From the NCBI RefSeq assembly GCF_002868735.1, contig NZ_CP025613.1, forward strand, positions 372,001 to 436,000: a stretch of 64,000 nt of DNA, read 5' to 3'. The position numbers and the translations under genes were made by a program. Shown in pieces: positions 1-64,000 of the stretch. The notes beneath the pieces were generated by a model. That model was not told the origin of the DNA. It did no database searches and was given only the letters and a program-made list of their open reading frames with translations. This DNA comes from Niveispirillum cyanobacteriorum (GTDB lineage Bacteria > Pseudomonadota > Alphaproteobacteria > Azospirillales > Azospirillaceae). The first letter of the stretch is position 1; each line of letters begins with the position of its first letter.

Positions 1-516
1 GCAGGGGCCGATGTCACGGTGAAACGCGTGCCGGAGCTGGTACCGGATGAGGTGGCAAGGGCCGCTGGCATCCGCCTGGATCAGGTGGCCCCCATCGCTA
101 GCCCTGGCGAGCTGGGCGATTATGACGCCATCATCTTCGGCACGCCAACGCGCTTCGGCAATATGGCGGCACAGATGCGCAACTTCCTGGACCAGACGGG
201 CGGGCTGTGGGCCAAGGGCGCTCTGATTGGCAAGGTGGGCAGCGTCTTCGTCTCCACCGCCAGCCAGCATGGCGGGCAGGAAACGACCATCACCTCCTTT
301 CACACCACGCTGCTGCATCACGGCATGATCATTGTCGGCCTTCCCTATAGCTGGGCGGGTGCGACAAGGATGGATGAGGTCAGTGGCGGCACGCCCTATG
401 GCGCCAGCACTTTGGCCGGCGCTGACGGGTCCCGCCAGCCCAGCGCCAACGAATTGGATGGCGCCCGCTTCCAGGGGCGTCATGTCACGGAAATCGCTAC
501 ACGGCTGTTCGGCTGA
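1..516 (+). CDS. wrbA: NAD(P)H:quinone oxidoreductase WrbA (5' truncated by window edge)
   Basis: Flavodoxin-like quinone reductase that reduces quinones with two electrons using FMN and NAD(P)H in the cytoplasm. The frame is open from base 1, so the N-terminal flavodoxin segment lies outside the window. Visible WrbA hallmarks are VKRVPELVP near the start, the FMN-loop stretch [15 protein letters not shown], the [10 protein letters not shown] segment, the GGQETTI loop and the C-terminal [19 protein letters not shown] block. The last 171 codons match the C-terminal part of the roughly 200-aa family. It ends 25 bases before a VOC gene on the same strand and probably shares a transcript with it and the following hydrolase. 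Confidence 0.95.
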
Positions 517-541
517 AAGACTTGAGAGAGAGGATGCGACC

Positions 542-1075
542 ATGAGTGCGAAACTTCCCAATCGTCTGCACCACACCGCCTATGTCACCCGCGACCTGGA
601 GGCGACGCGCCATTTCTATGAGGATGTGCTGGGTATTCCGCTGATCGCCACCTGGTGCGAGAAGGATATGCTGTTCGGTGCCGAACGCACCTATTGCCAT
701 TGCTTCTTCGGGTTGGCGGATGGCAGTGCCCTGGCCTTTTTCCAGTTCGCCGAGCCTGAAGATCAGGCCCTATTCGGACCGCCCATGCCGGAATCCCCCT
801 TCCATCATATCGCCCTGCATGTCGATGCCGACACCCAGGCACAGATCGAAAGCCGTATCCGCGCGGCGGGCTTTACCGAGCCCGACACCTACACGCTGGA
901 ACATGGCTATTGTCGGTCGGTCTATATCAAGGACCCGAACGGCATGATCCTGGAATTCACCTATGACGCGCCGTCGGCGGCGGCCCTGGAACAGGCAAAG
1001 CGCGAAACGGCGCGGGCCGATCTGGCCCGCTGGCTGGGGGGTGACCGCAGCGTCAATAACACCTATCGTCATTGA
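542..1075 (+). CDS. VOC family (glyoxalase/dioxygenase-fold) protein
   Basis: 177-aa single-domain vicinal-oxygen-chelate protein. The first beta-alpha-beta-beta-beta module begins with LHHTAYVTRDLEATRHFYED and the second with FHHIALHVD; the C-terminal PNGMILEFTY supplies the usual metal-binding Glu. The ATG at 542 is preceded by a GAGAGAGGA ribosome-binding site; a longer upstream reading in the same frame only overlaps wrbA. The stop overlaps the next start by one base (TGATG), so it is translationally coupled to the hydrolase downstream. Substrate unknown: the fold covers glyoxalases, extradiol dioxygenases and resistance proteins. Confidence 0.85.
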   Translation: MSAKLPNRLHHTAYVTRDLEATRHFYEDVLGIPLIATWCEKDMLFGAERTYCHCFFGLADGSALAFFQFAEPEDQALFGPPMPESPFHHIALHVDADTQAQIESRIRAAGFTEPDTYTLEHGYCRSVYIKDPNGMILEFTYDAPSAAALEQAKRETARADLARWLGGDRSVNNTYRH

Positions 1076-1866
1076 TGATGCAGACCCAGGTTGCCGTCGA
1101 CGGGGGAAGCCTGTCCGTGGAGATTGCCGGGGCCGGTAAACCGGTCCTAGTGATGCTCCATGGCTGGACGCTGGACCGGCGCATGTGGCGGCATCAGGTT
1201 CGGGGATTGTCGGATTGCGCCACCCTGCTACTGCCCGACCGGCGCGGCTTCGGAAGGTCGCAGGCGCCACCCGGATTGTTGCAGGAACCAGATGATATCC
1301 TGGCCTTGCTGGATCATTTCGGTTTGGCTTCTGCTATTCTCGTCGCGCATTCGCAGGCCGGGCGGGTGGCACTAACGGCGGCGGCCCGGCATCCGGAACG
1401 GGTTGCGGGCCTTGTCCTGCTGGCGGCGGCACATGATGCGGCACCGCCGGACCCTGTGACGGAACCTGCACTTCCCTTTGCGCAATTGGTGGAACATGTC
1501 AGGGCAGGAAACCTGCCAGCAGCGGTGACGCTGTGGCGGGACCATCCGATGCTGCGGACCGATGACGCGGAAACGTTCTTGCTGCTGGACGAGATGCTGG
1601 CCGATTACCAAGGTAGGGATCTGCTGTCGCCGCCCGCATTCTTGCCAGTGACGGATAAACTGCTGGCGACCATCACTTGCCCCAGTTTGGTGATGGTCGG
1701 GGATCTCGATACGCCGTCACGGATGGCGGCGGCACATCGGCTGTGTCAGGGGCTGCGGCGGGCAGCGATGCAGGTGTTTGTGCGAGCCGGGCACATGGCG
1801 AACATAAGCCACGCCGCTGCCGTCAATCAGGCGATCATAGAGTATGTCACCCGCAATTTCCGGTGA
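1075..1866 (+). CDS. alpha/beta-fold hydrolase
   Basis: 263-aa soluble alpha/beta hydrolase. The oxyanion-hole motif MLHGWTLD is near residue 30, GFGRS follows the second strand, the nucleophile elbow reads AHSQAG (Ser with Ala in place of the first Gly of GxSxG), the acid is in GDLDTPS and the catalytic His in RAGHMANISH. The start at 1075 overlaps the upstream stop; a second ATG directly follows. The context with a quinone reductase and a VOC protein suggests turnover of a small aromatic or ester compound, but the substrate cannot be named. Confidence 0.85.
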   Translation: MMQTQVAVDGGSLSVEIAGAGKPVLVMLHGWTLDRRMWRHQVRGLSDCATLLLPDRRGFGRSQAPPGLLQEPDDILALLDHFGLASAILVAHSQAGRVALTAAARHPERVAGLVLLAAAHDAAPPDPVTEPALPFAQLVEHVRAGNLPAAVTLWRDHPMLRTDDAETFLLLDEMLADYQGRDLLSPPAFLPVTDKLLATITCPSLVMVGDLDTPSRMAAAHRLCQGLRRAAMQVFVRAGHMANISHAAAVNQAIIEYVTRNFR

Positions 1867-2009
1867 AATTGCCCTCGTTCCTCCCTTTTCTCACAGAGAC
1901 TGGGGTCGGGTCCTCGCCTTGTTGAAGCCTGCACTTCTTTCTTAAAGTTCATGGTAATGTGGCTCCTATTCCGCAATCCGAAATGCGCGAAGACGCGTGG
2001 AGCCTGTGC

Positions 2010-4271
2010 ATGGACTTTGTCCTTACTCTGAATGATTTCGTGCAGACATTCATCGGCCTTGCGGCATCGGAGGGTCAAAAGGCCCGGTTCATTCAGATCG
2101 GGGCAGGCCCGCATTTCAGCCCGTTCGCACCTTTCTTGGACCGTCTTGCCGGCTACGTCGTCGATCCGCTGCTGGAAGAGGGGCATGACAGCCGCTATGT
2201 CGGGGTGAAAGCCGGTATCGGGCGGGGTATGGGTGTTACACGTCTGCGCCACCTGGACGAAACGGCGATAAGTAATGGCCTGCTGCCAGCTCGTTTCAGG
2301 GAACTTCGTTCCTTTGGGCTGATCTCCATGCTGGACAGTGGTGGTTGGCTGGCGGGCATGTGCCCGAATGAGGAGACACGGGCGGCTATCCGCATGCTGG
2401 TCCGTGACACGCTGGTTGCCTGCATGCCGCTGAAATATCTCGTCGGTCGCTACGGTATTGGGGCCACGGACATGCTGGCCATCAGCACTGCCGGCACTGA
2501 ACTGGAAATTTTAGAGCAGGTGGGCGATCTGCCGTCGCCGCCGCGTGGCCTGCTGGTTGATGTGGAGAATCTGACGCTGATCCAGCGTCAGAAGGTGATA
2601 GATTTGTTCATCGTACGAAACTACCGCCCCGCATGGATCAGCCAGGATCTGCTGGCGGGTTTCCACGATCCGCTGCTGGCCATGCGCAGGCATGTTCCCT
2701 GTTTGCATCAGGCGACGGCAAGTTTGCACGGACAGGGCGATGCGATTCTGGCGGCGGCGCTGGCGGATTGCGCTGCCGATCTGGGGCGTCCGACGGAACA
2801 GGAGCGTATCGATGTTATCATCGATCTTGTCGAAGCCGGCAGGATCGAGGAGACAGTCACCCACGTCGAAGCGTTGGTTCAAAATACACGGGACAGAGCA
2901 CCCTTGTTGCAGCAGTTGGGGCCGCTTGTTGCCGAAGCCATCCGGTTACGCGCCAGCTATTTCGAACAGGGCGATGACCGGCGTGTGGAGAATATGCAAC
3001 GGCTCATTGTTGCATTGTACGATAAGTGTCCGGCTGCCAATCAATGGGCCATGAACAGTGCAATCCAGCCGCATTGGGAGGGCATTGCCGCTCGCTACGC
3101 GCATCAGATCCTTCAGCGGGAACCTGATAATATTGCGGCGTTGCATATGGCCGCTCGATTTGCGACGGCAGTCGGTCTTGGCGAAGAGGAGCTTTCCTTC
3201 CGTTTGCGCTGCATGGAGCACCCGACGGACAGGCTGCTCCAAATGTATAATTGCCTGCGCATCATCTGGTTTTATCTGCAAACCCCACTTGATGCACAGA
3301 CCCGTGCCGCGATCATCCGTTGCCGCGATCGTCGGTTGCAGCAGCCAATCCCCGACTATAGCGATCAATCATTGCAGATCGCTCATGACCATTGCGAACA
3401 AATGATGCAGTGTCTGGATTTTGACTTTCTTGACCAGCCTCAGGATGTCACGCTTCAGCCATCAGTGCTGTTCGATCATGCCGGACGCCCTGTGACCGTT
3501 GACCAAGTTCGGCAGCAGGCCGAACGACAGGGCGTTCGCACCGTTCTTATGGCGGCAGGGGATGCCCATTATCTTGACCGCTATGCCCGCCATTTTGTGT
3601 TGTCGGCGCTGGCGAATGCCGATGAACCGATATTGCTGGTCCTGCACGCCATTGGCGGGCGGGGTAATATCATTGATGTTGCCGCACAGATCGGGATTAC
3701 ATCCGACCGCCTTTACTATTCCGCTGATGACTTTGACGAAACACCGTACCTGTACACGACGATCAATAACGAATGTATCTTTGAGAAACCATTGGCGCAT
3801 TACCAATGTGTCCGCTTCGATGTTGCGACCAGCCTCATGAACGATCTGAGGCTGCCGGTCATCGCTTCTGACATCGACACGCTGGTCCTGAAAGGGACGG
3901 CGTCGCTGACTGCACGTGCCGACGATGTCATCCTGAACTTTAACCCGCTTGCCACCGGCTTTGCGGCGATCATCACGGCCAATCTGCTGCGCATACGCCC
4001 CACGCCGGGGGCGCGTCTTTTTATGGGCGTCGTGATGGCCTATCTGCGGGGCCGCCTTTTGGAATCCAGGATCACCCGATGGATTGATCAGATCGCTCTT
4101 CTAATGGCTAAACTCCATTGCGACAGGCACCACGCACCCGTCATCATCGGGGCGTTCGAGGAGCAGGACATCAACAACATCATATACTTGCGATACGACA
4201 ACTACCCTGTCCGCTTCCTGTCCTTGTACAGTAAGTTTGACCTGAACAGCATTCCGGCGGTTTACCGGTAG
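2010..4271 (+). CDS. FkbM-like / helical-repeat / glycosyltransferase-like multidomain protein
   Basis: 753-aa protein of uncertain function. Residues about 1-205 look like a FkbM-type methyltransferase fold (IQIGAG near the N-terminus, then a strand-loop resembling the KxDxEG region around EILEQVGDL). Residues about 205-480 are helix-rich and TPR-like. Residues about 500-753 resemble a nucleotide-sugar transferase fold, with ASDIDTLVLKG near residue 620 as a DxD-like element. The start at 2010 has GGAG seven bases upstream; an in-frame GTG at 1959 and ATG at 1983 are alternatives without a better ribosome-binding site. It faces napC with a 12-base gap. Surface-glycan or flagellar-glycan modification is inference. 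Confidence 0.6.
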   Translation: MDFVLTLNDFVQTFIGLAASEGQKARFIQIGAGPHFSPFAPFLDRLAGYVVDPLLEEGHDSRYVGVKAGIGRGMGVTRLRHLDETAISNGLLPARFRELRSFGLISMLDSGGWLAGMCPNEETRAAIRMLVRDTLVACMPLKYLVGRYGIGATDMLAISTAGTELEILEQVGDLPSPPRGLLVDVENLTLIQRQKVIDLFIVRNYRPAWISQDLLAGFHDPLLAMRRHVPCLHQATASLHGQGDAILAAALADCAADLGRPTEQERIDVIIDLVEAGRIEETVTHVEALVQNTRDRAPLLQQLGPLVAEAIRLRASYFEQGDDRRVENMQRLIVALYDKCPAANQWAMNSAIQPHWEGIAARYAHQILQREPDNIAALHMAARFATAVGLGEEELSFRLRCMEHPTDRLLQMYNCLRIIWFYLQTPLDAQTRAAIIRCRDRRLQQPIPDYSDQSLQIAHDHCEQMMQCLDFDFLDQPQDVTLQPSVLFDHAGRPVTVDQVRQQAERQGVRTVLMAAGDAHYLDRYARHFVLSALANADEPILLVLHAIGGRGNIIDVAAQIGITSDRLYYSADDFDETPYLYTTINNECIFEKPLAHYQCVRFDVATSLMNDLRLPVIASDIDTLVLKGTASLTARADDVILNFNPLATGFAAIITANLLRIRPTPGARLFMGVVMAYLRGRLLESRITRWIDQIALLMAKLHCDRHHAPVIIGAFEEQDINNIIYLRYDNYPVRFLSLYSKFDLNSIPAVYR

Positions 4272-4283
4272 TCCGGCCACCGC

Positions 4284-4931
4284 TCAGGGTGGGGACGAAA
4301 CAGCAGCCATTTTGCCCGGCATGGTCCATATGGGCACGCCGGTCATGTCGGGCAGGCGGTGGGCAATGCCCTTGTGACAGTCGATGCAGGTAGCCTGGCC
4401 CGTGAACAGGAAGCGCTGGTGTGCGTCGGCCCCGCGCGCGCCCTGTCGGGTGATGTCCATGCTGTCGGCGCTGTGGCAGTTGCGGCATTCCAAGGAATTA
4501 TTGGCCTTCAGCCGTCTCCATTCGTGGCTGGCCAGTTCCCGGCGCTTGGCCTCAAACTTCTCAGGCGTATCGACAGTGCCGAATATCTTGCCCCAAACCT
4601 CCTTGGACGCCTGCATCTTGCGAGCGATCTTGTCGGTCCAGTTGTGGGGGACGTGGCAATCTGGACAGGTGGCGCGCACGCCCGACCGGTTGGAATAATG
4701 GATGGTCTGTTTAAGGTCGGCATAGGGATTGTCCTTCATCTCGTGACAGCCGATGCAGAACGCTTCCCGGTTGGTCATTTCCAGCGCGGTATTGAACCCA
4801 CCCCACCAGATAACACCGGCCACAAAGCCGCCAATGGTCAGGAACCCGATGCCAAGATGCGCCGCCGGTCGATTAAAGGCTGTCCATGCCGCCTTGGCGA
4901 AAGATAACGCCCGTTCGATGATTGTCATCAT
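4284..4931 (-). CDS. napC: NapC, membrane-anchored tetrahaem cytochrome c
   Basis: Quinol dehydrogenase of the NapC/NirT family, passing electrons from membrane quinol to periplasmic NapAB. 215 aa: one N-terminal anchor helix at about residues 24-44, then four CxxCH haem sites at C59, C89, C149 and C182. Length and haem spacing fit NapC. Two adjacent ATGs (4931 and 4928) follow a GGAGG site and overlap the napB stop, showing coupling. It is the last gene of napEFDABC and nearly abuts a convergent gene. Confidence 0.95.
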
Positions 4932-5461
4932 TTGCCCTCCCCGGCAGGGGATCTGCTGTCACGAATGACGCTGTCCACATCGCGGAAGATATTGACCACG
5001 CGCGGCTGTGCATCCGTTTGCGGCACATGGCATTGCAGGCAGAAATAGCGGCGAGTGGACACGGCCCCCAGCACCTGCCCGTCCCGGTCCTGGAAATGCG
5101 TGACGGAGATCATCGGGGCCTGGCTGTCGCCCGTGAATTCACGGGCGTGGCAGGTCAAGCACTTGTTGGCGCGCAGATCCAGCTGATAGCCAGCAATGGC
5201 ATGCGGGATGACGGGCGGCTGTTCGGGATAGTTGCGCTGCCGGCGCTGATCATCGCTGACATCCTTGGGCATGCCCGGTGCCTCCTGCACCACCAACCCC
5301 TCGGCTCCCGTGAAGGCGGGACGGCCCATAGCTTTCACGTCGCGAGTGCTGGCCGCAGTAGGTACCGGGTCGGTGGCAAAGGCCCGCTGCGCCATGGGTT
5401 GCAGCAGCAGAGGCAGGGCAGCCAGCAGGGCCAGCAACACCGGTGTGTGGCGCTTGCTCAT
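4928..5461 (-). CDS. napB: NapB, dihaem cytochrome c subunit of periplasmic nitrate reductase
   Basis: 177-aa small subunit that transfers electrons from NapC to NapA in the periplasm. A signal peptide ends around residue 29 (AFA). Two haem sites, CLTCH at C101 and CLQCH at C141, with His in IPHAI and VTHF as probable distal ligands. The start follows GGAGG and lies three bases past the napA stop. Confidence 0.95.
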
Positions 5462-5464
5462 GGT

Positions 5465-7966
5465 TCAGGCCTCCCCGACCGGTGTGATGCGCACGGCGCA
5501 TTTCTTGAAGTCGGTCTGTTTGGAGATGGGGTCGGTGGCGTCCAGCGTGACGCGGTTGATCAGGACATCGGCATCGAACCAGGGCACGAAGACCAGACCG
5601 CGCGGTGGCTTGTTGCGTCCCCGCGTCTCCACCCGCGCCCGCACCTGTCCCCGACGCGAGGCCACCACAACCTCCTGTCCGCGCCGGACCTTCATGGCCT
5701 GGGCATCATCTGGGTGCATGTAGCACAGCGCCTGTGGCACAGCCTTGTGCAGCTCCGGCACCCGCCGCGTCATCGACCCGCTGTGCCAATGTTCCAGCAC
5801 GCGACCCGTGGACAGCCAGAACGGGTATTCCTTGTCCGGGCTTTCGGCGGGCGGTTCATAGGGCAGGGCGAAGATGCGTGCCTTGCCGTCCTTGTGCCCG
5901 TAAAAGCGCATACCCTCGCCCGCCGGGACATAGGGATCGCTGCCCTCCCGGAAGCGCCAGCGGGTTTCCTTGCCATTCACTACTGGCCAGCGCAGGCCGC
6001 GTTCGGCGTGATAGGTGTCGTAGGGGGCCAGATCGTGGCCATGCCCCCGGCCAAAGCTGGCATATTCCTCGAACAGCCCCTTTTGCAGGTAGAAGCCGAA
6101 GGCTTTGGCCTCCCGATTCTCATACTCCTTGTCGCATTCGGTCAGGGCGAACCTGTCTACCTGGCCGTTGCGGTAGAGGATATCGTACAGGGTCTTGCCG
6201 CGATATTCCGGTGCCTTAGCTAGCAGTTCCTCGGGCCAGACCTCCTCCACCTTGAAGCGTTTGGAGAATTCGACCAGTTGCCACAGGTCGGACTTCGCGT
6301 CGCCCGGCGCATCGACCAGCTGATGCCAGACTTGGGTCCGGCGTTCGGCATTGCCATAGGCCCCCTCCTTCTCTACCCACATGGCCGCGGGCAGCACCAG
6401 ATCGGCGGCCATGGTGGTAACGGTGGGATAGGCGTCGGACACGACGATGAAATTGTCGGGGTTGCGGTATCCGGGCCAGGTCTCGTTGGCGGTGTTCGGG
6501 GCCGCCTGCATATTGTTGTTCACCTGCACCCAATAGCAGTTCAGCTTGCCATCCTTCAGCATCCGGTCCTGTTGCACGGCATGGAAGCCGGGCTTGGCCG
6601 GGATGGTGCCTTCCGGCAACTTCCACAGATGTTCGGCATGGGCACGGTGTTCGGGGTTGGTCACCACCATGTCGGCGGGCAGACGGTGGGAGAAGGTGCC
6701 CACCTCCCGCGCAGTACCACAGGCACTGGGCTGTCCCGTCAGGGAGAAGGGGCTGTTGCCAGGCTCGGCAATTTTTCCGGTGAGCAGGTGGATGTTGTAG
6801 ACAAGGTTGTTGGCCCAGACACCGCGCGTATGCTGGTTGAAGCCCATGGTCCAGAAGCTGACCACCTTGATCTTGGGATCGGCATAAAGCTCGGCCAGTG
6901 CCTTCAGCCGGCCGGCGGGCACGCCGGACTGGGTCGCCACCTTTTCCAGCGTGTAGGGGGCGACGAAGGCAGCGAAATCATCAAAGCTGATCGGATCGCT
7001 TTCATTAGCCTTGGTGGCGTTCTTGGCCGCCACCTCCAGCGGATGTTCGGGCCGCAGGCCATAGCCGATATCGTCGCGGCCCTTCACGAAAGTCGTGTAT
7101 TTATTGATAAATTCCTTGTTCACCCGTCCCGTCTTGATGATGTGATTGGCGATATAGTTCAGGATGGCCAGATCGGTCTGCGGCGTGAACACCATTGGGA
7201 TGTCGGCCAGCTCAAACGACCGATGCTCGAACGTGGACAGCACCGCCACCTTTACGTCCGGGGTCGACAGGCGGCGATCGGCGACGCGGGTCCACAGGAT
7301 GGGGTGCATCTCCGCCATATTGCTGCCCCAGAGGACAAAGGCGTCGGCGGCCTCGATATCGTCATAACAGCCCATCGGTTCATCAATGCCGAAGGTGCGC
7401 ATGAAGCCGGCGACGGCGGATGCCATGCAATGGCGGGCATTGGGGTCGATATTGTTGGACCGGAAACCGGCCTTCATCAGCTTGGACGCCGCATAGCCTT
7501 CATGGACGGTCCATTGCCCGGACCCGAACATGCCGATGGCTTCTGGCCCCTTGGCCTTCAGTGTCGCCTTCCATTTCTCCGCCATGATGTCGAAGGCCTG
7601 GTCCCATGTGACGGGCGTGAAGTCCCCATCCTTGGCATATTTGCCGTCCTTCATGCGCAGCATGGGTGTGGTCAGCCGGTCCTGGCCATAGATGATCTTG
7701 GACAGGAAATAGCCCTTCACGCAGTTCAGGCCACGATTGACCTCAGATTTCTGGTCGCCATGGGTGGCAACGATGCGCCCCTCCTTCACGCCGACCATGA
7801 CGCCGCAGCCCGTGCCGCAGAAACGGCAGGGGGCCTTGGACCATTTCATCTTAGCATCCAGGCCAGTGGGCAGCTGTGTGGCCGCCCCCTCCAGGGTCAG
7901 ACCGGCAGCGGCAGCGGCGGTCAGGGCCGCCTGGGCCTTCAGATAATCGCGTCGTGTCAGGGTCAT
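5465..7966 (-). CDS. napA: NapA, molybdopterin-binding catalytic subunit of periplasmic nitrate reductase
   Basis: 833-aa Mo-bisMGD enzyme reducing nitrate to nitrite in the periplasm. The N-terminus carries a twin-arginine signal (LTRRDYLKA). The [4Fe-4S] cluster is set by C47, C50, C54 and C82, and C180 in ARHCMAS is the expected Mo-ligating cysteine. The C-terminal region contains [16 protein letters not shown], typical of NapA. The frame is open further upstream but the ATG at 7966 gives the Tat signal and overlaps the napD stop (ATGA). Full family length with no disruption. Confidence 0.97.
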
Positions 7967-8232
7967 GGCATCGGCTCCGCAAGGGCTGCCGCCGGTTCGG
8001 CATGGTGATAGACAGGCAGGGCGCTGTAGACGCCCGGCAAGGCATTGATCGCGTCCAGCATGTCGGCCACGGCCCGGTCGCTGGCGCGCTCGACCAGCAC
8101 AATCAGGCGGCTGGCATTGCCGAGGGCGGGTACAATCTCGCAATCCAGCGCCCGCAGGCGGGCCGTAAGGTCCGACATGGCATCGGGCGCGGCATGCACG
8201 ATGAAGCTGGAAATATGGATCTCACTGGCCAT
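7963..8232 (-). CDS. napD: NapD, NapA-specific Tat proofreading chaperone
   Basis: 89-aa cytoplasmic chaperone that binds the NapA twin-arginine signal. It starts with [10 protein letters not shown] and has the ferredoxin-like NapD pattern ending [13 protein letters not shown]. The start at 8232 lies inside the end of napF (11-base overlap), and its stop overlaps the napA start by four bases, so napF-napD-napA are tightly coupled. Confidence 0.93.
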
Positions 8233-8506
8233 GGGTTTCCTCCACAGTACCGGAAAGCCGGATTGCGTTTGCCGGGCAGGGCGGCAGACAATCGCCGCAA
8301 CCGGTGCAGCGGTCGGCATTGACATCCGCCCGCGCCCGCCCGCGCGGTTGCAGGTGGAAACGGATGGCCCCTTCCGGGCAGGCATCGGCACAGGTTCGGC
8401 AATAAGCGCCATTCTCGGCCAGACAGCTGGCGCTGATGATGGCCAAGGCAGACTGTGCCTGTGTTTGGCGTGCGAACAGGGCACGACGGGAGAGGCGGGT
8501 TTCCAT
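8222..8506 (-). CDS. napF: NapF, short two-cluster ferredoxin-type maturation protein
   Basis: 94-aa cytoplasmic iron-sulfur protein thought to help NapA maturation. It begins METRLSRRALF, like the RR-containing NapF N-terminus, then has two cluster motifs: CLAENGAYCRTCADACPEGAI and CTGCGDCLPPCP. These align with the last two clusters of four-cluster NapF proteins; the first two cluster segments are absent, so it is about 70 residues shorter than the E. coli protein. Start at 8506 chosen for the AGGGGGA site between it and the napE stop; the longer in-frame reading overlaps napE. Confidence 0.9.
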   Translation of the reverse strand: METRLSRRALFARQTQAQSALAIISASCLAENGAYCRTCADACPEGAIRFHLQPRGRARADVNADRCTGCGDCLPPCPANAIRLSGTVEETHGQ

Positions 8507-8517
8507 GGCTTCCCCCT

Positions 8518-8670
8518 TCACAGGCCGGGCGGGCCAGCGATTAACTGCGCCATCCACACGGCGAAGCCATAGGCGGCTACGACCCCCACCGACAGGACGG
8601 GGACCAGGACGAAGGCGAGAAACAGGAACTTCAGGAGTTCAGTCCGTCTTGTTTCGGTATGTGCGTGCAT
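8518..8670 (-). CDS. napE: NapE, small membrane subunit of periplasmic nitrate reductase operon
   Basis: 50-aa single-pass membrane protein read from the ATG at 8670 to a TGA at 8518. It begins MHAHTETRRTELLKFLFLAF, followed by a hydrophobic helix containing VLSVGVVAAYGFAVWM and a GPPG C-terminus, the NapE signature. It is the first gene of the operon, 64 bases downstream of an FNR-type box, and ends just before the napF ribosome-binding site. Its precise role in Nap activity is unknown. Confidence 0.9.
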   Translation of the reverse strand: MHAHTETRRTELLKFLFLAFVLVPVLSVGVVAAYGFAVWMAQLIAGPPGL

Positions 8671-8733
8671 AACGTCCTGCCAACCAGATTGTTTGCCAGG
8701 AAAACCAATACACCGCAGGGGAATGCATGATCA

Positions 8734-8747
8734 TTGATCGAGATCAA
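8734..8747. promoter_or_regulatory. FNR/CRP-type box upstream of napE
   Basis: Perfect TTGATCGAGATCAA (TTGAT-N4-ATCAA), centred about 70 bases upstream of the napE start. It implies oxygen or NO control by an FNR/FixK/DNR-family regulator. Seen directly; the identity of the factor is inference. Confidence 0.75.
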
Positions 8748-8838
8748 TTATATAAGCAGTCAGTTTTTATCAGTCAATAAAAGTGCATCTGAGAAATATG
8801 CTCAAAAGTCGAAGTATTGATAAATGTATAGTTTAAGA

Positions 8839-8852
8839 TTGATATTTATCAA
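8839..8852. promoter_or_regulatory. second FNR/CRP-type box upstream of napE
   Basis: Perfect TTGATATTTATCAA, about 105 bases further upstream of the first box in the same intergenic region. The neighbouring gene at 8900 is on the same strand and ends here, so both boxes can only serve napEFDABC. Confidence 0.65.
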
Positions 8853-8899
8853 GAACGTCAACGCCCATGCGTTGTCTTTTTGGTTGTGACAAGCTTAGC

Positions 8900-9973
8900 T
8901 CAGCCGACAAGGACACGTTCTGCCGTCCAGTAAAGCCCGACAATGGCAATCAGGGCCGATGCCGGTATCGTGATGCGTGCCCTGAACCACGCCCTATCCT
9001 TGAACCAATGCAGAAGCAGGAAATAGGCGATTGCGATTACGGCCAGTTGCCCGGCCTCGATTCCGATATTGAAAGCTATAAGCGCTGCCGTTTGATCTTT
9101 GGCTGGCAAGCCCAGTTCTGTCAGGACACCTGCGAAGCCCAGGCCGTGCAGCAGCCCGAACCCGAAGACCAACGCGGGGCGCCAGGGTGTCATCCGGTGG
9201 GCGAAGATATTCTCTACCGCGACATAGGCGATGGACAGCGCAATCAGGGGTTCAACGACGGGGGCCGGCAGATCAATCACGCCGTTCAGTGCCAGGGCCA
9301 GGGTCAGGCAATGAGCCAGGGTGAAGGCCGTGACCTGCACCAGCAATGGCCGCAGCCTTGTTGTGAGTAGGACCAGTCCCAGAACGAACAGCACATGATC
9401 TGGACCGTCCGGCACGATGTGAATGAAGCCCAGATGTACATATTGTCCAACGACCTGCATCAATGTGGGTGGCGGTCCGGGCCGCAGGGATAGGGGGCCA
9501 GTGGCCACACTTCCCTCCACCCAATGAACCTGCCCACCCAGCAGCAGTGCATATTGTCCTTCCAGCAAGTCAAACTGCCAGGACATCGTTCCGGCCTCGG
9601 GTGGCAAAGTCCCTTCGGCACGCAGAACCAGGAATGATGGCTGAGACTGATCTGCCGGCATCAGCAGTTGTTCGACAACCATTGTGGCGGCAACCGCTTT
9701 ACCGTCGATCCGTATATTGAGATGACGCGGCAAGTCGGGCGAGAGTTCCGCCAGTTTGGCTGCGGCCGTGCCTTTGGTGAAATCCCGGCCCGGTTCCTGT
9801 TTCTCCGCTTGTTCCAGCCTGTTTATGAAGGCGGTCGGTGCCGTAACGATGCGGGCGCTCCATGAACCTTCACCAAGCTCGATCACGACCTGACTGTCGC
9901 CGATCTCGTGCGTGGCCGCCGGCCTGACCATCACCAGCGACAGGGCCAGCAGTCCTAGCAGAAACAATCTCAT
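8900..9973 (-). CDS. HupE/UreJ-like membrane protein with N-terminal periplasmic domain
   Basis: 357 aa. A signal peptide (residues 1-20) is followed by an extracytoplasmic beta-rich domain to about residue 170, then six or so membrane helices. The membrane part carries HIVPDGPDHVLFVLGL, FTLAHCLTLALAL and GLLHGLGFAGVL, the His-rich pattern of HupE/UreJ-type putative metal (Ni/Co) permeases. Start taken at the ATG at 9973, giving a clean signal peptide. No urease or hydrogenase gene is nearby, so the substrate is unknown. Confidence 0.8.
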   Translation of the reverse strand: MRLFLLGLLALSLVMVRPAATHEIGDSQVVIELGEGSWSARIVTAPTAFINRLEQAEKQEPGRDFTKGTAAAKLAELSPDLPRHLNIRIDGKAVAATMVVEQLLMPADQSQPSFLVLRAEGTLPPEAGTMSWQFDLLEGQYALLLGGQVHWVEGSVATGPLSLRPGPPPTLMQVVGQYVHLGFIHIVPDGPDHVLFVLGLVLLTTRLRPLLVQVTAFTLAHCLTLALALNGVIDLPAPVVEPLIALSIAYVAVENIFAHRMTPWRPALVFGFGLLHGLGFAGVLTELGLPAKDQTAALIAFNIGIEAGQLAVIAIAYFLLLHWFKDRAWFRARITIPASALIAIVGLYWTAERVLVG

Positions 9974-10100
9974 GGCAGGTTCCTGGCCCATTGCGTTCCA
10001 ATGTCATCGGGGCGCCACCGTGACCGGTTTAACCCCTTGACCGCAAGGGCAAAACATTGTCCCTGAACGGGGTGTGGGACCTGATCCGGGGATCGTCGGC

Positions 10101-11240
10101 ATGGGGCAGCCGGATATCGCGACATTGCGGATGATGCTGGGGTTCGGTGGCTTGTTGTCACTGCTGGTGACCTTGGGCCTGTGGCGGGTGGAACGGGGGG
10201 CGGCAGGGACGGGCGCCTGGTTGCTGGCGGCGATCTTTGGTCTGACGGCATGCCTGCTGCCGCCTGCCGTGGTCTGGCGTCAGCCCGACCTGGGCATTGT
10301 CGCCAATACCAGCCTCACTCTTTCGGCCATGTTGCTTATTCTGGAGGGGGCTCTCCGCTTTCGCGACATTGGGAATGCGGGACATCGCCGATTGCCGCTT
10401 GTCATGGTGCTCCTCGCAATCGTCGCCCTGATGCTGGCGGCGGCGGGGCGCCCGTGGATCCGGATTGTGCTGCATGACGGGCTGGCGGCCATTCTGCTCT
10501 GGGGCACGGCGGGGGCTTTGGCCTGGAACGCCGCAAAGGGTCAGCGGGCGGTCAGCGGCGTCTTGGCGCTTGCCTTCATGGGGCTGGGACTTCTTTACAC
10601 ATGGCGGGGAACCGGTTTGCTGGCCCGTGGCGTGGATCTGGGCGGGGCGGATACACGCATGCCGCCTTGGCTGCTGGCGGCCAGTTTCGTCTGGCTCCTG
10701 GTCTGGGCGGCAGGGATGCCGCTGCTGCTGTTGCTCCGTAGTGAGGAACGGCAGCGTCGACTGCTTGACCGCGACAGTCTGACCGGCCTGTCGAGCCGTG
10801 TGGCGTTTCTGCGCGACAGTGCGGAGGCATTAGTGCACCGGGGTGGCCATGGTGAGGGTGCGGGCGTCCTGCTATTGTCGCTGGAAGGGCTTCGTCCTAT
10901 GAATGAAAGCCTTGGACATGAGGCCGGCGATCAGATGCTGCGGGCCTTTGCAGAGCGATTGCATGCCGAAGCGGCGGAAGCAGGGGTGCTCGCCGGGCGC
11001 CTGACTGGTGCCCAGTTCGCCCTCCTGCTGCCGGCCACGGGCGACCGCGCGTGCCTGATGCGGGCGATGGAGCGGGTGCGCCGATCGCTGATACCGCCCC
11101 TTGTTCTTGGCGATCTACTGCAGCCAGCCAGTTTCAGCATAGGCACGGCGCTTTATCCGGAGGATGGACGCTCCATCGCCGCTCTGCTGGAAGCCGCGGA
11201 GCGGGCCATGTTCAAAGTGAAGGCGGCGGGCGCCGCCTGA
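10101..11240 (+). CDS. membrane protein with degenerate GGDEF domain
   Basis: 379 aa. The first 215 residues form about six to seven membrane helices without a clear periplasmic loop domain. A linker with RRLLDRDSLTGLSSR leads into a GGDEF-fold domain (residues about 225-379). The active-site GGDEF is replaced by LTGAQ (in GRLTGAQFA), and the D of the usual DxDxFK segment reads LSLEGLRPMN, so cyclase activity is unlikely. It may bind GTP or act as a scaffold. Start at ATG 10101 chosen for GGGGA eight bases upstream; GTG at 10074 is an alternative. Confidence 0.75.
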   Translation: MGQPDIATLRMMLGFGGLLSLLVTLGLWRVERGAAGTGAWLLAAIFGLTACLLPPAVVWRQPDLGIVANTSLTLSAMLLILEGALRFRDIGNAGHRRLPLVMVLLAIVALMLAAAGRPWIRIVLHDGLAAILLWGTAGALAWNAAKGQRAVSGVLALAFMGLGLLYTWRGTGLLARGVDLGGADTRMPPWLLAASFVWLLVWAAGMPLLLLLRSEERQRRLLDRDSLTGLSSRVAFLRDSAEALVHRGGHGEGAGVLLLSLEGLRPMNESLGHEAGDQMLRAFAERLHAEAAEAGVLAGRLTGAQFALLLPATGDRACLMRAMERVRRSLIPPLVLGDLLQPASFSIGTALYPEDGRSIAALLEAAERAMFKVKAAGAA

Positions 11241-11246
11241 TCACCC

Positions 11247-12608
11247 TCAGCCCAGGATAGAGTCGGCGTCGAAGGGAATGCGTCCCTCGATCTGACCCAG
11301 CAGACGATAATGGCTAAGGCCGCTGTCAAACTGTCCGAGAGCGACGGCTGCTGCAACATCCGGGTTTTTGGCCAGATAATAGGCCTCATTGAAATGCTCG
11401 GTCGCCAACCGGCCTTCGAAGCGGCCATAGGACAGGTAGTGATCGATTGCCGAACCGATCTGCCCGTCATTGATGGCGACGGCGACATCGGGATTGAGTT
11501 CCAGATAGTCTGCCGTATTGAAATAGGCGTTGGGGTTGCGCCCCTCAAACTGTCCGTACAGGATATAATGCTCAAACGCGCTACGGATCGCGCCTGTGGA
11601 AACGGCCGCCGCAATATCGGGATTGTGGGCAAGATAATAGTCGGTATCGAAGAAGGCGGCAGGGTCGCGATCTTCCTTGGCACCGAAAGCCCAGAAATGG
11701 TCTTCAAGCGAGGAGATGGCGCCACCGGTAACGGCGGCCGCAACATCGACATTGCGCAGCCCGTAATAGGCATCATCGAAGCGGACCTGGGTCAGGTTCT
11801 CGCCCCAATTGCTGCTATCGATGACGCGGTCGGCAAACTGCACATACTCAACATTATGAATGCTGATCTGTCCGTCCGCGCCGGTAATCACCGCCCAGGT
11901 GGCATTCCCTTCTGTCACGGCGGTAATGGTGTAGGATGAGGCATTACCGGACAGGACAACGCGGTCCAGACCGGTGCCGCCGTCAACACGGTCGCCATTA
12001 GTCAGCCCCGTGATGACATCATTGCCGCCTGCTGCCGAGATGCTGTCCGCCCAAGCCGTGGCCTGTATCAGGTCACCGCCGTTGGTTCCGACAATCGGTG
12101 CAACCTTGATGCCGCCTACAGCGTCGGCATATTTACCGAACGTGACATAGGCCATGTCACCGGAGAAACCGATACCGATACTGTCCCAACTGGCCGACAG
12201 AATATTGCTGGCCGTGCCGGGATTGGACATCCACTCCGCCAGCAGATTGCTGCGCACCGTTCCTGCGACAACCCCATCCGCATTCTCGGCAATGCTCTGC
12301 GGCAAGGACAGCTTGAGTCCATCGGCCACTGCCAGCACACCGGCGACGAACCCCTGCCCATCACTCCAGTGATGCAGGGTCGGCACGGCGCGGTTGGCCA
12401 CGGCAATTTGCGACCACGCCGTGTAGCCGACCTTGCTGTCGAAATCGACCGCGTGCTGTCCGGCAAGGACAGACAGGTCCATGCTGGGCTTCAAAGGAGC
12501 CAGTCCCTTTTCGGCGCGAAGGGCATTGATGGCGTGATAAAGGGCCAATTCGGTCATCGACAGGCTGTTGCTGCCGGCGGCTAGTGTGGTTGCTGCTGCG
12601 AAACTCAT
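11247..12608 (-). CDS. CAP (SCP/PR1)-domain protein with RTX-like motif and NPDV repeats
   Basis: 453 aa. Residues about 18-160 are a CAP-superfamily domain (ALYHAINALRAEKGLAPL; later WMSNPGTASNILSASWDSIGIGF). Residues 187-216 contain GGNDVITG and GGTGLDRV, resembling RTX calcium-binding nonapeptides. Residues 276-444 are four tandem repeats of 41-44 aa with the consensus YYLxxNPDVAAAV-x-G-(S)-HYxxxGxxEGR. There is no N-terminal signal peptide; the RTX-like core suggests type I export (inference). Last gene of a four-gene operon, six bases after an unknown protein. Confidence 0.75.
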   Translation of the reverse strand: MSFAAATTLAAGSNSLSMTELALYHAINALRAEKGLAPLKPSMDLSVLAGQHAVDFDSKVGYTAWSQIAVANRAVPTLHHWSDGQGFVAGVLAVADGLKLSLPQSIAENADGVVAGTVRSNLLAEWMSNPGTASNILSASWDSIGIGFSGDMAYVTFGKYADAVGGIKVAPIVGTNGGDLIQATAWADSISAAGGNDVITGLTNGDRVDGGTGLDRVVLSGNASSYTITAVTEGNATWAVITGADGQISIHNVEYVQFADRVIDSSNWGENLTQVRFDDAYYGLRNVDVAAAVTGGAISSLEDHFWAFGAKEDRDPAAFFDTDYYLAHNPDIAAAVSTGAIRSAFEHYILYGQFEGRNPNAYFNTADYLELNPDVAVAINDGQIGSAIDHYLSYGRFEGRLATEHFNEAYYLAKNPDVAAAVALGQFDSGLSHYRLLGQIEGRIPFDADSILG

Positions 12609-12613
12609 GATCT

Positions 12614-13753
12614 TTAGCCTCCAGCGACCAGCGGATCAGGCGTCGACGTCAGGTGGATTTCCACCGTCGCCTGCCCGATCACGGTCAGGTGTGATCCGCT
12701 ATTGGCAACCAAAGCCCCCAAATCCGTGACAATTGCACTGGATGTGCCGCCATCTCCGGATTTTTCGATCACCAAACTATCCTGCCCCTTATCGAAGTTC
12801 TCCACTTTTGCGGTCAGGTCCTTGCCGTGCCCATCAAGCACGATCAGGAACGTGTCCGTTTTCTTATCCGTGCCGACGAAGGTCACTTTGTTATCAAAGC
12901 TTACCTGGATGTGATCGCCGCCGACCGTGAAGGACAAAGCCACCCCCTGGCTTTGTCCGGTAGGAACGGCGATTGCCTGTTTGGTGCCGGTATCCACCAC
13001 GTCCGATGCGATGGATGTGTCGGCAACAGCCAGGGTTGGAATCGGCTTCTCAACCGGGGCCGAACTCGGTGTGTCGCTGCTGAACACGGCAACCGTCTCG
13101 CTATGCTCCACCTTCACCGGTGCCGGCGTTTCTGCCGGTGCGGAGGCGGGGGTGGCCGCGACATCCGTATGCCGGGCATTCGGCAGGCTGCTATCAACGG
13201 CTGGCAAATCCAGGGCCGAGTTGGTAGCATCGATGCCGTGGTCGCCGGCGTCAGGCGCGCCGGACGGTGGCAGGGGCGATGCAACCGCATCATGCGTGAC
13301 GGCGTTGGCGATCACTTCCGTCGTCAGGGCGGCCATGACTGCGCTGACGATGCGCAGGAAAGCGTGCGTGCCATCCTTGTCGTCATCACCATCCGCCGTG
13401 GTAGCGTCGTGATGTGCAAGCGCCTCAAACCCAGACAGCGACGAGAAATCGATACTAGACAGCGCCTGACGCAGCGTATCGCCTGACCAGGTTTCACCAT
13501 CCAGCACATGCACCACGAAGAAGCCGTCGATGCGGGCAATGTGAACCAGCGCATCGCCTGTCGCCATATCCTCGATCGCGAACCAGGGATCACCTTCATC
13601 CGACAGGCCGGAAGCCGCCTCCACGGTCAGGCCATGGCGGGCGAACTGATCCAGGCAACGGTAGACATCGGCGATGTCTTGGTTGCTCCAGAAACCGCTA
13701 TTTCCGTTTGCCGCAGGTCCGGGGAACCGGAATATTTCGGCCGACGCGCTCAT
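12614..13753 (-). CDS. hypothetical protein with C-terminal beta-rich domain
   Basis: 379 aa, not recognised. Residues 1-110 form a compact N-terminal domain (FWSNQDIADVYRCLDQFARH, then a strand-rich segment with WFAIEDMATGD). Residues 115-280 are low-complexity, rich in Ala, Asp, Thr and Pro. Residues about 280-379 look beta-rich, with VGGDHIQVSFDNKVTFVG and FDKGQDSLVIEK, resembling repeats in secreted adhesin-like proteins. The start overlaps the stop of the upstream XRE gene by four bases. Coexpression with the CAP protein suggests a partner or second exported protein. Confidence 0.6.
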   Translation of the reverse strand: MSASAEIFRFPGPAANGNSGFWSNQDIADVYRCLDQFARHGLTVEAASGLSDEGDPWFAIEDMATGDALVHIARIDGFFVVHVLDGETWSGDTLRQALSSIDFSSLSGFEALAHHDATTADGDDDKDGTHAFLRIVSAVMAALTTEVIANAVTHDAVASPLPPSGAPDAGDHGIDATNSALDLPAVDSSLPNARHTDVAATPASAPAETPAPVKVEHSETVAVFSSDTPSSAPVEKPIPTLAVADTSIASDVVDTGTKQAIAVPTGQSQGVALSFTVGGDHIQVSFDNKVTFVGTDKKTDTFLIVLDGHGKDLTAKVENFDKGQDSLVIEKSGDGGTSSAIVTDLGALVANSGSHLTVIGQATVEIHLTSTPDPLVAGG

Positions 13754-14121
13754 GCCGGCCTCCCTTCTTCATGGCTTTGCCGCAGGGCGGCGAATGCATC
13801 GGGTTCAAAAGCGGCAAGGTAGCCGGCCGCAAAATCGGAAGGTTCCATGCCCAACGCCAGGGCCCACCCGGTCAGCACGCCTTCGGGAAGACGGCCACGG
13901 CCGGATTCAATGGCGCTGACCAGCGTCGGTGTCGCGATGCCAACAGCATCCGCCAGGGTCCGGGTGGTGAACCCACGCTCTACGCGTCGCTGCCGTATGG
14001 TACGTCCCCAGGCGGCCCGCCGCTCCCGCAGCGCCGACATCCGTTCACGCGCAACATTATCTGCCGTTTCATGACGAGCGGCCTTCAATTGCGCGATGTG
14101 GATAGAGACGATTTCGCCCAT
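13750..14121 (-). CDS. XRE-family DNA-binding regulator
   Basis: 123 aa with a central helix-turn-helix: IRQRRVERGFTTRTLADAVG, followed by IATPTLVSAIESGRGRLP. The tail (WALALGMEPSDFAAGYL) matches the companion regulator upstream, so the two are paralogues. Start at ATG 14121 because the open frame further upstream lies in sequence that reads as the end of the companion gene in another frame. Likely an autoregulator of this operon (inference). Confidence 0.8.
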   Translation of the reverse strand: MGEIVSIHIAQLKAARHETADNVARERMSALRERRAAWGRTIRQRRVERGFTTRTLADAVGIATPTLVSAIESGRGRLPEGVLTGWALALGMEPSDFAAGYLAAFEPDAFAALRQSHEEGRPA

Positions 14122-14149
14122 GTGGCGGTTGCCTTGACCTTTAAACCTT

Positions 14150-14509
14150 TTAAACGACGCGGAAACGCGGTGCCTGCTTTTCCCCATTCCCGTCGCCGGG
14201 TGCCGTTGTACCGGCTTCACCGAACAGAATGGAATGGGTAATGGGATCATAAAACTGCATAAGGGTCCGTACGAATTCAGCCGGCTGCATCTGCAGGGCG
14301 GCAGCCCAGGCGAGATAGCTGTCCGGCGGAATGCGACCACGCCCCGCCTCAATCATCGACACCATTGTGTAATATTCAAGGCCGACAGCCTCCGCCAGCG
14401 CACGCTGGGTTAGCCCGACTTCCGTGCGGCGGCTTTTCAGCCAAGCACCGGCCTGTCGGCGCAGTTCCTTGACCTCTTCCCCGCCGCCATGTTGAGGATG
14501 CGAATACAT
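14150..14509 (-). CDS. XRE-family DNA-binding regulator
   Basis: 119 aa with helix-turn-helix LKSRRTEVGLTQRALAEAVG and recognition segment YYTMVSMIEAGRGRIPP, followed by WAAALQMQPAEFVRTLM. The ATG at 14509 has GGAG six bases upstream; an ATG at 14521 adds four residues. First gene of a minus-strand operon with a second XRE gene 28 bases downstream, an unknown protein and the CAP protein. Confidence 0.8.
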   Translation of the reverse strand: MYSHPQHGGGEEVKELRRQAGAWLKSRRTEVGLTQRALAEAVGLEYYTMVSMIEAGRGRIPPDSYLAWAAALQMQPAEFVRTLMQFYDPITHSILFGEAGTTAPGDGNGEKQAPRFRVV

Positions 14510-14745
14510 CCGGCACTCCATGAACTCTGTCTGTGACGAACATAAGCGACTTTATAACAGATTACCACTTTTCTCTCGCCACAGACGCCACAAGGCCCGC
14601 CCGTGCGTGCCGCATACGCTGAAATGCAGAGAATCCGCCTCGTGGATAAGGCGCGCAGGCATCGGCATCGGGTATTCCCACCACCATGTCGGCACGACTC
14701 CGGTGCGAATCAACTGACCAGGGCCAGGGGCTGAACAATGGCAAG

Positions 14746-14769
14746 GCGCCCGCCGATATCGACGGGCGC
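14746..14769 (-). terminator. possible terminator hairpin after the soluble chemoreceptor gene
   Basis: GCGCCCG and CGGGCGC arms around a 10-base loop that is itself partly self-complementary, 27 bases past the stop at 14797. No T-run follows on the minus strand, so a simple intrinsic terminator is uncertain. The rest of 14510-14796 shows nothing recognisable. Confidence 0.35.
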
Positions 14770-14796
14770 GTTATCACTTACCACGGTCAAGCCGGA

Positions 14797-15921
14797 TTAG
14801 GCCTGCCCGTGACGGGCATTCCATGCGGCTTCCACCTCCGGTGGCCGCTGCAGGATCAAGCCGTACCAGCCAAGACCCCGGTAGGTTTCGTAGCCGGGCG
14901 TCAAGGCGAAGGCGACCATCGTCCCATCCTCGGCCGTGTAATAGCCCATGTCCCGCCCGCCCGTGGTCAGCGGGTAACGACCGATCAGCAGGTAACGCTG
15001 ATCGCTGGCAGCAAGAACGCGGAAATTGCTATCCACGATCAGGCATTTGGTCCGGCCTTCCAGCCGTTCTTCCTCCGTCAGTCGGACATTGCCGACCACC
15101 GCACCAGCCTGCGGGGACCAATCAAAAAAGATGCCCAGCACGCCTAATGGACGTCCATTTTCCGCTCCGCCCGCCCGGATGGCGGTGGCATAAGTGGCGA
15201 CGGGCTGATGGTTCAGGCCTTCGTGCGGGGCGACATCGGCAACGGCGAATTCCGTGCCGTCGCGCGTGCCCATCGCGTCGCGGAACCATTTTTCATTAGC
15301 AACGGAACGGCCCGCGACGGGGTACTTGCCCGGCCGCCCGCTGGCAATGACCCGCCCCTGCGCGTCCGCCACCCAGATATCCAGGTAAACAGTGTACGAT
15401 TTAAGGATGACGCCCAGGCGCTGGGAGGCGTGGCTGGCGGTTGCCGCCCCCGGCTGTTCTAGCGCATCGACCACCGCGCTGTCGGTCGCCCACCAACGCA
15501 CATCGCATGATCGTTCATAGAGGTTGCGGTCAATGATATCGATCATGTTGAGCGCAAGGTCAGCGAGGCGTTGGCCCCGCATCGATCCGACCAATCCCTG
15601 TCCCAGTTGATGCAGCCGATTGGCGCTGCCCACGATCTCGTCGCGCATCTGGCTGGCAGCCATATCAATCTGGGAGGAGATGGTCTGCACCTCTGCGGCC
15701 ACGACGCCAAAGCCTGCACCATGTATGCCGGCGCGGGCAGCCTCGATCTTCGCGTTCAGGGCGAGTATTTTTGTGCGGCGGGTGATGTCACCGATGGCGC
15801 TGGTCCGCATGGCGGACACTTCGGCCACTTCACGCGCCAACTCAATGATGGTTTCAGGCGAGGCTTCCTTGTCAGAGTGCACCCCGGATGCGGAAAAATC
15901 CGCCGTTAAGTCTTTCGGCAT
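14797..15921 (-). CDS. soluble chemoreceptor-like protein, signalling tip first and Cache/PAS-like domain last
   Basis: 374 aa without any membrane helix. Residues about 20-110 carry the conserved chemoreceptor hairpin tip (TKILALNAKIEAARAG, GAGFGVVAAEV), though the flanking coiled coil is much shorter than in a normal receptor. Residues about 135-160 hold RNLYERSCDVRWWATD. Residues 180-370 look like a Cache/PAS-type sensor (YLDIWVADAQGRVIASG, ANEKWFRDAM, LGVLGIFFDW). This order, tip then sensor, is the reverse of classical receptors. ATG 15921 was preferred over GTG 15930. Probably signals from a cytoplasmic cue. Confidence 0.7.
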   Translation of the reverse strand: MPKDLTADFSASGVHSDKEASPETIIELAREVAEVSAMRTSAIGDITRRTKILALNAKIEAARAGIHGAGFGVVAAEVQTISSQIDMAASQMRDEIVGSANRLHQLGQGLVGSMRGQRLADLALNMIDIIDRNLYERSCDVRWWATDSAVVDALEQPGAATASHASQRLGVILKSYTVYLDIWVADAQGRVIASGRPGKYPVAGRSVANEKWFRDAMGTRDGTEFAVADVAPHEGLNHQPVATYATAIRAGGAENGRPLGVLGIFFDWSPQAGAVVGNVRLTEEERLEGRTKCLIVDSNFRVLAASDQRYLLIGRYPLTTGGRDMGYYTAEDGTMVAFALTPGYETYRGLGWYGLILQRPPEVEAAWNARHGQA

Positions 15922-16285
15922 GTGTCCCACGGTTCTTTATTGGATTTGAGAACACTTGATGGAGGTTTGCTTCCTTGCGCCTTGCATCCTTGCAGGGCGA
16001 TGCGGCTTTGCGCCGTCTGGGTGGATACTTTAGCAATTGATTAAAATTTATCCACAATAAATATTGTCTAAAATATAGGCAATCCCATCTTCTCGATAAT
16101 CACTTAGGAACATCGTCGAGTTGTTGTTTATATTCGGTTAAGGTGTAATTGCTTGCTGTTTAATCACAATCGCTCAATAAACGGACAAATTTTCCCAGCG
16201 CTACCCACGCCCTCTTTCCAGGGGCTGCGGCTTAGGTTACTTCCTGGGGACAATTTTGCGATTTTTGAGCAGGGATTCCCGATCA
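15922..16285. other. 364-base divergent intergenic region, AT-rich
   Basis: Lies between two divergently transcribed genes, so it should hold both promoters. The part from about 16030 to 16200 is markedly more AT-rich than its surroundings. It contains one perfect DnaA-box sequence, TTATCCACA, at 16048-16056. No clear -35/-10 pair, operator palindrome or small gene could be supported. Confidence 0.4.
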
Positions 16286-16690
16286 ATGGCCACCATCTTC
16301 GTCGCTCGCAGTGCCAATCTCAGCCAGTGGGGCTCTGATGTCGGGCTGGGCAAGAACCTGTTCAAGGTGGGCGTTTGCGATGGTGATCCGGCTGCGGTGC
16401 TGGCAGAGGGGTTCGCGGGCGAGAAGGACTGGACCCTGGTCAAGAAGCAGGCCGATGTCGAGGTGACGGAAGAAGAAGTGCGCGAGCGCCTGTCCAAGCG
16501 TCAGAAGCGCGTGGACCCCACCTATTACCCCCGGATCAAGGGGGAGGAGACGCTGTTCAAGGTGGCGGATGCCGATGTGCAGCGTCACATCGTTCTTGCC
16601 CGTGCCATGGAAGGCGAGAGTGAGCGGGCGGCCATCAAGTTGAAGGTCGCCGACTTCGCAACCTACCTGATCAGCAACGCTCTGCGCTGA
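16286..16690 (+). CDS. hypothetical protein
   Basis: 134 aa, not assigned to a family. It starts MATIFVARSANLSQWGSDVG and contains GKNLFKVGVCDGDP, a strand-turn faintly like the KVGxT core of GIY-YIG/T5orf172 domains, but no catalytic pattern is complete. The middle is charged (KKQADVEVTEEEVRERL) and the C-terminus helical. ATG 16286 has AGGGA nearby and leaves only a short upstream extension unused. It precedes the first TPR-glycosyltransferase gene by 112 bases. Confidence 0.65.
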   Translation: MATIFVARSANLSQWGSDVGLGKNLFKVGVCDGDPAAVLAEGFAGEKDWTLVKKQADVEVTEEEVRERLSKRQKRVDPTYYPRIKGEETLFKVADADVQRHIVLARAMEGESERAAIKLKVADFATYLISNALR

Positions 16691-16802
16691 TGCCAGTCTG
16701 CCCCCGGCGCATCATTGAGAAAGCGTTGCTTCCGCTGTGTCCATAAAGGTATTACTGCGGAAGGAGTGCCGCCACCGGGGGAATAAGGTGCACAGCAAAG
16801 GC

Positions 16803-19436
16803 ATGTCGCAGAACGTGGCAGCGAAGCTGCGGTCCGCCAAGGAGAAGCACCTGGCCGGCAAGGTCGTGGAAGCGGAGCGGGGCTATCGGGAACTGCTGCA
16901 AGGAAATCCCGGTCTGACCGAGGTGCTGCATCCCTTGGGCATCGCGCTGCAGCAGCAGGGGCATCATGCCGAGGCTGTGGAGCATATTTCCCGCTGGCTG
17001 AAGGTTGCGCCCAAGGATTACGAGGCGCTCGTCAACCTGGGCAACTCGCTTTTGAACCTGGGGCGTGGTGCAGAAGCCGGAGCCACCTACCGCCAAGCTT
17101 TGGCGCTGCGGCCCTCCGCACCCGACACGCACCTGATGAAAGCCATGGCCGATCAGTTGAGCGGCGATATTGCCGCTGCTGAAAGGAGTGCCCGGGCCGC
17201 CTTGTCACTGGTACCCGATTTTCCCGAAGCCTTGTTTTTGTTGGGTAATATCCTGTGCGCCACGGGCCGCCGGGATGAGGGGATGCAGGCCTATCGTGAT
17301 GCCTTGCGCCATCGCCCCACGATGGTGGAGCCGATGATCAATCTGGCCAGCAACCTGCAGGGACTCAACCAGCGGGAAGAGGCGGCGGCCCTGTATCGGG
17401 AGGCGCTGCGTCTGCGCCCTGGCACGCCCGAGGCGATGCTGAACCTCTCCACCATGGAGTATGAGGACGGTGCCGATCCGGAACAGACATGCCGAAGCTT
17501 CATGCAGGTGCTGTTGCAACTGCCCGATCATCCCGACACGCTGAACAATATTGCCAACCTGCTGATGAACATGAACCGGCTGGAGGAGGCGCAAACCTAT
17601 ATGCGCCGCCGGCTGGCAGTGCCGCCCGACGCCTCTTCAAGCCATGGTACGGCGGCGGCCCTGTTCATGCTGATGGGACAGTGGGAGGAGGGGTGGCAGC
17701 ATTTCGAATGGCGGTGGTTGCGCGACAACTTGCCCGTCCCCCTGCGCGATTTCGGAAAGCCCGAATGGCGGGGCGAGGATATCAGTGACCAGACCATCCT
17801 GATCCATCATGAACAGGGGCTGGGCGACAGCATTCAGTTTGTTCGCTTTGCGCTGGAGATGGTAAAGCGCGCGGCCCATGTCATTCTGGAGGTGCCGCGC
17901 AACCTGCTCGCCCTTTACCAATGCATTCCGGGTGTGACCCTGGCCGTCTATGACGAGCCGCTGCCGCCCTTCGATGTCCAAATCGCGATCATGAGCCTGC
18001 CCTATGTGCTGGGCGTGACAGTGGATAGCCTGCCTGCAACGGTTCCCTATCTCCATCCCGATCCCGCGCGAGTGGATATGTGGCGCGACCGTGTGCCAAA
18101 GGACGGCTTCCGTATCGGCATCGTCTGGCAAGGTAAGCCCGGAACCGGCGTCGACAAGGGCCGTTCCTATACTCTGGATCAACTGGCGCCCATCGCCCGA
18201 GTACCGGGCGTGACGCTGGTCAGCCTTCAGAAGGGCTATGGTCTCGATCAGCTGGAACGTCTGCCCGAGGGCATGAAGGTCGAAACCCTGGGGCCTGATT
18301 TCGACGAAGGGCCGGGTGCCTTTCTGGATACCGCTGCCGTCATGCAGCATATGGATCTGATTATCTCCTCCGACACATCGGTGGCGCACTTGGCCGGCGC
18401 CCTGGGCTGTCCGGTATGGGTGCCGCTGAAATTTTCGCCCGACTGGCGTTGGATGGTCGATCGCGGCGACAGCCCCTGGTATCCTACAAACATGCGTCTG
18501 TTCAGGCAGACAGAGCCCGGCGACTGGGCGGGTGTATTCCAGCGTCTGGCCGCCGATGTCGCGGCGTTGAAGGATGGCGACCGCTCGAAACTGATACCGC
18601 CAGCCCCGCCGCCGCGTCCGCCGGCCGTACCCTTCCCGCCGGTCGCGGCCCCGCCATTGCCGACCCCCATGCCGCCCGTCAAATTGCGGGACGCCTCTAT
18701 ACCAGTGACCAGCCTGGCTCCACCCGCTGCCGCCATATCCCAGTCAGTGGCCCTTGGGATCATGGAAACCATGACGCCGCTCGGCCGCATCCGACATCCG
18801 GCTGAAGCGGTACCGACCAGCGAGAGGGTTGCCCTGCAAACGGCGCTATGTGCCGATCTGCTGGCCGAAGGTGATGTGGTTGTAGAGGCGGGTGCCGGTG
18901 CTGGATCCTTCACCCTGGCCCTGGCGCGTGCGGTTGGGCCGCTGGGCCGGGTGCATTCCTTCGAACCGCAGCATGTTCAGTATGATCTGCTGCGCTGGAA
19001 TGTGCAGGAGAACCAGCTTGCTCAGGTGCATATCCGGCAAGCCGCTGTCGGCGACGGCAAGGGACATATCCTTGTTCGCCCCGCCAGTACCGATTCCATC
19101 TCCCTGTCTGGGGCGGGCGGGGATCCCGTTCCCCTGATCACCATCGACAGCATGGATCTGTCATCCCTGCACCTGCTGAAGGTCGATGTGGAAGGGACGG
19201 GGATGAATGTGGTCCAGGGTGCGCAGAATACGATCATGCGATGCCGCCCCGCCCTCCACATCAAAGTCAACGTGCCAGAACAGGCCCGTGCCCTCATCGA
19301 ACGGATGACGGAGCTGGGCTATCGCATGTGGTGGCATCATGAAAGCGCGGATACCGCCCCCAAGCACCTGCTGGCCCTACCTGGGGAAAAGAAGCCTGTG
19401 GTAATCGGGTTGCTCTCGGTGAACCGGCCCGGATGA
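16803..19436 (+). CDS. TPR / glycosyltransferase-like / FkbM methyltransferase fusion protein
   Basis: 877-aa cytoplasmic protein. Residues about 1-310 are TPR repeats; 330-590 form a GT-B-like domain related to heptosyltransferase/O-linked transferases (ILIHHEQGLGDSIQFVRF, FRIGIVWQGKPG, SSDTSVAHLAGALGCPVWVPL). A Pro-rich linker lies around 600-630. Residues 655-870 are a FkbM-type methyltransferase with VVEAGAGAGSF, HSFEP and the expected LLKVDVEG. The ATG at 16803 matches the start of the paralogue downstream; in-frame GTGs at 16737 and 16788 are less likely. Sugar transfer to a surface or flagellar polymer is inference. Confidence 0.8.
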   Translation: MSQNVAAKLRSAKEKHLAGKVVEAERGYRELLQGNPGLTEVLHPLGIALQQQGHHAEAVEHISRWLKVAPKDYEALVNLGNSLLNLGRGAEAGATYRQALALRPSAPDTHLMKAMADQLSGDIAAAERSARAALSLVPDFPEALFLLGNILCATGRRDEGMQAYRDALRHRPTMVEPMINLASNLQGLNQREEAAALYREALRLRPGTPEAMLNLSTMEYEDGADPEQTCRSFMQVLLQLPDHPDTLNNIANLLMNMNRLEEAQTYMRRRLAVPPDASSSHGTAAALFMLMGQWEEGWQHFEWRWLRDNLPVPLRDFGKPEWRGEDISDQTILIHHEQGLGDSIQFVRFALEMVKRAAHVILEVPRNLLALYQCIPGVTLAVYDEPLPPFDVQIAIMSLPYVLGVTVDSLPATVPYLHPDPARVDMWRDRVPKDGFRIGIVWQGKPGTGVDKGRSYTLDQLAPIARVPGVTLVSLQKGYGLDQLERLPEGMKVETLGPDFDEGPGAFLDTAAVMQHMDLIISSDTSVAHLAGALGCPVWVPLKFSPDWRWMVDRGDSPWYPTNMRLFRQTEPGDWAGVFQRLAADVAALKDGDRSKLIPPAPPPRPPAVPFPPVAAPPLPTPMPPVKLRDASIPVTSLAPPAAAISQSVALGIMETMTPLGRIRHPAEAVPTSERVALQTALCADLLAEGDVVVEAGAGAGSFTLALARAVGPLGRVHSFEPQHVQYDLLRWNVQENQLAQVHIRQAAVGDGKGHILVRPASTDSISLSGAGGDPVPLITIDSMDLSSLHLLKVDVEGTGMNVVQGAQNTIMRCRPALHIKVNVPEQARALIERMTELGYRMWWHHESADTAPKHLLALPGEKKPVVIGLLSVNRPG

Positions 19437-19518
19437 CAGGGCTTTTCTAGAACTGCTTCCGGTCACGCGGACATATGCGTCGGTAGCCAAGACAGGCGGT
19501 ACAGGGGAGCCGTGGAGA

Positions 19519-22086
19519 ATGGTAGATAGTCAGCAGCAAGCCCTGGCGGAACTGAACGCGACGAAGGCCGTGCATCTGGTGGGCAAGCTGGAGGAAGCTA
19601 TCCGTCGGTATCAGGCCTTGCTGAAAGCCCATCCGACCTTCGCCGACGTGCTGCATCCGCTTGGCATCGCTTTTCAGCAAATAGGTCGTCACGCCGAGGC
19701 GGCGGAGGCGATTGGCCATTGGGTGACATTGGTCCCTCAGGACTATGACGCGCTGATCAATCTCTCCAACTCGCTATTGGCATTGGGTCGCGCCGCCGAA
19801 GCCGTCCAGGTCAGCCAGAGGGCAGCCGCGCTGCGGCCCGATGCTGCCGGGGCACATGCAATTCTGGCTCAGGCGCTGCATGCGTCACGCGACCTTGCCG
19901 GCGCCCGGGACAGTTATGAGCGTGCCCTGGCATTGGAACCCAATTCTGCGGAATGCCTGTTCAATTTTGCCAATCTTCTGGTCGATGGGGGGCTGGTGGA
20001 AGAAGCGGTGGAGCGCTATCGCGATGCCCTTAAGGTTCGCGCTGATCTTCCGGAAGTGTATGTCAATCTTGCCAACAACCTTGTCCGCCTGGGCAAAGCC
20101 GACGAAGCCATCGGGTATTACCATATCGCGCTTCGCCTGCGTCCCGGCATGCCCGAGGCGCTGGTCAACCTTGGTAATGCGCTGTTCATCCATACCGGTG
20201 ATCTGGATGGCGCCCGCCGCTGTTTCGAGGCCGTGATCGCGCGGGTTCCCACCTATCGCGATGCGTTGAACAACCTGACCAGTCTAGCCATGGAAGCCGG
20301 GGATATGGTCACAGCGGTGCGCCACGCCCGCCGCATGCTGGAGGTGCATCCCCGAGACCAGTTGATGCACACGACGGCAGCCGGGCTGTTCATGTCCCTG
20401 GGACAGTGGGAAGAAGGCTGGCAGCATTTCGAGTGGCGCTGGCTGCGGCCCAACCTGCCTGTCCCCTTACGTGATTTCGGTCGCCCGGAATGGCGGGGCG
20501 AGGATATCAGCGGCAAAACCATCCTGATCCATCATGAGCAGGGGCTGGGCGACAGTATCCAGTTTGTCCGTTTTGTGCAGCAGGTGGTGGCGCGGGCCGC
20601 GCAGGTTGTCCTGGAGGTGCCATCCAATCTTCTGGCCCTCTATCGCCTGGCCATAACCGGGGTAACCTTTGCGACCTTCGGGGAACCGTTGCCGCACTTT
20701 GATGTGCATATTCCGATTATGAGTCTGGCGCGGGTGCTGTGTGCGACGGTGGATCGTGTACCGGCACCCATCCCCTATCTGAAGGCCGACCCGGATCGTG
20801 TTAATGCCTGGCGTGACCGCCTGCCCAAGGGTGGTTTTCGCATCGGTGTCGTGTGGCAGGGCAAGCCAGGAACCGGTGTTGATCGCGGCCGTTCCTTTGG
20901 CCTGGAACATCTGGCCCCGGTCGCCCGTGTGCCGGGTGTCACGCTGATCAGCCTGCAGAAGGGCTTTGGCCTGGATCAGCTTGACCGGTTGCCCGATGGG
21001 ATGAAGGTTCAAACGCTGGGTCCTGATTTCGATGAAGGCCCGGATGCGTTCATGGACACTGTTGCGGTCATGCAGCACCTGGACCTTATCATTTCGTCCG
21101 ACACATCGGTGGCCCATCTGGCCGGTGCGCTTGGCTGCCCTGTCTGGGTGCCGTTGAAGTTTGCACCCGATTGGCGGTGGATGCGTAACCGGGAAGACAG
21201 TCCCTGGTATCCGCGAACCATGCGGCTGTTCCGGCAGACGACGGCTGGTGATTGGGCCGGCGTCTTCCAGCGTCTGGCCACTGAAGTCGCCTTGCTGAAG
21301 GATGGCGATGCGTCACGGTTAAGCCCTGCTGCCCCACCGCCGCGTCAGCCGCCTTTACCTTTTCCGCCCGTTCCGGCGCCCCCCTTGCCAGCGCAGCGCC
21401 CGCCAGTCCTGGTGCAACGGATGACACCGTCGTCCGCTATTGTTGATGACGACACGCGCGAAGCGATGACGCGTGTCGGTGCTATTCACTATCCATCCTC
21501 CGATAGAATTCTTGGTGGTTGCCTTGAAGCCAATGGTGAATGGCTGCAGGGCGAGGTGGCGGCCTGTATCTGTGCGCTGGAACCCGGTGAAACGGCGGTC
21601 GAGGTCGGTGCAGGCATCGGCATACAGGCGTTGGCCTTATCGACGCATTTCAAGGTCCACGCATTCGAGCCAGATATGCACCTGCGGAACCTGATACAGC
21701 GGAACATTGCCAATATCGGCCATCGTTCCCTGACACTGCATCAGGAAGATGGCAGCGATATTGATGCGCTGCGACTGGACAGTCTGAATTTGATCAAAGT
21801 GAGTATTGGCGCATTGGGTCCAGGAGTGTTGCGGGGGGCAAGAAGCAGCATTCTGCTGCATCGGCCCTGCCTATATCTGCGTAGTGATGTTAAGCCCGAT
21901 CAAGCCATGCTCGACCTGCTGCGGGAGATGGATTACCGCGTGTGGCAGCACAGGGTGCCGTTGCATGCCGAACCCAACTTCAAGGGAAACAATGTCGATC
22001 CCTTCCCCGGCGTCTGCGTCTACAACCTGATCTGTGTGCCGGTTGGACGTCTGGCGGTGCTGCATGGGCTGGTACGGTTGGTGTGA
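19519..22086 (+). CDS. TPR / glycosyltransferase-like / degenerate FkbM fusion protein
   Basis: 855 aa, a tandem paralogue of the preceding gene with the same order: TPR repeats (1-310), GT-B-like domain (330-590) with near-identical motifs (HHEQGLGDSIQFVRF, VVWQGKPGTGVDRGRS), Pro-rich linker, then a FkbM-like domain. In the last domain the SAM loop remains (AVEVGAGIGIQALAL) but the acidic KVDVEG of the paralogue reads LIKVSIGALG, so methyl transfer may be lost. The ATG at 19519 follows a GGGGAG site. The intergenic gap is 82 bases, so cotranscription is likely. Confidence 0.8.
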   Translation: MVDSQQQALAELNATKAVHLVGKLEEAIRRYQALLKAHPTFADVLHPLGIAFQQIGRHAEAAEAIGHWVTLVPQDYDALINLSNSLLALGRAAEAVQVSQRAAALRPDAAGAHAILAQALHASRDLAGARDSYERALALEPNSAECLFNFANLLVDGGLVEEAVERYRDALKVRADLPEVYVNLANNLVRLGKADEAIGYYHIALRLRPGMPEALVNLGNALFIHTGDLDGARRCFEAVIARVPTYRDALNNLTSLAMEAGDMVTAVRHARRMLEVHPRDQLMHTTAAGLFMSLGQWEEGWQHFEWRWLRPNLPVPLRDFGRPEWRGEDISGKTILIHHEQGLGDSIQFVRFVQQVVARAAQVVLEVPSNLLALYRLAITGVTFATFGEPLPHFDVHIPIMSLARVLCATVDRVPAPIPYLKADPDRVNAWRDRLPKGGFRIGVVWQGKPGTGVDRGRSFGLEHLAPVARVPGVTLISLQKGFGLDQLDRLPDGMKVQTLGPDFDEGPDAFMDTVAVMQHLDLIISSDTSVAHLAGALGCPVWVPLKFAPDWRWMRNREDSPWYPRTMRLFRQTTAGDWAGVFQRLATEVALLKDGDASRLSPAAPPPRQPPLPFPPVPAPPLPAQRPPVLVQRMTPSSAIVDDDTREAMTRVGAIHYPSSDRILGGCLEANGEWLQGEVAACICALEPGETAVEVGAGIGIQALALSTHFKVHAFEPDMHLRNLIQRNIANIGHRSLTLHQEDGSDIDALRLDSLNLIKVSIGALGPGVLRGARSSILLHRPCLYLRSDVKPDQAMLDLLREMDYRVWQHRVPLHAEPNFKGNNVDPFPGVCVYNLICVPVGRLAVLHGLVRLV

Positions 22087-22224
22087 CCGGACCAAGCGCA
22101 AGCCCGAACCACTATTCGGTAGGATAGATGTAGCGCAGCAGCATTCGGTGATATCCACAGCATTAATGGTGGAGTTTGTGGCCGTCCCCGGTCCGTTCCA
22201 TCGCGAACGCTGGGATATTGCATC

Positions 22225-24249
22225 ATGCGCATTGGCATCAGTCAGAAGATCATGTTTTCGAACCTGCTGGTATTGCTGCTGCTGGCCGCAGCGACAGTAC
22301 TGATGCTGATGGGGGCCGGCCGGCAGCAGAAGCAAATCGCAGAGGCCAACCGGGCCGCCGATGTGGCGGCAGTGCAATCACTGGACCTCGTCTCGTCGGC
22401 ACGGCTGCTGTCGATCAATCTGGTGCAGGTCCAGCAATGGCTGACCGATGTCTCGGCTACGCGCGGTCTGGACGGTTTGGATGACGGCTTTGCAGAAGCC
22501 GAGAAGGCCCGCGACCATGCGCGCGAGAACCTGCGTAAGTCCCGCGAACTGGCCAAGGCCATGGGGCAATCCAAGCTGGTGGCTGAGCTGGACAAGGTCG
22601 GTGCCGCGCTGGACCCGTTCTATGATCTGGGCCTGAAGATGGCCCATGCCTATGTGAAGGATGGTCCCGCCCAGGGCAACAAGCTTATGGGTGAGCTGGA
22701 TTCCAAGACCGAAGCCCTGACCGACGCCCTGGAAGCCGTGGTTAAGGAGGTTGATGCCATTGCCGGGCAGGCCACCGACAGCATGCACCGTGAATTGGGC
22801 AGCGCTATCGATATCGCCGATGATCTGGCCGATCTGTCCTTGATCCTGCTGGTGGTTGGCGTGGCGGTGTCGGCGCTGGTCATTTTCGTCCTGAACCGTC
22901 ATGTCGTGCGACCGTTGATCACCCTGACCGATGTGCTGGCCGCCATCGGCGACGGCAACTTGTCGGTCAAGGTGCCCCCGGCGGGCCAGCGTAAGGACGA
23001 GATTGCGGATATGTCCCGCGCGCTGGCCATTCTGCATGAGCGCACGGCGGACAATGTCCGCCTGCGTGAGGCCCAGGCGGAGGCCGAGGCCAAGGCGCGG
23101 GAGGAACGCGTGGCCGCCCTGACGGGCATGGCCGAAACGGTTGAAAGCGAAAGCCGCGTGTCGGTGGACAATGTCGCCGCCGAAGCCGCCATTATGGATA
23201 AGACCGCCGCCGGTATGGAGCAGTCGGCGGCCCAGGTCAGCGACAATGCTCAGAATGTTGCCGCTGCTGCCGAGCAGGCGCTGGCCAATGCCGAGGCCGT
23301 GGCCAGCGCCACCGAAGAACTGACCGCTTCCATCCAGGAGATCAGCGCCCAGGTCGCCCATGCCATGACCGTCAGCCGCAAGGCCGTGGAAGGGGGCGAG
23401 CGTACTCGCGAAACCATCGAAAGCCTGCGCGAGGTAGTGGGCCAAATCGGGGAGGTTGCCAACCTGATCGGCGACATTGCCGGCCAGACCAACCTACTGG
23501 CACTGAACGCCACCATCGAGGCGGCACGCGCTGGCGAGGCCGGCAAGGGCTTTGCCGTCGTGGCGTCGGAGGTGAAGAACTTGGCGACCCAGACCAGCCG
23601 GTCGACCGAGGACATTACCCGTAAGATCAGCGAGATCCAGTCAGCCACCGCCGCCGCCGTGGATGCCGTGGCCTCGATCAGCGGGGCCATCAACGATATG
23701 GACCATATCTCCTCCACCATCGCCGCCGCGATGGAGGAGCAGTCCGCGGCGACCAAGGAGATTGCCCGCAACGTGTCGGAGACGGCCAACGCCAACCGTG
23801 AAGTGTCCCGTCGCATCGCGCTGGTGTCGGAGGAGGCCCACGGTACGGGCCAGAAGGCGCTGCTGCTGCGCGAAGTGTCCACCCATGTCACCGATGGCGT
23901 GAACGCCCTGCGTCAGACCCTGGTCCGCGTCGTCCGTACGGCCATTTCCGATGTCGACCGCCGCGGGAGCCGCCGCTATCAGGTGGGCCAGACTGTCAGC
24001 GTCCAGATCGGTGGCCGGGTCATGGAGGCCAGCCTGGACAATGTTTCTAGCGGTGGTGCCCTGCTGTCCCTGGATGGCGTCAATATGGGGCAGAAGGGAC
24101 AGCTGACATGGCATCAGCTGCCAACGCCCATCAGCTTCACCATCATGGCCAGCGAACTGGGCAGTTGCTCCGTCCGGTTTGACCATGACGATGCTGGTCA
24201 GCAGGCGCTTGCCAGCCGCTTGGACGGTCTGCGCCTGCAGGCGGCGTAA
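22225..24249 (+). CDS. methyl-accepting chemotaxis protein with C-terminal PilZ domain
   Basis: 674-aa transmembrane chemoreceptor. Membrane helices at about 10-30 and 203-223 flank a helical periplasmic sensor; HAMP follows (220-272), then the signalling coiled coil with the conserved tip [28 protein letters not shown] in two halves around residue 435. Residues about 578-670 form a PilZ domain: RRGSRRY supplies the RxxxR c-di-GMP motif and [10 protein letters not shown] the second motif. This ties chemotactic signalling to c-di-GMP. ATG 22225 gives a normal N-terminal anchor. Confidence 0.9.
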
Positions 24250-24347
24250 GTTCTAATCCTGTTAAGATTTAAGAGTCTGTCAGTTTTTGATGGAATCGGG
24301 TTGGTGCTTCTTCAACAGTCATCCCCGTCAACTGACCCTCACAAACT

Positions 24348-25541
24348 CTAGAACCCCGCATCCATGCCCAACAACACAGACAGTTTCGGCGTCACACCCC
24401 AATCGGCCACCAGGGTTCGGTACTCTTCGATCACCTTCGCGTCGGCCTTGGCGCCCGTATGGACAGCGCGCAGCAGGGTGTTGCGCGGCGTGTGCTCCGA
24501 CGGCACGAACTCGATGATCTCTGTCCGGTAGCCGGCCTGCCGCATCAGGCTGGCGCGCAGCGCGTCGGTCATGACATCAGCAAAGCGTTCACGCAGGATC
24601 CCGTGGCGGGTTAGCAGACCATAGGCGGTGGGTGGCTCTCCGGCGCGCAGCTGCTTTTGCAGGTCATGGTGACAGCAGGGTGCGGCCAGAACATATTTGG
24701 CCCCCCAGGCGACGGCGCGGGCCAGGGCATCGTCGGTGGCTGTGTCGCAGGCATGCAGGGCCAGGACGATATCGGCCCCGTCCACGGGGGCCTCGGCAAT
24801 CGTCCCCTCCATGAAGCGCAGCCCGTCCCAGCCCAGGCTTTGTGCCAGTTCGGTGTTGCGTTCGCGGGCCTGCCGCTTGGTGTCCACGCCCGTGAAATCC
24901 ACGGTCAGCCTGCGTACATGCGACAGGAAGCGAAAGGCGGCAAAGGTCAGATAGGCATTGCCGCAGCCAAGGTCCACGACGCGCAGCGGGCGGTCGTCGG
25001 GCAGGGCGTCGCCCTTCAGGACGGCATCCAGGGCGCGGATAAACTCCTCCACCTGCCGGTACTTGTCCTGCCGCGTCGGCTTGATCCGGCCTTCGGCATC
25101 GGCAATGCCCACGGCCCGCCAGAACGGATCGGCGGGGTCCAGCAGGCGCGGCTTGGCCCGATCATGGTCAAGTGCGCGTTCCTTGGGCGCGGCGGTTGCC
25201 GTACGGCTGATCATCGCCTCCCCCTTCTTGGTGATGCGCAGCTGCACAGTGCTGTCCAGTGTTTCCACATGCCAGTTGCCCATACCCAGCGCCAGCAAGG
25301 CGTCCACGGCCTGTTCGGCGGCGGGGCCGAAGGCGGCGTTGCTGGTATGGGCCTGCCGGTCGTCATAGGCGACGGTCTGTAAATGCGCGCCGGCCTTCAG
25401 GGCCACGGGCCGCAGCTCTATACGTCGCCAGGGCGGGGTCATGTTGCGCATGCGCCCGCTGGCTACGGCGCGCACCAGCCGGTCCCCGTTCAGCAGCAGG
25501 GCGCGGATTTCGGCAAGGGCGGGGGCAAGGGGGCTGGCCAT
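24348..25541 (-). CDS. class I SAM-dependent methyltransferase, GSTCD/METTL25-like
   Basis: 397 aa, soluble. The central Rossmann domain has motif I VVDLGCGNAYLTFAA near residue 190, an acidic GVDTKRQ after strand 2, LALHACDTATDDAL, and AAPCCHHDLQKQL. The ALHACD plus PCCHH pair is typical of the family that includes the GSTCD and METTL25 C-terminal domains. An N-terminal 150-residue region has no recognised fold. ATG 25541 chosen over an upstream TTG. Convergent with the MCP-PilZ gene. Substrate unknown; RNA is one possibility. Confidence 0.75.
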   Translation of the reverse strand: MASPLAPALAEIRALLLNGDRLVRAVASGRMRNMTPPWRRIELRPVALKAGAHLQTVAYDDRQAHTSNAAFGPAAEQAVDALLALGMGNWHVETLDSTVQLRITKKGEAMISRTATAAPKERALDHDRAKPRLLDPADPFWRAVGIADAEGRIKPTRQDKYRQVEEFIRALDAVLKGDALPDDRPLRVVDLGCGNAYLTFAAFRFLSHVRRLTVDFTGVDTKRQARERNTELAQSLGWDGLRFMEGTIAEAPVDGADIVLALHACDTATDDALARAVAWGAKYVLAAPCCHHDLQKQLRAGEPPTAYGLLTRHGILRERFADVMTDALRASLMRQAGYRTEIIEFVPSEHTPRNTLLRAVHTGAKADAKVIEEYRTLVADWGVTPKLSVLLGMDAGF

Positions 25542-25622
25542 GGCAAACGCAATCAATCATAGGGGCGGAAGGGGCGGCATCCTAGGCGTCCGCCGGTGTC
25601 TCCGACCAGTGCTATTCACACC

Positions 25623-26252
25623 TTATACTCGCCAGTTGGGATCATAGGCGGGGCGGTCCATCTGCATTGTGTCGCCATTGCGCACATACCAGCCACGGCC
25701 ATGGGTGCGCCCGATCAGTTTCATGGCCGGTGTATCCAGATGCTGGCTGTCGGCATCCAGCACGAACCGGTCCGCCACATGTGCCACCAGCACTTCGCCC
25801 AGGATCAGGGTCTGGCGCGGGCCGGTTTCGATGATGCTATGACGACGGCATTCAAAACTGGCGGGCGCGCTGGCGATCAAGGGGGCGGCGATCACGCTGG
25901 CGGGAACGGTCTCAATCCCGGCATAGGCCAGTTCATCCACCTCCGGCGGAGCGTCGGCGGAACAACGGTTCATCCGTGCCGCATCATCTTCGGACACAAG
26001 GTTCACTGTGAATTCGGCGGTGGCCAGGATGTTGGCGGTCGTGTCCTTCAACCGACCGTCGGGACGGTGCATCAGGCCCAGCGCCAGCAGGGGCGGATCA
26101 TCGCCGACCATGTTGAAGAAGCTGAACGGGGCAGCGTTGCGGACGCCATCAGCAGACACCGACGTTACCCAGGCGATGGGGCGCGGGGTGATGGTGGCGG
26201 TCATGATCTTGTACCGCGCCGATGGCGGCAGGGCGCGCAGGTCGAAGCGCAT
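25623..26252 (-). CDS. flavin reductase-like FMN-binding protein
   Basis: 209-aa split-barrel flavoprotein of the flavin reductase-like family. It starts MRFDLRALPPSARYKIMTAT, followed by the FMN-binding PRPIAWVTSVSADGVRNAAPFS region (residues about 27-49), FTVNLVSE and the dimer strand HSIIETGPRQTLILGEV. Start at 26252 is the ATG directly before the conserved N-terminus. It is divergent from the DUF1579-like gene across a region holding a perfect palindrome. Confidence 0.85.
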   Translation of the reverse strand: MRFDLRALPPSARYKIMTATITPRPIAWVTSVSADGVRNAAPFSFFNMVGDDPPLLALGLMHRPDGRLKDTTANILATAEFTVNLVSEDDAARMNRCSADAPPEVDELAYAGIETVPASVIAAPLIASAPASFECRRHSIIETGPRQTLILGEVLVAHVADRFVLDADSQHLDTPAMKLIGRTHGRGWYVRNGDTMQMDRPAYDPNWRV

Positions 26253-26365
26253 CGGGCAGGGTCCTTGAAAGGCCAATCTCGCCCGTCAGTTAGGACCACC
26301 CCCCACCCTCCGGCAAGGGAGCGGGCACGCAACCCAGGGGTCATGTTTTTCGGAAGGCGCCGAAA

Positions 26366-26390
26366 ATACCTGACATAAGATGTCAGGTAT
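26366..26390. promoter_or_regulatory. perfect 11+3+11 palindrome, candidate operator
   Basis: ATACCTGACAT, spacer AAG, ATGTCAGGTAT: perfect 11-base arms. It lies 42 bases before the DUF1579-like gene and 114 bases before the divergent flavin reductase gene. Size and symmetry fit a TetR- or MarR-type operator rather than a terminator, since no T-run follows. No regulator gene is adjacent. Confidence 0.6.
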
Positions 26391-26431
26391 CGCCTCGTAC
26401 AAGGAAGTCACGCGAACAAAGGAGCCCGATC

Positions 26432-26929
26432 ATGACTGTCACCATTCCCAAAGCCCCCGTCGGCGCCGGACAGGGCGATTTCGCCTTCCTGAACGGCAGA
26501 TGGAATGTTCGGCACCGCAAACTGAACGGGCGGCTGGTCGGGTCCTGCGACTGGCAGGACTTCACCGGTACCTGTGAGGCGCGCGAAGTGATGGCGGGCC
26601 TGGGCAATTGCGACGACAATGTCCTGCATGATCCCAGCGGCACCTACCGCGCTGCCACCTTCCGCCGGATCAGCCCCAAGACAGGGTTGTGGAACATTTG
26701 GTGGTTCGATGAACGCCATGGCGAGGTTGGAGAGCCCATGCAGGGCTGCTTCCAGGACGGGGTGGGCACCTTCCTGGCCGATGACACGCTGGCCGGCAAG
26801 CCCATCAAGGTACGCTTCATCTGGTCCCACATAACCGCCAGCAGCGCGCGCTGGGAGCAAGCCTTCTCCCCCGATGGGGGAGAGACCTGGGAGGTGAACT
26901 GGTATATGTGGTTTGAGCGCGTGGCTTGA
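26432..26929 (+). CDS. DUF1579-like hypothetical protein
   Basis: 165 aa, soluble. Contains DFAFLNGRWNVRHRKLNG near residue 16, a calycin-like antiparallel strand pattern, SPKTGLWNIWWFDERHG, and a C-terminal SARWEQAFSPDGGETWEVNW. This resembles DUF1579/YesU-type lipocalin-like proteins. The ATG at 26432 is preceded by AAAGGAG. Control by the palindrome just upstream is likely. Function unknown. Confidence 0.75.
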   Translation: MTVTIPKAPVGAGQGDFAFLNGRWNVRHRKLNGRLVGSCDWQDFTGTCEAREVMAGLGNCDDNVLHDPSGTYRAATFRRISPKTGLWNIWWFDERHGEVGEPMQGCFQDGVGTFLADDTLAGKPIKVRFIWSHITASSARWEQAFSPDGGETWEVNWYMWFERVA

Positions 26930-27727
26930 TCAGGCCGCTTCCGGCTTTGCATGGCGTTCATAGAGGAAGCGCAGGACGGCGGCCCGGTAGGCGACATAGC
27001 GGGCATCGTCCGACAGGTCCAGGCGGCGACGGGGGCGGGGCAGGTCAACCTCCAGCACCTCCCCGATGGTGGCCGAGGGGCCATTGGTCATCATCACGAT
27101 GCGATCGGACAGCAGCACCGCCTCGTCCACATCATGGGTGATCATGATGATGGTGCTGTTCAGGCGGGTCTGGATTTCCATCACCGTATCCTGCAGATGC
27201 GCGCGGGTCAGGGCATCCAGCGCCCCGAATGGTTCATCCATCAGCAGGACCTTGGGTTCCATGGACAGCGCGCGGGCAATGCCCACCCGCTGCTTCATGC
27301 CGCCTGACAGCTCATCGGGGCGCTTGTCCACGGCATGGTCCATATGGACCAGCCGCAGGTTGTGCAGGGTCCAGTCATGTCGCTCTGCCGCCGATTTCGT
27401 GGCCCCGAATACCTTGTCCACAGCCAGCCGCACATTCTGATAGGCCGTCAGCCAGGGCAGCAGGGAATGGTTCTGGAACACCACGGCCCGGTCGGGGCCG
27501 GGGCTGTTCACCTCCTGCCCGTCCAGGATGACGCCGCCCTTGCTGGCCCGCGTCAGGCCAGCCACGATGTTCAGCAGCGTGGACTTGCCACAGCCGGAAT
27601 GGCCGATGATGGAGACATATTGCCCACGCTCAATGGCCAGGTTCACGTCTGTCACGGCATGGAAGGTGCGGCCAGCGACCGTGAAATCCATGCCAACATT
27701 TTCCAGCGACAGATAGGGATGGGTCAT
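26930..27727 (-). CDS. nrtD: nitrate ABC transporter, ATP-binding subunit
   Basis: 265-aa ATPase energising nitrate/nitrite uptake at the inner membrane. Walker A GHSGCGKST (residues 42-50), Q-loop in VVFQNHSLLPW, signature LSGGMKQR, Walker B VLLMDEPFGALD, H-switch MITHDVDEA. The HSLLPW and FGALDALTR forms are characteristic of the nitrate/taurine/sulfonate subclass, and the neighbouring NrtA and NrtB specify nitrate. Last gene of nrtABD, 12 bases after the permease. Confidence 0.92.
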   Translation of the reverse strand: MTHPYLSLENVGMDFTVAGRTFHAVTDVNLAIERGQYVSIIGHSGCGKSTLLNIVAGLTRASKGGVILDGQEVNSPGPDRAVVFQNHSLLPWLTAYQNVRLAVDKVFGATKSAAERHDWTLHNLRLVHMDHAVDKRPDELSGGMKQRVGIARALSMEPKVLLMDEPFGALDALTRAHLQDTVMEIQTRLNSTIIMITHDVDEAVLLSDRIVMMTNGPSATIGEVLEVDLPRPRRRLDLSDDARYVAYRAAVLRFLYERHAKPEAA

Positions 27728-27739
27728 GGGTCACACTCC

Positions 27740-28612
27740 TCAGCTGACCTTGCGGCCCGCAACGCGGTTGCCGATGATCGTGATGACACGGTCCAGGATG
27801 AAGCCGACCAGCCCGACATAGACCAGGGCCAGGATGATCTCGCTCATCAGCGAGCTGTTCCAGGCATCCCAGATGAAGAAGCCGATCCCCACGCCGCCGA
27901 TCAGCATTTCCGCCGCCACGATGGCCAGCCAGGACAAGCCGATGCCGATCTTCAACCCGGTGAAGATGAAAGGCACAGAGGAGGGCAGCATGATGCGGAA
28001 GAAGAATTCCAGCGGCGACAGGCGCAGGACGCGGGCCACGTTGCGGTAATCCTGCGGGATCTGCCGCACGCCGACGGCGGTGTTCAGGATGATCGGCCAG
28101 ATTGACGTGATGAAGATCACGAAAATGGCCGACGGGTCCGCCTGCCGGAAGGCGGCCAGTGAAATGGGCAGCCAAGCCAGCGGTGGTACCGTGCGCAGCA
28201 CCTGAAAAATCGGGTCCAGCCCCCGATAGGCCAGGCTGGATTGCCCGATCAGCACGCCCAGCGCGATACCGGTGATGGCGGACAGGGCAAAGCCCACGGC
28301 CACCCGCTTCAAGCTGGCGGCCAGATGCCAGAACAGGCCCTTATCCACGCCGCCATTGTCAAAGAACGGATCAATGATCAATTCCCAGGTATCGCTGACC
28401 ACCCGCGACGGCGGTGGCAGGGACGATCCCGCCCCATGGCAGGCGACTTCCCAGATACCCAGCAGGGTAACCAGCGCCAGCAGCAGCGGCAACAGGTCCA
28501 ACAATTTCTGCAACGCCCGTGTCAGGACGGATTGCAGGGTGGCGGCCAGGGCGGAAAGCCCGCCGCCACCCTGCACCCGCGCCACGAGGCCATTCTCGCT
28601 GATCGTCGACAT
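27740..28612 (-). CDS. nrtB: nitrate ABC transporter, permease subunit
   Basis: 290-aa inner-membrane permease with about six helices. The N-terminus is cytoplasmic (to about residue 35); the conserved permease loop reads VARVLRLSPLEFFFRIMLP, the contact for the ATPase. SLKRVAVGFALSAITGIALG and IWPIILNTAVGVRQIP are typical of NrtB/CmpB. It lies 20 bases downstream of nrtA on the same strand. Confidence 0.92.
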   Translation of the reverse strand: MSTISENGLVARVQGGGGLSALAATLQSVLTRALQKLLDLLPLLLALVTLLGIWEVACHGAGSSLPPPSRVVSDTWELIIDPFFDNGGVDKGLFWHLAASLKRVAVGFALSAITGIALGVLIGQSSLAYRGLDPIFQVLRTVPPLAWLPISLAAFRQADPSAIFVIFITSIWPIILNTAVGVRQIPQDYRNVARVLRLSPLEFFFRIMLPSSVPFIFTGLKIGIGLSWLAIVAAEMLIGGVGIGFFIWDAWNSSLMSEIILALVYVGLVGFILDRVITIIGNRVAGRKVS

Positions 28613-28632
28613 GGTTTATTTCCTCCCCCAAC

Positions 28633-29943
28633 TCAGGCGATACGCTTGATGTCGTGCGACGCGAGATAGGCCGCCGGGTTGGCGGGATCGAATGTGCGGC
28701 CATCGAAGAATTTCTCGATACCGCGAGAGGTGCCGGAGGGCAGGTCACTGGCGCCCGCCAGCTTGGCGGCATCGCGCCACAGGTCCTGGCGGTTGACCTT
28801 GGCGATCAGTGCCTTGGTGTCCAGATCGCCCGGCAGATAGCCCCAGCGCTGATCCTCCGTCAGGAACCAGAGATCATGGCTCTGAAACGGGTATGAGGCA
28901 TGGTTGGACCAGTATTTCATGATCTCCGGGCTGTTCTTCACGACGCGCCCGTCGCCATAATCGATGGTGCCCGTGGCGCGGCCCAGAATGTCTTCCACCG
29001 GCACCTTGAACCATTCGCGGCCAGAAACGATCTGGCACATCTCTTCCTTGTTTTCCGGCTTGTCGCACCAGATCTGCGCCTCAATGACAGCCGTCAGCAG
29101 GGCCTTGGCGGCGTTCGGGTTCTTCTCCACCCAGTCGGCGCGCATGGCGAAGCTCTTTTCCGGGTGGTCGTGCCACAGTTCGCCGGTGGTCAGGGCCGTG
29201 AAGCCGATACCCTGGTTCACCAGTTGCGCGTTCCAGGGTTCGCCCACACAGAAAGCCTCCATCGTGTCGACCTTCATGTTGGCCACCATCTGCGGCGGCG
29301 GCACCACGATGGTGGAGACATCCTTGTCTGGGTCGATGCCGTTGGAGGCCAACCAGTAGCGCATCCACAAGTCGTGCGTGCCGCCGGGGAAGGTGACGGC
29401 GCATTTCACCTCCTTGCCCTCTGCCTTCTGCTTGGCGAAGGCCTCCTTCAAGCCCTTGGCCTTGGTGGTGATGCCCATCTCCTTGTACCGGTTGGCGACG
29501 GAGATGCATTGGCCGTTGGTATTCAGCCGGGCCAGGATCTGCATGGGCAGGGGCTGGTTGTTCTTGGTCACCTTGCCGGTGGACATCAGATAGGGCATGG
29601 GCGTCAGAATATGGGCGCCATCAATGCCGCCGGCCCCGCCGCCCAGTTCCAGGTTATCGCGCGTCGTGCCCCAGCTGGCCTGCTTCACGACATTGACGTC
29701 GGGCATGCCGTATTTGGCGAACAGCCCCTTCACCTTGGCGACGATCAGCGGCGCGCTGTCGGTCAGTGCGATGAAACCCAGCGTGGCGCTGGTGACTTCC
29801 GGTGCAGCGGCGGCCCAGGCGCCCCCACCGGGCAGGGCGGCGCGCGCGACCGTCAGAAGGGTGGCGGCACCGGCGGCGCGGGCCGTGCCGGTCAAGAGCG
29901 AACGGCGGGTCAGGCCGGCGGAAGGCGTGTCGGTCTGGCTCAT
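28633..29943 (-). CDS. nrtA: nitrate ABC transporter, substrate-binding protein NrtA
   Basis: 436-aa periplasmic nitrate/nitrite-binding protein. It has a twin-arginine signal (LTRRSLLTGTARAAGAATLL), then the NrtA core: LGFIALTDSAPLIVAKVKGLF, GAHILTPMPYLMSTGKV, FPGGTHDLWMRYWLASNGI, FCVGEPWNAQLVNQGIG. Start at 29943 gives the Tat signal; open frame further upstream runs through the leader terminator and is not coding. Preceded by a long leader with a terminator. Confidence 0.93.
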   Translation of the reverse strand: MSQTDTPSAGLTRRSLLTGTARAAGAATLLTVARAALPGGGAWAAAAPEVTSATLGFIALTDSAPLIVAKVKGLFAKYGMPDVNVVKQASWGTTRDNLELGGGAGGIDGAHILTPMPYLMSTGKVTKNNQPLPMQILARLNTNGQCISVANRYKEMGITTKAKGLKEAFAKQKAEGKEVKCAVTFPGGTHDLWMRYWLASNGIDPDKDVSTIVVPPPQMVANMKVDTMEAFCVGEPWNAQLVNQGIGFTALTTGELWHDHPEKSFAMRADWVEKNPNAAKALLTAVIEAQIWCDKPENKEEMCQIVSGREWFKVPVEDILGRATGTIDYGDGRVVKNSPEIMKYWSNHASYPFQSHDLWFLTEDQRWGYLPGDLDTKALIAKVNRQDLWRDAAKLAGASDLPSGTSRGIEKFFDGRTFDPANPAAYLASHDIKRIA

Positions 29944-29987
29944 GATACGCGGGCTCCCCTGTTCCGGCCTTTGGCCGGGCTGAAAAT

Positions 29988-30045
29988 AAAAAAGCGCTCC
30001 GACGATCAGCAGGGGCCACATGGCCCATGTCTGTCATCGGAGCGC
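29988..30045 (-). terminator. intrinsic terminator (attenuator) in nrtA leader
   Basis: Minus strand GCGCTCCGA pairs with TCGGAGCGC across a 34-base loop, extended by three further partly wobble pairs, followed by six T residues. It sits 45 bases before the nrtA start, so transcription must read through it to express nrtABD. Mutually exclusive with the hexaloop hairpin. Confidence 0.75.
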
Positions 30046-30054
30046 CGTTGCTCC
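30039..30054 (-). promoter_or_regulatory. ANTAR-type hexaloop hairpin in nrtA leader
   Basis: Minus strand GGAGC-AACGGC-GCTCC: a five-base-pair stem closed by a hexaloop with A at position 1 and G at position 4, the conserved bases of ANTAR-protein RNA targets. Its 3' arm is also the 5' arm of the terminator that follows. The expected companion upstream hairpin is unclear; the best candidate (about 30071-30090) has loop AAATTG, lacking G4. Confidence 0.55.
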
Positions 30055-30161
30055 AGGCGATCCCAGCGTCGGAACCGCAATTTCGGCACCGCGGCCCCGA
30101 GCTGTTACCAGCACGGAGAAAAGGCATCGTCGCCTTCATGCCGCGTGTGCGCCGAGGTATT

Positions 30162-30177
30162 AGCGAGAAACATGCCA
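30162..30177 (-). promoter_or_regulatory. sigma-54-like promoter of nrtABD
   Basis: Minus strand reads TGGCATG-TTTC-TCGCT against consensus TGGCACG-N4-TTGCW: GG and GC elements are at the required spacing with two mismatches. It predicts a transcript starting near 30151 and hence nitrogen (NtrC) control. Confidence 0.5.
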
Positions 30178-30357
30178 AGTGCCGATGTCGCGAAAGGCAA
30201 TTGGTTAATTGTTATTTATCAAGCCTATGGCTGATGGATATGGGGTGTCGGGTGGTGGGTGCCTGCTGCCTGTGCAATGAAAACGCTCAGGTTACAGGCG
30301 GCAATGGCGCGGATTTGTGCAAATGCGAGAGCTGATGATTTTTTGAGCGTGTGCGTC

Positions 30358-32325
30358 CTACGCCGCGCGCACCCGTGTCACAAACCCGTCCAGTCCTTCG
30401 CGCAGGCTTTCCACCAGACGTGACAACTCATCCGTTGCCGTCAGGGCATTGCCCGTCATGCGACCGATATGGTCAGCCCCTTGCGCCACATCCTCCACGA
30501 CAGTATCGATGTCGGTGGCGCTCTCCGCCACGCTGCGCATATTTTCCTCAATCCGCTCTGTATCCTGTCGCTGACGCATCAGGGCCGTCTCAATCCCGGC
30601 CACCAGGGCGGCGATGGCCTCAATCTTGGCGGCTGTCGCTCCGATGGCGCTGACGGCGGCACCGGTGGCGGCCTGCATCTCCTCAATCCGCTGGCCGATC
30701 TCGTCCGTGGCGCGGCCGGTCTGGCTGGCAAGGCTTTTCACCTCCCCTGCCACCACGGCAAAGCCCTTGCCCGCCTCGCCAGCACGGGCGGCCTCGATTG
30801 TGGCGTTGAGAGCCAGTAGGTTGGTCTGGCCGGAGATTTCGCCAATGATCTCTACAATCCGCCCGATATTGCGGGCCGCATCGGTCAGGCCTTCTACGGT
30901 GCGGTGGGTCTGCCGCGCCTCCGCCACGGCATCGGCGGACACGGTCAGGGCCTGAGCCGCCTGATCATTGATATCGCGAATGGAAAGGGACAGGGAGCCA
31001 GCCGCCTGTGCCACCGCCTCCACCCCGCCGCGTGTCTGCGAACTGGCGCTGGCCATGGTCAGGGAATGGCGGGCGTTGCGGCCCGCCAGATCGGCCATGG
31101 ACACAGCGTCACCGTGGAGACCGCCGGCATGGGCGGCCATGATGTTGAGGGCCTGTTCATGCTGCTGGCTGAACCGGTCGATCACGGCTTCCAGCGCCTC
31201 GCGGCCGGCCTCCGCCCATTGGCGTTCGCGCTGCTGCTGGGCGGCGGGCGACAGGTCGGGGTCGATGCCGTCCGTCACCTGTGTCAGGGCCTTTGAAAGC
31301 CAGGGCGGCAGGCAATCCGTGTCCAGCGCGACCATCGCATCGGCCACCCGCTCTGACCAGTCGCGGGCCCGGCGCAGGCGGCCGCCCAGGCCCCAGGCGA
31401 ACAGACGCAGATGCCAGGGGGCCCCCGGCAGCGGCGCCGACAATTCCGCCTGCGCGCCGGCGATGCGGTCGGCGCACAAGGCCGCCAGATCGGCGATCAG
31501 ACGGTCCTCCACCTGTTTAAGCCGGTTGATGCGGCCCGTTGCGGCGGCGAACCAACCCTGCGCACTGGCACCGGGCAGGGGGCGGTTGGGTCCCGTCTCC
31601 CGCAACTGTGCCCGCAATTGCAGCACCTGTTCGCAATCCGCGCCTTGCAGGGTGGTCGACAAAAATCCGCGCTGGTCATCAGCGGCATGGGCCGTGAACA
31701 GGTCCAATGCCTGCCTTTGTGCCGCCTCCAACTGTGCCATGCGCCGGAAACGCGTGGCGTCGAATTGACCGGCGGTCAGGGCAGCCGCCCCCACGGCCCG
31801 TTCCTGCCCGGAAAACTCCTTGGCCCGCATGAAGTTCAGCAGGGCCGTCAGCGCGCGGGACAGGGCATTATCGGCGCTGAGGCCGGCCACGGCGGTGACC
31901 ACCGCCATCAGCGCCTCAATCAGTGTCGAATAGGCCAAGGTGGCGGATCGCAGGTCGATGCTGCGAGCCTCCACCCGTGCCCGCAAATCGGGCAGATCGC
32001 CCAGGGCGCGGCGGGCGAAGGCGATACAACTGGTCAGAGAGCCTTCCCAGCCCAGGGGATCAATAGCGCCAAGCTCCGCCATCACCTTGTCGAGGGCCAG
32101 ATCAGTTTCCGCTCGGCGGGCCGACAGGTCGGGTAACATGCCGCCATCGGCCCCCAGATGCAGCGACGTGGTGCCCCGTTCCCGCTGCAACGCATGCACC
32201 AGTCCGCTAAGGCCTGTGACCAGGGCACAGAGGCGGGCCAGACGCTTCAGCCGGTCCAGGCGCCGCGCGCGAGCAGACAGCAGGAAGCGCAGGGCCTTCA
32301 CGCGGGGAAAGGTCGGGATCGTCAT
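30358..32325 (-). CDS. NIT-domain methyl-accepting chemotaxis protein
   Basis: 655 aa. Residues about 35-270 are a NIT (nitrate/nitrite-sensing) domain, marked by [21 protein letters not shown], as in the antiterminator NasR. A linker region follows to about 390, then a chemoreceptor signalling domain with [18 protein letters not shown] and [16 protein letters not shown]. No convincing membrane helices, so it is probably cytoplasmic and senses imported nitrate or nitrite. The ATG at 32325 has AAGGA upstream. It lies 68 bases after the porin gene on the same strand and may share its leader-controlled transcript. Confidence 0.85.
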
Positions 32326-32393
32326 AGCGTGATCCTTCGTAACGGTCGGACGTAGGGAAGGGGGCGGCCAGTGCCACCCCCGGGGCAGCAGGC

Positions 32394-33614
32394 TCAGTAG
32401 GAATAGTCAAAGGCCAGCCAGAATTTCTGGCGGTCGGGGAAGGCGCCGTCGCCGTCATAATCGGCATACTTGGCGCTGACCGTAACCTTGGGTCCCAGCT
32501 TCAGCGCCGCCTCCACGTCGATCTCACTGCCATAGGAACGGTCGATCCTTTCGGCTTCGAAATCATGATACCAGAGGGCGGCGGAAAGGCCGGTGATGGG
32601 GCCGGCTGCAAGCTTCGTTTCGTAACCGATACGGCCATAGGCATCGTTGATGCCATTGGCCGGTGTGGTCAGGAAGACGTCGGCATAGCCCTGGAACTTG
32701 TGCAGGGTCGCCAGCGGTGTCGCAAAGCCGCGCACGCCGTCACCCTCCAGGCTTTCATAGCCGCCACCAAGGGACAGGCCGCCATAGGTGGCGGTCAGCT
32801 CTAGCCCGGCATAATCCAGGGACAGGTTACGGGGATTGCCCTGATAATCGGACTGGTGGGCATAGTCGGCGGCATAGGTCAGGGTAACCTTGTCCAGCGC
32901 GTACTTGCCGGCCACCCGTCCGCCATAGGTGGCGGTGGAGAGGAGCGGCTGTTCCTCCAGGTCCAGAAGATAGGTATAGCCGGTGATCTTCGCGGCGGGC
33001 GACAGGGTCAGGCCGGCATTGAACAGGTGGCTGTCGCCCTCGAACTCGCCCTGCGCGCTTTTGTGCCCGAACACGCGGTTGACCTGCGCCACATAGGCAT
33101 AGGTCAGGTCCAGCTTGTCGATGGCCTGGGTGTTGATTTTCAGGGCATCCAGCGTCTGTTCATTCTGACGGAACCCGACGGCGCCGATGAAGCGCTGATT
33201 ATCCAGGTTCAGACGCTGGCGGCCCAGCGTGATGGCGGTCTTGGTGAAGCCGGTATAATCGACCTGCAGGCGGTTCAACTCCATGCCTTCCGGGTCGGCG
33301 ACCAAGGGGCGGCGTGTCTTGCCGTTCAGGCCATCATTGAAGGCGCTGCTGACATGGGCGATGGTCTCCGCCTCCGCCAGCAGGGAGAAGCCGTTGATCT
33401 TGCCCGTCTGAAAGCCGGTACGGACGCGGGCGGTCTGGGCATGGGCATTCTGCGCCAAGCCTGCCTGATCGACATCTTCCAGGCGGTAACGGAAATCCAG
33501 GATGAACTTGCCGTCCTTCAACAGGCTGGCGGCGTCGCCAGCCAGGGCGGGTTGCGCCAGCAGGGGAAGGGCCAGGATCAGGGACAGGGTGCGCGCATTC
33601 TTCTGCAGCGTCAT
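32394..33614 (-). CDS. alginate-export-like outer-membrane beta-barrel (putative nitrate-regulated porin)
   Basis: 406 aa. The signal peptide ends at about residue 25 (QPALA). The rest is a beta-barrel with alternating strands (FILDFRYRLEDVDQ, AITLGRQRLNLDNQRFIGAVGFRQN, FKYADYDGDGAF-like end) and a C-terminal aromatic strand FWLAFDYSY. The LGRQRL/DNQRF pattern is that of the alginate-export (AlgE-like) superfamily, whose members often sit beside nitrate-assimilation genes. Start at 33614 has GGAG seven bases upstream. The nitrate-type leader and NIT chemoreceptor neighbour suggest nitrate passage through the outer membrane. Confidence 0.75.
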   Translation of the reverse strand: MTLQKNARTLSLILALPLLAQPALAGDAASLLKDGKFILDFRYRLEDVDQAGLAQNAHAQTARVRTGFQTGKINGFSLLAEAETIAHVSSAFNDGLNGKTRRPLVADPEGMELNRLQVDYTGFTKTAITLGRQRLNLDNQRFIGAVGFRQNEQTLDALKINTQAIDKLDLTYAYVAQVNRVFGHKSAQGEFEGDSHLFNAGLTLSPAAKITGYTYLLDLEEQPLLSTATYGGRVAGKYALDKVTLTYAADYAHQSDYQGNPRNLSLDYAGLELTATYGGLSLGGGYESLEGDGVRGFATPLATLHKFQGYADVFLTTPANGINDAYGRIGYETKLAAGPITGLSAALWYHDFEAERIDRSYGSEIDVEAALKLGPKVTVSAKYADYDGDGAFPDRQKFWLAFDYSY

Positions 33615-33628
33615 CTGAGGCTCCAAAT

Positions 33629-33676
33629 AAAAAAGGCGCCTAAACGATCCGGGGGTGACCCAGATGTTCAGACGCC
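33629..33676 (-). terminator. intrinsic terminator (attenuator) in porin leader
   Basis: Minus strand GGCGTCTGAAC pairs with GTTTAGGCGCC (11 pairs, two G-U), followed by TTTTTT. It stands 15 bases before the porin start and overlaps the second hexaloop hairpin, so the two structures exclude each other. Confidence 0.75.
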
Positions 33677-33732
33677 ATTGTCCGGCGGGACCGGCGGGCC
33701 GGCCCTATGAAGGGGAACCGCCATTGGTCCCC
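33669..33732 (-). promoter_or_regulatory. two-hairpin ANTAR-type RNA target in porin leader
   Basis: Hairpin P1 (33712-33732): GGGGACC-AATGGC-GGTTCCCC with one bulge. Hairpin P2 (33669-33684): CGGAC-AATGGC-GTCTG with one wobble. Both loops are AATGGC, with A at position 1 and G at position 4. P1 begins only about three bases after the predicted transcription start, and the P2 loop/3' arm is the left arm of the terminator. This is the classical layout of NasR/NasT-type antitermination. Confidence 0.7.
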
Positions 33733-33745
33733 GCCGAATGGTTAA

Positions 33746-33761
33746 CGCAAATTTTGTGCCG
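33746..33761 (-). promoter_or_regulatory. sigma-54-like promoter of porin/NIT-chemoreceptor genes
   Basis: Minus strand reads CGGCACA-AAAT-TTGCG: GGCAC and TTGC match the -24/-12 consensus at exact spacing. About 40 bases upstream (33801-33819) TGCACC and GGCGCA halves resemble an NtrC site, but the spacer is two bases longer than canonical. Confidence 0.6.
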
Positions 33762-33852
33762 CAGCTGCGAAGCGCTGTTTTCCATAAACTGGCATAAAGT
33801 TGCGCCCAATTATGGTGCAGTGCCGCATGATTTTTGGGCGCTCAATTGCTGA

Positions 33853-36531
33853 TCACTCTGCCGGCAGCGCATCCCCGATCAGGGCCAGGTTCTGATAGGC
33901 GGCCAGACCCCATTGCGAGACGCCATTGGTGGACATGCCCGCTACCTCATCCACGGGGTTCAGGACGGCGTTGCCGGCGATGTGGGTGCGGCTGCCGGCA
34001 ATCTGTTCCCCCTTGTCGGTGAACTCTGCCCAGGCGCGGGCCGCCAGTTTCGGGTCTTTCAGATGGTGGGCCGCATAGGCGGTGAGACGGGAATGGGCCA
34101 GACGCAGGCCGCGCCCCTTCGCGTCCTGACCAAATCTGGCCCGGAACTCCGCCGCCGGGGCGTTGTAGAAGGTGCAGTATTCCAGCCAGGCGGCGCGGTA
34201 TTCCGACACATCCAGCAGGGCCAACAGCTCGGCATGCACCTCCACCGCGCCAAACACCGCCGACAGGTGAGAAACCCCGATCTTGTCGCCGGGGCCGGAG
34301 AATTTACCGGTGTTCGGGTCATAGGGGGCGCCGCCCGCCATCCAGCGATGTTTCAGGGCGGCGATGGTGCGCATGCCGTTGGTGATGCGGTCGCGCCAGC
34401 GCTTATCGCCTGTGCGTTCCCATTCCGTCAGCCAAGCGGCCACCAGGGAGGACCAGGTTGTGCCAAATCCTGCCTCGATCACGCCGGGCGGAGTGGGGTT
34501 GGGCAGTTTGCGGCTGATATCGACATTGGCCAGCGTCCGGTCGCTATCCACCAGATCGCGCATCAGGTCGCCCACCCGTTCGTCGGCGGTCAGGTAGTAG
34601 TAGATGCGGCGATAGGCAGCGTTGGACACGCGCGGCTGTTTGGAGCTGTCGGCCCAGTGCTGCACCCCGTGGCGGGTGCCGAACCCCTTGTAGGGGCCGA
34701 TATGGCAGACATCCACCTCGCCTGTGTGCCGGGTCATCGCCTCTGCCAGCCGGAACACTTCCGCGCGGCCCGTGCGCAGGAAGCTGTACCAGAGCCAGAG
34801 ATCGGGCGAGAGTTCGGAATTGGCCCAGGCATAGCCGCCAATATCATAGCGCCATTCATGACGGTCACTGTCATAGGAATGCATGACATCGCCATAGTTC
34901 CAGAACCCATACCAGCGCCGCTGTTCCACCTGATCGCGGTACAGGTTCAGCAGGAAATCGGCCTGATCCTCGATCCGGGTGCGGGCGGGTGTGCCGCGGC
35001 TGACCAGGTCCCAATCGCCGAAGATCGGCACGGCGCGCAATCGGGCCGGCGGCACCATCAGGCGCGGCGGGGCCGCCAGAATACCGGCGGTTTGCGTGAA
35101 CCAATCACGCGCCGGCGTGGCGGACAGGGACCACAGATGCAGTTCGGTGGTGCGGGCAATACCATAGGGCCGGCCCCAGCCCTCCTCATAATCCTCATAG
35201 GTGATTTCCAGGGCTTCGCGTTCCTGGGGGTGGGTCTTGATGCCCAGCCCGTCATGATAAAAGCGAAGATCCATGGCGGGTGCGTCGGGCGACCACAACC
35301 AGGCGGTCAGTTCTGCATTGTCGGTCGCCGCGTTGCGCACATCTAGGCGGGCCGGATGCCGCTTCCAGAAATCGTTCATGGCCAGGGCGGCACCACCCGC
35401 CGCCCCACCGACATAGGCCAGCCCGCCGGCACGGCGCCCCGCCTGCGCATCGATCCAGCCATGGCCGGGCTTGGTGCGTTTACGGATGGCAAAGCCGTCG
35501 GCATTGGCCTGCGACAGGGTGAAATCACCCCAGGTTGGGATCAGGTCCAGACGCTTCGACACCGTTTCGGCCATGCCGGACAAAGCCGGGATGGCGCGGC
35601 CATCGATCTGCGCCTGACGGTAGTCCTTGCCGGGATCGCGGCGCAGGCCGGTCAGCGGGCGGATGGCCTCCGCCCACAAGCCATCTCCTTCGCCTGTGAA
35701 GCGTACATGCCGGTCATGCGGGGCGTCGGACATCGGGACAGAGGCGGTGAGGCCCAGGCCCCGGATGAAATCCTTGTTCTCATCCCCGTCGAAGATAAAG
35801 GAATGCAGGATACGGACGGATTCAGCACCAGCATGGAAGTAAAGTCGGATGGTAAAGGGCAGCCAGGACCGCTCCCCATCACGATGCGCCCCTTCCAGCT
35901 TCACCACGGCCCGTACTGGCCCCCGCTGTTCCACCGTCACGGCGGTGACGGCGCCGATGGAGCGGCGCTGGCTGACCGTTTCCGCCTCTGTTAGGTCGGG
36001 CTGGTCCTGCGACAGGCAGATAAGACGCAGATCGCGCAGAACCATTCGGCCATCGATGGTCGCGCTGTCGATCAAGCGGTCGCCGCGCACGGGAATGCGC
36101 CATTGCCGGGGACCGGTGGTGACCGTGATCGCGTCGGCGCCTTCCGTCACCTTCACGGGCTGCGCCGGTTCCGTGGCCTTGCCGGCGGACAGAGTCAGGC
36201 CAGAGGTACCGGCCCCCGCGCCCACGCTGTGCGCCGACCATTTCAGCGATCCGTCAGGCCAGGTGGCCAGCGGCCAGGATTGCACCGGCACCGCCGCCCC
36301 CGACCCATCGGTCAGGCGGAAACGTTGTGCCGGCTTGTACAGGCCCTGCGGCCAGGGCACGCCCCAGGTCTGTCCCAGATGGCGGGCAGGGGCCGCACCG
36401 TCGATCCAGCCGACGGGCGTGTCGGGCGCCGATGGTTTGGCCTGCGCTGCTATGCCGGCCCCACCGCTGGCAAGGGCGGTAAGCGCCGTTGCCTGCATGA
36501 ATTGCCGCCGGTTGACGCCAGGCAGGTTCAT
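33853..36531 (-). CDS. exo-rhamnogalacturonan lyase-like protein (YetA/PcRGLX family)
   Basis: 892-aa exported protein. The N-terminus is a Tat-like signal (VNRRQFMQATALTALASGG). It shows the RIFT-barrel-plus-(alpha/alpha)6 arrangement of YetA/PcRGLX-type proteins: an N-terminal beta region with GVPWPQGLY and WPDGSLKWSAHSVG, the middle WYGFWNYGDVMHSYDSDRHEWRYD motif and later WLWYSFLRTGRAEVFRLAEAM and DVCHIGPYKGFGTRHGVQHW. These proteins act on rhamnogalacturonan from the chain end. Start at 36531 chosen for the signal peptide. Divergent from a PL11 lyase across a region with FadR-like operators. Confidence 0.75.
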   Translation of the reverse strand: MNLPGVNRRQFMQATALTALASGGAGIAAQAKPSAPDTPVGWIDGAAPARHLGQTWGVPWPQGLYKPAQRFRLTDGSGAAVPVQSWPLATWPDGSLKWSAHSVGAGAGTSGLTLSAGKATEPAQPVKVTEGADAITVTTGPRQWRIPVRGDRLIDSATIDGRMVLRDLRLICLSQDQPDLTEAETVSQRRSIGAVTAVTVEQRGPVRAVVKLEGAHRDGERSWLPFTIRLYFHAGAESVRILHSFIFDGDENKDFIRGLGLTASVPMSDAPHDRHVRFTGEGDGLWAEAIRPLTGLRRDPGKDYRQAQIDGRAIPALSGMAETVSKRLDLIPTWGDFTLSQANADGFAIRKRTKPGHGWIDAQAGRRAGGLAYVGGAAGGAALAMNDFWKRHPARLDVRNAATDNAELTAWLWSPDAPAMDLRFYHDGLGIKTHPQEREALEITYEDYEEGWGRPYGIARTTELHLWSLSATPARDWFTQTAGILAAPPRLMVPPARLRAVPIFGDWDLVSRGTPARTRIEDQADFLLNLYRDQVEQRRWYGFWNYGDVMHSYDSDRHEWRYDIGGYAWANSELSPDLWLWYSFLRTGRAEVFRLAEAMTRHTGEVDVCHIGPYKGFGTRHGVQHWADSSKQPRVSNAAYRRIYYYLTADERVGDLMRDLVDSDRTLANVDISRKLPNPTPPGVIEAGFGTTWSSLVAAWLTEWERTGDKRWRDRITNGMRTIAALKHRWMAGGAPYDPNTGKFSGPGDKIGVSHLSAVFGAVEVHAELLALLDVSEYRAAWLEYCTFYNAPAAEFRARFGQDAKGRGLRLAHSRLTAYAAHHLKDPKLAARAWAEFTDKGEQIAGSRTHIAGNAVLNPVDEVAGMSTNGVSQWGLAAYQNLALIGDALPAE

Positions 36532-36565
36532 CGTCGTTTCCTTCCCTATCCCGATTTTTACCACA

Positions 36566-36609
36566 ATGTGATACATCATCCTTAATATTGGAATTCAAAT
36601 ATCATACGA
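36566..36609. promoter_or_regulatory. paired FadR-like operator motifs between two rhamnogalacturonan lyase genes
   Basis: ATGTGATACAT (36566-36576, perfect ATGT-N3-ACAT palindrome) and, on the minus strand, TCGTATGATAT (36599-36609). Both align with the TTGTATGACAT motif found before rhaM, nine of eleven bases each. Lying in the 119-base divergent gap, they could control both lyases through the same GntR-type regulator. Confidence 0.45.
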
Positions 36610-36650
36610 ATATGGGTAAGGTAAGACCCAAACCGGTTCAGGGAGGAAAC

Positions 36651-38549
36651 ATGGCAACCCGGAAATGGCTGATCTCGGCCTTGCTGTGCGGTATTGCCGC
36701 AATGCCGGCCACGGCGCGGCAGATGGAGAAGCTGGACCGTGGTCTTGTGGCGGTGGCCGCCGATGGCGGCGTGCTGGTGGGCTGGCGCCTGCTGGACACG
36801 GACCCTGCCGGCATTGGCTTTGACCTGTACCGGGATGGCACGAAGCTGAACGCCAAACCGCTCACGCGCACCACCAACTTTCTGGATAAGGGCGCGGACG
36901 GCACTGGCCGTTATGAGGTACGGCGAGCCGGAGAGGCCACGGGAGTCACCGCCAGCGTCTGGCGCGATGGCTACCTGTCCATCCCGTTGCAGCGGCCCGC
37001 AGACGGGGTCACGCCGGCGGGAGAGGCCTACAGCTACAATGCCAATGATGCCAGCGTCGGCGATCTGGACGGCGATGGACAGTATGAGATTGTCCTGAAA
37101 TGGGACCCCAGCAATGCCAAGGATAACGCCTTTGGCGGCTATACCGGCCCGGTAATCCTGGATGCCTACAGACTGGACGGCACGCGGCTGTGGCGCATCG
37201 ATCTGGGCCGCAACATCCGGGCGGGCGCGCATTATACGCAGTTCCTGGTGATGGATTTCGACGGGGACGGCAAGGCGGAACTGGCGGTGCGCACCAGCGA
37301 CGGCACGGTGGACGGCACGGGTGCCGTGCTGGGCGATGCCAATGCCGATTGGCGGTCGCATGATGGGGAGGTGCCGCAGGCCGACCGTACCGGCGCCACC
37401 ACCACGCCGGACGGGCGCAAGGTGGCCCGTGTGCAGGGCCGCATCATGCAGGGGCCGGAATATCTCACTGTATTCGAAGGCCTGACGGGCAAGGCCCTGG
37501 CCAGCGCGCCTTACTGGCCCGGCCGCCATCCCGATACGGACAGCCCAACGCCTGAGCAATTGCAGGCCGTCTGGGGCGATGGTTACGCCAACCGGTCCGA
37601 CCGGTTTCTGGCCGGTGGTGCCTATCTGGATGGCAACCTGCCCAGCATAGTGATGGCGCGTGGCTATTACACCCGCACCACCTTGGCCGCCTGGGACTGG
37701 CGTGATGGCAAGCTGACCCCGCGCTGGCAGTTCGACAGCGCCAAGCCCGGCAACGAGGCCTATGGCGGCCAGGGCAACCATCAGCTTTCGGTCGCCGATG
37801 TCGATGGCGACGGCAAGGACGAGATTATCTATGGCTCCATGGCCCTGGATGATGACGGCAAGGGCCTTTGGTCGGCGGGCCTGCTTCATGGTGACACGAT
37901 GCATGTCAGCGACCTGGATCCGTTGCGTCCCGGCCTGGAGAAGTTCGGCGTGCATGAGGTGCCGTCACGCAATGGCGGCATCGGCACCGCCATGCTGGAC
38001 GCCGCCACCGGCAAGGTCCTGTGGTCGACCCCGACCGACAAGGATACGGGCCGGGGTGTCGCGATGGATATCGACCCGCGTTCACCGGGGGCGGAGGCCT
38101 GGGCCAGCAATTCGCCCTATCTTTATAGTGCGCAAGGCGCGGTCATCGCCGCCAATCACCCCAAACAGGTGAATTTCGGCCTGTGGTGGGATGGCGACCT
38201 GTCGCGTGAACTGCTGGACAAGGAGCAGGTCCTGAAATGGGATTGGCAGAAGGGGGAGGCGGTGCCGCTTCTGTCCCCGTCCGACGTCTCTTCCAACAAT
38301 GGCACAAAGGCGACCCCGGCCCTGTCCGCCGATATCGTTGGTGACTGGCGGGAAGAGGTGATCTGGCGGACCAAGGATAACCGGTCCCTGCGCATCTACA
38401 CGACGCCGTTTCCCACTGACTATCGTCTGGTCACCCTGATGCAGGACCCGGTCTACCGGCTGGGTGTTGTGTGGCAGAACGTGGCCTATAACCAGCCACC
38501 GCATACCAGTTACTTCCTGGGTACGGGTATGAAGATGCCGGTGAAGTAG
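36651..38549 (+). CDS. rhamnogalacturonan lyase, PL11 family
   Basis: 632-aa exported lyase cleaving the alternating rhamnose-galacturonic acid backbone of rhamnogalacturonan I by beta-elimination. A signal peptide ends near residue 22 (ATARQ). An N-terminal beta-sandwich (LDRGLVAVAADGGVLVGWRL) precedes the eight-bladed propeller, with repeated calcium loops such as DLDGDGQYEIV, DFDGDGKAELAV and DVDGDGKDEIIYG. The C-terminus has VGDWREEVIWRT and the closing HTSYFLGTGM. ATG 36651 follows GGAGGAAAC. Full length for the family. Confidence 0.93.
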   Translation: MATRKWLISALLCGIAAMPATARQMEKLDRGLVAVAADGGVLVGWRLLDTDPAGIGFDLYRDGTKLNAKPLTRTTNFLDKGADGTGRYEVRRAGEATGVTASVWRDGYLSIPLQRPADGVTPAGEAYSYNANDASVGDLDGDGQYEIVLKWDPSNAKDNAFGGYTGPVILDAYRLDGTRLWRIDLGRNIRAGAHYTQFLVMDFDGDGKAELAVRTSDGTVDGTGAVLGDANADWRSHDGEVPQADRTGATTTPDGRKVARVQGRIMQGPEYLTVFEGLTGKALASAPYWPGRHPDTDSPTPEQLQAVWGDGYANRSDRFLAGGAYLDGNLPSIVMARGYYTRTTLAAWDWRDGKLTPRWQFDSAKPGNEAYGGQGNHQLSVADVDGDGKDEIIYGSMALDDDGKGLWSAGLLHGDTMHVSDLDPLRPGLEKFGVHEVPSRNGGIGTAMLDAATGKVLWSTPTDKDTGRGVAMDIDPRSPGAEAWASNSPYLYSAQGAVIAANHPKQVNFGLWWDGDLSRELLDKEQVLKWDWQKGEAVPLLSPSDVSSNNGTKATPALSADIVGDWREEVIWRTKDNRSLRIYTTPFPTDYRLVTLMQDPVYRLGVVWQNVAYNQPPHTSYFLGTGMKMPVK

Positions 38550-38569
38550 GTCTCTGCCGCGTTACTGGA

Positions 38570-38619
38570 CCTTCCCCTCTGTCCTGTGTCAGCGTTCGGG
38601 GCGAAGGACGGAGGGAAGG
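38570..38619 (+). promoter_or_regulatory. hairpin covering the ribosome-binding site of the DUF4265 gene
   Basis: CCTTCCCCTCTGTCCT pairs with AGGACGGAGGGAAGG across a loop of about 19 bases. The right arm is the purine-rich ribosome-binding site just before the start at 38623. It could act as a weak terminator for the lyase transcript or as translational control. Confidence 0.4.
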
Positions 38620-38622
38620 GAG

Positions 38623-39090
38623 ATGGCCATGGCGGATCTGGACGGGCCGTATAAGGGTCTTATCAAGATCGCGTTTCCCGTTGAGAGGGGCTGGGCAGAG
38701 ACCATGTTCGCGCAGCCTTTGCCTAGCGGCCATTACCGCATCGATAATTCGCCCTTCCATGTCTATGGCGTCAGTAATGGCGATACCGTATCTGCCGCAC
38801 CCGATCAGGACGGGCGGCTTGCCTTCACAGGCGTCGTGCAGCGGGGTGGACATTCCACTTATCGGGTCAGACTGCCGCCGGGCCAAGGGCCGAATTGTTT
38901 CCTGAAACATTGGCCGGCGCTGTTGGCGTTGGGCTGCAGCTTCGAGGGGGCTGACGGAAGGCTTTATGCTATCGATCTGCCGCCTGGCGTTCCGGTCGAA
39001 GCCGTTTACGCGTTGCTGGCACAGGCCGAGCAGGCCGGCGTGTGGGAGTTCGAGGAAGCCCACTATGTCAGCCAAACGGATCAGAGATAG
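38623..39090 (+). CDS. DUF4265-like hypothetical protein
   Basis: 155-aa soluble protein. KIAFPVERGWAETMFAQPL, then YRIDNSPFHVYGVSNGDTVSA and GGHSTYRV match the DUF4265 pattern; the C-terminus ends in a helical segment (AVYALLAQAEQAGVWEFEEAHY). No signal peptide. Start at 38623; an ATG two codons later is possible. No obvious link to pectin use; it ends at a bidirectional terminator. Confidence 0.75.
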   Translation: MAMADLDGPYKGLIKIAFPVERGWAETMFAQPLPSGHYRIDNSPFHVYGVSNGDTVSAAPDQDGRLAFTGVVQRGGHSTYRVRLPPGQGPNCFLKHWPALLALGCSFEGADGRLYAIDLPPGVPVEAVYALLAQAEQAGVWEFEEAHYVSQTDQR

Positions 39091-39098
39091 GTGCTATG

Positions 39099-39135
39099 AA
39101 AAAGCCCCGCTACCATGCCGGTCGCGGGGCTTTTT
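39099..39135. terminator. bidirectional intrinsic terminator
   Basis: AAAAAGCCCCGC, 13-base loop, GCGGGGCTTTTT: seven GC-rich stem pairs extended by A-T pairs that serve as the T-run on either strand. It separates the convergent DUF4265 gene and TonB-dependent receptor gene. Confidence 0.92.
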
Positions 39136-39150
39136 CTGATCAGAAGGCGA

Positions 39151-42087
39151 TCAGTACTTGTAGCTAACGCCCGTGTAGTAGCGCTTGCCGGAATAGGCCA
39201 GTTCGCCCAGGCGGATATCCTCGCCCGAGGTCGTGCGTTCGGCCTCACCCGTCAGGTTCTTGCCTTCGATGAAGAAGGAGACGCCGGTATCGCCCAGACG
39301 ATAGGTGGCCTTGGCGTCCAGATAGCCGGTGCCGTCGCGGAACACGGGATTGCCCGACCGTTCGGCGGCCGCCTGCAGCCACTTGGTACGGCCATTATAG
39401 GCGACGCGGACATTGATGCCGTCCTTGTCGTAATAGGCGATCAGGTTGTAGCTGTGCTTCGACAGGCCGGGGAAGGGCAGTTCCTCACCCGTCAGCGAAT
39501 TGAACAGGCCCACATCCTTGGCGCGGGAGTAGGTATAGTTCACGCTGGCACCGAACCCATCGAAGGGCGAGGGCAGGAAGGTGAACGCCGTCTGCGCCGA
39601 CAGTTCCAGACCGTCGATCTTGGCCCCGCCGCCATTGATCGGCATGGTCACGTCAAACAGCGTGCCGTCATTGAACAGGTCGATATTGCGGACCAGGGTG
39701 CGGGCCAGGATGAAGCTTTTCACATCCTTGTAGAAATATGAGGCGTTCAGCAGCGTGTCGGCATTGATGTACCAGCCGAGATTCAGGTCATACTGGTCGG
39801 CGCGGTAGGGATCGAGGTCCGGGTTGCCCGACGTGCAGCTGTCCAGCAGATTGTCGGCCTTGCCGGCTTCGGTCAAGTCGTACAGGCAGTTGGCGGCCGG
39901 CACCAGATCGGTGGGCTTGGGCCGCGCCATCACCTTGGCCCAGCCGATACGGGCAATCACCTCGTTCGGGATCAGGCCGAAGCTCATGTTGAAAGCCGGC
40001 AGCGTGTCGGAATATTTCTCATTGATGGACACCGGCGTCAGGCCGACCGTCACGATGGAGGTGATGGGCGAACCGGTGCTGGTGGTGCCCGTCTGACGGT
40101 TCTCGCGACGGGTCAGGGCGCCCGTTGCGGTGATCTCCGTTTCGACATAGCGAACGCCGAAATTGCCCGACACGGGCATATCGCCAACATCGAATTCGAA
40201 GTTCGCCTTGGCATAGCCGGCGGACACTTCCTCGTCGATATCATGGGCGGGGATCTGGTCGCGGCCATTGGCGCGGCGGATCAGATCATGATTGAAGCCC
40301 GAAATGTCGAACCAATCGCCGATCTGCCGGACCTGCGGCGCCATCCAACCGCTCGGCACATTGCCGATATTGCCCTTGTAGCCCTTGTAGAAATTCTGCG
40401 GCGTCTGATGGGCGGTGGCGCGGACGAAATCCACCAGCTTCTGCGGGGTCCAGACCAGACCATTGTTGGCCGCCCCCAACGCCACGTTGGAGGTGACGTT
40501 GGCCGACGGCACGACGGTGCCATCAGTCGCGGTGTAGCCGCCACCGGCATAACGCAACGAACCGGTCTTGCGCCACTGGCCGCCCACTTCCAGGGTGGTC
40601 AGCGACCAGCGGTCGATGCTGTAATCCAGGTCCAGCTTGGCCGCATCCTCCGTGGTTTCAACCTCTTCCGGCCGGTACTGAACCGCCGCGCCGCCATTGC
40701 GATAGGTCTCTGGATTGGACGGGTCGAAACCGGTGGGGAAGGTGAAGGTTGGGATGCCGTTTTCCGACAGGGTCACGCCGATATTGGGCACGGTGGCGCT
40801 GATCGCGATGGAATTGGTATCGCTGTACATCGTGCTTTCGGACGTCGAATAGAAGCCCGACGCCGTCAGACGGTCACCGACCCAATTGAAGCCGCCCGTG
40901 TAATATTTGGATTCCAGCGTGTAGTCGAAGCCGCGCATCTGCGAGCCGAAGATATTGCCCGCACCGGTCGTGCTGCTTGGCGCAGTCGCCGCGGTCATCA
41001 GGCCGATGACATTGTGGTTGGAATCCACCGTCACGCCGACCGGGTTGATGCGCGAAGCGGCAGTAAGGTCGATGGAGTAATTATAGTCGGTCAGGAACTG
41101 GTCACGCTTGTTCCAGTTGATGTCGGCATAGACATCCAACTCGTCCGTGACCTGATATTGTAGCGTCGTCATGGCAGAGACGCGCTTGTCGTTACGATAC
41201 CACATGCCGTAGCGCGGAATGCGCGGTGACAGGTCGTACCATTGCGATTCACAGCTGGTGCGGTTGGCGGCAGTGCTCTGGCTGGCGCAGGCGGCCTTGG
41301 TCGCCACACTCTCAAAACCCGCCACATTACGGGTCTTGTTGGGCGAGTTGTCGTAATCGGCCAGCGCCACCCATTCGGTGTTGCGCAGGAAGTCGCCACG
41401 CGTATCGACATCATCATAGGTGACGTTAACCAGCACACCCAGCCGATCATCAAGATACTTGTCACCGAAGGTCAGGTTGCCGCGCGGGGTGACCTTCTTT
41501 TGCAGGTCCAGATACTGGCCGGCGGCAGAGACGGAGAACAGCGTCTTCTTCAGTTCCAGCGGACGGCGCGTCTGTACCGACACAGTGCCGCCGACGCCGC
41601 CTTCGGTCATGTCGGCGGTGAAGCCTTTGAACACGTCGATCGATTTAATCAGTTCCGACGCCATGTCGCGCAGATCGGCACCGCGCGCACCGGTGCCGGC
41701 GCCGCCCAGAACGGAGACGCCGTTGATTTCAACGCGGTTTAGGTCCGGTTCGACGCCGCGGATGGAGACTGACTCCCCCTCGCCAAAGGCGCGGGACAGT
41801 TGCACACCGGTGATGCGCTGCAGGGCCTCGCCCACATTCTTGTCGGGGAACTGGGCCACATCTTCGGCCACCAGGCTGTCGACAACGGTGTTCGCCTTCT
41901 TCTTGCGGTCGATGGCCGACTGCAAGGAGGCGCGGGTGCCGACAACAATGATCTCTTCCAGTTCAACCTTTTCCGCCGGCGCAGTCTGCGCCAGGGCGGG
42001 CATGGAAACCGCTGTCATCAGCAGGCCGAAGCCAGCGCCGGCCAGCAACTTTCCCGACCGCGCCGTGCGGCTCTTCACATACTTCAT
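39151..42087 (-). CDS. TonB-dependent receptor (putative rhamnogalacturonan oligosaccharide uptake)
   Basis: 978-aa outer-membrane receptor. Signal peptide to about residue 33 (ALAQ), TonB box EEIIVVGTR near 44, plug domain with VAQFPDKNVGEALQRITGVQL and SIRGVEPDLNRVEINGV, then a long beta-barrel ending in YYTGVSYKY. The plug pattern is that of carbohydrate-type receptors common in Caulobacter and sphingomonads. Its position among pectin genes suggests import of oligosaccharides made by the secreted lyases; the ligand is inference. Confidence 0.9.
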   Translation of the reverse strand: MKYVKSRTARSGKLLAGAGFGLLMTAVSMPALAQTAPAEKVELEEIIVVGTRASLQSAIDRKKKANTVVDSLVAEDVAQFPDKNVGEALQRITGVQLSRAFGEGESVSIRGVEPDLNRVEINGVSVLGGAGTGARGADLRDMASELIKSIDVFKGFTADMTEGGVGGTVSVQTRRPLELKKTLFSVSAAGQYLDLQKKVTPRGNLTFGDKYLDDRLGVLVNVTYDDVDTRGDFLRNTEWVALADYDNSPNKTRNVAGFESVATKAACASQSTAANRTSCESQWYDLSPRIPRYGMWYRNDKRVSAMTTLQYQVTDELDVYADINWNKRDQFLTDYNYSIDLTAASRINPVGVTVDSNHNVIGLMTAATAPSSTTGAGNIFGSQMRGFDYTLESKYYTGGFNWVGDRLTASGFYSTSESTMYSDTNSIAISATVPNIGVTLSENGIPTFTFPTGFDPSNPETYRNGGAAVQYRPEEVETTEDAAKLDLDYSIDRWSLTTLEVGGQWRKTGSLRYAGGGYTATDGTVVPSANVTSNVALGAANNGLVWTPQKLVDFVRATAHQTPQNFYKGYKGNIGNVPSGWMAPQVRQIGDWFDISGFNHDLIRRANGRDQIPAHDIDEEVSAGYAKANFEFDVGDMPVSGNFGVRYVETEITATGALTRRENRQTGTTSTGSPITSIVTVGLTPVSINEKYSDTLPAFNMSFGLIPNEVIARIGWAKVMARPKPTDLVPAANCLYDLTEAGKADNLLDSCTSGNPDLDPYRADQYDLNLGWYINADTLLNASYFYKDVKSFILARTLVRNIDLFNDGTLFDVTMPINGGGAKIDGLELSAQTAFTFLPSPFDGFGASVNYTYSRAKDVGLFNSLTGEELPFPGLSKHSYNLIAYYDKDGINVRVAYNGRTKWLQAAAERSGNPVFRDGTGYLDAKATYRLGDTGVSFFIEGKNLTGEAERTTSGEDIRLGELAYSGKRYYTGVSYKY

Positions 42088-42340
42088 CTCTCAACTCCTC
42101 CCCACAAGGCGGGCCGCCAATCTGACGGGGCGGCCAGGGTGTTTTTGTTGCGTCTTACGCCATTGGTTGGCGCGATTCCAACATGTGGAACGTTGTCCCA
42201 AAAATAATATAATACCAAATCATGACATATGAAAGCGCATTGTGAAATTCGCTCCCAAATTTTTGTCAAACTGTTTCAGATATTGAGAAAAAGCCCCGGC
42301 CGGGACCGGCCCGACCGGGTAGCTATAGGAGGGAAGCAAG

Positions 42341-42427
42341 GTGAATGATCACCTGCGTATCCAAGGCGCCCGTCAGATCGGACGGGGTCTGGATACCGGG
42401 CGGCGGGGGCGCCGGCCGGTCCTGTGA
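42341..42427 (+). CDS. possible 28-aa Arg/Gly-rich small protein or leader peptide
   Basis: GTG start with AGGAGGG seven bases upstream, TGA at 42425. The product is basic and Arg/Gly-rich (ends GRRGRRPVL). Only the ribosome-binding site supports it; it could equally be chance in GC-rich sequence. Confidence 0.2.
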   Translation: MNDHLRIQGARQIGRGLDTGRRGRRPVL

Positions 42428-42698
42428 CGCCTTTCCTGGCCCCGGTAGGGCGGGGGTGCCCATGGGCTGGGAAAGACGTAATCTGTTGAAAGGGTCCCGC
42501 CTGATTTCAGGAACCGGACGGCGTCAACTTTCGCTTTGAACATGCGTGATGGCGGGCCTGGAGGCAAGAAGAATTTTCACATTGCAGAACAGTCCGCCAC
42601 ATAATGGGATTATGCTTTGATGATGGTTTCGGTGCGTTGACGGGCAGGCAGTGATCGGGCCAAGAGCTGCCAAAATGCGCGCCCATAAAAATCTCATA

Positions 42699-42742
42699 TT
42701 GTGTGATGTTAATCCACATTGTATGACTAAATTGTATGACAT
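42699..42742. promoter_or_regulatory. tandem FadR-like operators upstream of rhaM
   Basis: TTGTATGACTA (42719-42729) and TTGTATGACAT (42732-42742) repeat with a 13-base period; a weaker TTGTGTGATGT lies at 42699-42709. They fit the TNGT-N3-ACNA pattern of FadR-subfamily GntR operators. The gene starts 52 bases downstream. A FadR-type regulator gene lies at the right end of the same locus. Confidence 0.55.
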
Positions 42743-42793
42743 TTGACGAGAGCCCCGCAGAAGGGGCCGCACCATTGGCAAGGGAGTGGATCA

Positions 42794-43108
42794 ATGACGC
42801 CCATTGCGTTCCGCATGAAACTGAAGCCCGGAAATGTGGCAGAGTACAAACGCCGCCACGACACGCTGTGGCCGGATCTGGCCGACGCGTTGCGCGATGC
42901 TGGTATCTATGATTACTCCATTTTCCTCGATGAGGAGAGCCTTTCCCTGTTCGCGGTCCTGCGGCTGACGCAAGACAACAAGGCCGACGACCTGCCCAAA
43001 CTGCCCGTCATGCGTCGCTGGTGGGATTATATGGCCGACATCATGGATGTGAACCCGGACAACAGCCCCGTGCAGGTGCCGTTGCCCAGCATGTTCTATT
43101 TCCCGTGA
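42794..43108 (+). CDS. rhaM: L-rhamnose mutarotase
   Basis: 104-aa cytoplasmic enzyme interconverting alpha- and beta-L-rhamnose. RMKLKPGNVAEYKRRHDTLWPDL near the N-terminus carries the catalytic His, followed by YSIFLDEESLSLFAVL and the C-terminal MRRWWDYMADIMDVNPDN and PLPSMFYF. Length equals the E. coli protein. The ATG at 42794 has GGGAG upstream. It shows that rhamnose is an expected product; no rhamnose isomerase or dehydrogenase lies in the window. Confidence 0.95.
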   Translation: MTPIAFRMKLKPGNVAEYKRRHDTLWPDLADALRDAGIYDYSIFLDEESLSLFAVLRLTQDNKADDLPKLPVMRRWWDYMADIMDVNPDNSPVQVPLPSMFYFP

Positions 43109-43125
43109 TCGAGGCGCCCCGACCC

Positions 43126-46100
43126 ATGACGCAGATTTCCCGCAATGTGCGCCGTCTGGCGCTGATTCTGGCCCCGCTCCTGTCACCGGTGGCAATGGCG
43201 GCGGGTACCCCATCCTATATCCTGACATCCTTCATCAATGGCGATGCCAAATCGATGTCGGTCTACCGCTCCACGGACGCGGTCAATTTCACGCTGGAAA
43301 AGGCCGAGGCGTTCAAGCCGCCGCAGGGCCTGCTGCGTGACCCCAGCATTATCCGGCACAAGGATGGCTGGTACTATGTCACCTACACGACGGATTGGAA
43401 CAATGACCTGATCGGTTTTGCCCGGTCGAAGGACCTGAAGGAATGGACCTTCTTGGGCAATCACAAGATTTCCATTCCCGGCACGACCAATTCCTGGGCG
43501 CCGGAATGGTTTGTAGATGCGGATGGGTCGGTCCATATCATCCTGGCTGTGTCCACCAACGGGCCTAACGGACAGTTCAAGACCTATCGCCTGACCGCGA
43601 CCGATGACAGCCTGTCCAACTGGACAGCGCCTTCGGTGCTGCACGGTCTGGGCCCCAACCATATCGACGCCAAGATCATCCAGGAGGCGGGCCGCTACTA
43701 CGCCTTCATCAAGAACGAAACGACGAAGTTCATTGAGCTGGCGACGGCGCCGAAGCTGGATGGCCCCTGGGTGTTCACCCGTACCGGCGACTGGGCCGGG
43801 TGGGGTACTCTGGTGGAAGGGCCGGCGGTCGTGAAGCGACCCGATGGTGGCTGGCGCATCTATTTCGACCAATATGTCGAGAAGCGCTACTGGTACAGCG
43901 ATAGCATCGGCCCCGGTTTCACCGGCCAATGGGCACCCAAGGTGGAATTGCCCGGCGGCCTGTCGGGCAAGGTCCGGCATTTCACGGTGCTCAAGGATGA
44001 GCCGCCGGCCAAGAAGCCGGTTGTCGCCCCGCTGGCTACGCCCGTCACCTGGGACCGCTATTCCCTGAAGGTGGGTGGTGAGCGGATTTTCAGCTGGGGC
44101 GGGGAGATGCACCCGTTCCGCCTCCCCAGCCCTGACCTGTGGCGCGACGTGTTCCAGAAGATGAAGGCGTCCGGGTACAATACCGTCGCCATCTATTTCG
44201 GCTGGGGCTATCACTCGCCCAAGCCGGGCGTGTATGATTTCACCGGTGTGCGCGATATGGACCGCGTGCTGACCATGGCGAAGGAGGCGGGGCTCTACGT
44301 CATCGTCCGGCCCGGCCCCTACATGAATGCCGAGGTCACGCGTGGCGGCTTCCCCAGCTGGCTGGTCAAGCAGCAGGCCAAGGCCCGCACCGACCATCCC
44401 GAATATCTGGCAGCCGCCGATGAATGGCTGACGGCCATCAACGGCATCTTGAAGAAGCACCAGATTACCGATGGCGGCGGTACTGTCATCGCCTACCAGA
44501 TCGAAAACGAACTGGACGTGACGCAGCCCACCCAGCAGCGTTACATGCAGCATCTGTATGACAAGGCGCGGGCCGACGGGATCACGGTTCCCATCTTCCA
44601 CAATGACAAGGGCCGCAACGGTAACTGGGTGCCCAAGGGCAGTAATGTGCCGGGTACCGTGGAAGGGCCGAACGACCTTTACGCCTTTGACGGCTATCCC
44701 GGCGGGTCATGCGATGTTGACGCGACGGTTGGCAAGCCGAACCTGGCACCGGATTGGGGAATGTACGGTCCCGGCGGTGCCTTTGGCGGGGCCAGTGCGT
44801 CGCCCAACACACCGGGCTTTGCGGCGGAATATGGCGGCGGCTGGTTCGATTACTGGGGCAGCAATGGTGCCTATGGCTGCAATGCCCAGCGTCTGGGCAG
44901 TGGGTACCAGCGGGTCTTCTATGGGACCAACATTGCCAACGGCCTGACCATCCAGAGCTTCTACATGACCTATGGCGGCACCAGCTGGGGCTGGATGCCG
45001 GCACCTGTGGTCTATACGTCTTATGATTATGGCTCCGCCATCGACGAGGCACGGGGCCTGCGGGAGAAAGCGCGCGGCATCAAGCTGATGGGGCACTTCC
45101 TGCAAACGGTGAAGGACCTGACGCAAATGGACCGGGCCACGGGTCTGGTCCCCAGCAGCCCGAATGTCCGCCTCTATCACAATGTGAACCCTGAGACGGG
45201 CACGCGCCTGCTGGTCGCCACGCATGCGCCCAACAATGCGCAGACGGATGATGTCTTCAGCTTCAAGGCCGCGCTGCCCGATGGCGAATACAGTATCCCG
45301 CAGGCCGGCACGCTGCGCCTGAAGGGGCATGACGCCAAGCTTTGGCTGGCCGGCTATAATCTGGAACGCCAGCGTCTGGTCTATTCCACGTCGGAACTGT
45401 TCACCCATCTGCGCCAAGGGGCGGGCGACCTTGCCCTGTTCTATGGACGGCAGGGGGAGGATGGAGAGATGGTACTGCGCTACAGCAGCGCCCCCAACGT
45501 GACGGTACTGGACGGCAAGGTTGAGAGCGTTTTTGACGCGGCCAAGGGTGACCTTCGCCTGAATTTCAGCCATCAGGGTCTGGCCCGCGTGCGGATCAGT
45601 GGTGGCGGTAAGCCCGACTTGACCCTGTTGATCGCTGACCTTCCCACCGCCGAGACATTCTGGCGGCAGGAAACCAAGGATGGCGTGCTGCTGCAGCGTG
45701 GCCCCACCCTGGTCCGTACCGCGCAGGTAAAGGGCAAAACCTTGGACCTGACCGGTGATACCGAGAGCGACAGCCCGCTGGAAGTCTGGGCACCGACCGG
45801 CGTTACATCCGTGCGCTGGAACAGTGCCTCCGTGCCGGTGGAAAAGGGTGTGGGCGGCAGCCTAATCGCCAAGCGCGACCTGTCCGGTCCTGTGGCGGTG
45901 ACCCTGCCCGACCTGGTCAAGGCTTCATGGCGGTTCCAGGCCGGTTCCCCGGAAGCGGCGAAGGACTTCGATGACAGCACTTGGGCCGTGGCGAAGCCGG
46001 GCCGTACCGCCAGCTTTGTGAAGCCGCCGGGCGGTCAGCCGCTGCTGAACATGGATGATTACAACTTCCACCACGGCGATGTCTGGTACCGGGGTCGTTA

Positions 46101-46947
46101 CACCGCACAGCCGGGCGTCTCGAAGCTGGAATTGCATTACGGGGCCGGGGGTGCCGGCATGGTTCAGGTCTGGCTCGATGGGCGCTATATTGGCCAGCAT
46201 GTGCTGCCGACCGGCCTGCCGCGCCCGCCGGGCCAGGGGCTGGCGACCTTCACCATCCCTGAAGATTTGCAGGCACCGGGCGAGCGTGTGCTGTCGGTCA
46301 TGGTCCGCAACAATTCCCACCATTGGGACCTGGATGTTGATGATCTGCACAAGGAAGCGCGCGGCCTGATCTCCGCCTCGCTGTCCACGCCGACGGGCAA
46401 GAGCTTTGCAGTGCCCATCGCCTGGAAGATACAGGGCAACCTGGGGGGCGAGGATATTGCCGACCCTGTGCGCGGCGTGTTCAACAATGGCGGCCAGTAT
46501 GGGGAGCGCAACGGCTGGCACCTGCCAGGCTTTGACGACAAGGGCTGGACGACAGCGTCGGTGCCTGCCAATGCCGCACAGCCGGGGACGGTCTGGTACC
46601 GTACGGAGTTCACGCTTGACCTGCCCAAGGGTCAGGACAGCGCCGTCGGCCTGTCGTTCGGCGATGCCACGGTTCCGCGTTCGATCGGCTCCTATCGCGT
46701 CTTGATCTTCCTGAATGGCTGGAACATGGGGCAGTTCATCGCCGATGTCGGGCCACAGCGTACCTTCGTCCTGCCCACCGGTATCCTGAACCCCAATGGC
46801 AAGAACACACTGGCCCTCGCCGTGACGTCTGACGGCAAGCCGGGCGATACGCTGGAGGCCGTGAGGCTGGTCAGCCTGCGTAACGCCCGTTCATCATTGT
46901 CGGTTTCTTCGGTGCCCGCGCCGAAATACCGCGAGATTGTCAAATGA
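43126..46947 (+). CDS. GH43-like / GH35 fusion glycoside hydrolase
   Basis: 1273-aa exported bifunctional enzyme. Signal peptide to about residue 25 (AMAAG). Residues about 27-285 form a five-bladed GH43-like propeller: LRDPSIIRHKDGWYYVTYTT, NHIDAKII, and LVEGPAVVKR supply the Asp/Asp/Glu set. A Pro/Lys/Ala linker at about 286-305 leads to a GH35 beta-galactosidase domain with acid/base E462 in QIENELD and nucleophile E568 in FAAEYGGGW. The rest holds GH35-type beta-sandwich domains. Probably removes arabinose and galactose from side chains. ATG 43126 chosen for the signal peptide; 17 bases after rhaM. Confidence 0.88.
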   Translation: MTQISRNVRRLALILAPLLSPVAMAAGTPSYILTSFINGDAKSMSVYRSTDAVNFTLEKAEAFKPPQGLLRDPSIIRHKDGWYYVTYTTDWNNDLIGFARSKDLKEWTFLGNHKISIPGTTNSWAPEWFVDADGSVHIILAVSTNGPNGQFKTYRLTATDDSLSNWTAPSVLHGLGPNHIDAKIIQEAGRYYAFIKNETTKFIELATAPKLDGPWVFTRTGDWAGWGTLVEGPAVVKRPDGGWRIYFDQYVEKRYWYSDSIGPGFTGQWAPKVELPGGLSGKVRHFTVLKDEPPAKKPVVAPLATPVTWDRYSLKVGGERIFSWGGEMHPFRLPSPDLWRDVFQKMKASGYNTVAIYFGWGYHSPKPGVYDFTGVRDMDRVLTMAKEAGLYVIVRPGPYMNAEVTRGGFPSWLVKQQAKARTDHPEYLAAADEWLTAINGILKKHQITDGGGTVIAYQIENELDVTQPTQQRYMQHLYDKARADGITVPIFHNDKGRNGNWVPKGSNVPGTVEGPNDLYAFDGYPGGSCDVDATVGKPNLAPDWGMYGPGGAFGGASASPNTPGFAAEYGGGWFDYWGSNGAYGCNAQRLGSGYQRVFYGTNIANGLTIQSFYMTYGGTSWGWMPAPVVYTSYDYGSAIDEARGLREKARGIKLMGHFLQTVKDLTQMDRATGLVPSSPNVRLYHNVNPETGTRLLVATHAPNNAQTDDVFSFKAALPDGEYSIPQAGTLRLKGHDAKLWLAGYNLERQRLVYSTSELFTHLRQGAGDLALFYGRQGEDGEMVLRYSSAPNVTVLDGKVESVFDAAKGDLRLNFSHQGLARVRISGGGKPDLTLLIADLPTAETFWRQETKDGVLLQRGPTLVRTAQVKGKTLDLTGDTESDSPLEVWAPTGVTSVRWNSASVPVEKGVGGSLIAKRDLSGPVAVTLPDLVKASWRFQAGSPEAAKDFDDSTWAVAKPGRTASFVKPPGGQPLLNMDDYNFHHGDVWYRGRYTAQPGVSKLELHYGAGGAGMVQVWLDGRYIGQHVLPTGLPRPPGQGLATFTIPEDLQAPGERVLSVMVRNNSHHWDLDVDDLHKEARGLISASLSTPTGKSFAVPIAWKIQGNLGGEDIADPVRGVFNNGGQYGERNGWHLPGFDDKGWTTASVPANAAQPGTVWYRTEFTLDLPKGQDSAVGLSFGDATVPRSIGSYRVLIFLNGWNMGQFIADVGPQRTFVLPTGILNPNGKNTLALAVTSDGKPGDTLEAVRLVSLRNARSSLSVSSVPAPKYREIVK

Positions 46948-49304
46948 CCGGACCCTCCCGCCGCGAACTTCTGACCGGTTCAGCAGCGACATTGGTTGCC
47001 GCCAGTCTGCCACCGCCGGTCGCCGCACAGACGGTAGAGAAGCCGTCTGGGATCGCGCCGATCTTGCGCTACACGCGTCCCGCCGATGTCTGGGTGGAGG
47101 CGCTGCCTGTCGGTAATGGTCGGCTCGGGGCCATGATGTTTGGCGGCATCACAGGCGAACGCCTGCAGTTGAACGAGGACACGTTCTTCGCGGGCAGCCC
47201 ATACGATCCCGTCAACCCCGAGGCATTGTCGGCCCTGCCAGAGGTCCGGCGTTTGATATTTGCCGGGGAGTATAAGCAGGCACAAGACTTGGCCGATGCA
47301 AAGCTCATGGGCAAACCCTTGAGGCAGATGGCCTATCAGCCACTGGGTGATGTTTTGCTGACGTTTCCGGGGCTTGAGGGGGTGCGTGAATATAGTCGCA
47401 GTCTGGACCTGGATGGCGCCATCGCCACCACCCGCTTCCGCACGGGATCAGCGCTGTTCACGCGCGAATTATTTGCCAGTGCTGTGGATCAGGTGATCGT
47501 TTTACGCCTGACCAGCAACCGGCCTGGCAGCCTGACATTCAACCTCTCCATGACCAGCCCGCAAATATCCGACAGCCGGGTGGAGGGCGGAAATACCATC
47601 GTCCTTTCCGGCGTCGGCCCCACACAGCAAGGTGTGGAAGGGAAACTACGCTTTGAAACGCGGGTTCGGGTGCTGGCCACCAAAGGCAGCGTGACCGCGC
47701 AGAACAACGATATCTATGTCGAGCAGGCCGATGAGGTGGTGATCCTGATCAGCGCCGCCACCGCCTATCGTCGGTTCGGCGATATCTCGGGTGATCCCGC
47801 GGCCCTGGCGGCCAGCGCCTTGGACAATGCGACGATTAAGCCTGTTGATAGGCTTCTGGCCGATCATCAGTCCGATTACCGCGCGCTGTTCCGCCGTGTC
47901 TCCATCGACCTTGGCCCGCCATCAGCCGACAGTACGCTTACCACAGATGAACGCATCCGCCGTTCGGCCGAACTGGCTGATCCGACGCTGGCCGCACTTT
48001 ATTTCCAGTATGGGCGCTATTTGCTGATCTGCAGTTCCCGGCCCGGCACACAACCTGCCAACCTGCAGGGCATCTGGAATGAAAAGACGAACCCCTCCTG
48101 GGGCTCAAAATGGACCCTGAACATCAACGCCCAGATGAATTACTGGCCAGCGGAGCCGACCAATCTGGCCGACTGTGTGGAGCCTTTGGTGCGGTTGATC
48201 CGCGATCTGTCGATCACCGGCGCGCGCACGGCCCAGAAAATGTATGGTGCGCGCGGGTGGGTGGTCCATAACAACACCGACCTTTGGCGTGCCTCTGCCC
48301 CGGTGGATGGTGCGGTCTGGTCGCTTTGGCCCCTTGGCGGGGCATGGCTGTGCCAGCATCTGTGGGATCATTACGATTACAGCCGGGACAAGGCGTTCTT
48401 GGCGGATGTCTATCCGCTGATTAAAGGCTGTGCGCTCTTCTTCTTGGACACCTTGGTCACCGACCCGGCGTCGGGTTATCTGGTTACCGTCCCGTCCATG
48501 TCACCCGAAAACCGGCATCTGGAGGGGGTCAGCATTTGCGCTGGCCCCGCAATGGATAACCAGCTGCTGCGTGACTTGTTCAGCCAGGTGGCGCAGGCAG
48601 CCAGTCTGTTGGGCCGTGACGCTGATCTGCGCCGTCAGATGTTGGCTACGCGTGCAAAACTGGCGCCTGATAAGATCGGGGCTGGCGGATATCTGCAAGA
48701 ATGGTTGCAGGATTGGGACGCGCGTGCGCCTGAACAGACGCATCGCCACGTGTCTCATCTGTACGCGCTGCATCCCGGCTCTGCCATCAATCGTCGTGAT
48801 ACGCCTGAACTGGCCACGGCTGCTCGCCGAACCTTGGAAATCAGGACGGATGATGCCACGGGCTGGGGCATTGGCTGGCGTGTCAATCTTTGGGCCCGGT
48901 TGGGCGACGGGGAGCGAGCATATAAGGTTTTGGGCATGTTGCTGGAACCACGCCGCACCTACCCCAACATGTTTGACAGCCATCCGCCGTTTCAGATCGA
49001 CGGCAACTTCGGCGGTACGGCCGGCATTGCGGAAATGCTGGTACAGAGCTGGGGCGGGGAGGTGCATTTGCTCCCGGCGCTGCCACGCGCTTGGCCGACG
49101 GGGCACATTACCGGCATCCGCGTGCGCGGCGATGGTCAAATTGACCTGCATTGGCAGGACGGTCGTCCCGATCAAGTGATCATGCGAAGCGGGAAGGGTG
49201 GGAACTTCACCCTGCGTTATGTCCAGAATAGCGTAAAACTGCGCATCCCCGCAGGTGGGGAACGCCGCCTGCGTTGGGATGGTGCCAAACTGGTGGGCGC
49301 ATAA
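46944..49304 (+). CDS. GH95-family alpha-L-fucosidase / alpha-L-galactosidase
   Basis: 786 aa with a Tat-like signal (SRRELLTGSAATLVAASL). GH95 features in order: ALPVGNGRLGAMMFGG and LNEDTFFAGSPYDP near the N-terminus, LNINAQMNYWPAEPTNL supplying the two catalytic-site Asn, MSPENRHL with the acid Glu, and FQIDGNFGGTAGIAEML. It would remove terminal fucose or L-galactose from side chains. The start overlaps the GH35 fusion stop (ATGA), showing coupling. Confidence 0.92.
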   Translation: MTGPSRRELLTGSAATLVAASLPPPVAAQTVEKPSGIAPILRYTRPADVWVEALPVGNGRLGAMMFGGITGERLQLNEDTFFAGSPYDPVNPEALSALPEVRRLIFAGEYKQAQDLADAKLMGKPLRQMAYQPLGDVLLTFPGLEGVREYSRSLDLDGAIATTRFRTGSALFTRELFASAVDQVIVLRLTSNRPGSLTFNLSMTSPQISDSRVEGGNTIVLSGVGPTQQGVEGKLRFETRVRVLATKGSVTAQNNDIYVEQADEVVILISAATAYRRFGDISGDPAALAASALDNATIKPVDRLLADHQSDYRALFRRVSIDLGPPSADSTLTTDERIRRSAELADPTLAALYFQYGRYLLICSSRPGTQPANLQGIWNEKTNPSWGSKWTLNINAQMNYWPAEPTNLADCVEPLVRLIRDLSITGARTAQKMYGARGWVVHNNTDLWRASAPVDGAVWSLWPLGGAWLCQHLWDHYDYSRDKAFLADVYPLIKGCALFFLDTLVTDPASGYLVTVPSMSPENRHLEGVSICAGPAMDNQLLRDLFSQVAQAASLLGRDADLRRQMLATRAKLAPDKIGAGGYLQEWLQDWDARAPEQTHRHVSHLYALHPGSAINRRDTPELATAARRTLEIRTDDATGWGIGWRVNLWARLGDGERAYKVLGMLLEPRRTYPNMFDSHPPFQIDGNFGGTAGIAEMLVQSWGGEVHLLPALPRAWPTGHITGIRVRGDGQIDLHWQDGRPDQVIMRSGKGGNFTLRYVQNSVKLRIPAGGERRLRWDGAKLVGA

Positions 49305-49369
49305 TGCCACAATCCAACAGTCCGCGTCCCCTTAACATCTAACGAACTGTACTCAGGAAAGACCATCCC

Positions 49370-50476
49370 ATGCCTAACCTCGCCCATGGCCTAAAGGCCG
49401 CAGACGTTACCCGGACCATCGACCTGTTGATCAGCAATCTGGTCGATATCAAGGATGAGACAGGGGAATTCCTGCTGCGGCTGGATGATGGCCGCGTCAT
49501 CGACACCAAGGGCTGGAACGACTGGGAATGGACCCACGGCATCGGCCTGTACGGGATGTGGAAATATTATGAGATGACGGGCAGCGAGCGTGCCTTTCAG
49601 ATCATGCTGGACTGGTTCCGCGACCGTTTTGCCGCCGGCACCCCGACCAAGAACATCAACACCGTCAGCCCGTTCCTGACCCTGGCCTATCTTTATGAAA
49701 AGACCGGCAACCAGACCTATATCCCGTATCTGGACACCTGGGCCGAATGGGTGATGCACGGCCTGCCCAAGACGGAAGAGGGCGGGTTCCAGCACATCGT
49801 GTTCAATTCCGAGAACCCGCAGCAATTGTGGGATGACACGCTGATGATGTCGGTCCTGCCGCTGGCCAAGATCGGCCTGCTGCTGAACCGTCCAGAATAT
49901 GTGGAAGAGGCCAAGCGCCAGTTCCTCATCCATATCAAGTATCTGTTCGACACCAAGACCGGCCTGTGGTTCCACGGCTGGACATTCGACGGTCGCCACA
50001 ACTTCGCCGATGCGCTGTGGGCGCGCGGCAATTGCTGGGTCACCATCGCCATTCCGGAGTTCATTGAGCTGCTGGATCTGAAGGCCGGCGACCCGCTGCG
50101 CACCTTCCTGATCGACACGCTGGAGAACCAGGTCAAGGCGCTGGCCAAGTACCAGACCGAGGATGGCCGCTGGCACACGCTTATCAACGACCCGACCTCG
50201 TATCTGGAAAGCTCGGCCGCCGCCGGTTTCGCCTATGGCATCATGAAGGCCGTGCGCAAGCGCTATATCAGTGCCGAGTATGAGCCGATGGCCATCAAGG
50301 CGGTGCACGCCGTCCTGAATAAGATCGCGCCCGATGGTGAGCTGCAGGAAGTGTCGTTCGGCACCGCCCTGGGCAGCGACCTGCAGTACTACCGCGACGT
50401 CAAGCTGACCTCCATGCCCTATGGCCAGTCGCTGGCCATCGTCTGCCTGACGGAAATGCTGCGTCGGTTTATTTGA
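49370..50476 (+). CDS. unsaturated rhamnogalacturonyl hydrolase, GH105
   Basis: 368-aa cytoplasmic (alpha/alpha)6 enzyme releasing the unsaturated galacturonic acid left by rhamnogalacturonan lyases. Motifs: WEWTHGIGLYGMWKYYE, NSENPQQLWDDTLMMSVLPLA with the catalytic Asp, and WARGNCWV. No signal peptide, so imported unsaturated oligomers are its substrate. AGGA precedes the ATG at 49370. Length fits YteR/YesR-type enzymes. Confidence 0.93.
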   Translation: MPNLAHGLKAADVTRTIDLLISNLVDIKDETGEFLLRLDDGRVIDTKGWNDWEWTHGIGLYGMWKYYEMTGSERAFQIMLDWFRDRFAAGTPTKNINTVSPFLTLAYLYEKTGNQTYIPYLDTWAEWVMHGLPKTEEGGFQHIVFNSENPQQLWDDTLMMSVLPLAKIGLLLNRPEYVEEAKRQFLIHIKYLFDTKTGLWFHGWTFDGRHNFADALWARGNCWVTIAIPEFIELLDLKAGDPLRTFLIDTLENQVKALAKYQTEDGRWHTLINDPTSYLESSAAAGFAYGIMKAVRKRYISAEYEPMAIKAVHAVLNKIAPDGELQEVSFGTALGSDLQYYRDVKLTSMPYGQSLAIVCLTEMLRRFI

Positions 50477-50491
50477 CGCGCCCTTCTTTTC

Positions 50492-50517
50492 GCCTTCCCG
50501 GCCTTGGCCGGGAAGGC
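50492..50517. repeat. perfect 12-base palindromic hairpin
   Basis: GCCTTCCCGGCC-TT-GGCCGGGAAGGC between the GH105 gene and the symporter gene. No T-run follows on either strand; it could partially terminate or stabilise the upstream mRNA. Confidence 0.5.
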
Positions 50518-50561
50518 AATGAGAAAATTCCAATAAAAACAAACCCCCAGAGGAAACACCG

Positions 50562-52037
50562 ATGAGCCAGCGTAGCGTGAAGCCCATCAATTATCTGGCC
50601 TATGGTGCCAACGACATCCTGGGGGCGGGGTCGATGGCCGTGATCAGCGGCTGGATCCTGTTTTTCTATACGACCTTCTGTGGGCTGTCGGCGACGCAGG
50701 CAGCGGCGATTTTCGCCATTGCGCGACTGCTGGACGCCATTGTCAGCCCCATCGTCGGGCATCTGTCGGACAATTTCTACCGCACGCGTCTGGGCCGCCG
50801 GTTCGGGCGGCGGCGCTTCTTCCTGATGATCTGTATCCCGCTGGTGCCCAGCTTCGCCCTGATGTGGGTCAGCGGGCAGGGGTTCTGGTACTATCTTGCG
50901 ACCTATGTGCTGTTTGAGACGGTCTATGCTGTCGTCCTGATCCCTTATGAAACCTTGGCTGCCGAGATGACCAAGGATTACAAGATCAAGGCGAAGCTGG
51001 CGGGCATCCGCATCCTGTTCGCGCAAAGCTCCGCCATCGCCGCCGGTTTCCTGCCCGCAGCCATTGTCGGCTGGGTGGGCGGCAAGGACAGCGCGGATAC
51101 GTTCCTGATCATGGGCATCATCTTTGCTGTGGCCTTTGCCATCGTGCTGGCCTTCACCTGGGCTTTCACCTATGAGCGGTCGGTGGAAGAGGTGGAGCAG
51201 ATGAAGGCCGGTGAACCGGTCATGACGTTGGGCGACAGCTTCAAGAAGCTGTACAGTGACCTGTTCTCCACCCTGAAAATCCGCGCCTTCCGCCTGCATC
51301 TGGGCATGTATCTGGGCGGCTATATCAGCCAGGACGTGTTCAACGCCGTCTTCACCTATTTCATTGTCTTCGTGTTGGCGGGGTCGGTGTCAGAGGCGTC
51401 CAACCTGTTGGGCAGCATGTATATCGCGCAACTGTTTGCGGTAGCGATGTTCATCCAGCTTTGCCTGCGCATCCATCCGGCTCCTTCGTATCGGTTGGCG
51501 GTCTGTTTCTACATCCTGGGCGTAATCGGGTTCCTATCGATCCATTTCTTCCGGCCTGAGAACCTGCATCTGTGGCTGTTCGTGCCCATCATCCTGTCGG
51601 GTCTGGGCCGGGGTGGTCTGAACTACATCCCCTGGAACACCTATAACTACATGGCCGATGTGGACGAGGTGGTGACGGCCAAGCGGCGCGAGGGCATTTT
51701 CGCCGGCGTCATGACCTTTATCCGCAAGGCCACCCAGGCCGCCGCCGTGATGGGCGTCGGCTTGATCCTGGAGGCCGGCGGCTTCATGCCCAAGGCCGAG
51801 GTACAGAGCGACCAAGCCATCACCACCATCCTGGCCGTCATGGGGATTGGTACCATCGGCGTGCTGCTGGCCGGCTTTGCCGTGTCCCGCCGCTTCCGCT
51901 TGGACGGCCCGCGCCATGTGATCCTGATGGAGGAAATCGCCCGCTTCAAGGAGGGCCGGTACGAGACGACGCCCGACCGCCGCGCCATCCTGGAAGACCT
52001 GACCGGGTGGAAGTACGAGCGGCTTTGGGGGCGGTGA
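50562..52037 (+). CDS. GPH-family sugar:cation symporter (MFS)
   Basis: 491-aa inner-membrane transporter with about 12 helices. LAYGANDILGAGSM at the N-terminus, RLLDAIVSPIVGHLSDN with the conserved Asp, and RLGRRFGRRRFFLM in the first cytoplasmic loop mark the glycoside-pentoside-hexuronide family. Directly after a GH105 gene, so it probably imports unsaturated rhamnogalacturonan oligosaccharides. AGGAAAC precedes the ATG. Confidence 0.88.
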   Translation: MSQRSVKPINYLAYGANDILGAGSMAVISGWILFFYTTFCGLSATQAAAIFAIARLLDAIVSPIVGHLSDNFYRTRLGRRFGRRRFFLMICIPLVPSFALMWVSGQGFWYYLATYVLFETVYAVVLIPYETLAAEMTKDYKIKAKLAGIRILFAQSSAIAAGFLPAAIVGWVGGKDSADTFLIMGIIFAVAFAIVLAFTWAFTYERSVEEVEQMKAGEPVMTLGDSFKKLYSDLFSTLKIRAFRLHLGMYLGGYISQDVFNAVFTYFIVFVLAGSVSEASNLLGSMYIAQLFAVAMFIQLCLRIHPAPSYRLAVCFYILGVIGFLSIHFFRPENLHLWLFVPIILSGLGRGGLNYIPWNTYNYMADVDEVVTAKRREGIFAGVMTFIRKATQAAAVMGVGLILEAGGFMPKAEVQSDQAITTILAVMGIGTIGVLLAGFAVSRRFRLDGPRHVILMEEIARFKEGRYETTPDRRAILEDLTGWKYERLWGR

Positions 52038-52048
52038 GGTTTCAACCT

Positions 52049-52168
52049 CGTCATCCCGGCGAAAGCCGGGACCCAGGGGCCAAAAGCCCTACCTGACAGC
52101 GATTTCGAATGAAGCAGCGTAAAGGTTTTCTCCGTGGCCCCTGGGTCCCGGCTTTCGCCGGGATGACG
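52049..52168. repeat. perfect 34-base inverted repeat (REP/MITE-like)
   Basis: Arms 52049-52082 and 52135-52168 are exact reverse complements, separated by 52 bases. Each arm contains TCATCCCGGCGAAAGCCGGG, a type of intergenic repeat widespread in alphaproteobacterial genomes. It sits between the symporter and amidohydrolase genes and may end one transcript or stabilise it. Confidence 0.85.
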
Positions 52169-52217
52169 AAACAGGTGGAACCGGGCCAATCAAAGAGCAG
52201 CATTCCGGGAGACGTCC

Positions 52218-53126
52218 ATGACCAGCCTGCCCATCGTCGATCCCCATATGCATCTGTGGGATTTCACGCGCCAGCATTATTCCTGGCTGATGGACCGACC
52301 CTTGCCGTCCAATGCGGCGGGAAATGTGGAGCCGATTGCCAAGCCCTATGGCCTGACAGATTATCTGGCCGACACCGCAGGGTACGATGTGCGCGGGGTC
52401 GTGCATGTGGAGGCGGGCGCCAGCACCGCCCATTCCCTGGCCGAGACGCAGTGGCTGCAGGGCGTGGCGGATGAGGGGCGGCTGCCCATGGCGCTGGTGG
52501 CGTTCGCCGCCCTGAATGCCCCTGATGTGGAGAAGCTGCTGGCCGGCCATGCCGAACATGGGGCGGTGCGGGGCATACGCCATATCATCAATTGGCACAG
52601 CGACCCGGCCAAGACCTATTCCGCGCGCGACGTGATCGGCGATGCTGACTGGCAGCGGGGCTATGCGTTGCTGGCTAAATATCGCCTGTCCTTCGATCTG
52701 CAGATCTACCCCTCACAGATGGCGGTCGCGGCGGAACTGGCGGCACGTCACCCGGATATCCCGGTGATCCTGAACCATGCCGGCATGCCCACGGATCAGG
52801 ATGCGGATGGTCTGGCGCTGTGGCGTCAGGGTCTGGCCCTGCTGGCGGCACAGCCGAATGTGGCGATCAAGATTTCCGGCCTCGCCATGATCGATCGGCA
52901 ATGGACCGTGGACAGCCTGCGTCCCTTCGTGTTGCACGCCATCGACGCGTTCGGGCCAGATCGGGCCATGTTCGCCAGCAATTTTCCCGTCGACAAGCTG
53001 TATGGCGGGTTCGGCGCCCATTATGCTGCGTATGACGCTATCACGGCAGATTTCACCGACGCGGAACGCCGCGCGATGTTCGCGGGTAATGCCGCCCATC
53101 TCTACCGTCTGGCGGTGACGCTGTGA
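52218..53126 (+). CDS. amidohydrolase-2 family protein, putative sugar lactonase
   Basis: 302-aa cytoplasmic TIM-barrel hydrolase of the COG3618 type. The metal site begins VDPHMHLWDF, then ASTAHSLAETQWL, NWHSDPAKTYS, VILNHAGMP and, at the end, FASNFPVDKLYG. Relatives hydrolyse L-fucono-, L-rhamnono- or galactaro-lactones, fitting oxidation of sugars released here (inference). First gene of a tightly coupled run to 60381. Confidence 0.8.
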   Translation: MTSLPIVDPHMHLWDFTRQHYSWLMDRPLPSNAAGNVEPIAKPYGLTDYLADTAGYDVRGVVHVEAGASTAHSLAETQWLQGVADEGRLPMALVAFAALNAPDVEKLLAGHAEHGAVRGIRHIINWHSDPAKTYSARDVIGDADWQRGYALLAKYRLSFDLQIYPSQMAVAAELAARHPDIPVILNHAGMPTDQDADGLALWRQGLALLAAQPNVAIKISGLAMIDRQWTVDSLRPFVLHAIDAFGPDRAMFASNFPVDKLYGGFGAHYAAYDAITADFTDAERRAMFAGNAAHLYRLAVTL

Positions 53127-54340
53127 GGGGGCTGACACGGCGGGAACTGGGCCTGTCAGCGCTGGCTACCGGTGCCCTGTTCACCCTTCCCGCTGGCGCG
53201 GCGGTGGGACCGGAACGACCGGGTGCCTATATCCTGGGTGCCGACATTTCCTGGATCCCGGAGGATGAGGCGGCGGGGGCCGAGTATTACCTGGATGGCA
53301 AGCGCCAGGATATTTTCACCATCCTGACGGGCGCGGGATTCAACTGGGTCCGGTTGCGCCTGTTCGTGAACCCGGAAAACGGCTATTCGGCGGGCAAGAA
53401 GGACAGCCCCTGGTGCGGGCTAGAACAGACGATCAAGCTGGCCCGGCGCGTGAAGGCGGCGGGGATGAAAATCGCCCTGACCTTCCATTATTCCGACACC
53501 TGGGCCGACCCGCAACATCAGGACAAACCGGCCGCCTGGAAAGACCTCTCCTTCCCCGATCTGGTGCGTGCGGTGGAGGCGCATACGCGCGACAGCCTGA
53601 ATGCTATGAAGGCTGCAGGCGTGTTGCCCGACATGGTGCATGTCGGTAACGAGGTGACGTTCGGCATGCTGTGGCCGGAGGGGCGCGTCGCTCTGCCGGT
53701 GCCCACGGGCAATCCCGCCACCGATGCGGTGCATCTGAAACCTGAAGGCATTGGCGGCTACGATCAGTTCGCCACCTTGCTGAAGGCCGGGATCAAGGCC
53801 ACGCGGGAGGTGGCACCAAAAGCCAGCATCATGCTGCACAACCATCTGGGCCGGCATTGGGTGATTGTGCGGGAATGGACCGACGCGCTGCTGTCGCGCG
53901 GGGTGGATTTCGATTTGGTCGGATTTTCCTGTTACCAGCAGTTGGCAGAGGGCGATTGGGAACGGACCTTTACGGAGTTCGTGAAGCGCTACCCCAAACT
54001 GGGTTTCTGTGCCGTCGAATATTCAGGCCGCAAGGAATACCTGAACGATCTGGTCTTCAATGCGCCGGGCAAGCGCGGCTGGGGCAGCTTCATTTGGGAG
54101 CCAACCCGGCATCAGGAAGCGGTGTTTGACAAGAATGGCCGCAATGCCGGCGGCGGGGCTAAGCCCAATCTTCTGTCACAGGGCATCAACAGTGCGGAGG
54201 CTCCAGGAGCCGTTCAGCCCGGCACACCGCTCCCGCCACCGCCATCCGGGCCGAAGCGCCACGGCGAGGGCGGGCGGTATGAGGCGAACCAGTTCCTGGA
54301 GCTTTATCGCAGCTTGTCGCGGAAGTACGGGAGCCGGTGA
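53123..54340 (+). CDS. arabinogalactan endo-beta-1,4-galactanase, GH53
   Basis: 405-aa exported enzyme cutting beta-1,4-galactan side chains. A Tat/Sec-type signal (LTRRELGLSALATGALFTL) precedes GADISWIPEDEAAG; FNWVRLRLFVNPEN; acid/base Glu in VHVGNEVTFGMLWP and nucleophile Glu in FCAVEYSG. A Pro-rich insert near residue 365-385 precedes the C-terminal helix. GTG start overlapping the previous TGA by three bases. Confidence 0.92.
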   Translation: MRGLTRRELGLSALATGALFTLPAGAAVGPERPGAYILGADISWIPEDEAAGAEYYLDGKRQDIFTILTGAGFNWVRLRLFVNPENGYSAGKKDSPWCGLEQTIKLARRVKAAGMKIALTFHYSDTWADPQHQDKPAAWKDLSFPDLVRAVEAHTRDSLNAMKAAGVLPDMVHVGNEVTFGMLWPEGRVALPVPTGNPATDAVHLKPEGIGGYDQFATLLKAGIKATREVAPKASIMLHNHLGRHWVIVREWTDALLSRGVDFDLVGFSCYQQLAEGDWERTFTEFVKRYPKLGFCAVEYSGRKEYLNDLVFNAPGKRGWGSFIWEPTRHQEAVFDKNGRNAGGGAKPNLLSQGINSAEAPGAVQPGTPLPPPPSGPKRHGEGGRYEANQFLELYRSLSRKYGSR

Positions 54341-55623
54341 TGCGCGGCACCTCTCCTTTCGCCGGGATGCCGAAGTGTGTGTTTCTAATCCTGCTTTGCC
54401 TGGGTGTTGTAATGCCTGCCGCCGCGGAACCTGATCGCTGGGAGTTCCGCTTTGCTGGCCAGGGGGCTGGCATCCCCGTAACGGCGTCAGAATTATACGA
54501 CCCCGCCAAGGGCTATGGCTTTGAACCGGGCTTTGCCCCTGAACGCGATAAGCCATTCCTGTTCTCCATCAAGGTGCCAGAGGGCAATTACCGGGTCACG
54601 GTCACCCTGGGCAATGCGAAGGCCAAGGCGCGGACCAGTGTGAAGGCCGAAAGCCGCCGTCTGATGCTGTGGGGCGTGGAAACGCCCAAGGGACGGTTCG
54701 ATACCCGGTCCTTCATCGTAAATGTACGCACACCCACCCTGCCGCCCCCGCCGCCGAATGCGCCCGGTGGCACTGCCGTCCGCATCAACGAGCGGGAGGT
54801 GGGCAAGCTGCACTGGGATGACAAGCTGACGCTGGAATTTGCCGACACTGCCCCGCATGTCGCCGCCTTGCGCGTAGAGAAAGTCGACGTTCCGACCCTC
54901 TATCTGGCTGGCGACAGCACCGTGACGGATCAGCCTGCCGAACCGGGCGCCAGTTGGGGCCAGATGCTGACCAGCATGCTGACGCCCGACATCGCCGTCG
55001 CCAACCACGCGGAATCCGGTGAGACGATGAAAAGCTTCATCACCGGTCTGCGTCTGGACAAGATACTGTCCAGCATCAAGGCCGGTGACACCCTGTTCAT
55101 TCAGTTCGGCCATAATGACAGCAAGACGGCATGGCCCCAGACCTATGTCGATGCCGCTACCACCTACCCCGCCTATCTACGCGTCTTCATCGCAGAGGCG
55201 AGACGGCGGGGGGCGGTGCCGGTACTGATCACCTCTCCCCATCGCCGCAACTTTGATGCGAGCGGGCACATCACCAACAGCCATGGTGATTACCCCGACG
55301 CCGTCCGCAAGGTGGCGGCGGAAGAGGGCGTGGCCCTGATCGACCTGAACGCAATGTCGAAGGACATCTATGAGGTGCTGGGACCGGATGTCGCGCCGCG
55401 TGCCTTCAGCAATGGCGGCAAGGACCCTACGCATCACAATAATTACGGCGCCTGGCTGCTGGCGCGCGCCGTGGTGGCGGGGATCGCGGTCAGCGACCTG
55501 CCCCTGAAATCCCATATCCGCCCCGACCTGCTGCCGTTCGACCCACGCCATCCGCCGGGACCGGATGCACTGATCCTACCGGAAAGCCCGATCCGGTCAG
55601 ATGTGACGCCACGGGGCAACTGA
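54340..55623 (+). CDS. rhamnogalacturonan acetylesterase, CE12
   Basis: 427 aa, exported (signal peptide to about residue 30, AAAEP). Residues 30-180 form a beta-sandwich carbohydrate-binding-like domain; the rest is an SGNH hydrolase with LAGDSTVTD (nucleophile Ser), FGHND and DPTHHNNYGA (Asp/His). It would remove O-acetyl groups that block the lyases. The ATG overlaps the GH53 stop by one base. Confidence 0.9.
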   Translation: MRGTSPFAGMPKCVFLILLCLGVVMPAAAEPDRWEFRFAGQGAGIPVTASELYDPAKGYGFEPGFAPERDKPFLFSIKVPEGNYRVTVTLGNAKAKARTSVKAESRRLMLWGVETPKGRFDTRSFIVNVRTPTLPPPPPNAPGGTAVRINEREVGKLHWDDKLTLEFADTAPHVAALRVEKVDVPTLYLAGDSTVTDQPAEPGASWGQMLTSMLTPDIAVANHAESGETMKSFITGLRLDKILSSIKAGDTLFIQFGHNDSKTAWPQTYVDAATTYPAYLRVFIAEARRRGAVPVLITSPHRRNFDASGHITNSHGDYPDAVRKVAAEEGVALIDLNAMSKDIYEVLGPDVAPRAFSNGGKDPTHHNNYGAWLLARAVVAGIAVSDLPLKSHIRPDLLPFDPRHPPGPDALILPESPIRSDVTPRGN

Positions 55624-55651
55624 TCGCCTGAGCCTTGCCAAGGATGTGAGT

Positions 55652-56611
55652 ATGAACCGCCGCCAGCTTTTCACTGCCGCTGCTGCAACCGCCCTGGTGG
55701 CGGGCGTTACCGCCGAGACAAACGCCGCCGACGCACCGGGGACGGTGCTGCCGCTCTGGCCCGGTAAGCCGCCGGGCGCGGAGAAAGTGACGGTGACCCA
55801 GTCGGAAATCGCCCGGTCGGACGACCCGCGTTTCAAGGATGTGGCTATCCTGAATGTCACCCAGCCCAATCTGACCCTGTTCCGCCCGGCCAAGCCCAAC
55901 GGGGCCGCCATGCTGATCATTCCAGGTGGCGGGTACCAGCGGGTGGTGGTGGGCAAGGAAGGCTATGATATCGCGCAGTGGCTGGTGGGCGCGGGCATCA
56001 CGGTCTATGTCCTGCTGTATCGTCTGCCGGCCGATGGCTGGGCGGCGGGGCCGGACGCGCCATTGCAGGATGCACAACGGGCCATTCGTGTGATGCGGTC
56101 ACAGGCCGGGACCTATGGGTTCGATCCCAACCGCATCGGCATCATGGGCTTTTCCGCCGGCGGGCATCTGGCGGCCATGGCAGCTACACGTTTTGGGAAG
56201 CAGACCTATGCGCCCGTGGATGCGGCGGATGCGCTGTCCGCCCGGCCCGATATCGCGGCCCTGGGTTATCCCGTCATCTCAATGATTCCCGGCATCACCC
56301 ACGGCGGGTCGGCCAAGCAGATGCTAGGGGAGAACCCCAGTGCTGCGAAGATTGAGGAGTTCTCCGCCGATAAGGGTGTGCCTTCCGATGCGCCCCCCAC
56401 CTTCATCACGCATGCCGCCGATGATGGGGCGGTGCCGGTGGAGAACGCGCTGCTGATCTACGCCGCCTTGCGCGCGCAGAAGGCGAAGGTCGCCATGCAT
56501 CTGTTCGAGGCAGGCGGGCATGGGTTCGGCCTGCGCGCCGAAAAGGCCGCCCCGGTGGCTGCTTGGCCGCAACTGTTCCTGGATTGGAGCCGGACCCATG
56601 GCTTTGCATAA
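55652..56611 (+). CDS. exported alpha/beta hydrolase, putative carbohydrate esterase
   Basis: 319 aa with signal (MNRRQLFTAAAATALVAG). After VLPLWPGKPPGAEK and the oxyanion segment IIPGGGYQRVV, the nucleophile elbow is MGFSAGGHLA, the acid in THAADDGAVPV and the His in GGHGFG. This matches BD-FAE/acetylxylan-esterase-like proteins of plant-polysaccharide loci; here a pectin acetyl or methyl ester is likely. ATG 55652 preferred over the GTG at 55646. Confidence 0.85.
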   Translation: MNRRQLFTAAAATALVAGVTAETNAADAPGTVLPLWPGKPPGAEKVTVTQSEIARSDDPRFKDVAILNVTQPNLTLFRPAKPNGAAMLIIPGGGYQRVVVGKEGYDIAQWLVGAGITVYVLLYRLPADGWAAGPDAPLQDAQRAIRVMRSQAGTYGFDPNRIGIMGFSAGGHLAAMAATRFGKQTYAPVDAADALSARPDIAALGYPVISMIPGITHGGSAKQMLGENPSAAKIEEFSADKGVPSDAPPTFITHAADDGAVPVENALLIYAALRAQKAKVAMHLFEAGGHGFGLRAEKAAPVAAWPQLFLDWSRTHGFA

Positions 56612-57584
56612 GCTCATCGCCGCTGCGCTGCTACTGTTCCTCGCCATCCCCAGCTTTGCCGAAGCGCCCAAGCCGCTGTACCGCGACCCCGTGTTTGACG
56701 GGGCGGCGGATGCGTCGCTGGTCTATGACCCGGCGGGGCGGCAATGGGTGATGTTCTACACCAACCGCCGCGCCACCCTACCGAGGGCCGAGGGTGTGGA
56801 ATGGGTGCATGGCACGCGCATCGGACGGGCCGTATCCAAAGATGGCGGCAACAGCTGGACCTATGATGGCACCGCCGACATCCGTTACGGCAGCGGTGAT
56901 GACATCACCTACTGGGCACCCAATGTCGAATTTATCGGCGGCCAATGGCACATGTTCCTGACCATCGTGCCGGGCGTTTTCAAGGATTGGAATGCCAGCC
57001 GGGAGATCGTGCATCTTATCAGTCGCGACCTGAAAATATGGGATTTTGTCGGCAAGGTCGATCTGGGGTCGGACCGGGTGATTGATGCGGCAGTGCATCC
57101 ACTGCCGGGCGGTGGCTGGCGCCTCTGGTACAAGGACGAACGCGACGGCTCTTCTACCCATTATGCAGATAGCAAAGATTTGAAGACCTGGACCCATGGC
57201 GGCGTCGCTGTGAAGACGCGCGGGGAGGGGCCGCAGGTCATTGAATGGCAGGGCTGGTACTGGCTGATCATGGATGCCTGGGACGGGCTGGGCGTCTACC
57301 GCTCCAAGGACCTGACCAACTGGGAGCATCAGCCCGACAATCTGCTGAAACAGCCGGGCACCGCCCTGACCGACCGGGCCAAGGGCGGGCATCCCGATGT
57401 GGTGGTCAGCGGTGGTCGCGCCTTCCTGTTCTATTTCGTGCAGCAGGGTGGGGAGCCGGAAGCCGCCAGTGACCCGACATGGCAGCGCCGGTCGGTGATC
57501 CAGGTGGCCGAACTGCGCTTCCAGGATGGCTGGCTGACCGCCGACCGCGAAGCACCCGTGGATGTAAGGCTGCTGCCGCCATGA
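56598..57584 (+). CDS. GH43-like five-bladed beta-propeller protein
   Basis: 328 aa, exported (signal to about residue 20, SFAEA). YRDPVFDGAADASLVYD and WVMFYTNRRA start the first blade; DITYWAPNVEFIGGQWHMFL, RVIDAAVHPLPGGGWRLWYKDE and EGPQVIEWQGWYWLIMDAW follow. The pattern fits clan GH-F-like propellers (GH43/GH117 type), with Asp and Glu at the usual places, but the exact family and sugar cannot be fixed. The start overlaps the previous stop by 14 bases. Confidence 0.75.
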   Translation: MALHKLIAAALLLFLAIPSFAEAPKPLYRDPVFDGAADASLVYDPAGRQWVMFYTNRRATLPRAEGVEWVHGTRIGRAVSKDGGNSWTYDGTADIRYGSGDDITYWAPNVEFIGGQWHMFLTIVPGVFKDWNASREIVHLISRDLKIWDFVGKVDLGSDRVIDAAVHPLPGGGWRLWYKDERDGSSTHYADSKDLKTWTHGGVAVKTRGEGPQVIEWQGWYWLIMDAWDGLGVYRSKDLTNWEHQPDNLLKQPGTALTDRAKGGHPDVVVSGGRAFLFYFVQQGGEPEAASDPTWQRRSVIQVAELRFQDGWLTADREAPVDVRLLPP

Positions 57585-59086
57585 TTAATTGGTTCGATAT
57601 CCGTGACTACGGGGCCGTGGGCGATGGGACCTGCATCGACAGCCCGGCCATCAACCGCGCTATCCAGGCCGCCGCCGCCGCAGGGGGAGGTGCGGTGTGC
57701 GTCCCCGCGGGGATATGGCTATGTTTCTCCATCAGGCTGGCGTCCCATGTCCGGCTGCATCTGGATGCGGGTGCAATCATCCGCGCGGCGGTGCCGGGGG
57801 CCATGGGTGCCTATGACCTGCCAGAGCCAAACCCGCACAACATGTATCAGGATTTCGGCCATTCCCATTGGCACAACAGCCTGATCTGGGGCGAGGGGCT
57901 GACTGATATCGCCATCACCGGCCCCGGCATGATCGACGGGCACGGCCTCACCTCCAAGGGGCCGGGGGCGAAATGGGCCAAGCGTAAAGGGTACTTCCCC
58001 GAAAGTATGGCGGGGATGAGTGCGGCTGAACTGGCGGCCGAGGACCCGGAAGAAGCGGCGATGCAGGGCCAGGGCAACAAGGCCGTTGCCCTTAAAAACT
58101 GCACCCAGGTCACGCTCAGCGATTTCACCCTCGCCAAGGGCGGCCATTTCGCGGTACTGGCGACCGGCGTCGATCACCTGACCATCAGTCGGCTGCGTAT
58201 TGATACCGACCGTGACGGGCTGGACTTGGATTGTGTGCGCCACTGCGTGGTCAGCCATTGTCGCATCAATACACCCAATGATGATGCCATCGTCCTGAAA
58301 TCCTCCCTGGCGCTGGGGCAGGTGCGGCCCACTGCGCATGTTCGCATCCATGATTGCCATGTCAGCGGCTTTGATCCTGGTTCCATGCTGGACGGCACCT
58401 TCCGCCGTACCCAGGACAAGGCCCCCGATCAGGATGGGATGACGGGGCGTATCAAGCTGGGCACCGAAAGCAACGGCGGCTTTCACGATATCGAGATCAC
58501 AAGTTGCACGTTTGAACGGTCACGCGGGCTGGCCCTGGAAACCGTGGATGGCGGCATGCTGACCGATATTCGGGTCAGCGACATCACCATGCGGGAGATC
58601 ACGACGGCGGCCCTGTTCATCTATGCCGGGGCGCGGATGCGCGCACCGGAAGGCACGCCGCCCGGCGGCATCCGGGGCGTGCGCATTGAACGGGTGCGGG
58701 CAACGGATGTCGATCCCCGCTTTGCCAGCATCATCGCGGGGCAGGTGGGAACCCCAGTGCGCGACGTCGTGCTGTCGGATATCGACATCACCTATCGCGG
58801 CGGCCTTGCCGCCTTGAACGTGCCTGTGCCGGAAAAGCCCGACGCCTATCCCGAACCCAGCATGTTCGGCCCGCTGCCGGCCTGGGGCCTGTTCATCCGT
58901 CACGCGGCGGGCTTGCGGGTGCAGGGTGCCACCCTTTCCACCACCCAGGCCGATGGCCGCCCGGCCCTGTGGCTGGACGATGTGGAGGCTGTGCATTTTG
59001 AACAGGTCGATCTGAATAACGCCGCCGCGACTCCGCCCCTGGTCTGCCGGGATGTGCGTGGCCTGACAGGGGAGATGGTGCCATGA
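57581..59086 (+). CDS. GH28-family polygalacturonase-like protein
   Basis: 501-aa right-handed beta-helix protein acting on galacturonan or rhamnogalacturonan. It begins IRDYGAVGDGTCIDSPAINRAIQ, the GH28 N-terminal signature. Active-site region: IDTDRDGLDLD (counterpart of NTDG), NTPNDDAIVLKS (the DD pair) and GRIKLGTESNGGF. No signal peptide is visible, so it may be cytoplasmic or exported another way. ATG overlaps the previous stop (ATGA). Confidence 0.88.
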   Translation: MINWFDIRDYGAVGDGTCIDSPAINRAIQAAAAAGGGAVCVPAGIWLCFSIRLASHVRLHLDAGAIIRAAVPGAMGAYDLPEPNPHNMYQDFGHSHWHNSLIWGEGLTDIAITGPGMIDGHGLTSKGPGAKWAKRKGYFPESMAGMSAAELAAEDPEEAAMQGQGNKAVALKNCTQVTLSDFTLAKGGHFAVLATGVDHLTISRLRIDTDRDGLDLDCVRHCVVSHCRINTPNDDAIVLKSSLALGQVRPTAHVRIHDCHVSGFDPGSMLDGTFRRTQDKAPDQDGMTGRIKLGTESNGGFHDIEITSCTFERSRGLALETVDGGMLTDIRVSDITMREITTAALFIYAGARMRAPEGTPPGGIRGVRIERVRATDVDPRFASIIAGQVGTPVRDVVLSDIDITYRGGLAALNVPVPEKPDAYPEPSMFGPLPAWGLFIRHAAGLRVQGATLSTTQADGRPALWLDDVEAVHFEQVDLNNAAATPPLVCRDVRGLTGEMVP

Positions 59087-60381
59087 TGATCAAGCGCTTG
59101 GGGCTTCTGGCCCTCGCCCTGTTGGCCGGCCTGTCGGTGTCGGCGGATGAGGTGCCGCGCGAATGGGTGGACAAGGATACGGGCCACCGCGTCATCCGCC
59201 TGTCGACGGAACCGGGCACCCGCAGCCTGTATTTCCATCAGAACGGCTATACGCCTGATGGCAAGACCCTCATCGTCACCAATCCGGGCGGCATTGACAC
59301 GATTGACCTTGCCACCCGCGTGCAGAAGCGGCTTGTGGCCGGTGCAGACCTGAACCTACTGTTCACGGGGCCGAAGACTGGCCGCGTCTTCTTCACCCGC
59401 AAACCGCAACTGGCCGAGGGGGAGGGGGTGGAGGTTTTCGCCGCCGACCCCGCCACGGGCAAGGTGATGCAGGTCGCGCATGTGAAGAAGGGGCAGATCG
59501 GGTCTATCAATGCCGACGAAACCCTGTTGCTAGGCGTGCTGGCCGAACGGAAATTTGAGCTGCAGCCCGGCGCGCCCGATCCGAAGAATACCCGCTTCGA
59601 CAATCACTATGAATATGTCGGGCCGGACGGCAAACCCATGGTCTATGCCGACGCCAAGGAGGTGCGGCTATACCAGCGGCTGGAAGCGCGGGTGCCGATG
59701 GAGATATTCACCATCGACCTGAAAACCGGTGCGCAGCGCACCGTCCACAAGGCCACGGACTGGCTGAACCATCTGCAATTCTCCCCCACCGATCCCACCC
59801 TGATCATGTTTTGTCATGAGGGGCCGTGGCATCGGGTGGACCGTATCTGGACCATCCGTACCGATGGCAACGGCCTGACCAAGATCCATACCCGCACCAT
59901 GAATATGGAAATCGCAGGGCATGAGTTTTTCAGCGCCGATGGCAAGACCATCTGGTACGACCTGCAAACCCCGCGCGGTGAGGATTTCTGGCTGGCCGGG
60001 TATGAGATCGCGACGGGTAAGCGCACCTGGTACCACCTGACCCGCGATGAATGGTCTGTGCATTTCAACGTCTCGCGCGATGGCACCTTGTTCGCGGGTG
60101 ATGGCGGCGATGCGGAGATGGTGGCCAAGGCCCAGGATGGCAAATGGATTTACCTGTTCCGGCCCGAAGGCATTCCCGATGTCGCCGGCATCCATGCCCC
60201 CAATGCCGATGACTTGATCCGCCCCGGCGTGCTGCGGGCAGAGAAACTAGTTAATATGAAGGATCATGATTACCGGCTGGAACCCAACATCACCTTCACA
60301 CCAGATGGCAAATGGATCATCTTTCGCGCCAACATGCATGGTGACGTGCATGTCTATGCGGTAGAGGTGGCAAAGCCCTGA
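59083..60381 (+). CDS. oligogalacturonate lyase-like protein, PL22
   Basis: 432 aa. After an apparent signal peptide (IKRLGLLALALLAGLSVSAD) comes the PL22 seven-bladed propeller: LYFHQNGYTPDGKTLIVTN, NHLQFSPTDPTLIMFCHEGPWH, AGHEFFSADGKTIWYDLQTPRG and EPNITFTPDGKWIIFRAN. The His-containing motifs match the metal-binding and catalytic sites. It splits unsaturated digalacturonate-type oligomers. Unusually for PL22, which is generally cytoplasmic, a signal peptide is predicted. Last gene of the coupled run. Confidence 0.88.
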   Translation: MMIKRLGLLALALLAGLSVSADEVPREWVDKDTGHRVIRLSTEPGTRSLYFHQNGYTPDGKTLIVTNPGGIDTIDLATRVQKRLVAGADLNLLFTGPKTGRVFFTRKPQLAEGEGVEVFAADPATGKVMQVAHVKKGQIGSINADETLLLGVLAERKFELQPGAPDPKNTRFDNHYEYVGPDGKPMVYADAKEVRLYQRLEARVPMEIFTIDLKTGAQRTVHKATDWLNHLQFSPTDPTLIMFCHEGPWHRVDRIWTIRTDGNGLTKIHTRTMNMEIAGHEFFSADGKTIWYDLQTPRGEDFWLAGYEIATGKRTWYHLTRDEWSVHFNVSRDGTLFAGDGGDAEMVAKAQDGKWIYLFRPEGIPDVAGIHAPNADDLIRPGVLRAEKLVNMKDHDYRLEPNITFTPDGKWIIFRANMHGDVHVYAVEVAKP

Positions 60382-60498
60382 CGGGCGCAGCCCCTTGGTT
60401 TTCCACAATTTTCACCCAGGCGCACCCCGTTCCCGACCTTGCTGTTTTAGCGTGATTATGGGATGCTGTTCCGCAAATTGAGAGAGTGATACGAGCAG

Positions 60499-61290
60499 AT
60501 GAGCAGCGCCACCGTCGAGCAAGATGAAGATGCCCCCAAGGCTACCCCCAGCGGCAGCCAGACGCTGCTGCGTGGGCTGGATGTGCTGGAGGCTGTGGCC
60601 GACGGTCCGATCAGCCTAGCTAAGCTGGCGCAGCGCCTGGATCTGACGCGCAGCACGACGCATCGGCTGGCCGCTGCCCTGGTGGAACGGGACTTTCTGA
60701 TCCTAACACCGCGTGAAGGGTATCAGTTGGGGCCGAAGCTGCTGGAACTGGGCTATCTGGCGCAGCAGCAGATGGACATCCCCCGCGTTGCCCGCCCGCA
60801 TATCGAGGATCTGGCCGCTGCCACCGAGGATACAGTGCATCTTGGCGTGCTGGATGGGGAAGAGGCGCTGTACCTCGACAAGATACCTGGCCGGCGGCGT
60901 ATCGAGATCGGTTCGCGCGTCGGTGAACGCCATCCCATCGCCTCCACCGGTCTGGGCAAGGCCCTGATCCTGGATGAGAGCGAGGCGCGCTGGCGCAGCT
61001 TCCACGACAAGCATTTCAGCGAGGCCGACTGGCCCGTCTGGCATCAGCGCATGCGCAACTATGCCAATGGCGGCTACGCCTTCGACCTGGAAGAGAATGA
61101 AGACCGCATCCGTTGCGTCGCTGCCCCCATCCGCGGTGCCAGCGGTAAGATCATTGCCGCCATCAGCCTGTCCAGCGCCGCACAATACATGAATGATGAG
61201 CGTATGCAGGAACTGATCGCCACCGTGAAGGATACGGCCCGCGCCATCAGCAAGGGTATGGGCTGGAGCGGCGGGACAGGGCGGCGTTAA
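60499..61290 (+). CDS. IclR-family transcriptional regulator (KdgR-like)
   Basis: 263 aa. An N-terminal winged helix (LLRGLDVLEAVADGPISLAKLAQRLDL; TRSTTHRLAAALVERDFL) spans about 22-80; the IclR effector domain follows with HPIASTGLGKALI and GYAFDLEENEDRIRCVAAPI. The position next to pectin genes suggests a KdgR-type regulator responding to a keto-deoxy-uronate intermediate (inference). Confidence 0.88.
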   Translation: MSSATVEQDEDAPKATPSGSQTLLRGLDVLEAVADGPISLAKLAQRLDLTRSTTHRLAAALVERDFLILTPREGYQLGPKLLELGYLAQQQMDIPRVARPHIEDLAAATEDTVHLGVLDGEEALYLDKIPGRRRIEIGSRVGERHPIASTGLGKALILDESEARWRSFHDKHFSEADWPVWHQRMRNYANGGYAFDLEENEDRIRCVAAPIRGASGKIIAAISLSSAAQYMNDERMQELIATVKDTARAISKGMGWSGGTGRR

Positions 61291-61299
61291 GCCGTCCCT

Positions 61300-62382
61300 T
61301 TATCCTGTCACGCCAAACCTATACCGCGACACATGCCGATAGGTCTGTCCCGGTTCCAGACGTGCGCTGGGGAAGGATGGCTTATTCGGGCTGTCGGGGA
61401 ATTTCTGCGGTTCCAGGCACAGCGCATCGGATTGGCGGTAAAGCCGCCCGCCCTTGCCAATCAGACTGCCGGGCAGGAAATTGCCGGAATAGAATTGCAG
61501 GCCGGGTTCTGTGGTGGACAATTCCATCACCCGACCCGTGGCCGGATCGTATAGGCGCGCGGCAAAGGACGGCTCTGCCCCGCCGCCCGCCCGCAGCACG
61601 AAATTATGGTCATAGCCGCGGGCCAGCGCCAGTTGCGCTTCCGTACCATCGCGAAGATGCGCCCCGATGGCGCGGGGATTGCTGAAATCGAAGACGCTGC
61701 CGGCCACCGTCCGCAATTCCCCGGTGGGGATCAGATTGGCATCGATGGGCGTGTAATGATCGGCGGCCAGCATCAACTCATGGCCCAATATGTCCCCGCC
61801 CGCAACCGCCCCGCCCAGGTTGAAATAGGCGTGGTTGGTCAGGTTGATGATGGTTGGCGCATCCGTGGTGGCCGTCAGCGTGACCAGCAGGCTATCGTCG
61901 GTGAGTGTGTATTCGGCGCTGATATCCAAGGCACCGGGAAAACCCTCCGCCCCATCGGGGCTGTGAAGGGTAAAGACAGCATGTGTTGGGCCATACTCTG
62001 CCAGGGTCCAGGGTAGCAAATCGACCCCGTGCGTCCCGCCGTGCAGGCAGTTGGGGCCGTCATTGCGGGTCACCTGATATTCCTGCCCATTCAAGGCGAA
62101 ATGCCCCCCCGCGATGCGGTTGGCATAGCGTCCGGCAATGGCGCCAAGAAAGGTGCGGTTATCCAGATAGGATTGCAGGTCATCATGGCCCAAGACCACA
62201 TCGTCCAGCGTCCCCTGCCGGTCCGGCACCCAGAGAGCCTGCAAACTGGCCCCCAACCCGATAATCCGCGCGGCCCAGCCACGACCGTTGACCAGAGTCA
62301 CCTGATCGACCGGCGTGCCATCCGGCGTGGTCCCGAACTGACCACGGGCGGGCAGGGTAGGGGCAGTCTCTGACGCGGGCAT
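61300..62382 (-). CDS. galM: aldose 1-epimerase
   Basis: 360-aa cytoplasmic mutarotase for galactose, arabinose or glucose. GRYANRIAGGHFALNGQEY, NCLHGGTHG and NLTNHAYFNLGG provide the catalytic His residues; ELSTTEPGLQFYSGN contains the Glu base. Start at 62382 is the ATG directly before the conserved domain. Divergent from a galactose/arabinose dehydrogenase, which uses its product anomer. Confidence 0.93.
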   Translation of the reverse strand: MPASETAPTLPARGQFGTTPDGTPVDQVTLVNGRGWAARIIGLGASLQALWVPDRQGTLDDVVLGHDDLQSYLDNRTFLGAIAGRYANRIAGGHFALNGQEYQVTRNDGPNCLHGGTHGVDLLPWTLAEYGPTHAVFTLHSPDGAEGFPGALDISAEYTLTDDSLLVTLTATTDAPTIINLTNHAYFNLGGAVAGGDILGHELMLAADHYTPIDANLIPTGELRTVAGSVFDFSNPRAIGAHLRDGTEAQLALARGYDHNFVLRAGGGAEPSFAARLYDPATGRVMELSTTEPGLQFYSGNFLPGSLIGKGGRLYRQSDALCLEPQKFPDSPNKPSFPSARLEPGQTYRHVSRYRFGVTG

Positions 62383-62424
62383 GAGACGGTACCTTTGCGA
62401 TGTTGTCTGGGCCGTTTTAGGCTT

Positions 62425-62439
62425 AATAGTACGACTATT
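62425..62439. promoter_or_regulatory. palindromic operator between galM and the sugar dehydrogenase
   Basis: AATAGT-ACG-ACTATT, a perfect 6+3+6 palindrome that fits TNGT-N3-ACNA of FadR-subfamily GntR regulators. It lies 43 bases before galM and 89 before the dehydrogenase, so it could govern both. Confidence 0.55.
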
Positions 62440-62527
62440 CAAGCCGCAGCCGCGCTCTTTGCTGGATTTATCATATAAAATAGTCTATCCAGACGCATCC
62501 TGTTTCGCCCATATCGAGGAAGCGTCC

Positions 62528-63454
62528 ATGTCCCCTATCCGGATCGGTCTGGTTGGCGTTGGCAAGATCGCCCGTGACCAGCACTTGCCCGTCATTGCCG
62601 CCAATGCGGACTATGAACTGGCGGCCGTGGCCAGCCGGCATGGGCGTGTGGAGGGGGTTCCCAACTTTGCCGATCTGGCCGCTCTGCTGGCCAACGCGAC
62701 CGATGTGGACGCTATCAGCCTTTGCACCCCGCCGCAGGCCCGCCACGCCTTGGCCCGTCAGGCGCTGGAGGCGGGCAAGCACGTGATGCTGGAAAAGCCG
62801 CCGGGGGCGACCCTGACGGAAGTGTATGATCTGATCGATCTGGCCCGTGAAAAGGGGTTGGCCCTGCTGGCCACCTGGCATTCGCGCTATGCCCCGGCGG
62901 TCGAACCGGCCAAGGCCTGGCTGGCGGGTAAGAAGCTGCTGCGCGTGCATATCTCCTGGAAGGAGGATGTCCGGTACTGGCATCCGGGACAGGAATGGAT
63001 TTGGGCCCCGGGGGGGCTGGGCGTTTTCGATCCCGGCATCAATGCCCTGTCGATCATCACCCATATGCTGCCCAATGCCTTGATCGTGGATAAGGCGACC
63101 CTGGAGGTTCCGGCCAACCGGCAGGCGCCAATCGCGGCAACGCTGGAGATGCATGACCATCAGGGTCTGCCCGTGAGGGCGGAGTTCGACTGGCGTCAGA
63201 CGGGGCCGCAAACCTGGGACATCATCATCGAAACCGACCAGGGCACCCTGACCTTGTCGCGCGGTGGCGCGGTGATGAGCATCAATGGTGTGCCCCAGAT
63301 AGAGCAGAAGGAACAGGAATACGCCAATCTCTATGCCCTGTTCGCGCGTCTGGTGGCCGAACGCCGCGTCGATGCCGATCTGGCCCCGCTGCGCATCGTG
63401 GCCGATGCCTACATGACGGGCCGGTGGGTGCGGGTGGAGGATTTTGTGGAGTAA
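62528..63454 (+). CDS. L-arabinose/D-galactose 1-dehydrogenase (Gfo/Idh/MocA family)
   Basis: 308-aa NAD(P)-dependent dehydrogenase oxidising L-arabinose or D-galactose to the lactone, the first step of non-phosphorylative pathways. Rossmann motif GLVGVGKIARDQHLPVI, VSxCTPPQ-like SLCTPPQARHALA, EKPPGATLTEV with catalytic Lys, and WKEDVRYWHPGQEWIW plus GVFDPGINALSI are strongly similar to the Azospirillum brasilense L-arabinose 1-dehydrogenase as I recall it. GAGGAA precedes the ATG at 62528; longer in-frame starts run through the operator. Confidence 0.88.
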   Translation: MSPIRIGLVGVGKIARDQHLPVIAANADYELAAVASRHGRVEGVPNFADLAALLANATDVDAISLCTPPQARHALARQALEAGKHVMLEKPPGATLTEVYDLIDLAREKGLALLATWHSRYAPAVEPAKAWLAGKKLLRVHISWKEDVRYWHPGQEWIWAPGGLGVFDPGINALSIITHMLPNALIVDKATLEVPANRQAPIAATLEMHDHQGLPVRAEFDWRQTGPQTWDIIIETDQGTLTLSRGGAVMSINGVPQIEQKEQEYANLYALFARLVAERRVDADLAPLRIVADAYMTGRWVRVEDFVE

Positions 63455-63529
63455 GCCAGCGGCCAACTTTGTGACCGTTGGCACGGCGGCGACTGCTGAC
63501 GCGGGGCACTTGAGGGAACGTGCAGCATA

Positions 63530-63549
63530 ATGCATCGTTTTCGATGCAT
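63530..63549. terminator. possible hairpin between the dehydrogenase and GntR genes
   Basis: ATGCATCG-TTTT-CGATGCAT, perfect eight-base arms, between convergent genes. No T-run outside the stem, so it may be a weak terminator or a binding site. Confidence 0.35.
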
Positions 63550-63557
63550 GGTGGTCC

Positions 63558-64000
63558 TTACACCCGGTCGAATCCTGACTGGATGACCGCACGCATCGCC
63601 GCTGCCGCTGCCGCCGCGTCGCCCGCTTCAATGGCGTCGACGATGGCGGCATGGGCGGCGACAACCTCCGTATGCAGGTCCGGACGATCAACGGGGGAGG
63701 TGAGGGAGAAGGAGGCGAGCAGCGCCACCTCAATCACCGCGGCGAAGGACCGCATCATCGGGTTGCCCGATGCGCTGCCTACCGCCACATGGAAATCCAG
63801 GTCGGCCTGGGCAAAGCTGTGCTGGTCATGGTGAGGATCGGCCATCGCGGTGATACAACGGCGCAATTCGCCGAGATCGTCCGCTGTCCGCCGTTTTGCT
63901 GCCAAAGCCGCCGCCTGTGGTTCCAGAGCCGTCCGAACCTCCAGCAGATGCTTGCGCAAAGTCTCGTCCAGGCCCTGACTGACCAGCCAAGCCAGAACAT
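63558..64000 (-). CDS. FadR-subfamily GntR regulator (5' end outside window)
   Basis: C-terminal 147 residues of a regulator; the frame is open to the window edge and its DNA-binding domain lies beyond. The FCD effector domain is clear: LLEVRTALEPQAAALAAKR, DLDFHVAVGSASGNPMM with metal-ligand Asp/His, and VVAAHAAIVDAIEAGD. It is the best candidate to bind the TNGT-N3-ACNA sites seen at three promoters of this locus (inference). Confidence 0.85.
   Translation of the reverse strand, partial: VLAWLVSQGLDETLRKHLLEVRTALEPQAAALAAKRRTADDLGELRRCITAMADPHHDQHSFAQADLDFHVAVGSASGNPMMRSFAAVIEVALLASFSLTSPVDRPDLHTEVVAAHAAIVDAIEAGDAAAAAAAMRAVIQSGFDRV

Follow-up and report, generated by a model that had tools for sequence, protein, structure and literature searches.

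A probable NasT-dependent nitrate attenuator before an outer-membrane porin gene of Niveispirillum cyanobacteriorum

Nitrate antitermination, in the portions of the cited papers available to us, concerns reductases, transporters and other enzymes. Does it also reach the outer membrane? The question is raised by a 64,000-nucleotide stretch of Niveispirillum cyanobacteriorum DNA (contig NZ_CP025613.1, positions 372,001 to 436,000; hereafter the window), in which an initial annotation placed two hairpins with identical hexaloops, an overlapping terminator and a sigma-54 promoter before an outer-membrane channel gene. Overall, we believe that this leader is very probably a NasT-dependent transcription attenuator under nitrate control, a conclusion drawn from sequence comparison and from analogy with homologous systems. 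Its parts are as follows.

33761-33746, minus strand: sigma-54-like promoter CGGCACAAAATTTGCG (-24/-12), upstream of the porin leader hairpins
33732-33713, minus strand: hairpin I, GGGGACC[AATGGC]GGTTCCC, 7 bp, loop with A1 and G4; proposed recruitment hairpin
33705-33688, minus strand: hairpin II, GGGCCGG-CCCG-CCGGTCC, 7 bp, without an ANTAR loop; proposed spacer
33684-33669, minus strand: hairpin III, CGGAC[AATGGC]GTCTG, 5 bp, the second hairpin of the initial annotation; proposed antiterminator hairpin
33676-33629, minus strand: intrinsic terminator (stem 33676-33635, T6 33634-33629)
33624-33621, minus strand: Shine-Dalgarno-like GGAG, read from the sequence
33614-32394, minus strand: porin gene, Alginate_exp family (ATG 33614-33612)

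All parts of the leader lie on the strand of the porin, whose start is probably this ATG, the listed open reading frame start (TTG 33626) being probably wrong; judging from the position of the promoter, transcription would begin near 33735. The twin AATGGC hexaloop hairpins are present before the porin, at 33732-33713 and 33684-33669, and with stems of 7 and 5 bp they form a dual-hexaloop target (two stems of 3 bp or more, each bearing a loop with A1 and G4). This is the sole site in the window, on either strand, at which two A1/G4 hexaloop hairpins of at least 5 bp with identical loops stand 14-60 nt apart. The initial annotation was also right that the second hairpin shares bases with the left arm of a T-tailed terminator: the terminator stem, of 18 bp with one bulge, runs from 33676, in the loop of hairpin III, to the end of its right arm at 33635, with a fold of -29.0 kcal/mol (z -5.49) that none of 200 shuffles equalled. 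Because the left arm begins in that loop, the terminator and hairpin III are mutually exclusive, as in other leaders whose second hairpin excludes an intrinsic terminator. No Rfam family was matched at its gathering cut-off anywhere in the 64-kb window. When the RNA up to hairpin III is folded without constraint, the three-hairpin form is the minimum in the porin leaders of N. lacus (genome G008, locus L022) and of the MAG isolate Gw_Bodden (G006, L023; hereafter the Bodden MAG), whereas the window leader and that of G010 reach rearranged structures, lower by 6.1 and 4.9 kcal/mol respectively, that break hairpin I; co-transcriptional folding may or may not avoid the rearranged fold in these two.

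Which protein could read such a leader? The genome (6,048,780 bases in five contigs) holds a single ANTAR match over the Pfam cut-off, a protein of 202 aa with a receiver and an ANTAR domain and no NIT domain, encoded on contig C4 beside genes for an NMT1_2 protein, an MFS transporter, a nitrite/sulphite reductase and a molybdopterin reductase. From gene company we take these five to be NasT, NasS, a nitrate transporter, NirB and NasC. Since the only ANTAR protein over the cut-off is of the receiver-ANTAR kind, the partner of the porin leader would be NasT; NasR is ruled out, because that sole match is not a NIT-ANTAR protein. Thus, of the two antiterminators named by the initial annotation, NasT stands, next to a NasS-like gene, and NasR falls. 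The nirB gene on contig C4 has a leader of its own, comprising TGGCACGCCATTCGCA, GGGGTCC[AAGGCC]GGGCCCC and CGGAT[AATGGC]GTCCG, followed by a terminator. By eye, several Niveispirillum nirB leaders (L002, L104-L109) carry an extra upstream stem with variable loops before their two hexaloop hairpins.

The covariance-model search that had been proposed as a check was made with a model, R1, built here from nas leaders: two Niveispirillum nirB leaders and three Parvibaculum-group porin leaders, over 37 positions, five sequences in all, so that its E-values are rough. The window leader was excluded from training, although one training row contains the sequence of its hairpin III. In its own genome, where 150 of 5256 first-look candidates were scored, R1 ranked the porin leader second (32.3 bits, E 1.6e-4), after the nirB leader used in training (56.8 bits) and before the next match (21.9 bits, E 0.08). 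With filters off, R1 put the middle stem into its first-hairpin slot at 28.3 bits, and aligned hairpin I as a separate first hairpin at 15.2 bits. Eleven genomes of the genus gave 24 matches at E 0.05, comprising a nirB-type leader in nine genomes (the contigs of G005 and G006 stop short of nirB), the porin leader in four (G000, G006, G008 and G010; the porin of G005 sits at the end of its contig), a leader next to an MFS gene in three, and eight matches at no recognisable nas gene. One N. lacus match, L140 (G008:C11:48261-48296), scored 29.0 bits, above the 25.6 bits of the porin leader there; no nas gene was found within the 3 kb fetched around it, and it is either a chance match or an additional target. 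Across 385 genomes of the class, 19 had a match at E 0.01, 23 matches in all, 13 of them no more than 1.5 kb from an nrtA/nasS-like, nirB, nasT or porin homologue and the other ten without such a neighbour. Among those 13 is L124, another relative of the porin with 43% identity, in which the hairpin detector described below found no full array. The specificity of R1 is insufficient on its own.

It is in the spacing of the hexaloops that the locus departs from the published short form. The eut linkers of Enterococcus faecalis measure 5-12 nt, and 14 nt drastically reduced induction (PMC3369931); in vitro, a linker of +20 nt abolished antitermination by EutV (PMC8934654), as far as the available parts of these two papers describe. 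The expected short spacing is not found here: hairpins I and III are separated by 28 nt in the window and in G010, and by 30 nt in two relatives, with a third hairpin inside the linker. The 2012 search definition of dual-hexaloop targets, in the text available, allows a variable linker (PMC3369931), and we therefore take the 28-nt spacing as a variant rather than as grounds for exclusion. A nearer canonical hexaloop hairpin within the linker was sought with a relaxed scan (A or G at loop position 1, G4, at least 3 bp), which found only hairpins I and III in all four leaders.

What the linker holds instead is stem II, of 6-7 bp, kept in four of four Niveispirillum species with the loops CCCG, TCCG, CATCT and TGCAT, at the position occupied in nirB leaders by the first hexaloop hairpin. 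In six Parvibaculum-group leaders all three positions are occupied by AAYGNC hexaloop hairpins, the first stem having one mismatch in three of them. The simplest history for the Niveispirillum porin leader would be the erosion of the middle loop in a three-stem array. Tentatively, and with rather more doubt than belief, we extend this to many alphaproteobacterial nas leaders, which might be three-stem ANTAR arrays in which either all stems carry a hexaloop (the Parvibaculum group, with two recruitment hairpins) or one has turned into a folded spacer (Niveispirillum stem II). Were that so, the EutV spacing rule would concern distance along the folded RNA and not linker length, and NasT could pass along a relay of hairpins. 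Linkers of 28 nt also occur in Tepidicaulis L031, where the linker folds at only -2.0 kcal/mol, and in the near relative of L031, L029, where it reaches -6.1 kcal/mol; the linker of L093, of 16 nt, is without structure. Because the linkers of L031 and L093 are scarcely or not structured, the spacer idea is not general. The porin leader is nonetheless a natural experiment on the spacing of ANTAR hexaloops, and its layout bears on how far apart they may stand and on whether a stem in between can span the gap.

The same layout raises the question of whether hairpin I is needed at all. A leader in which it is a dispensable remnant, with NasT acting on hairpin III alone or on II and III, would agree with a spacing that lies beyond the published limits, with the placement of stem II in the first-hairpin slot of R1, and with the single hexaloop as the minimal ANTAR binding unit described in the available text of the EutV structure paper (PMC8934654). 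Against this, the outer loops of the Niveispirillum porin leaders keep AAYGGC, and with it the A1 and G4 of hairpin I, in four of four species, whereas no two of these share a loop II; the Parvibaculum group keeps all three loops; and the same paper, in that text, has antitermination require contact with each hexaloop (PMC8934654). We regard a dispensable hairpin I as unlikely, and retain it below as the recruitment hairpin of a NasT attenuator.

If the leader belongs to nitrate metabolism, it should be sought where porin relatives keep that company. A pattern scan of genome contigs gave at least 456 porin relatives, of which the best 80 were kept, and the 450 nt upstream of each porin were searched with a detector requiring two A1/G4 hexaloop hairpins of at least 4 bp, the second overlapped by a T-tailed terminator. 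Twelve of these best 80 of at least 456 were positive, and dinucleotide shuffles of the 80 upstream stretches gave the full architecture once in 800. By gene company 28 of the same 80 loci are nas-linked, and the leader occurs in 12 of these 28 and in none of the other 52 (Fisher p 5e-7, kinship ignored). R1 made 12 matches in eight of the 28 nas-linked loci, seven of the 12 being training sequences or identical to them, and no match in the other 52 porin loci (786 kb); it misses the leaders of L029, L031, L036, L037 and L093.

Within the nas-linked loci, grouped by gene order after the fact, the leader goes with the place of the porin. With the porin at the head of structural genes (followed by nrtA or the chemoreceptor, and not directly preceded by an nrt or nas structural gene), 12 of 13 loci among the best 80 of at least 456 have it, the exception being L063. 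Where the porin follows nrtC, nasC or nasS (L030, L053, L057, L069, L073, L085, L090) or precedes nasTS (L036, L060, L067, L075, L077, L078, L097), it is found in none of 14; L072 fits neither arrangement, and in L036 a leader stands before nrtA instead of the porin. In L063 (8770-8860) the porin heads nrtA behind a sigma-54-like site, TGGCACGAATGCTGCA, and no ANTAR array is detectable. Nor was an array detected in L060, L067, L075, L077, L078 or L097 (porin match from 9001; from 6263 in L078); in L075 a GC hairpin with T6 lies about 70 nt before the porin start.

The 12 positives come from about five lineages (Niveispirillum, the Parvibaculum group, Tepidicaulis/UBA4490, Alpha proteobacterium Mf 1.05b.01 and a Chromatiaceae MAG) and are not 12 independent events; a leader of the Mf type was also recognised by eye in G043, which belongs to another family of the class. 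The Parvibaculum-group leaders have much of the sequence of hairpin III and the terminator foot in common with Niveispirillum, whereas L037/G043 and the gammaproteobacterial MAG L093 are alike in architecture with little sequence in common. All four Niveispirillum genomes with an intact porin 5' end have the leader. Conservation of the loops in relatives, a test set beforehand, bore the initial annotation out: both loops retain their A1 and G4 in all four, and likewise in leaders of other families. Both sides have changed in four of five and in five of six pairs (13 and 2 of 500 shuffles, respectively, reach that), and no shuffle in 500 reached the covariation score. These counts rest on 7 and 12 hand-picked hairpins, most from a detector that demands four paired bases, A1 and G4; they omit the Niveispirillum nrtA hairpins, the L069 and L072 hairpins and the spacer stems, and exclude four alignments with some hairpins out of register. 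Since the hairpins were preselected for pairing, the counts are biased, and we treat them as support only.

Over whole loci (2.74 Mb, both strands) the two-hairpin detector made 20 matches. Four of these, two in L048 and one each in L027 and L055, are not at a nas gene and probably arose by chance. A single hairpin of at least 5 bp with a terminator is unspecific, with 19 matches in nas-linked loci and 17 in the others; at 4 bp or more, the single-hairpin detector picked up the porin and nrtA leaders in the window and two further matches.

Could the leader act on translation or RNA stability instead of termination? Some ANTAR targets lie at ribosome-binding sites, according to the available text of the survey (PMC3369931), and here the T tract ends just 4 nt before the GGAG. 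A strong stem with T6 that uses the bases of hairpin III is nonetheless the classical arrangement of an attenuator, and T tracts occur in all 12 detected porin leaders, though the detector requires them; control of translation or stability therefore seems very improbable. That the T-tailed hairpin is merely the ordinary terminator of the 908-aa gene upstream (33853-36579), with the AATGGC hairpins incidental, is hardly credible: that gene does lie on the same strand, ends 176 nt before the hairpin and is also the neighbour in G010, but a search at E 1e-5 of the 9 kb preceding the porin gave no such gene in N. lacus or the Bodden MAG, where leader and terminator are conserved, the order of hairpins and terminator is maintained in the leaders of other families, and the array occurs in none of the 52 porins outside nas loci (best 80 of at least 456).

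With attenuation as the preferred reading, what would the switch control? The porin matches Pfam Alginate_exp at 26.5 bits (cut-off 25.2), a family matched at E 0.001 by all seven aligned members of the porin family. Its AlphaFold2 model is an 18-strand barrel (pLDDT 84.6, pTM 0.81) with Occ/OprD channels, Campylobacter MOMP and AlgE as nearest folds; Occ/OprD and AlgE are likewise 18-strand barrels, with a query TM-score of 0.58-0.71 among the matches listed, at 11-16% identity. PDB sequences searched with the porin profile up to E 1 gave no relative. To judge by gene company, its substrate may be nitrate. Downstream of the porin follow:

32325-30358, minus strand: NIT-domain methyl-accepting chemotaxis protein, 68 nt after the porin (NIT 188.6 bits, MCPsignal 110.5 bits)
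30177-30162, minus strand: sigma-54-like promoter of the nrtA leader, TGGCATGTTTCTCGCT, 9/11
30076-29988, minus strand: nrtA attenuator leader, GGTTCC[GACGCT]GGGATC, TGGAGC[AACGGC]GCTCCG, overlapping terminator, T tract from 29993
29943-28633, minus strand: NrtA-like binding protein (NMT1_2 368.5 bits)
28612-27740, minus strand: NrtB nitrate ABC transporter permease (TIGR01183 over the NCBIfam cut-off)
27727-26930, minus strand: NrtC nitrate ABC transporter ATPase (TIGR01184 over the NCBIfam cut-off)

The porin thus stands in a nitrate gene set, with the NIT chemoreceptor and nrtABC behind it; to be added is the separate leader of nrtA, absent from the initial annotation and recognised by eye and with the single-hairpin detector. 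In our reading the NrtA-like protein starts at ATG 29943 and would carry a TAT-type signal. The layout of the nrtA leader recurs in five further Niveispirillum genomes (G003, G005, G006, G008, G010), with an interrupted T tract in G003 and G006 (GTTTTCATTTT) and with GACGCT as first loop (G1, not A1) everywhere except G005 (AACGCT); R1 scores it at 11.9 bits in the window (E 0.33), not above chance. Since nrtABC appears to own a switch, the porin leader would govern at least the porin and the chemoreceptor. The latter lies between porin and nrtA in the window genome, N. lacus, G010 and G005, but locus L023 of the Bodden MAG gave no NIT chemoreceptor match. Nitrate chemotaxis may thus be switched together with nitrate uptake, and the porin, with its chemoreceptor, is a candidate for a nitrate-inducible, perhaps nitrate-selective, channel.

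The promoter is a different matter. Measured against the consensus (GG-N10-GC within a TGGCAC-N5-TTGC context), the window porin site CGGCACAAAATTTGCG has 9 of 11 letters, which 123 of 2000 shuffles of the upstream stretch equal, so that it is weak evidence alone; sites with two mismatches number 40 in the window against 43 expected. Its GG and GC are invariant in the four Niveispirillum leaders (window and three relatives), and rpoN is present in the genome. GG-N10-GC sites of 9-11 of 11 letters stand before the leaders of Niveispirillum (porin, nrtA, nirB), L037, L036 and L093. The shuffles as good, each out of 2000, number 64 for the window nrtA, 78 and 10 for the porins of N. lacus and the Bodden MAG, 6 and 1 for nirB and nrtA of N. 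lacus, 10 for L037 and none for L036 and L093; better sites thus stand before sister leaders than before the window porin. In the Parvibaculum and Tepidicaulis groups, no site before eight of the leaders exceeds 6 of 11 letters, and the type of promoter therefore lies outside the conserved unit. Elsewhere, an MFS transporter gene on contig C4 of G000 has a perfect sigma-54 consensus, TGGCACGGCCATTGCT (L002 8087-8152, plus strand), and in the same upstream region a hairpin CGTCC[AACGGC]GGACG, where G001 and G009 have two AATGGY hairpins; no terminator with a T tract is evident there, and control of this gene may be of a different sort from terminator attenuation.

The general course of the proposed control can still be set out. 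In Paracoccus, by the available account, NasT binds the nasA leader and nitrate dissociates NasS from NasT (PMC3795266). Consider, then, a Niveispirillum cell short of nitrogen, in which sigma-54, presumably with NtrC, would start transcription near 33735. Without nitrate, NasS would hold NasT, the terminator at 33676-33629 would form and no porin would be made, as homologous systems lead one to expect. With nitrate, NasS would release NasT, hairpin I would recruit it, and NasT would capture hairpin III as it emerges; with hairpin III captured, the left arm of the terminator would be occupied and the polymerase would read on into the porin and NIT chemoreceptor genes. Hairpin II would serve as a passive spacer: with 18 of the 28 linker bases taken up in its fold, about ten would stay unpaired, within the 5-12 nt of eut. 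With leaders alike before nrtABC and nirB, outer-membrane entry, inner-membrane uptake and reduction would share one nitrate sensor. Comparison favours this ANTAR nitrate-antiterminator reading, first put forward in the initial annotation, as the best supported one, through the R1 match, the sole NasT and the nas-linked loci.

How does the locus compare with known systems, as far as the available parts of the respective papers describe them? NasR/nasF of Klebsiella oxytoca is alike in its A1/G4 hexaloop hairpins, terminator overlap and nitrate signal (PMC3369931), but NasR joins NIT and ANTAR domains in one protein (PMC3369931), whereas here the partner would be a receiver-ANTAR NasT with a separate NasS, on another target. 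EutV/eutP of Enterococcus faecalis likewise has two hexaloops, the second exclusive with the terminator (PMC3369931, PMC8934654), with linkers of 5-12 nt (PMC3369931), in contrast to the 28-30 nt and conserved hairpin of 6-7 bp found here. In Bradyrhizobium diazoefficiens one NasT similarly serves several leaders (nosR, nirA, coxS and others; PMC6759348); the word porin does not occur in the available text of that regulon paper (PMC6759348), and blr1311, for an outer membrane protein, is listed there as raised in the nasT mutant, the reverse of what is proposed here (PMC6759348). Open-access literature, in the titles and abstract openings of the matches listed, contained no ANTAR leader before a porin and no three-hexaloop ANTAR target.

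The closest likeness is NasT/NasS-nasA of Paracoccus denitrificans (PMC3795266, PMC5424462), with its NasT-NasS pair, hairpins before nitrate assimilation genes and Ntr control on top, again in the parts of those papers available. Here, by contrast, the target is a porin, with a chemoreceptor, on a contig other than that of nasTS, and a sigma-54-like site stands directly before a leader that is a three-stem array. Thus, as far as we have searched, the mechanism, a NasT leader, is known, and the target gene, a porin, and the layout, three stems at long spacing, are new. In several lineages a switch of this kind stands before an outer-membrane channel gene, and the leaders before these related channel genes suggest that the outer-membrane entry step, too, is under nitrate control.
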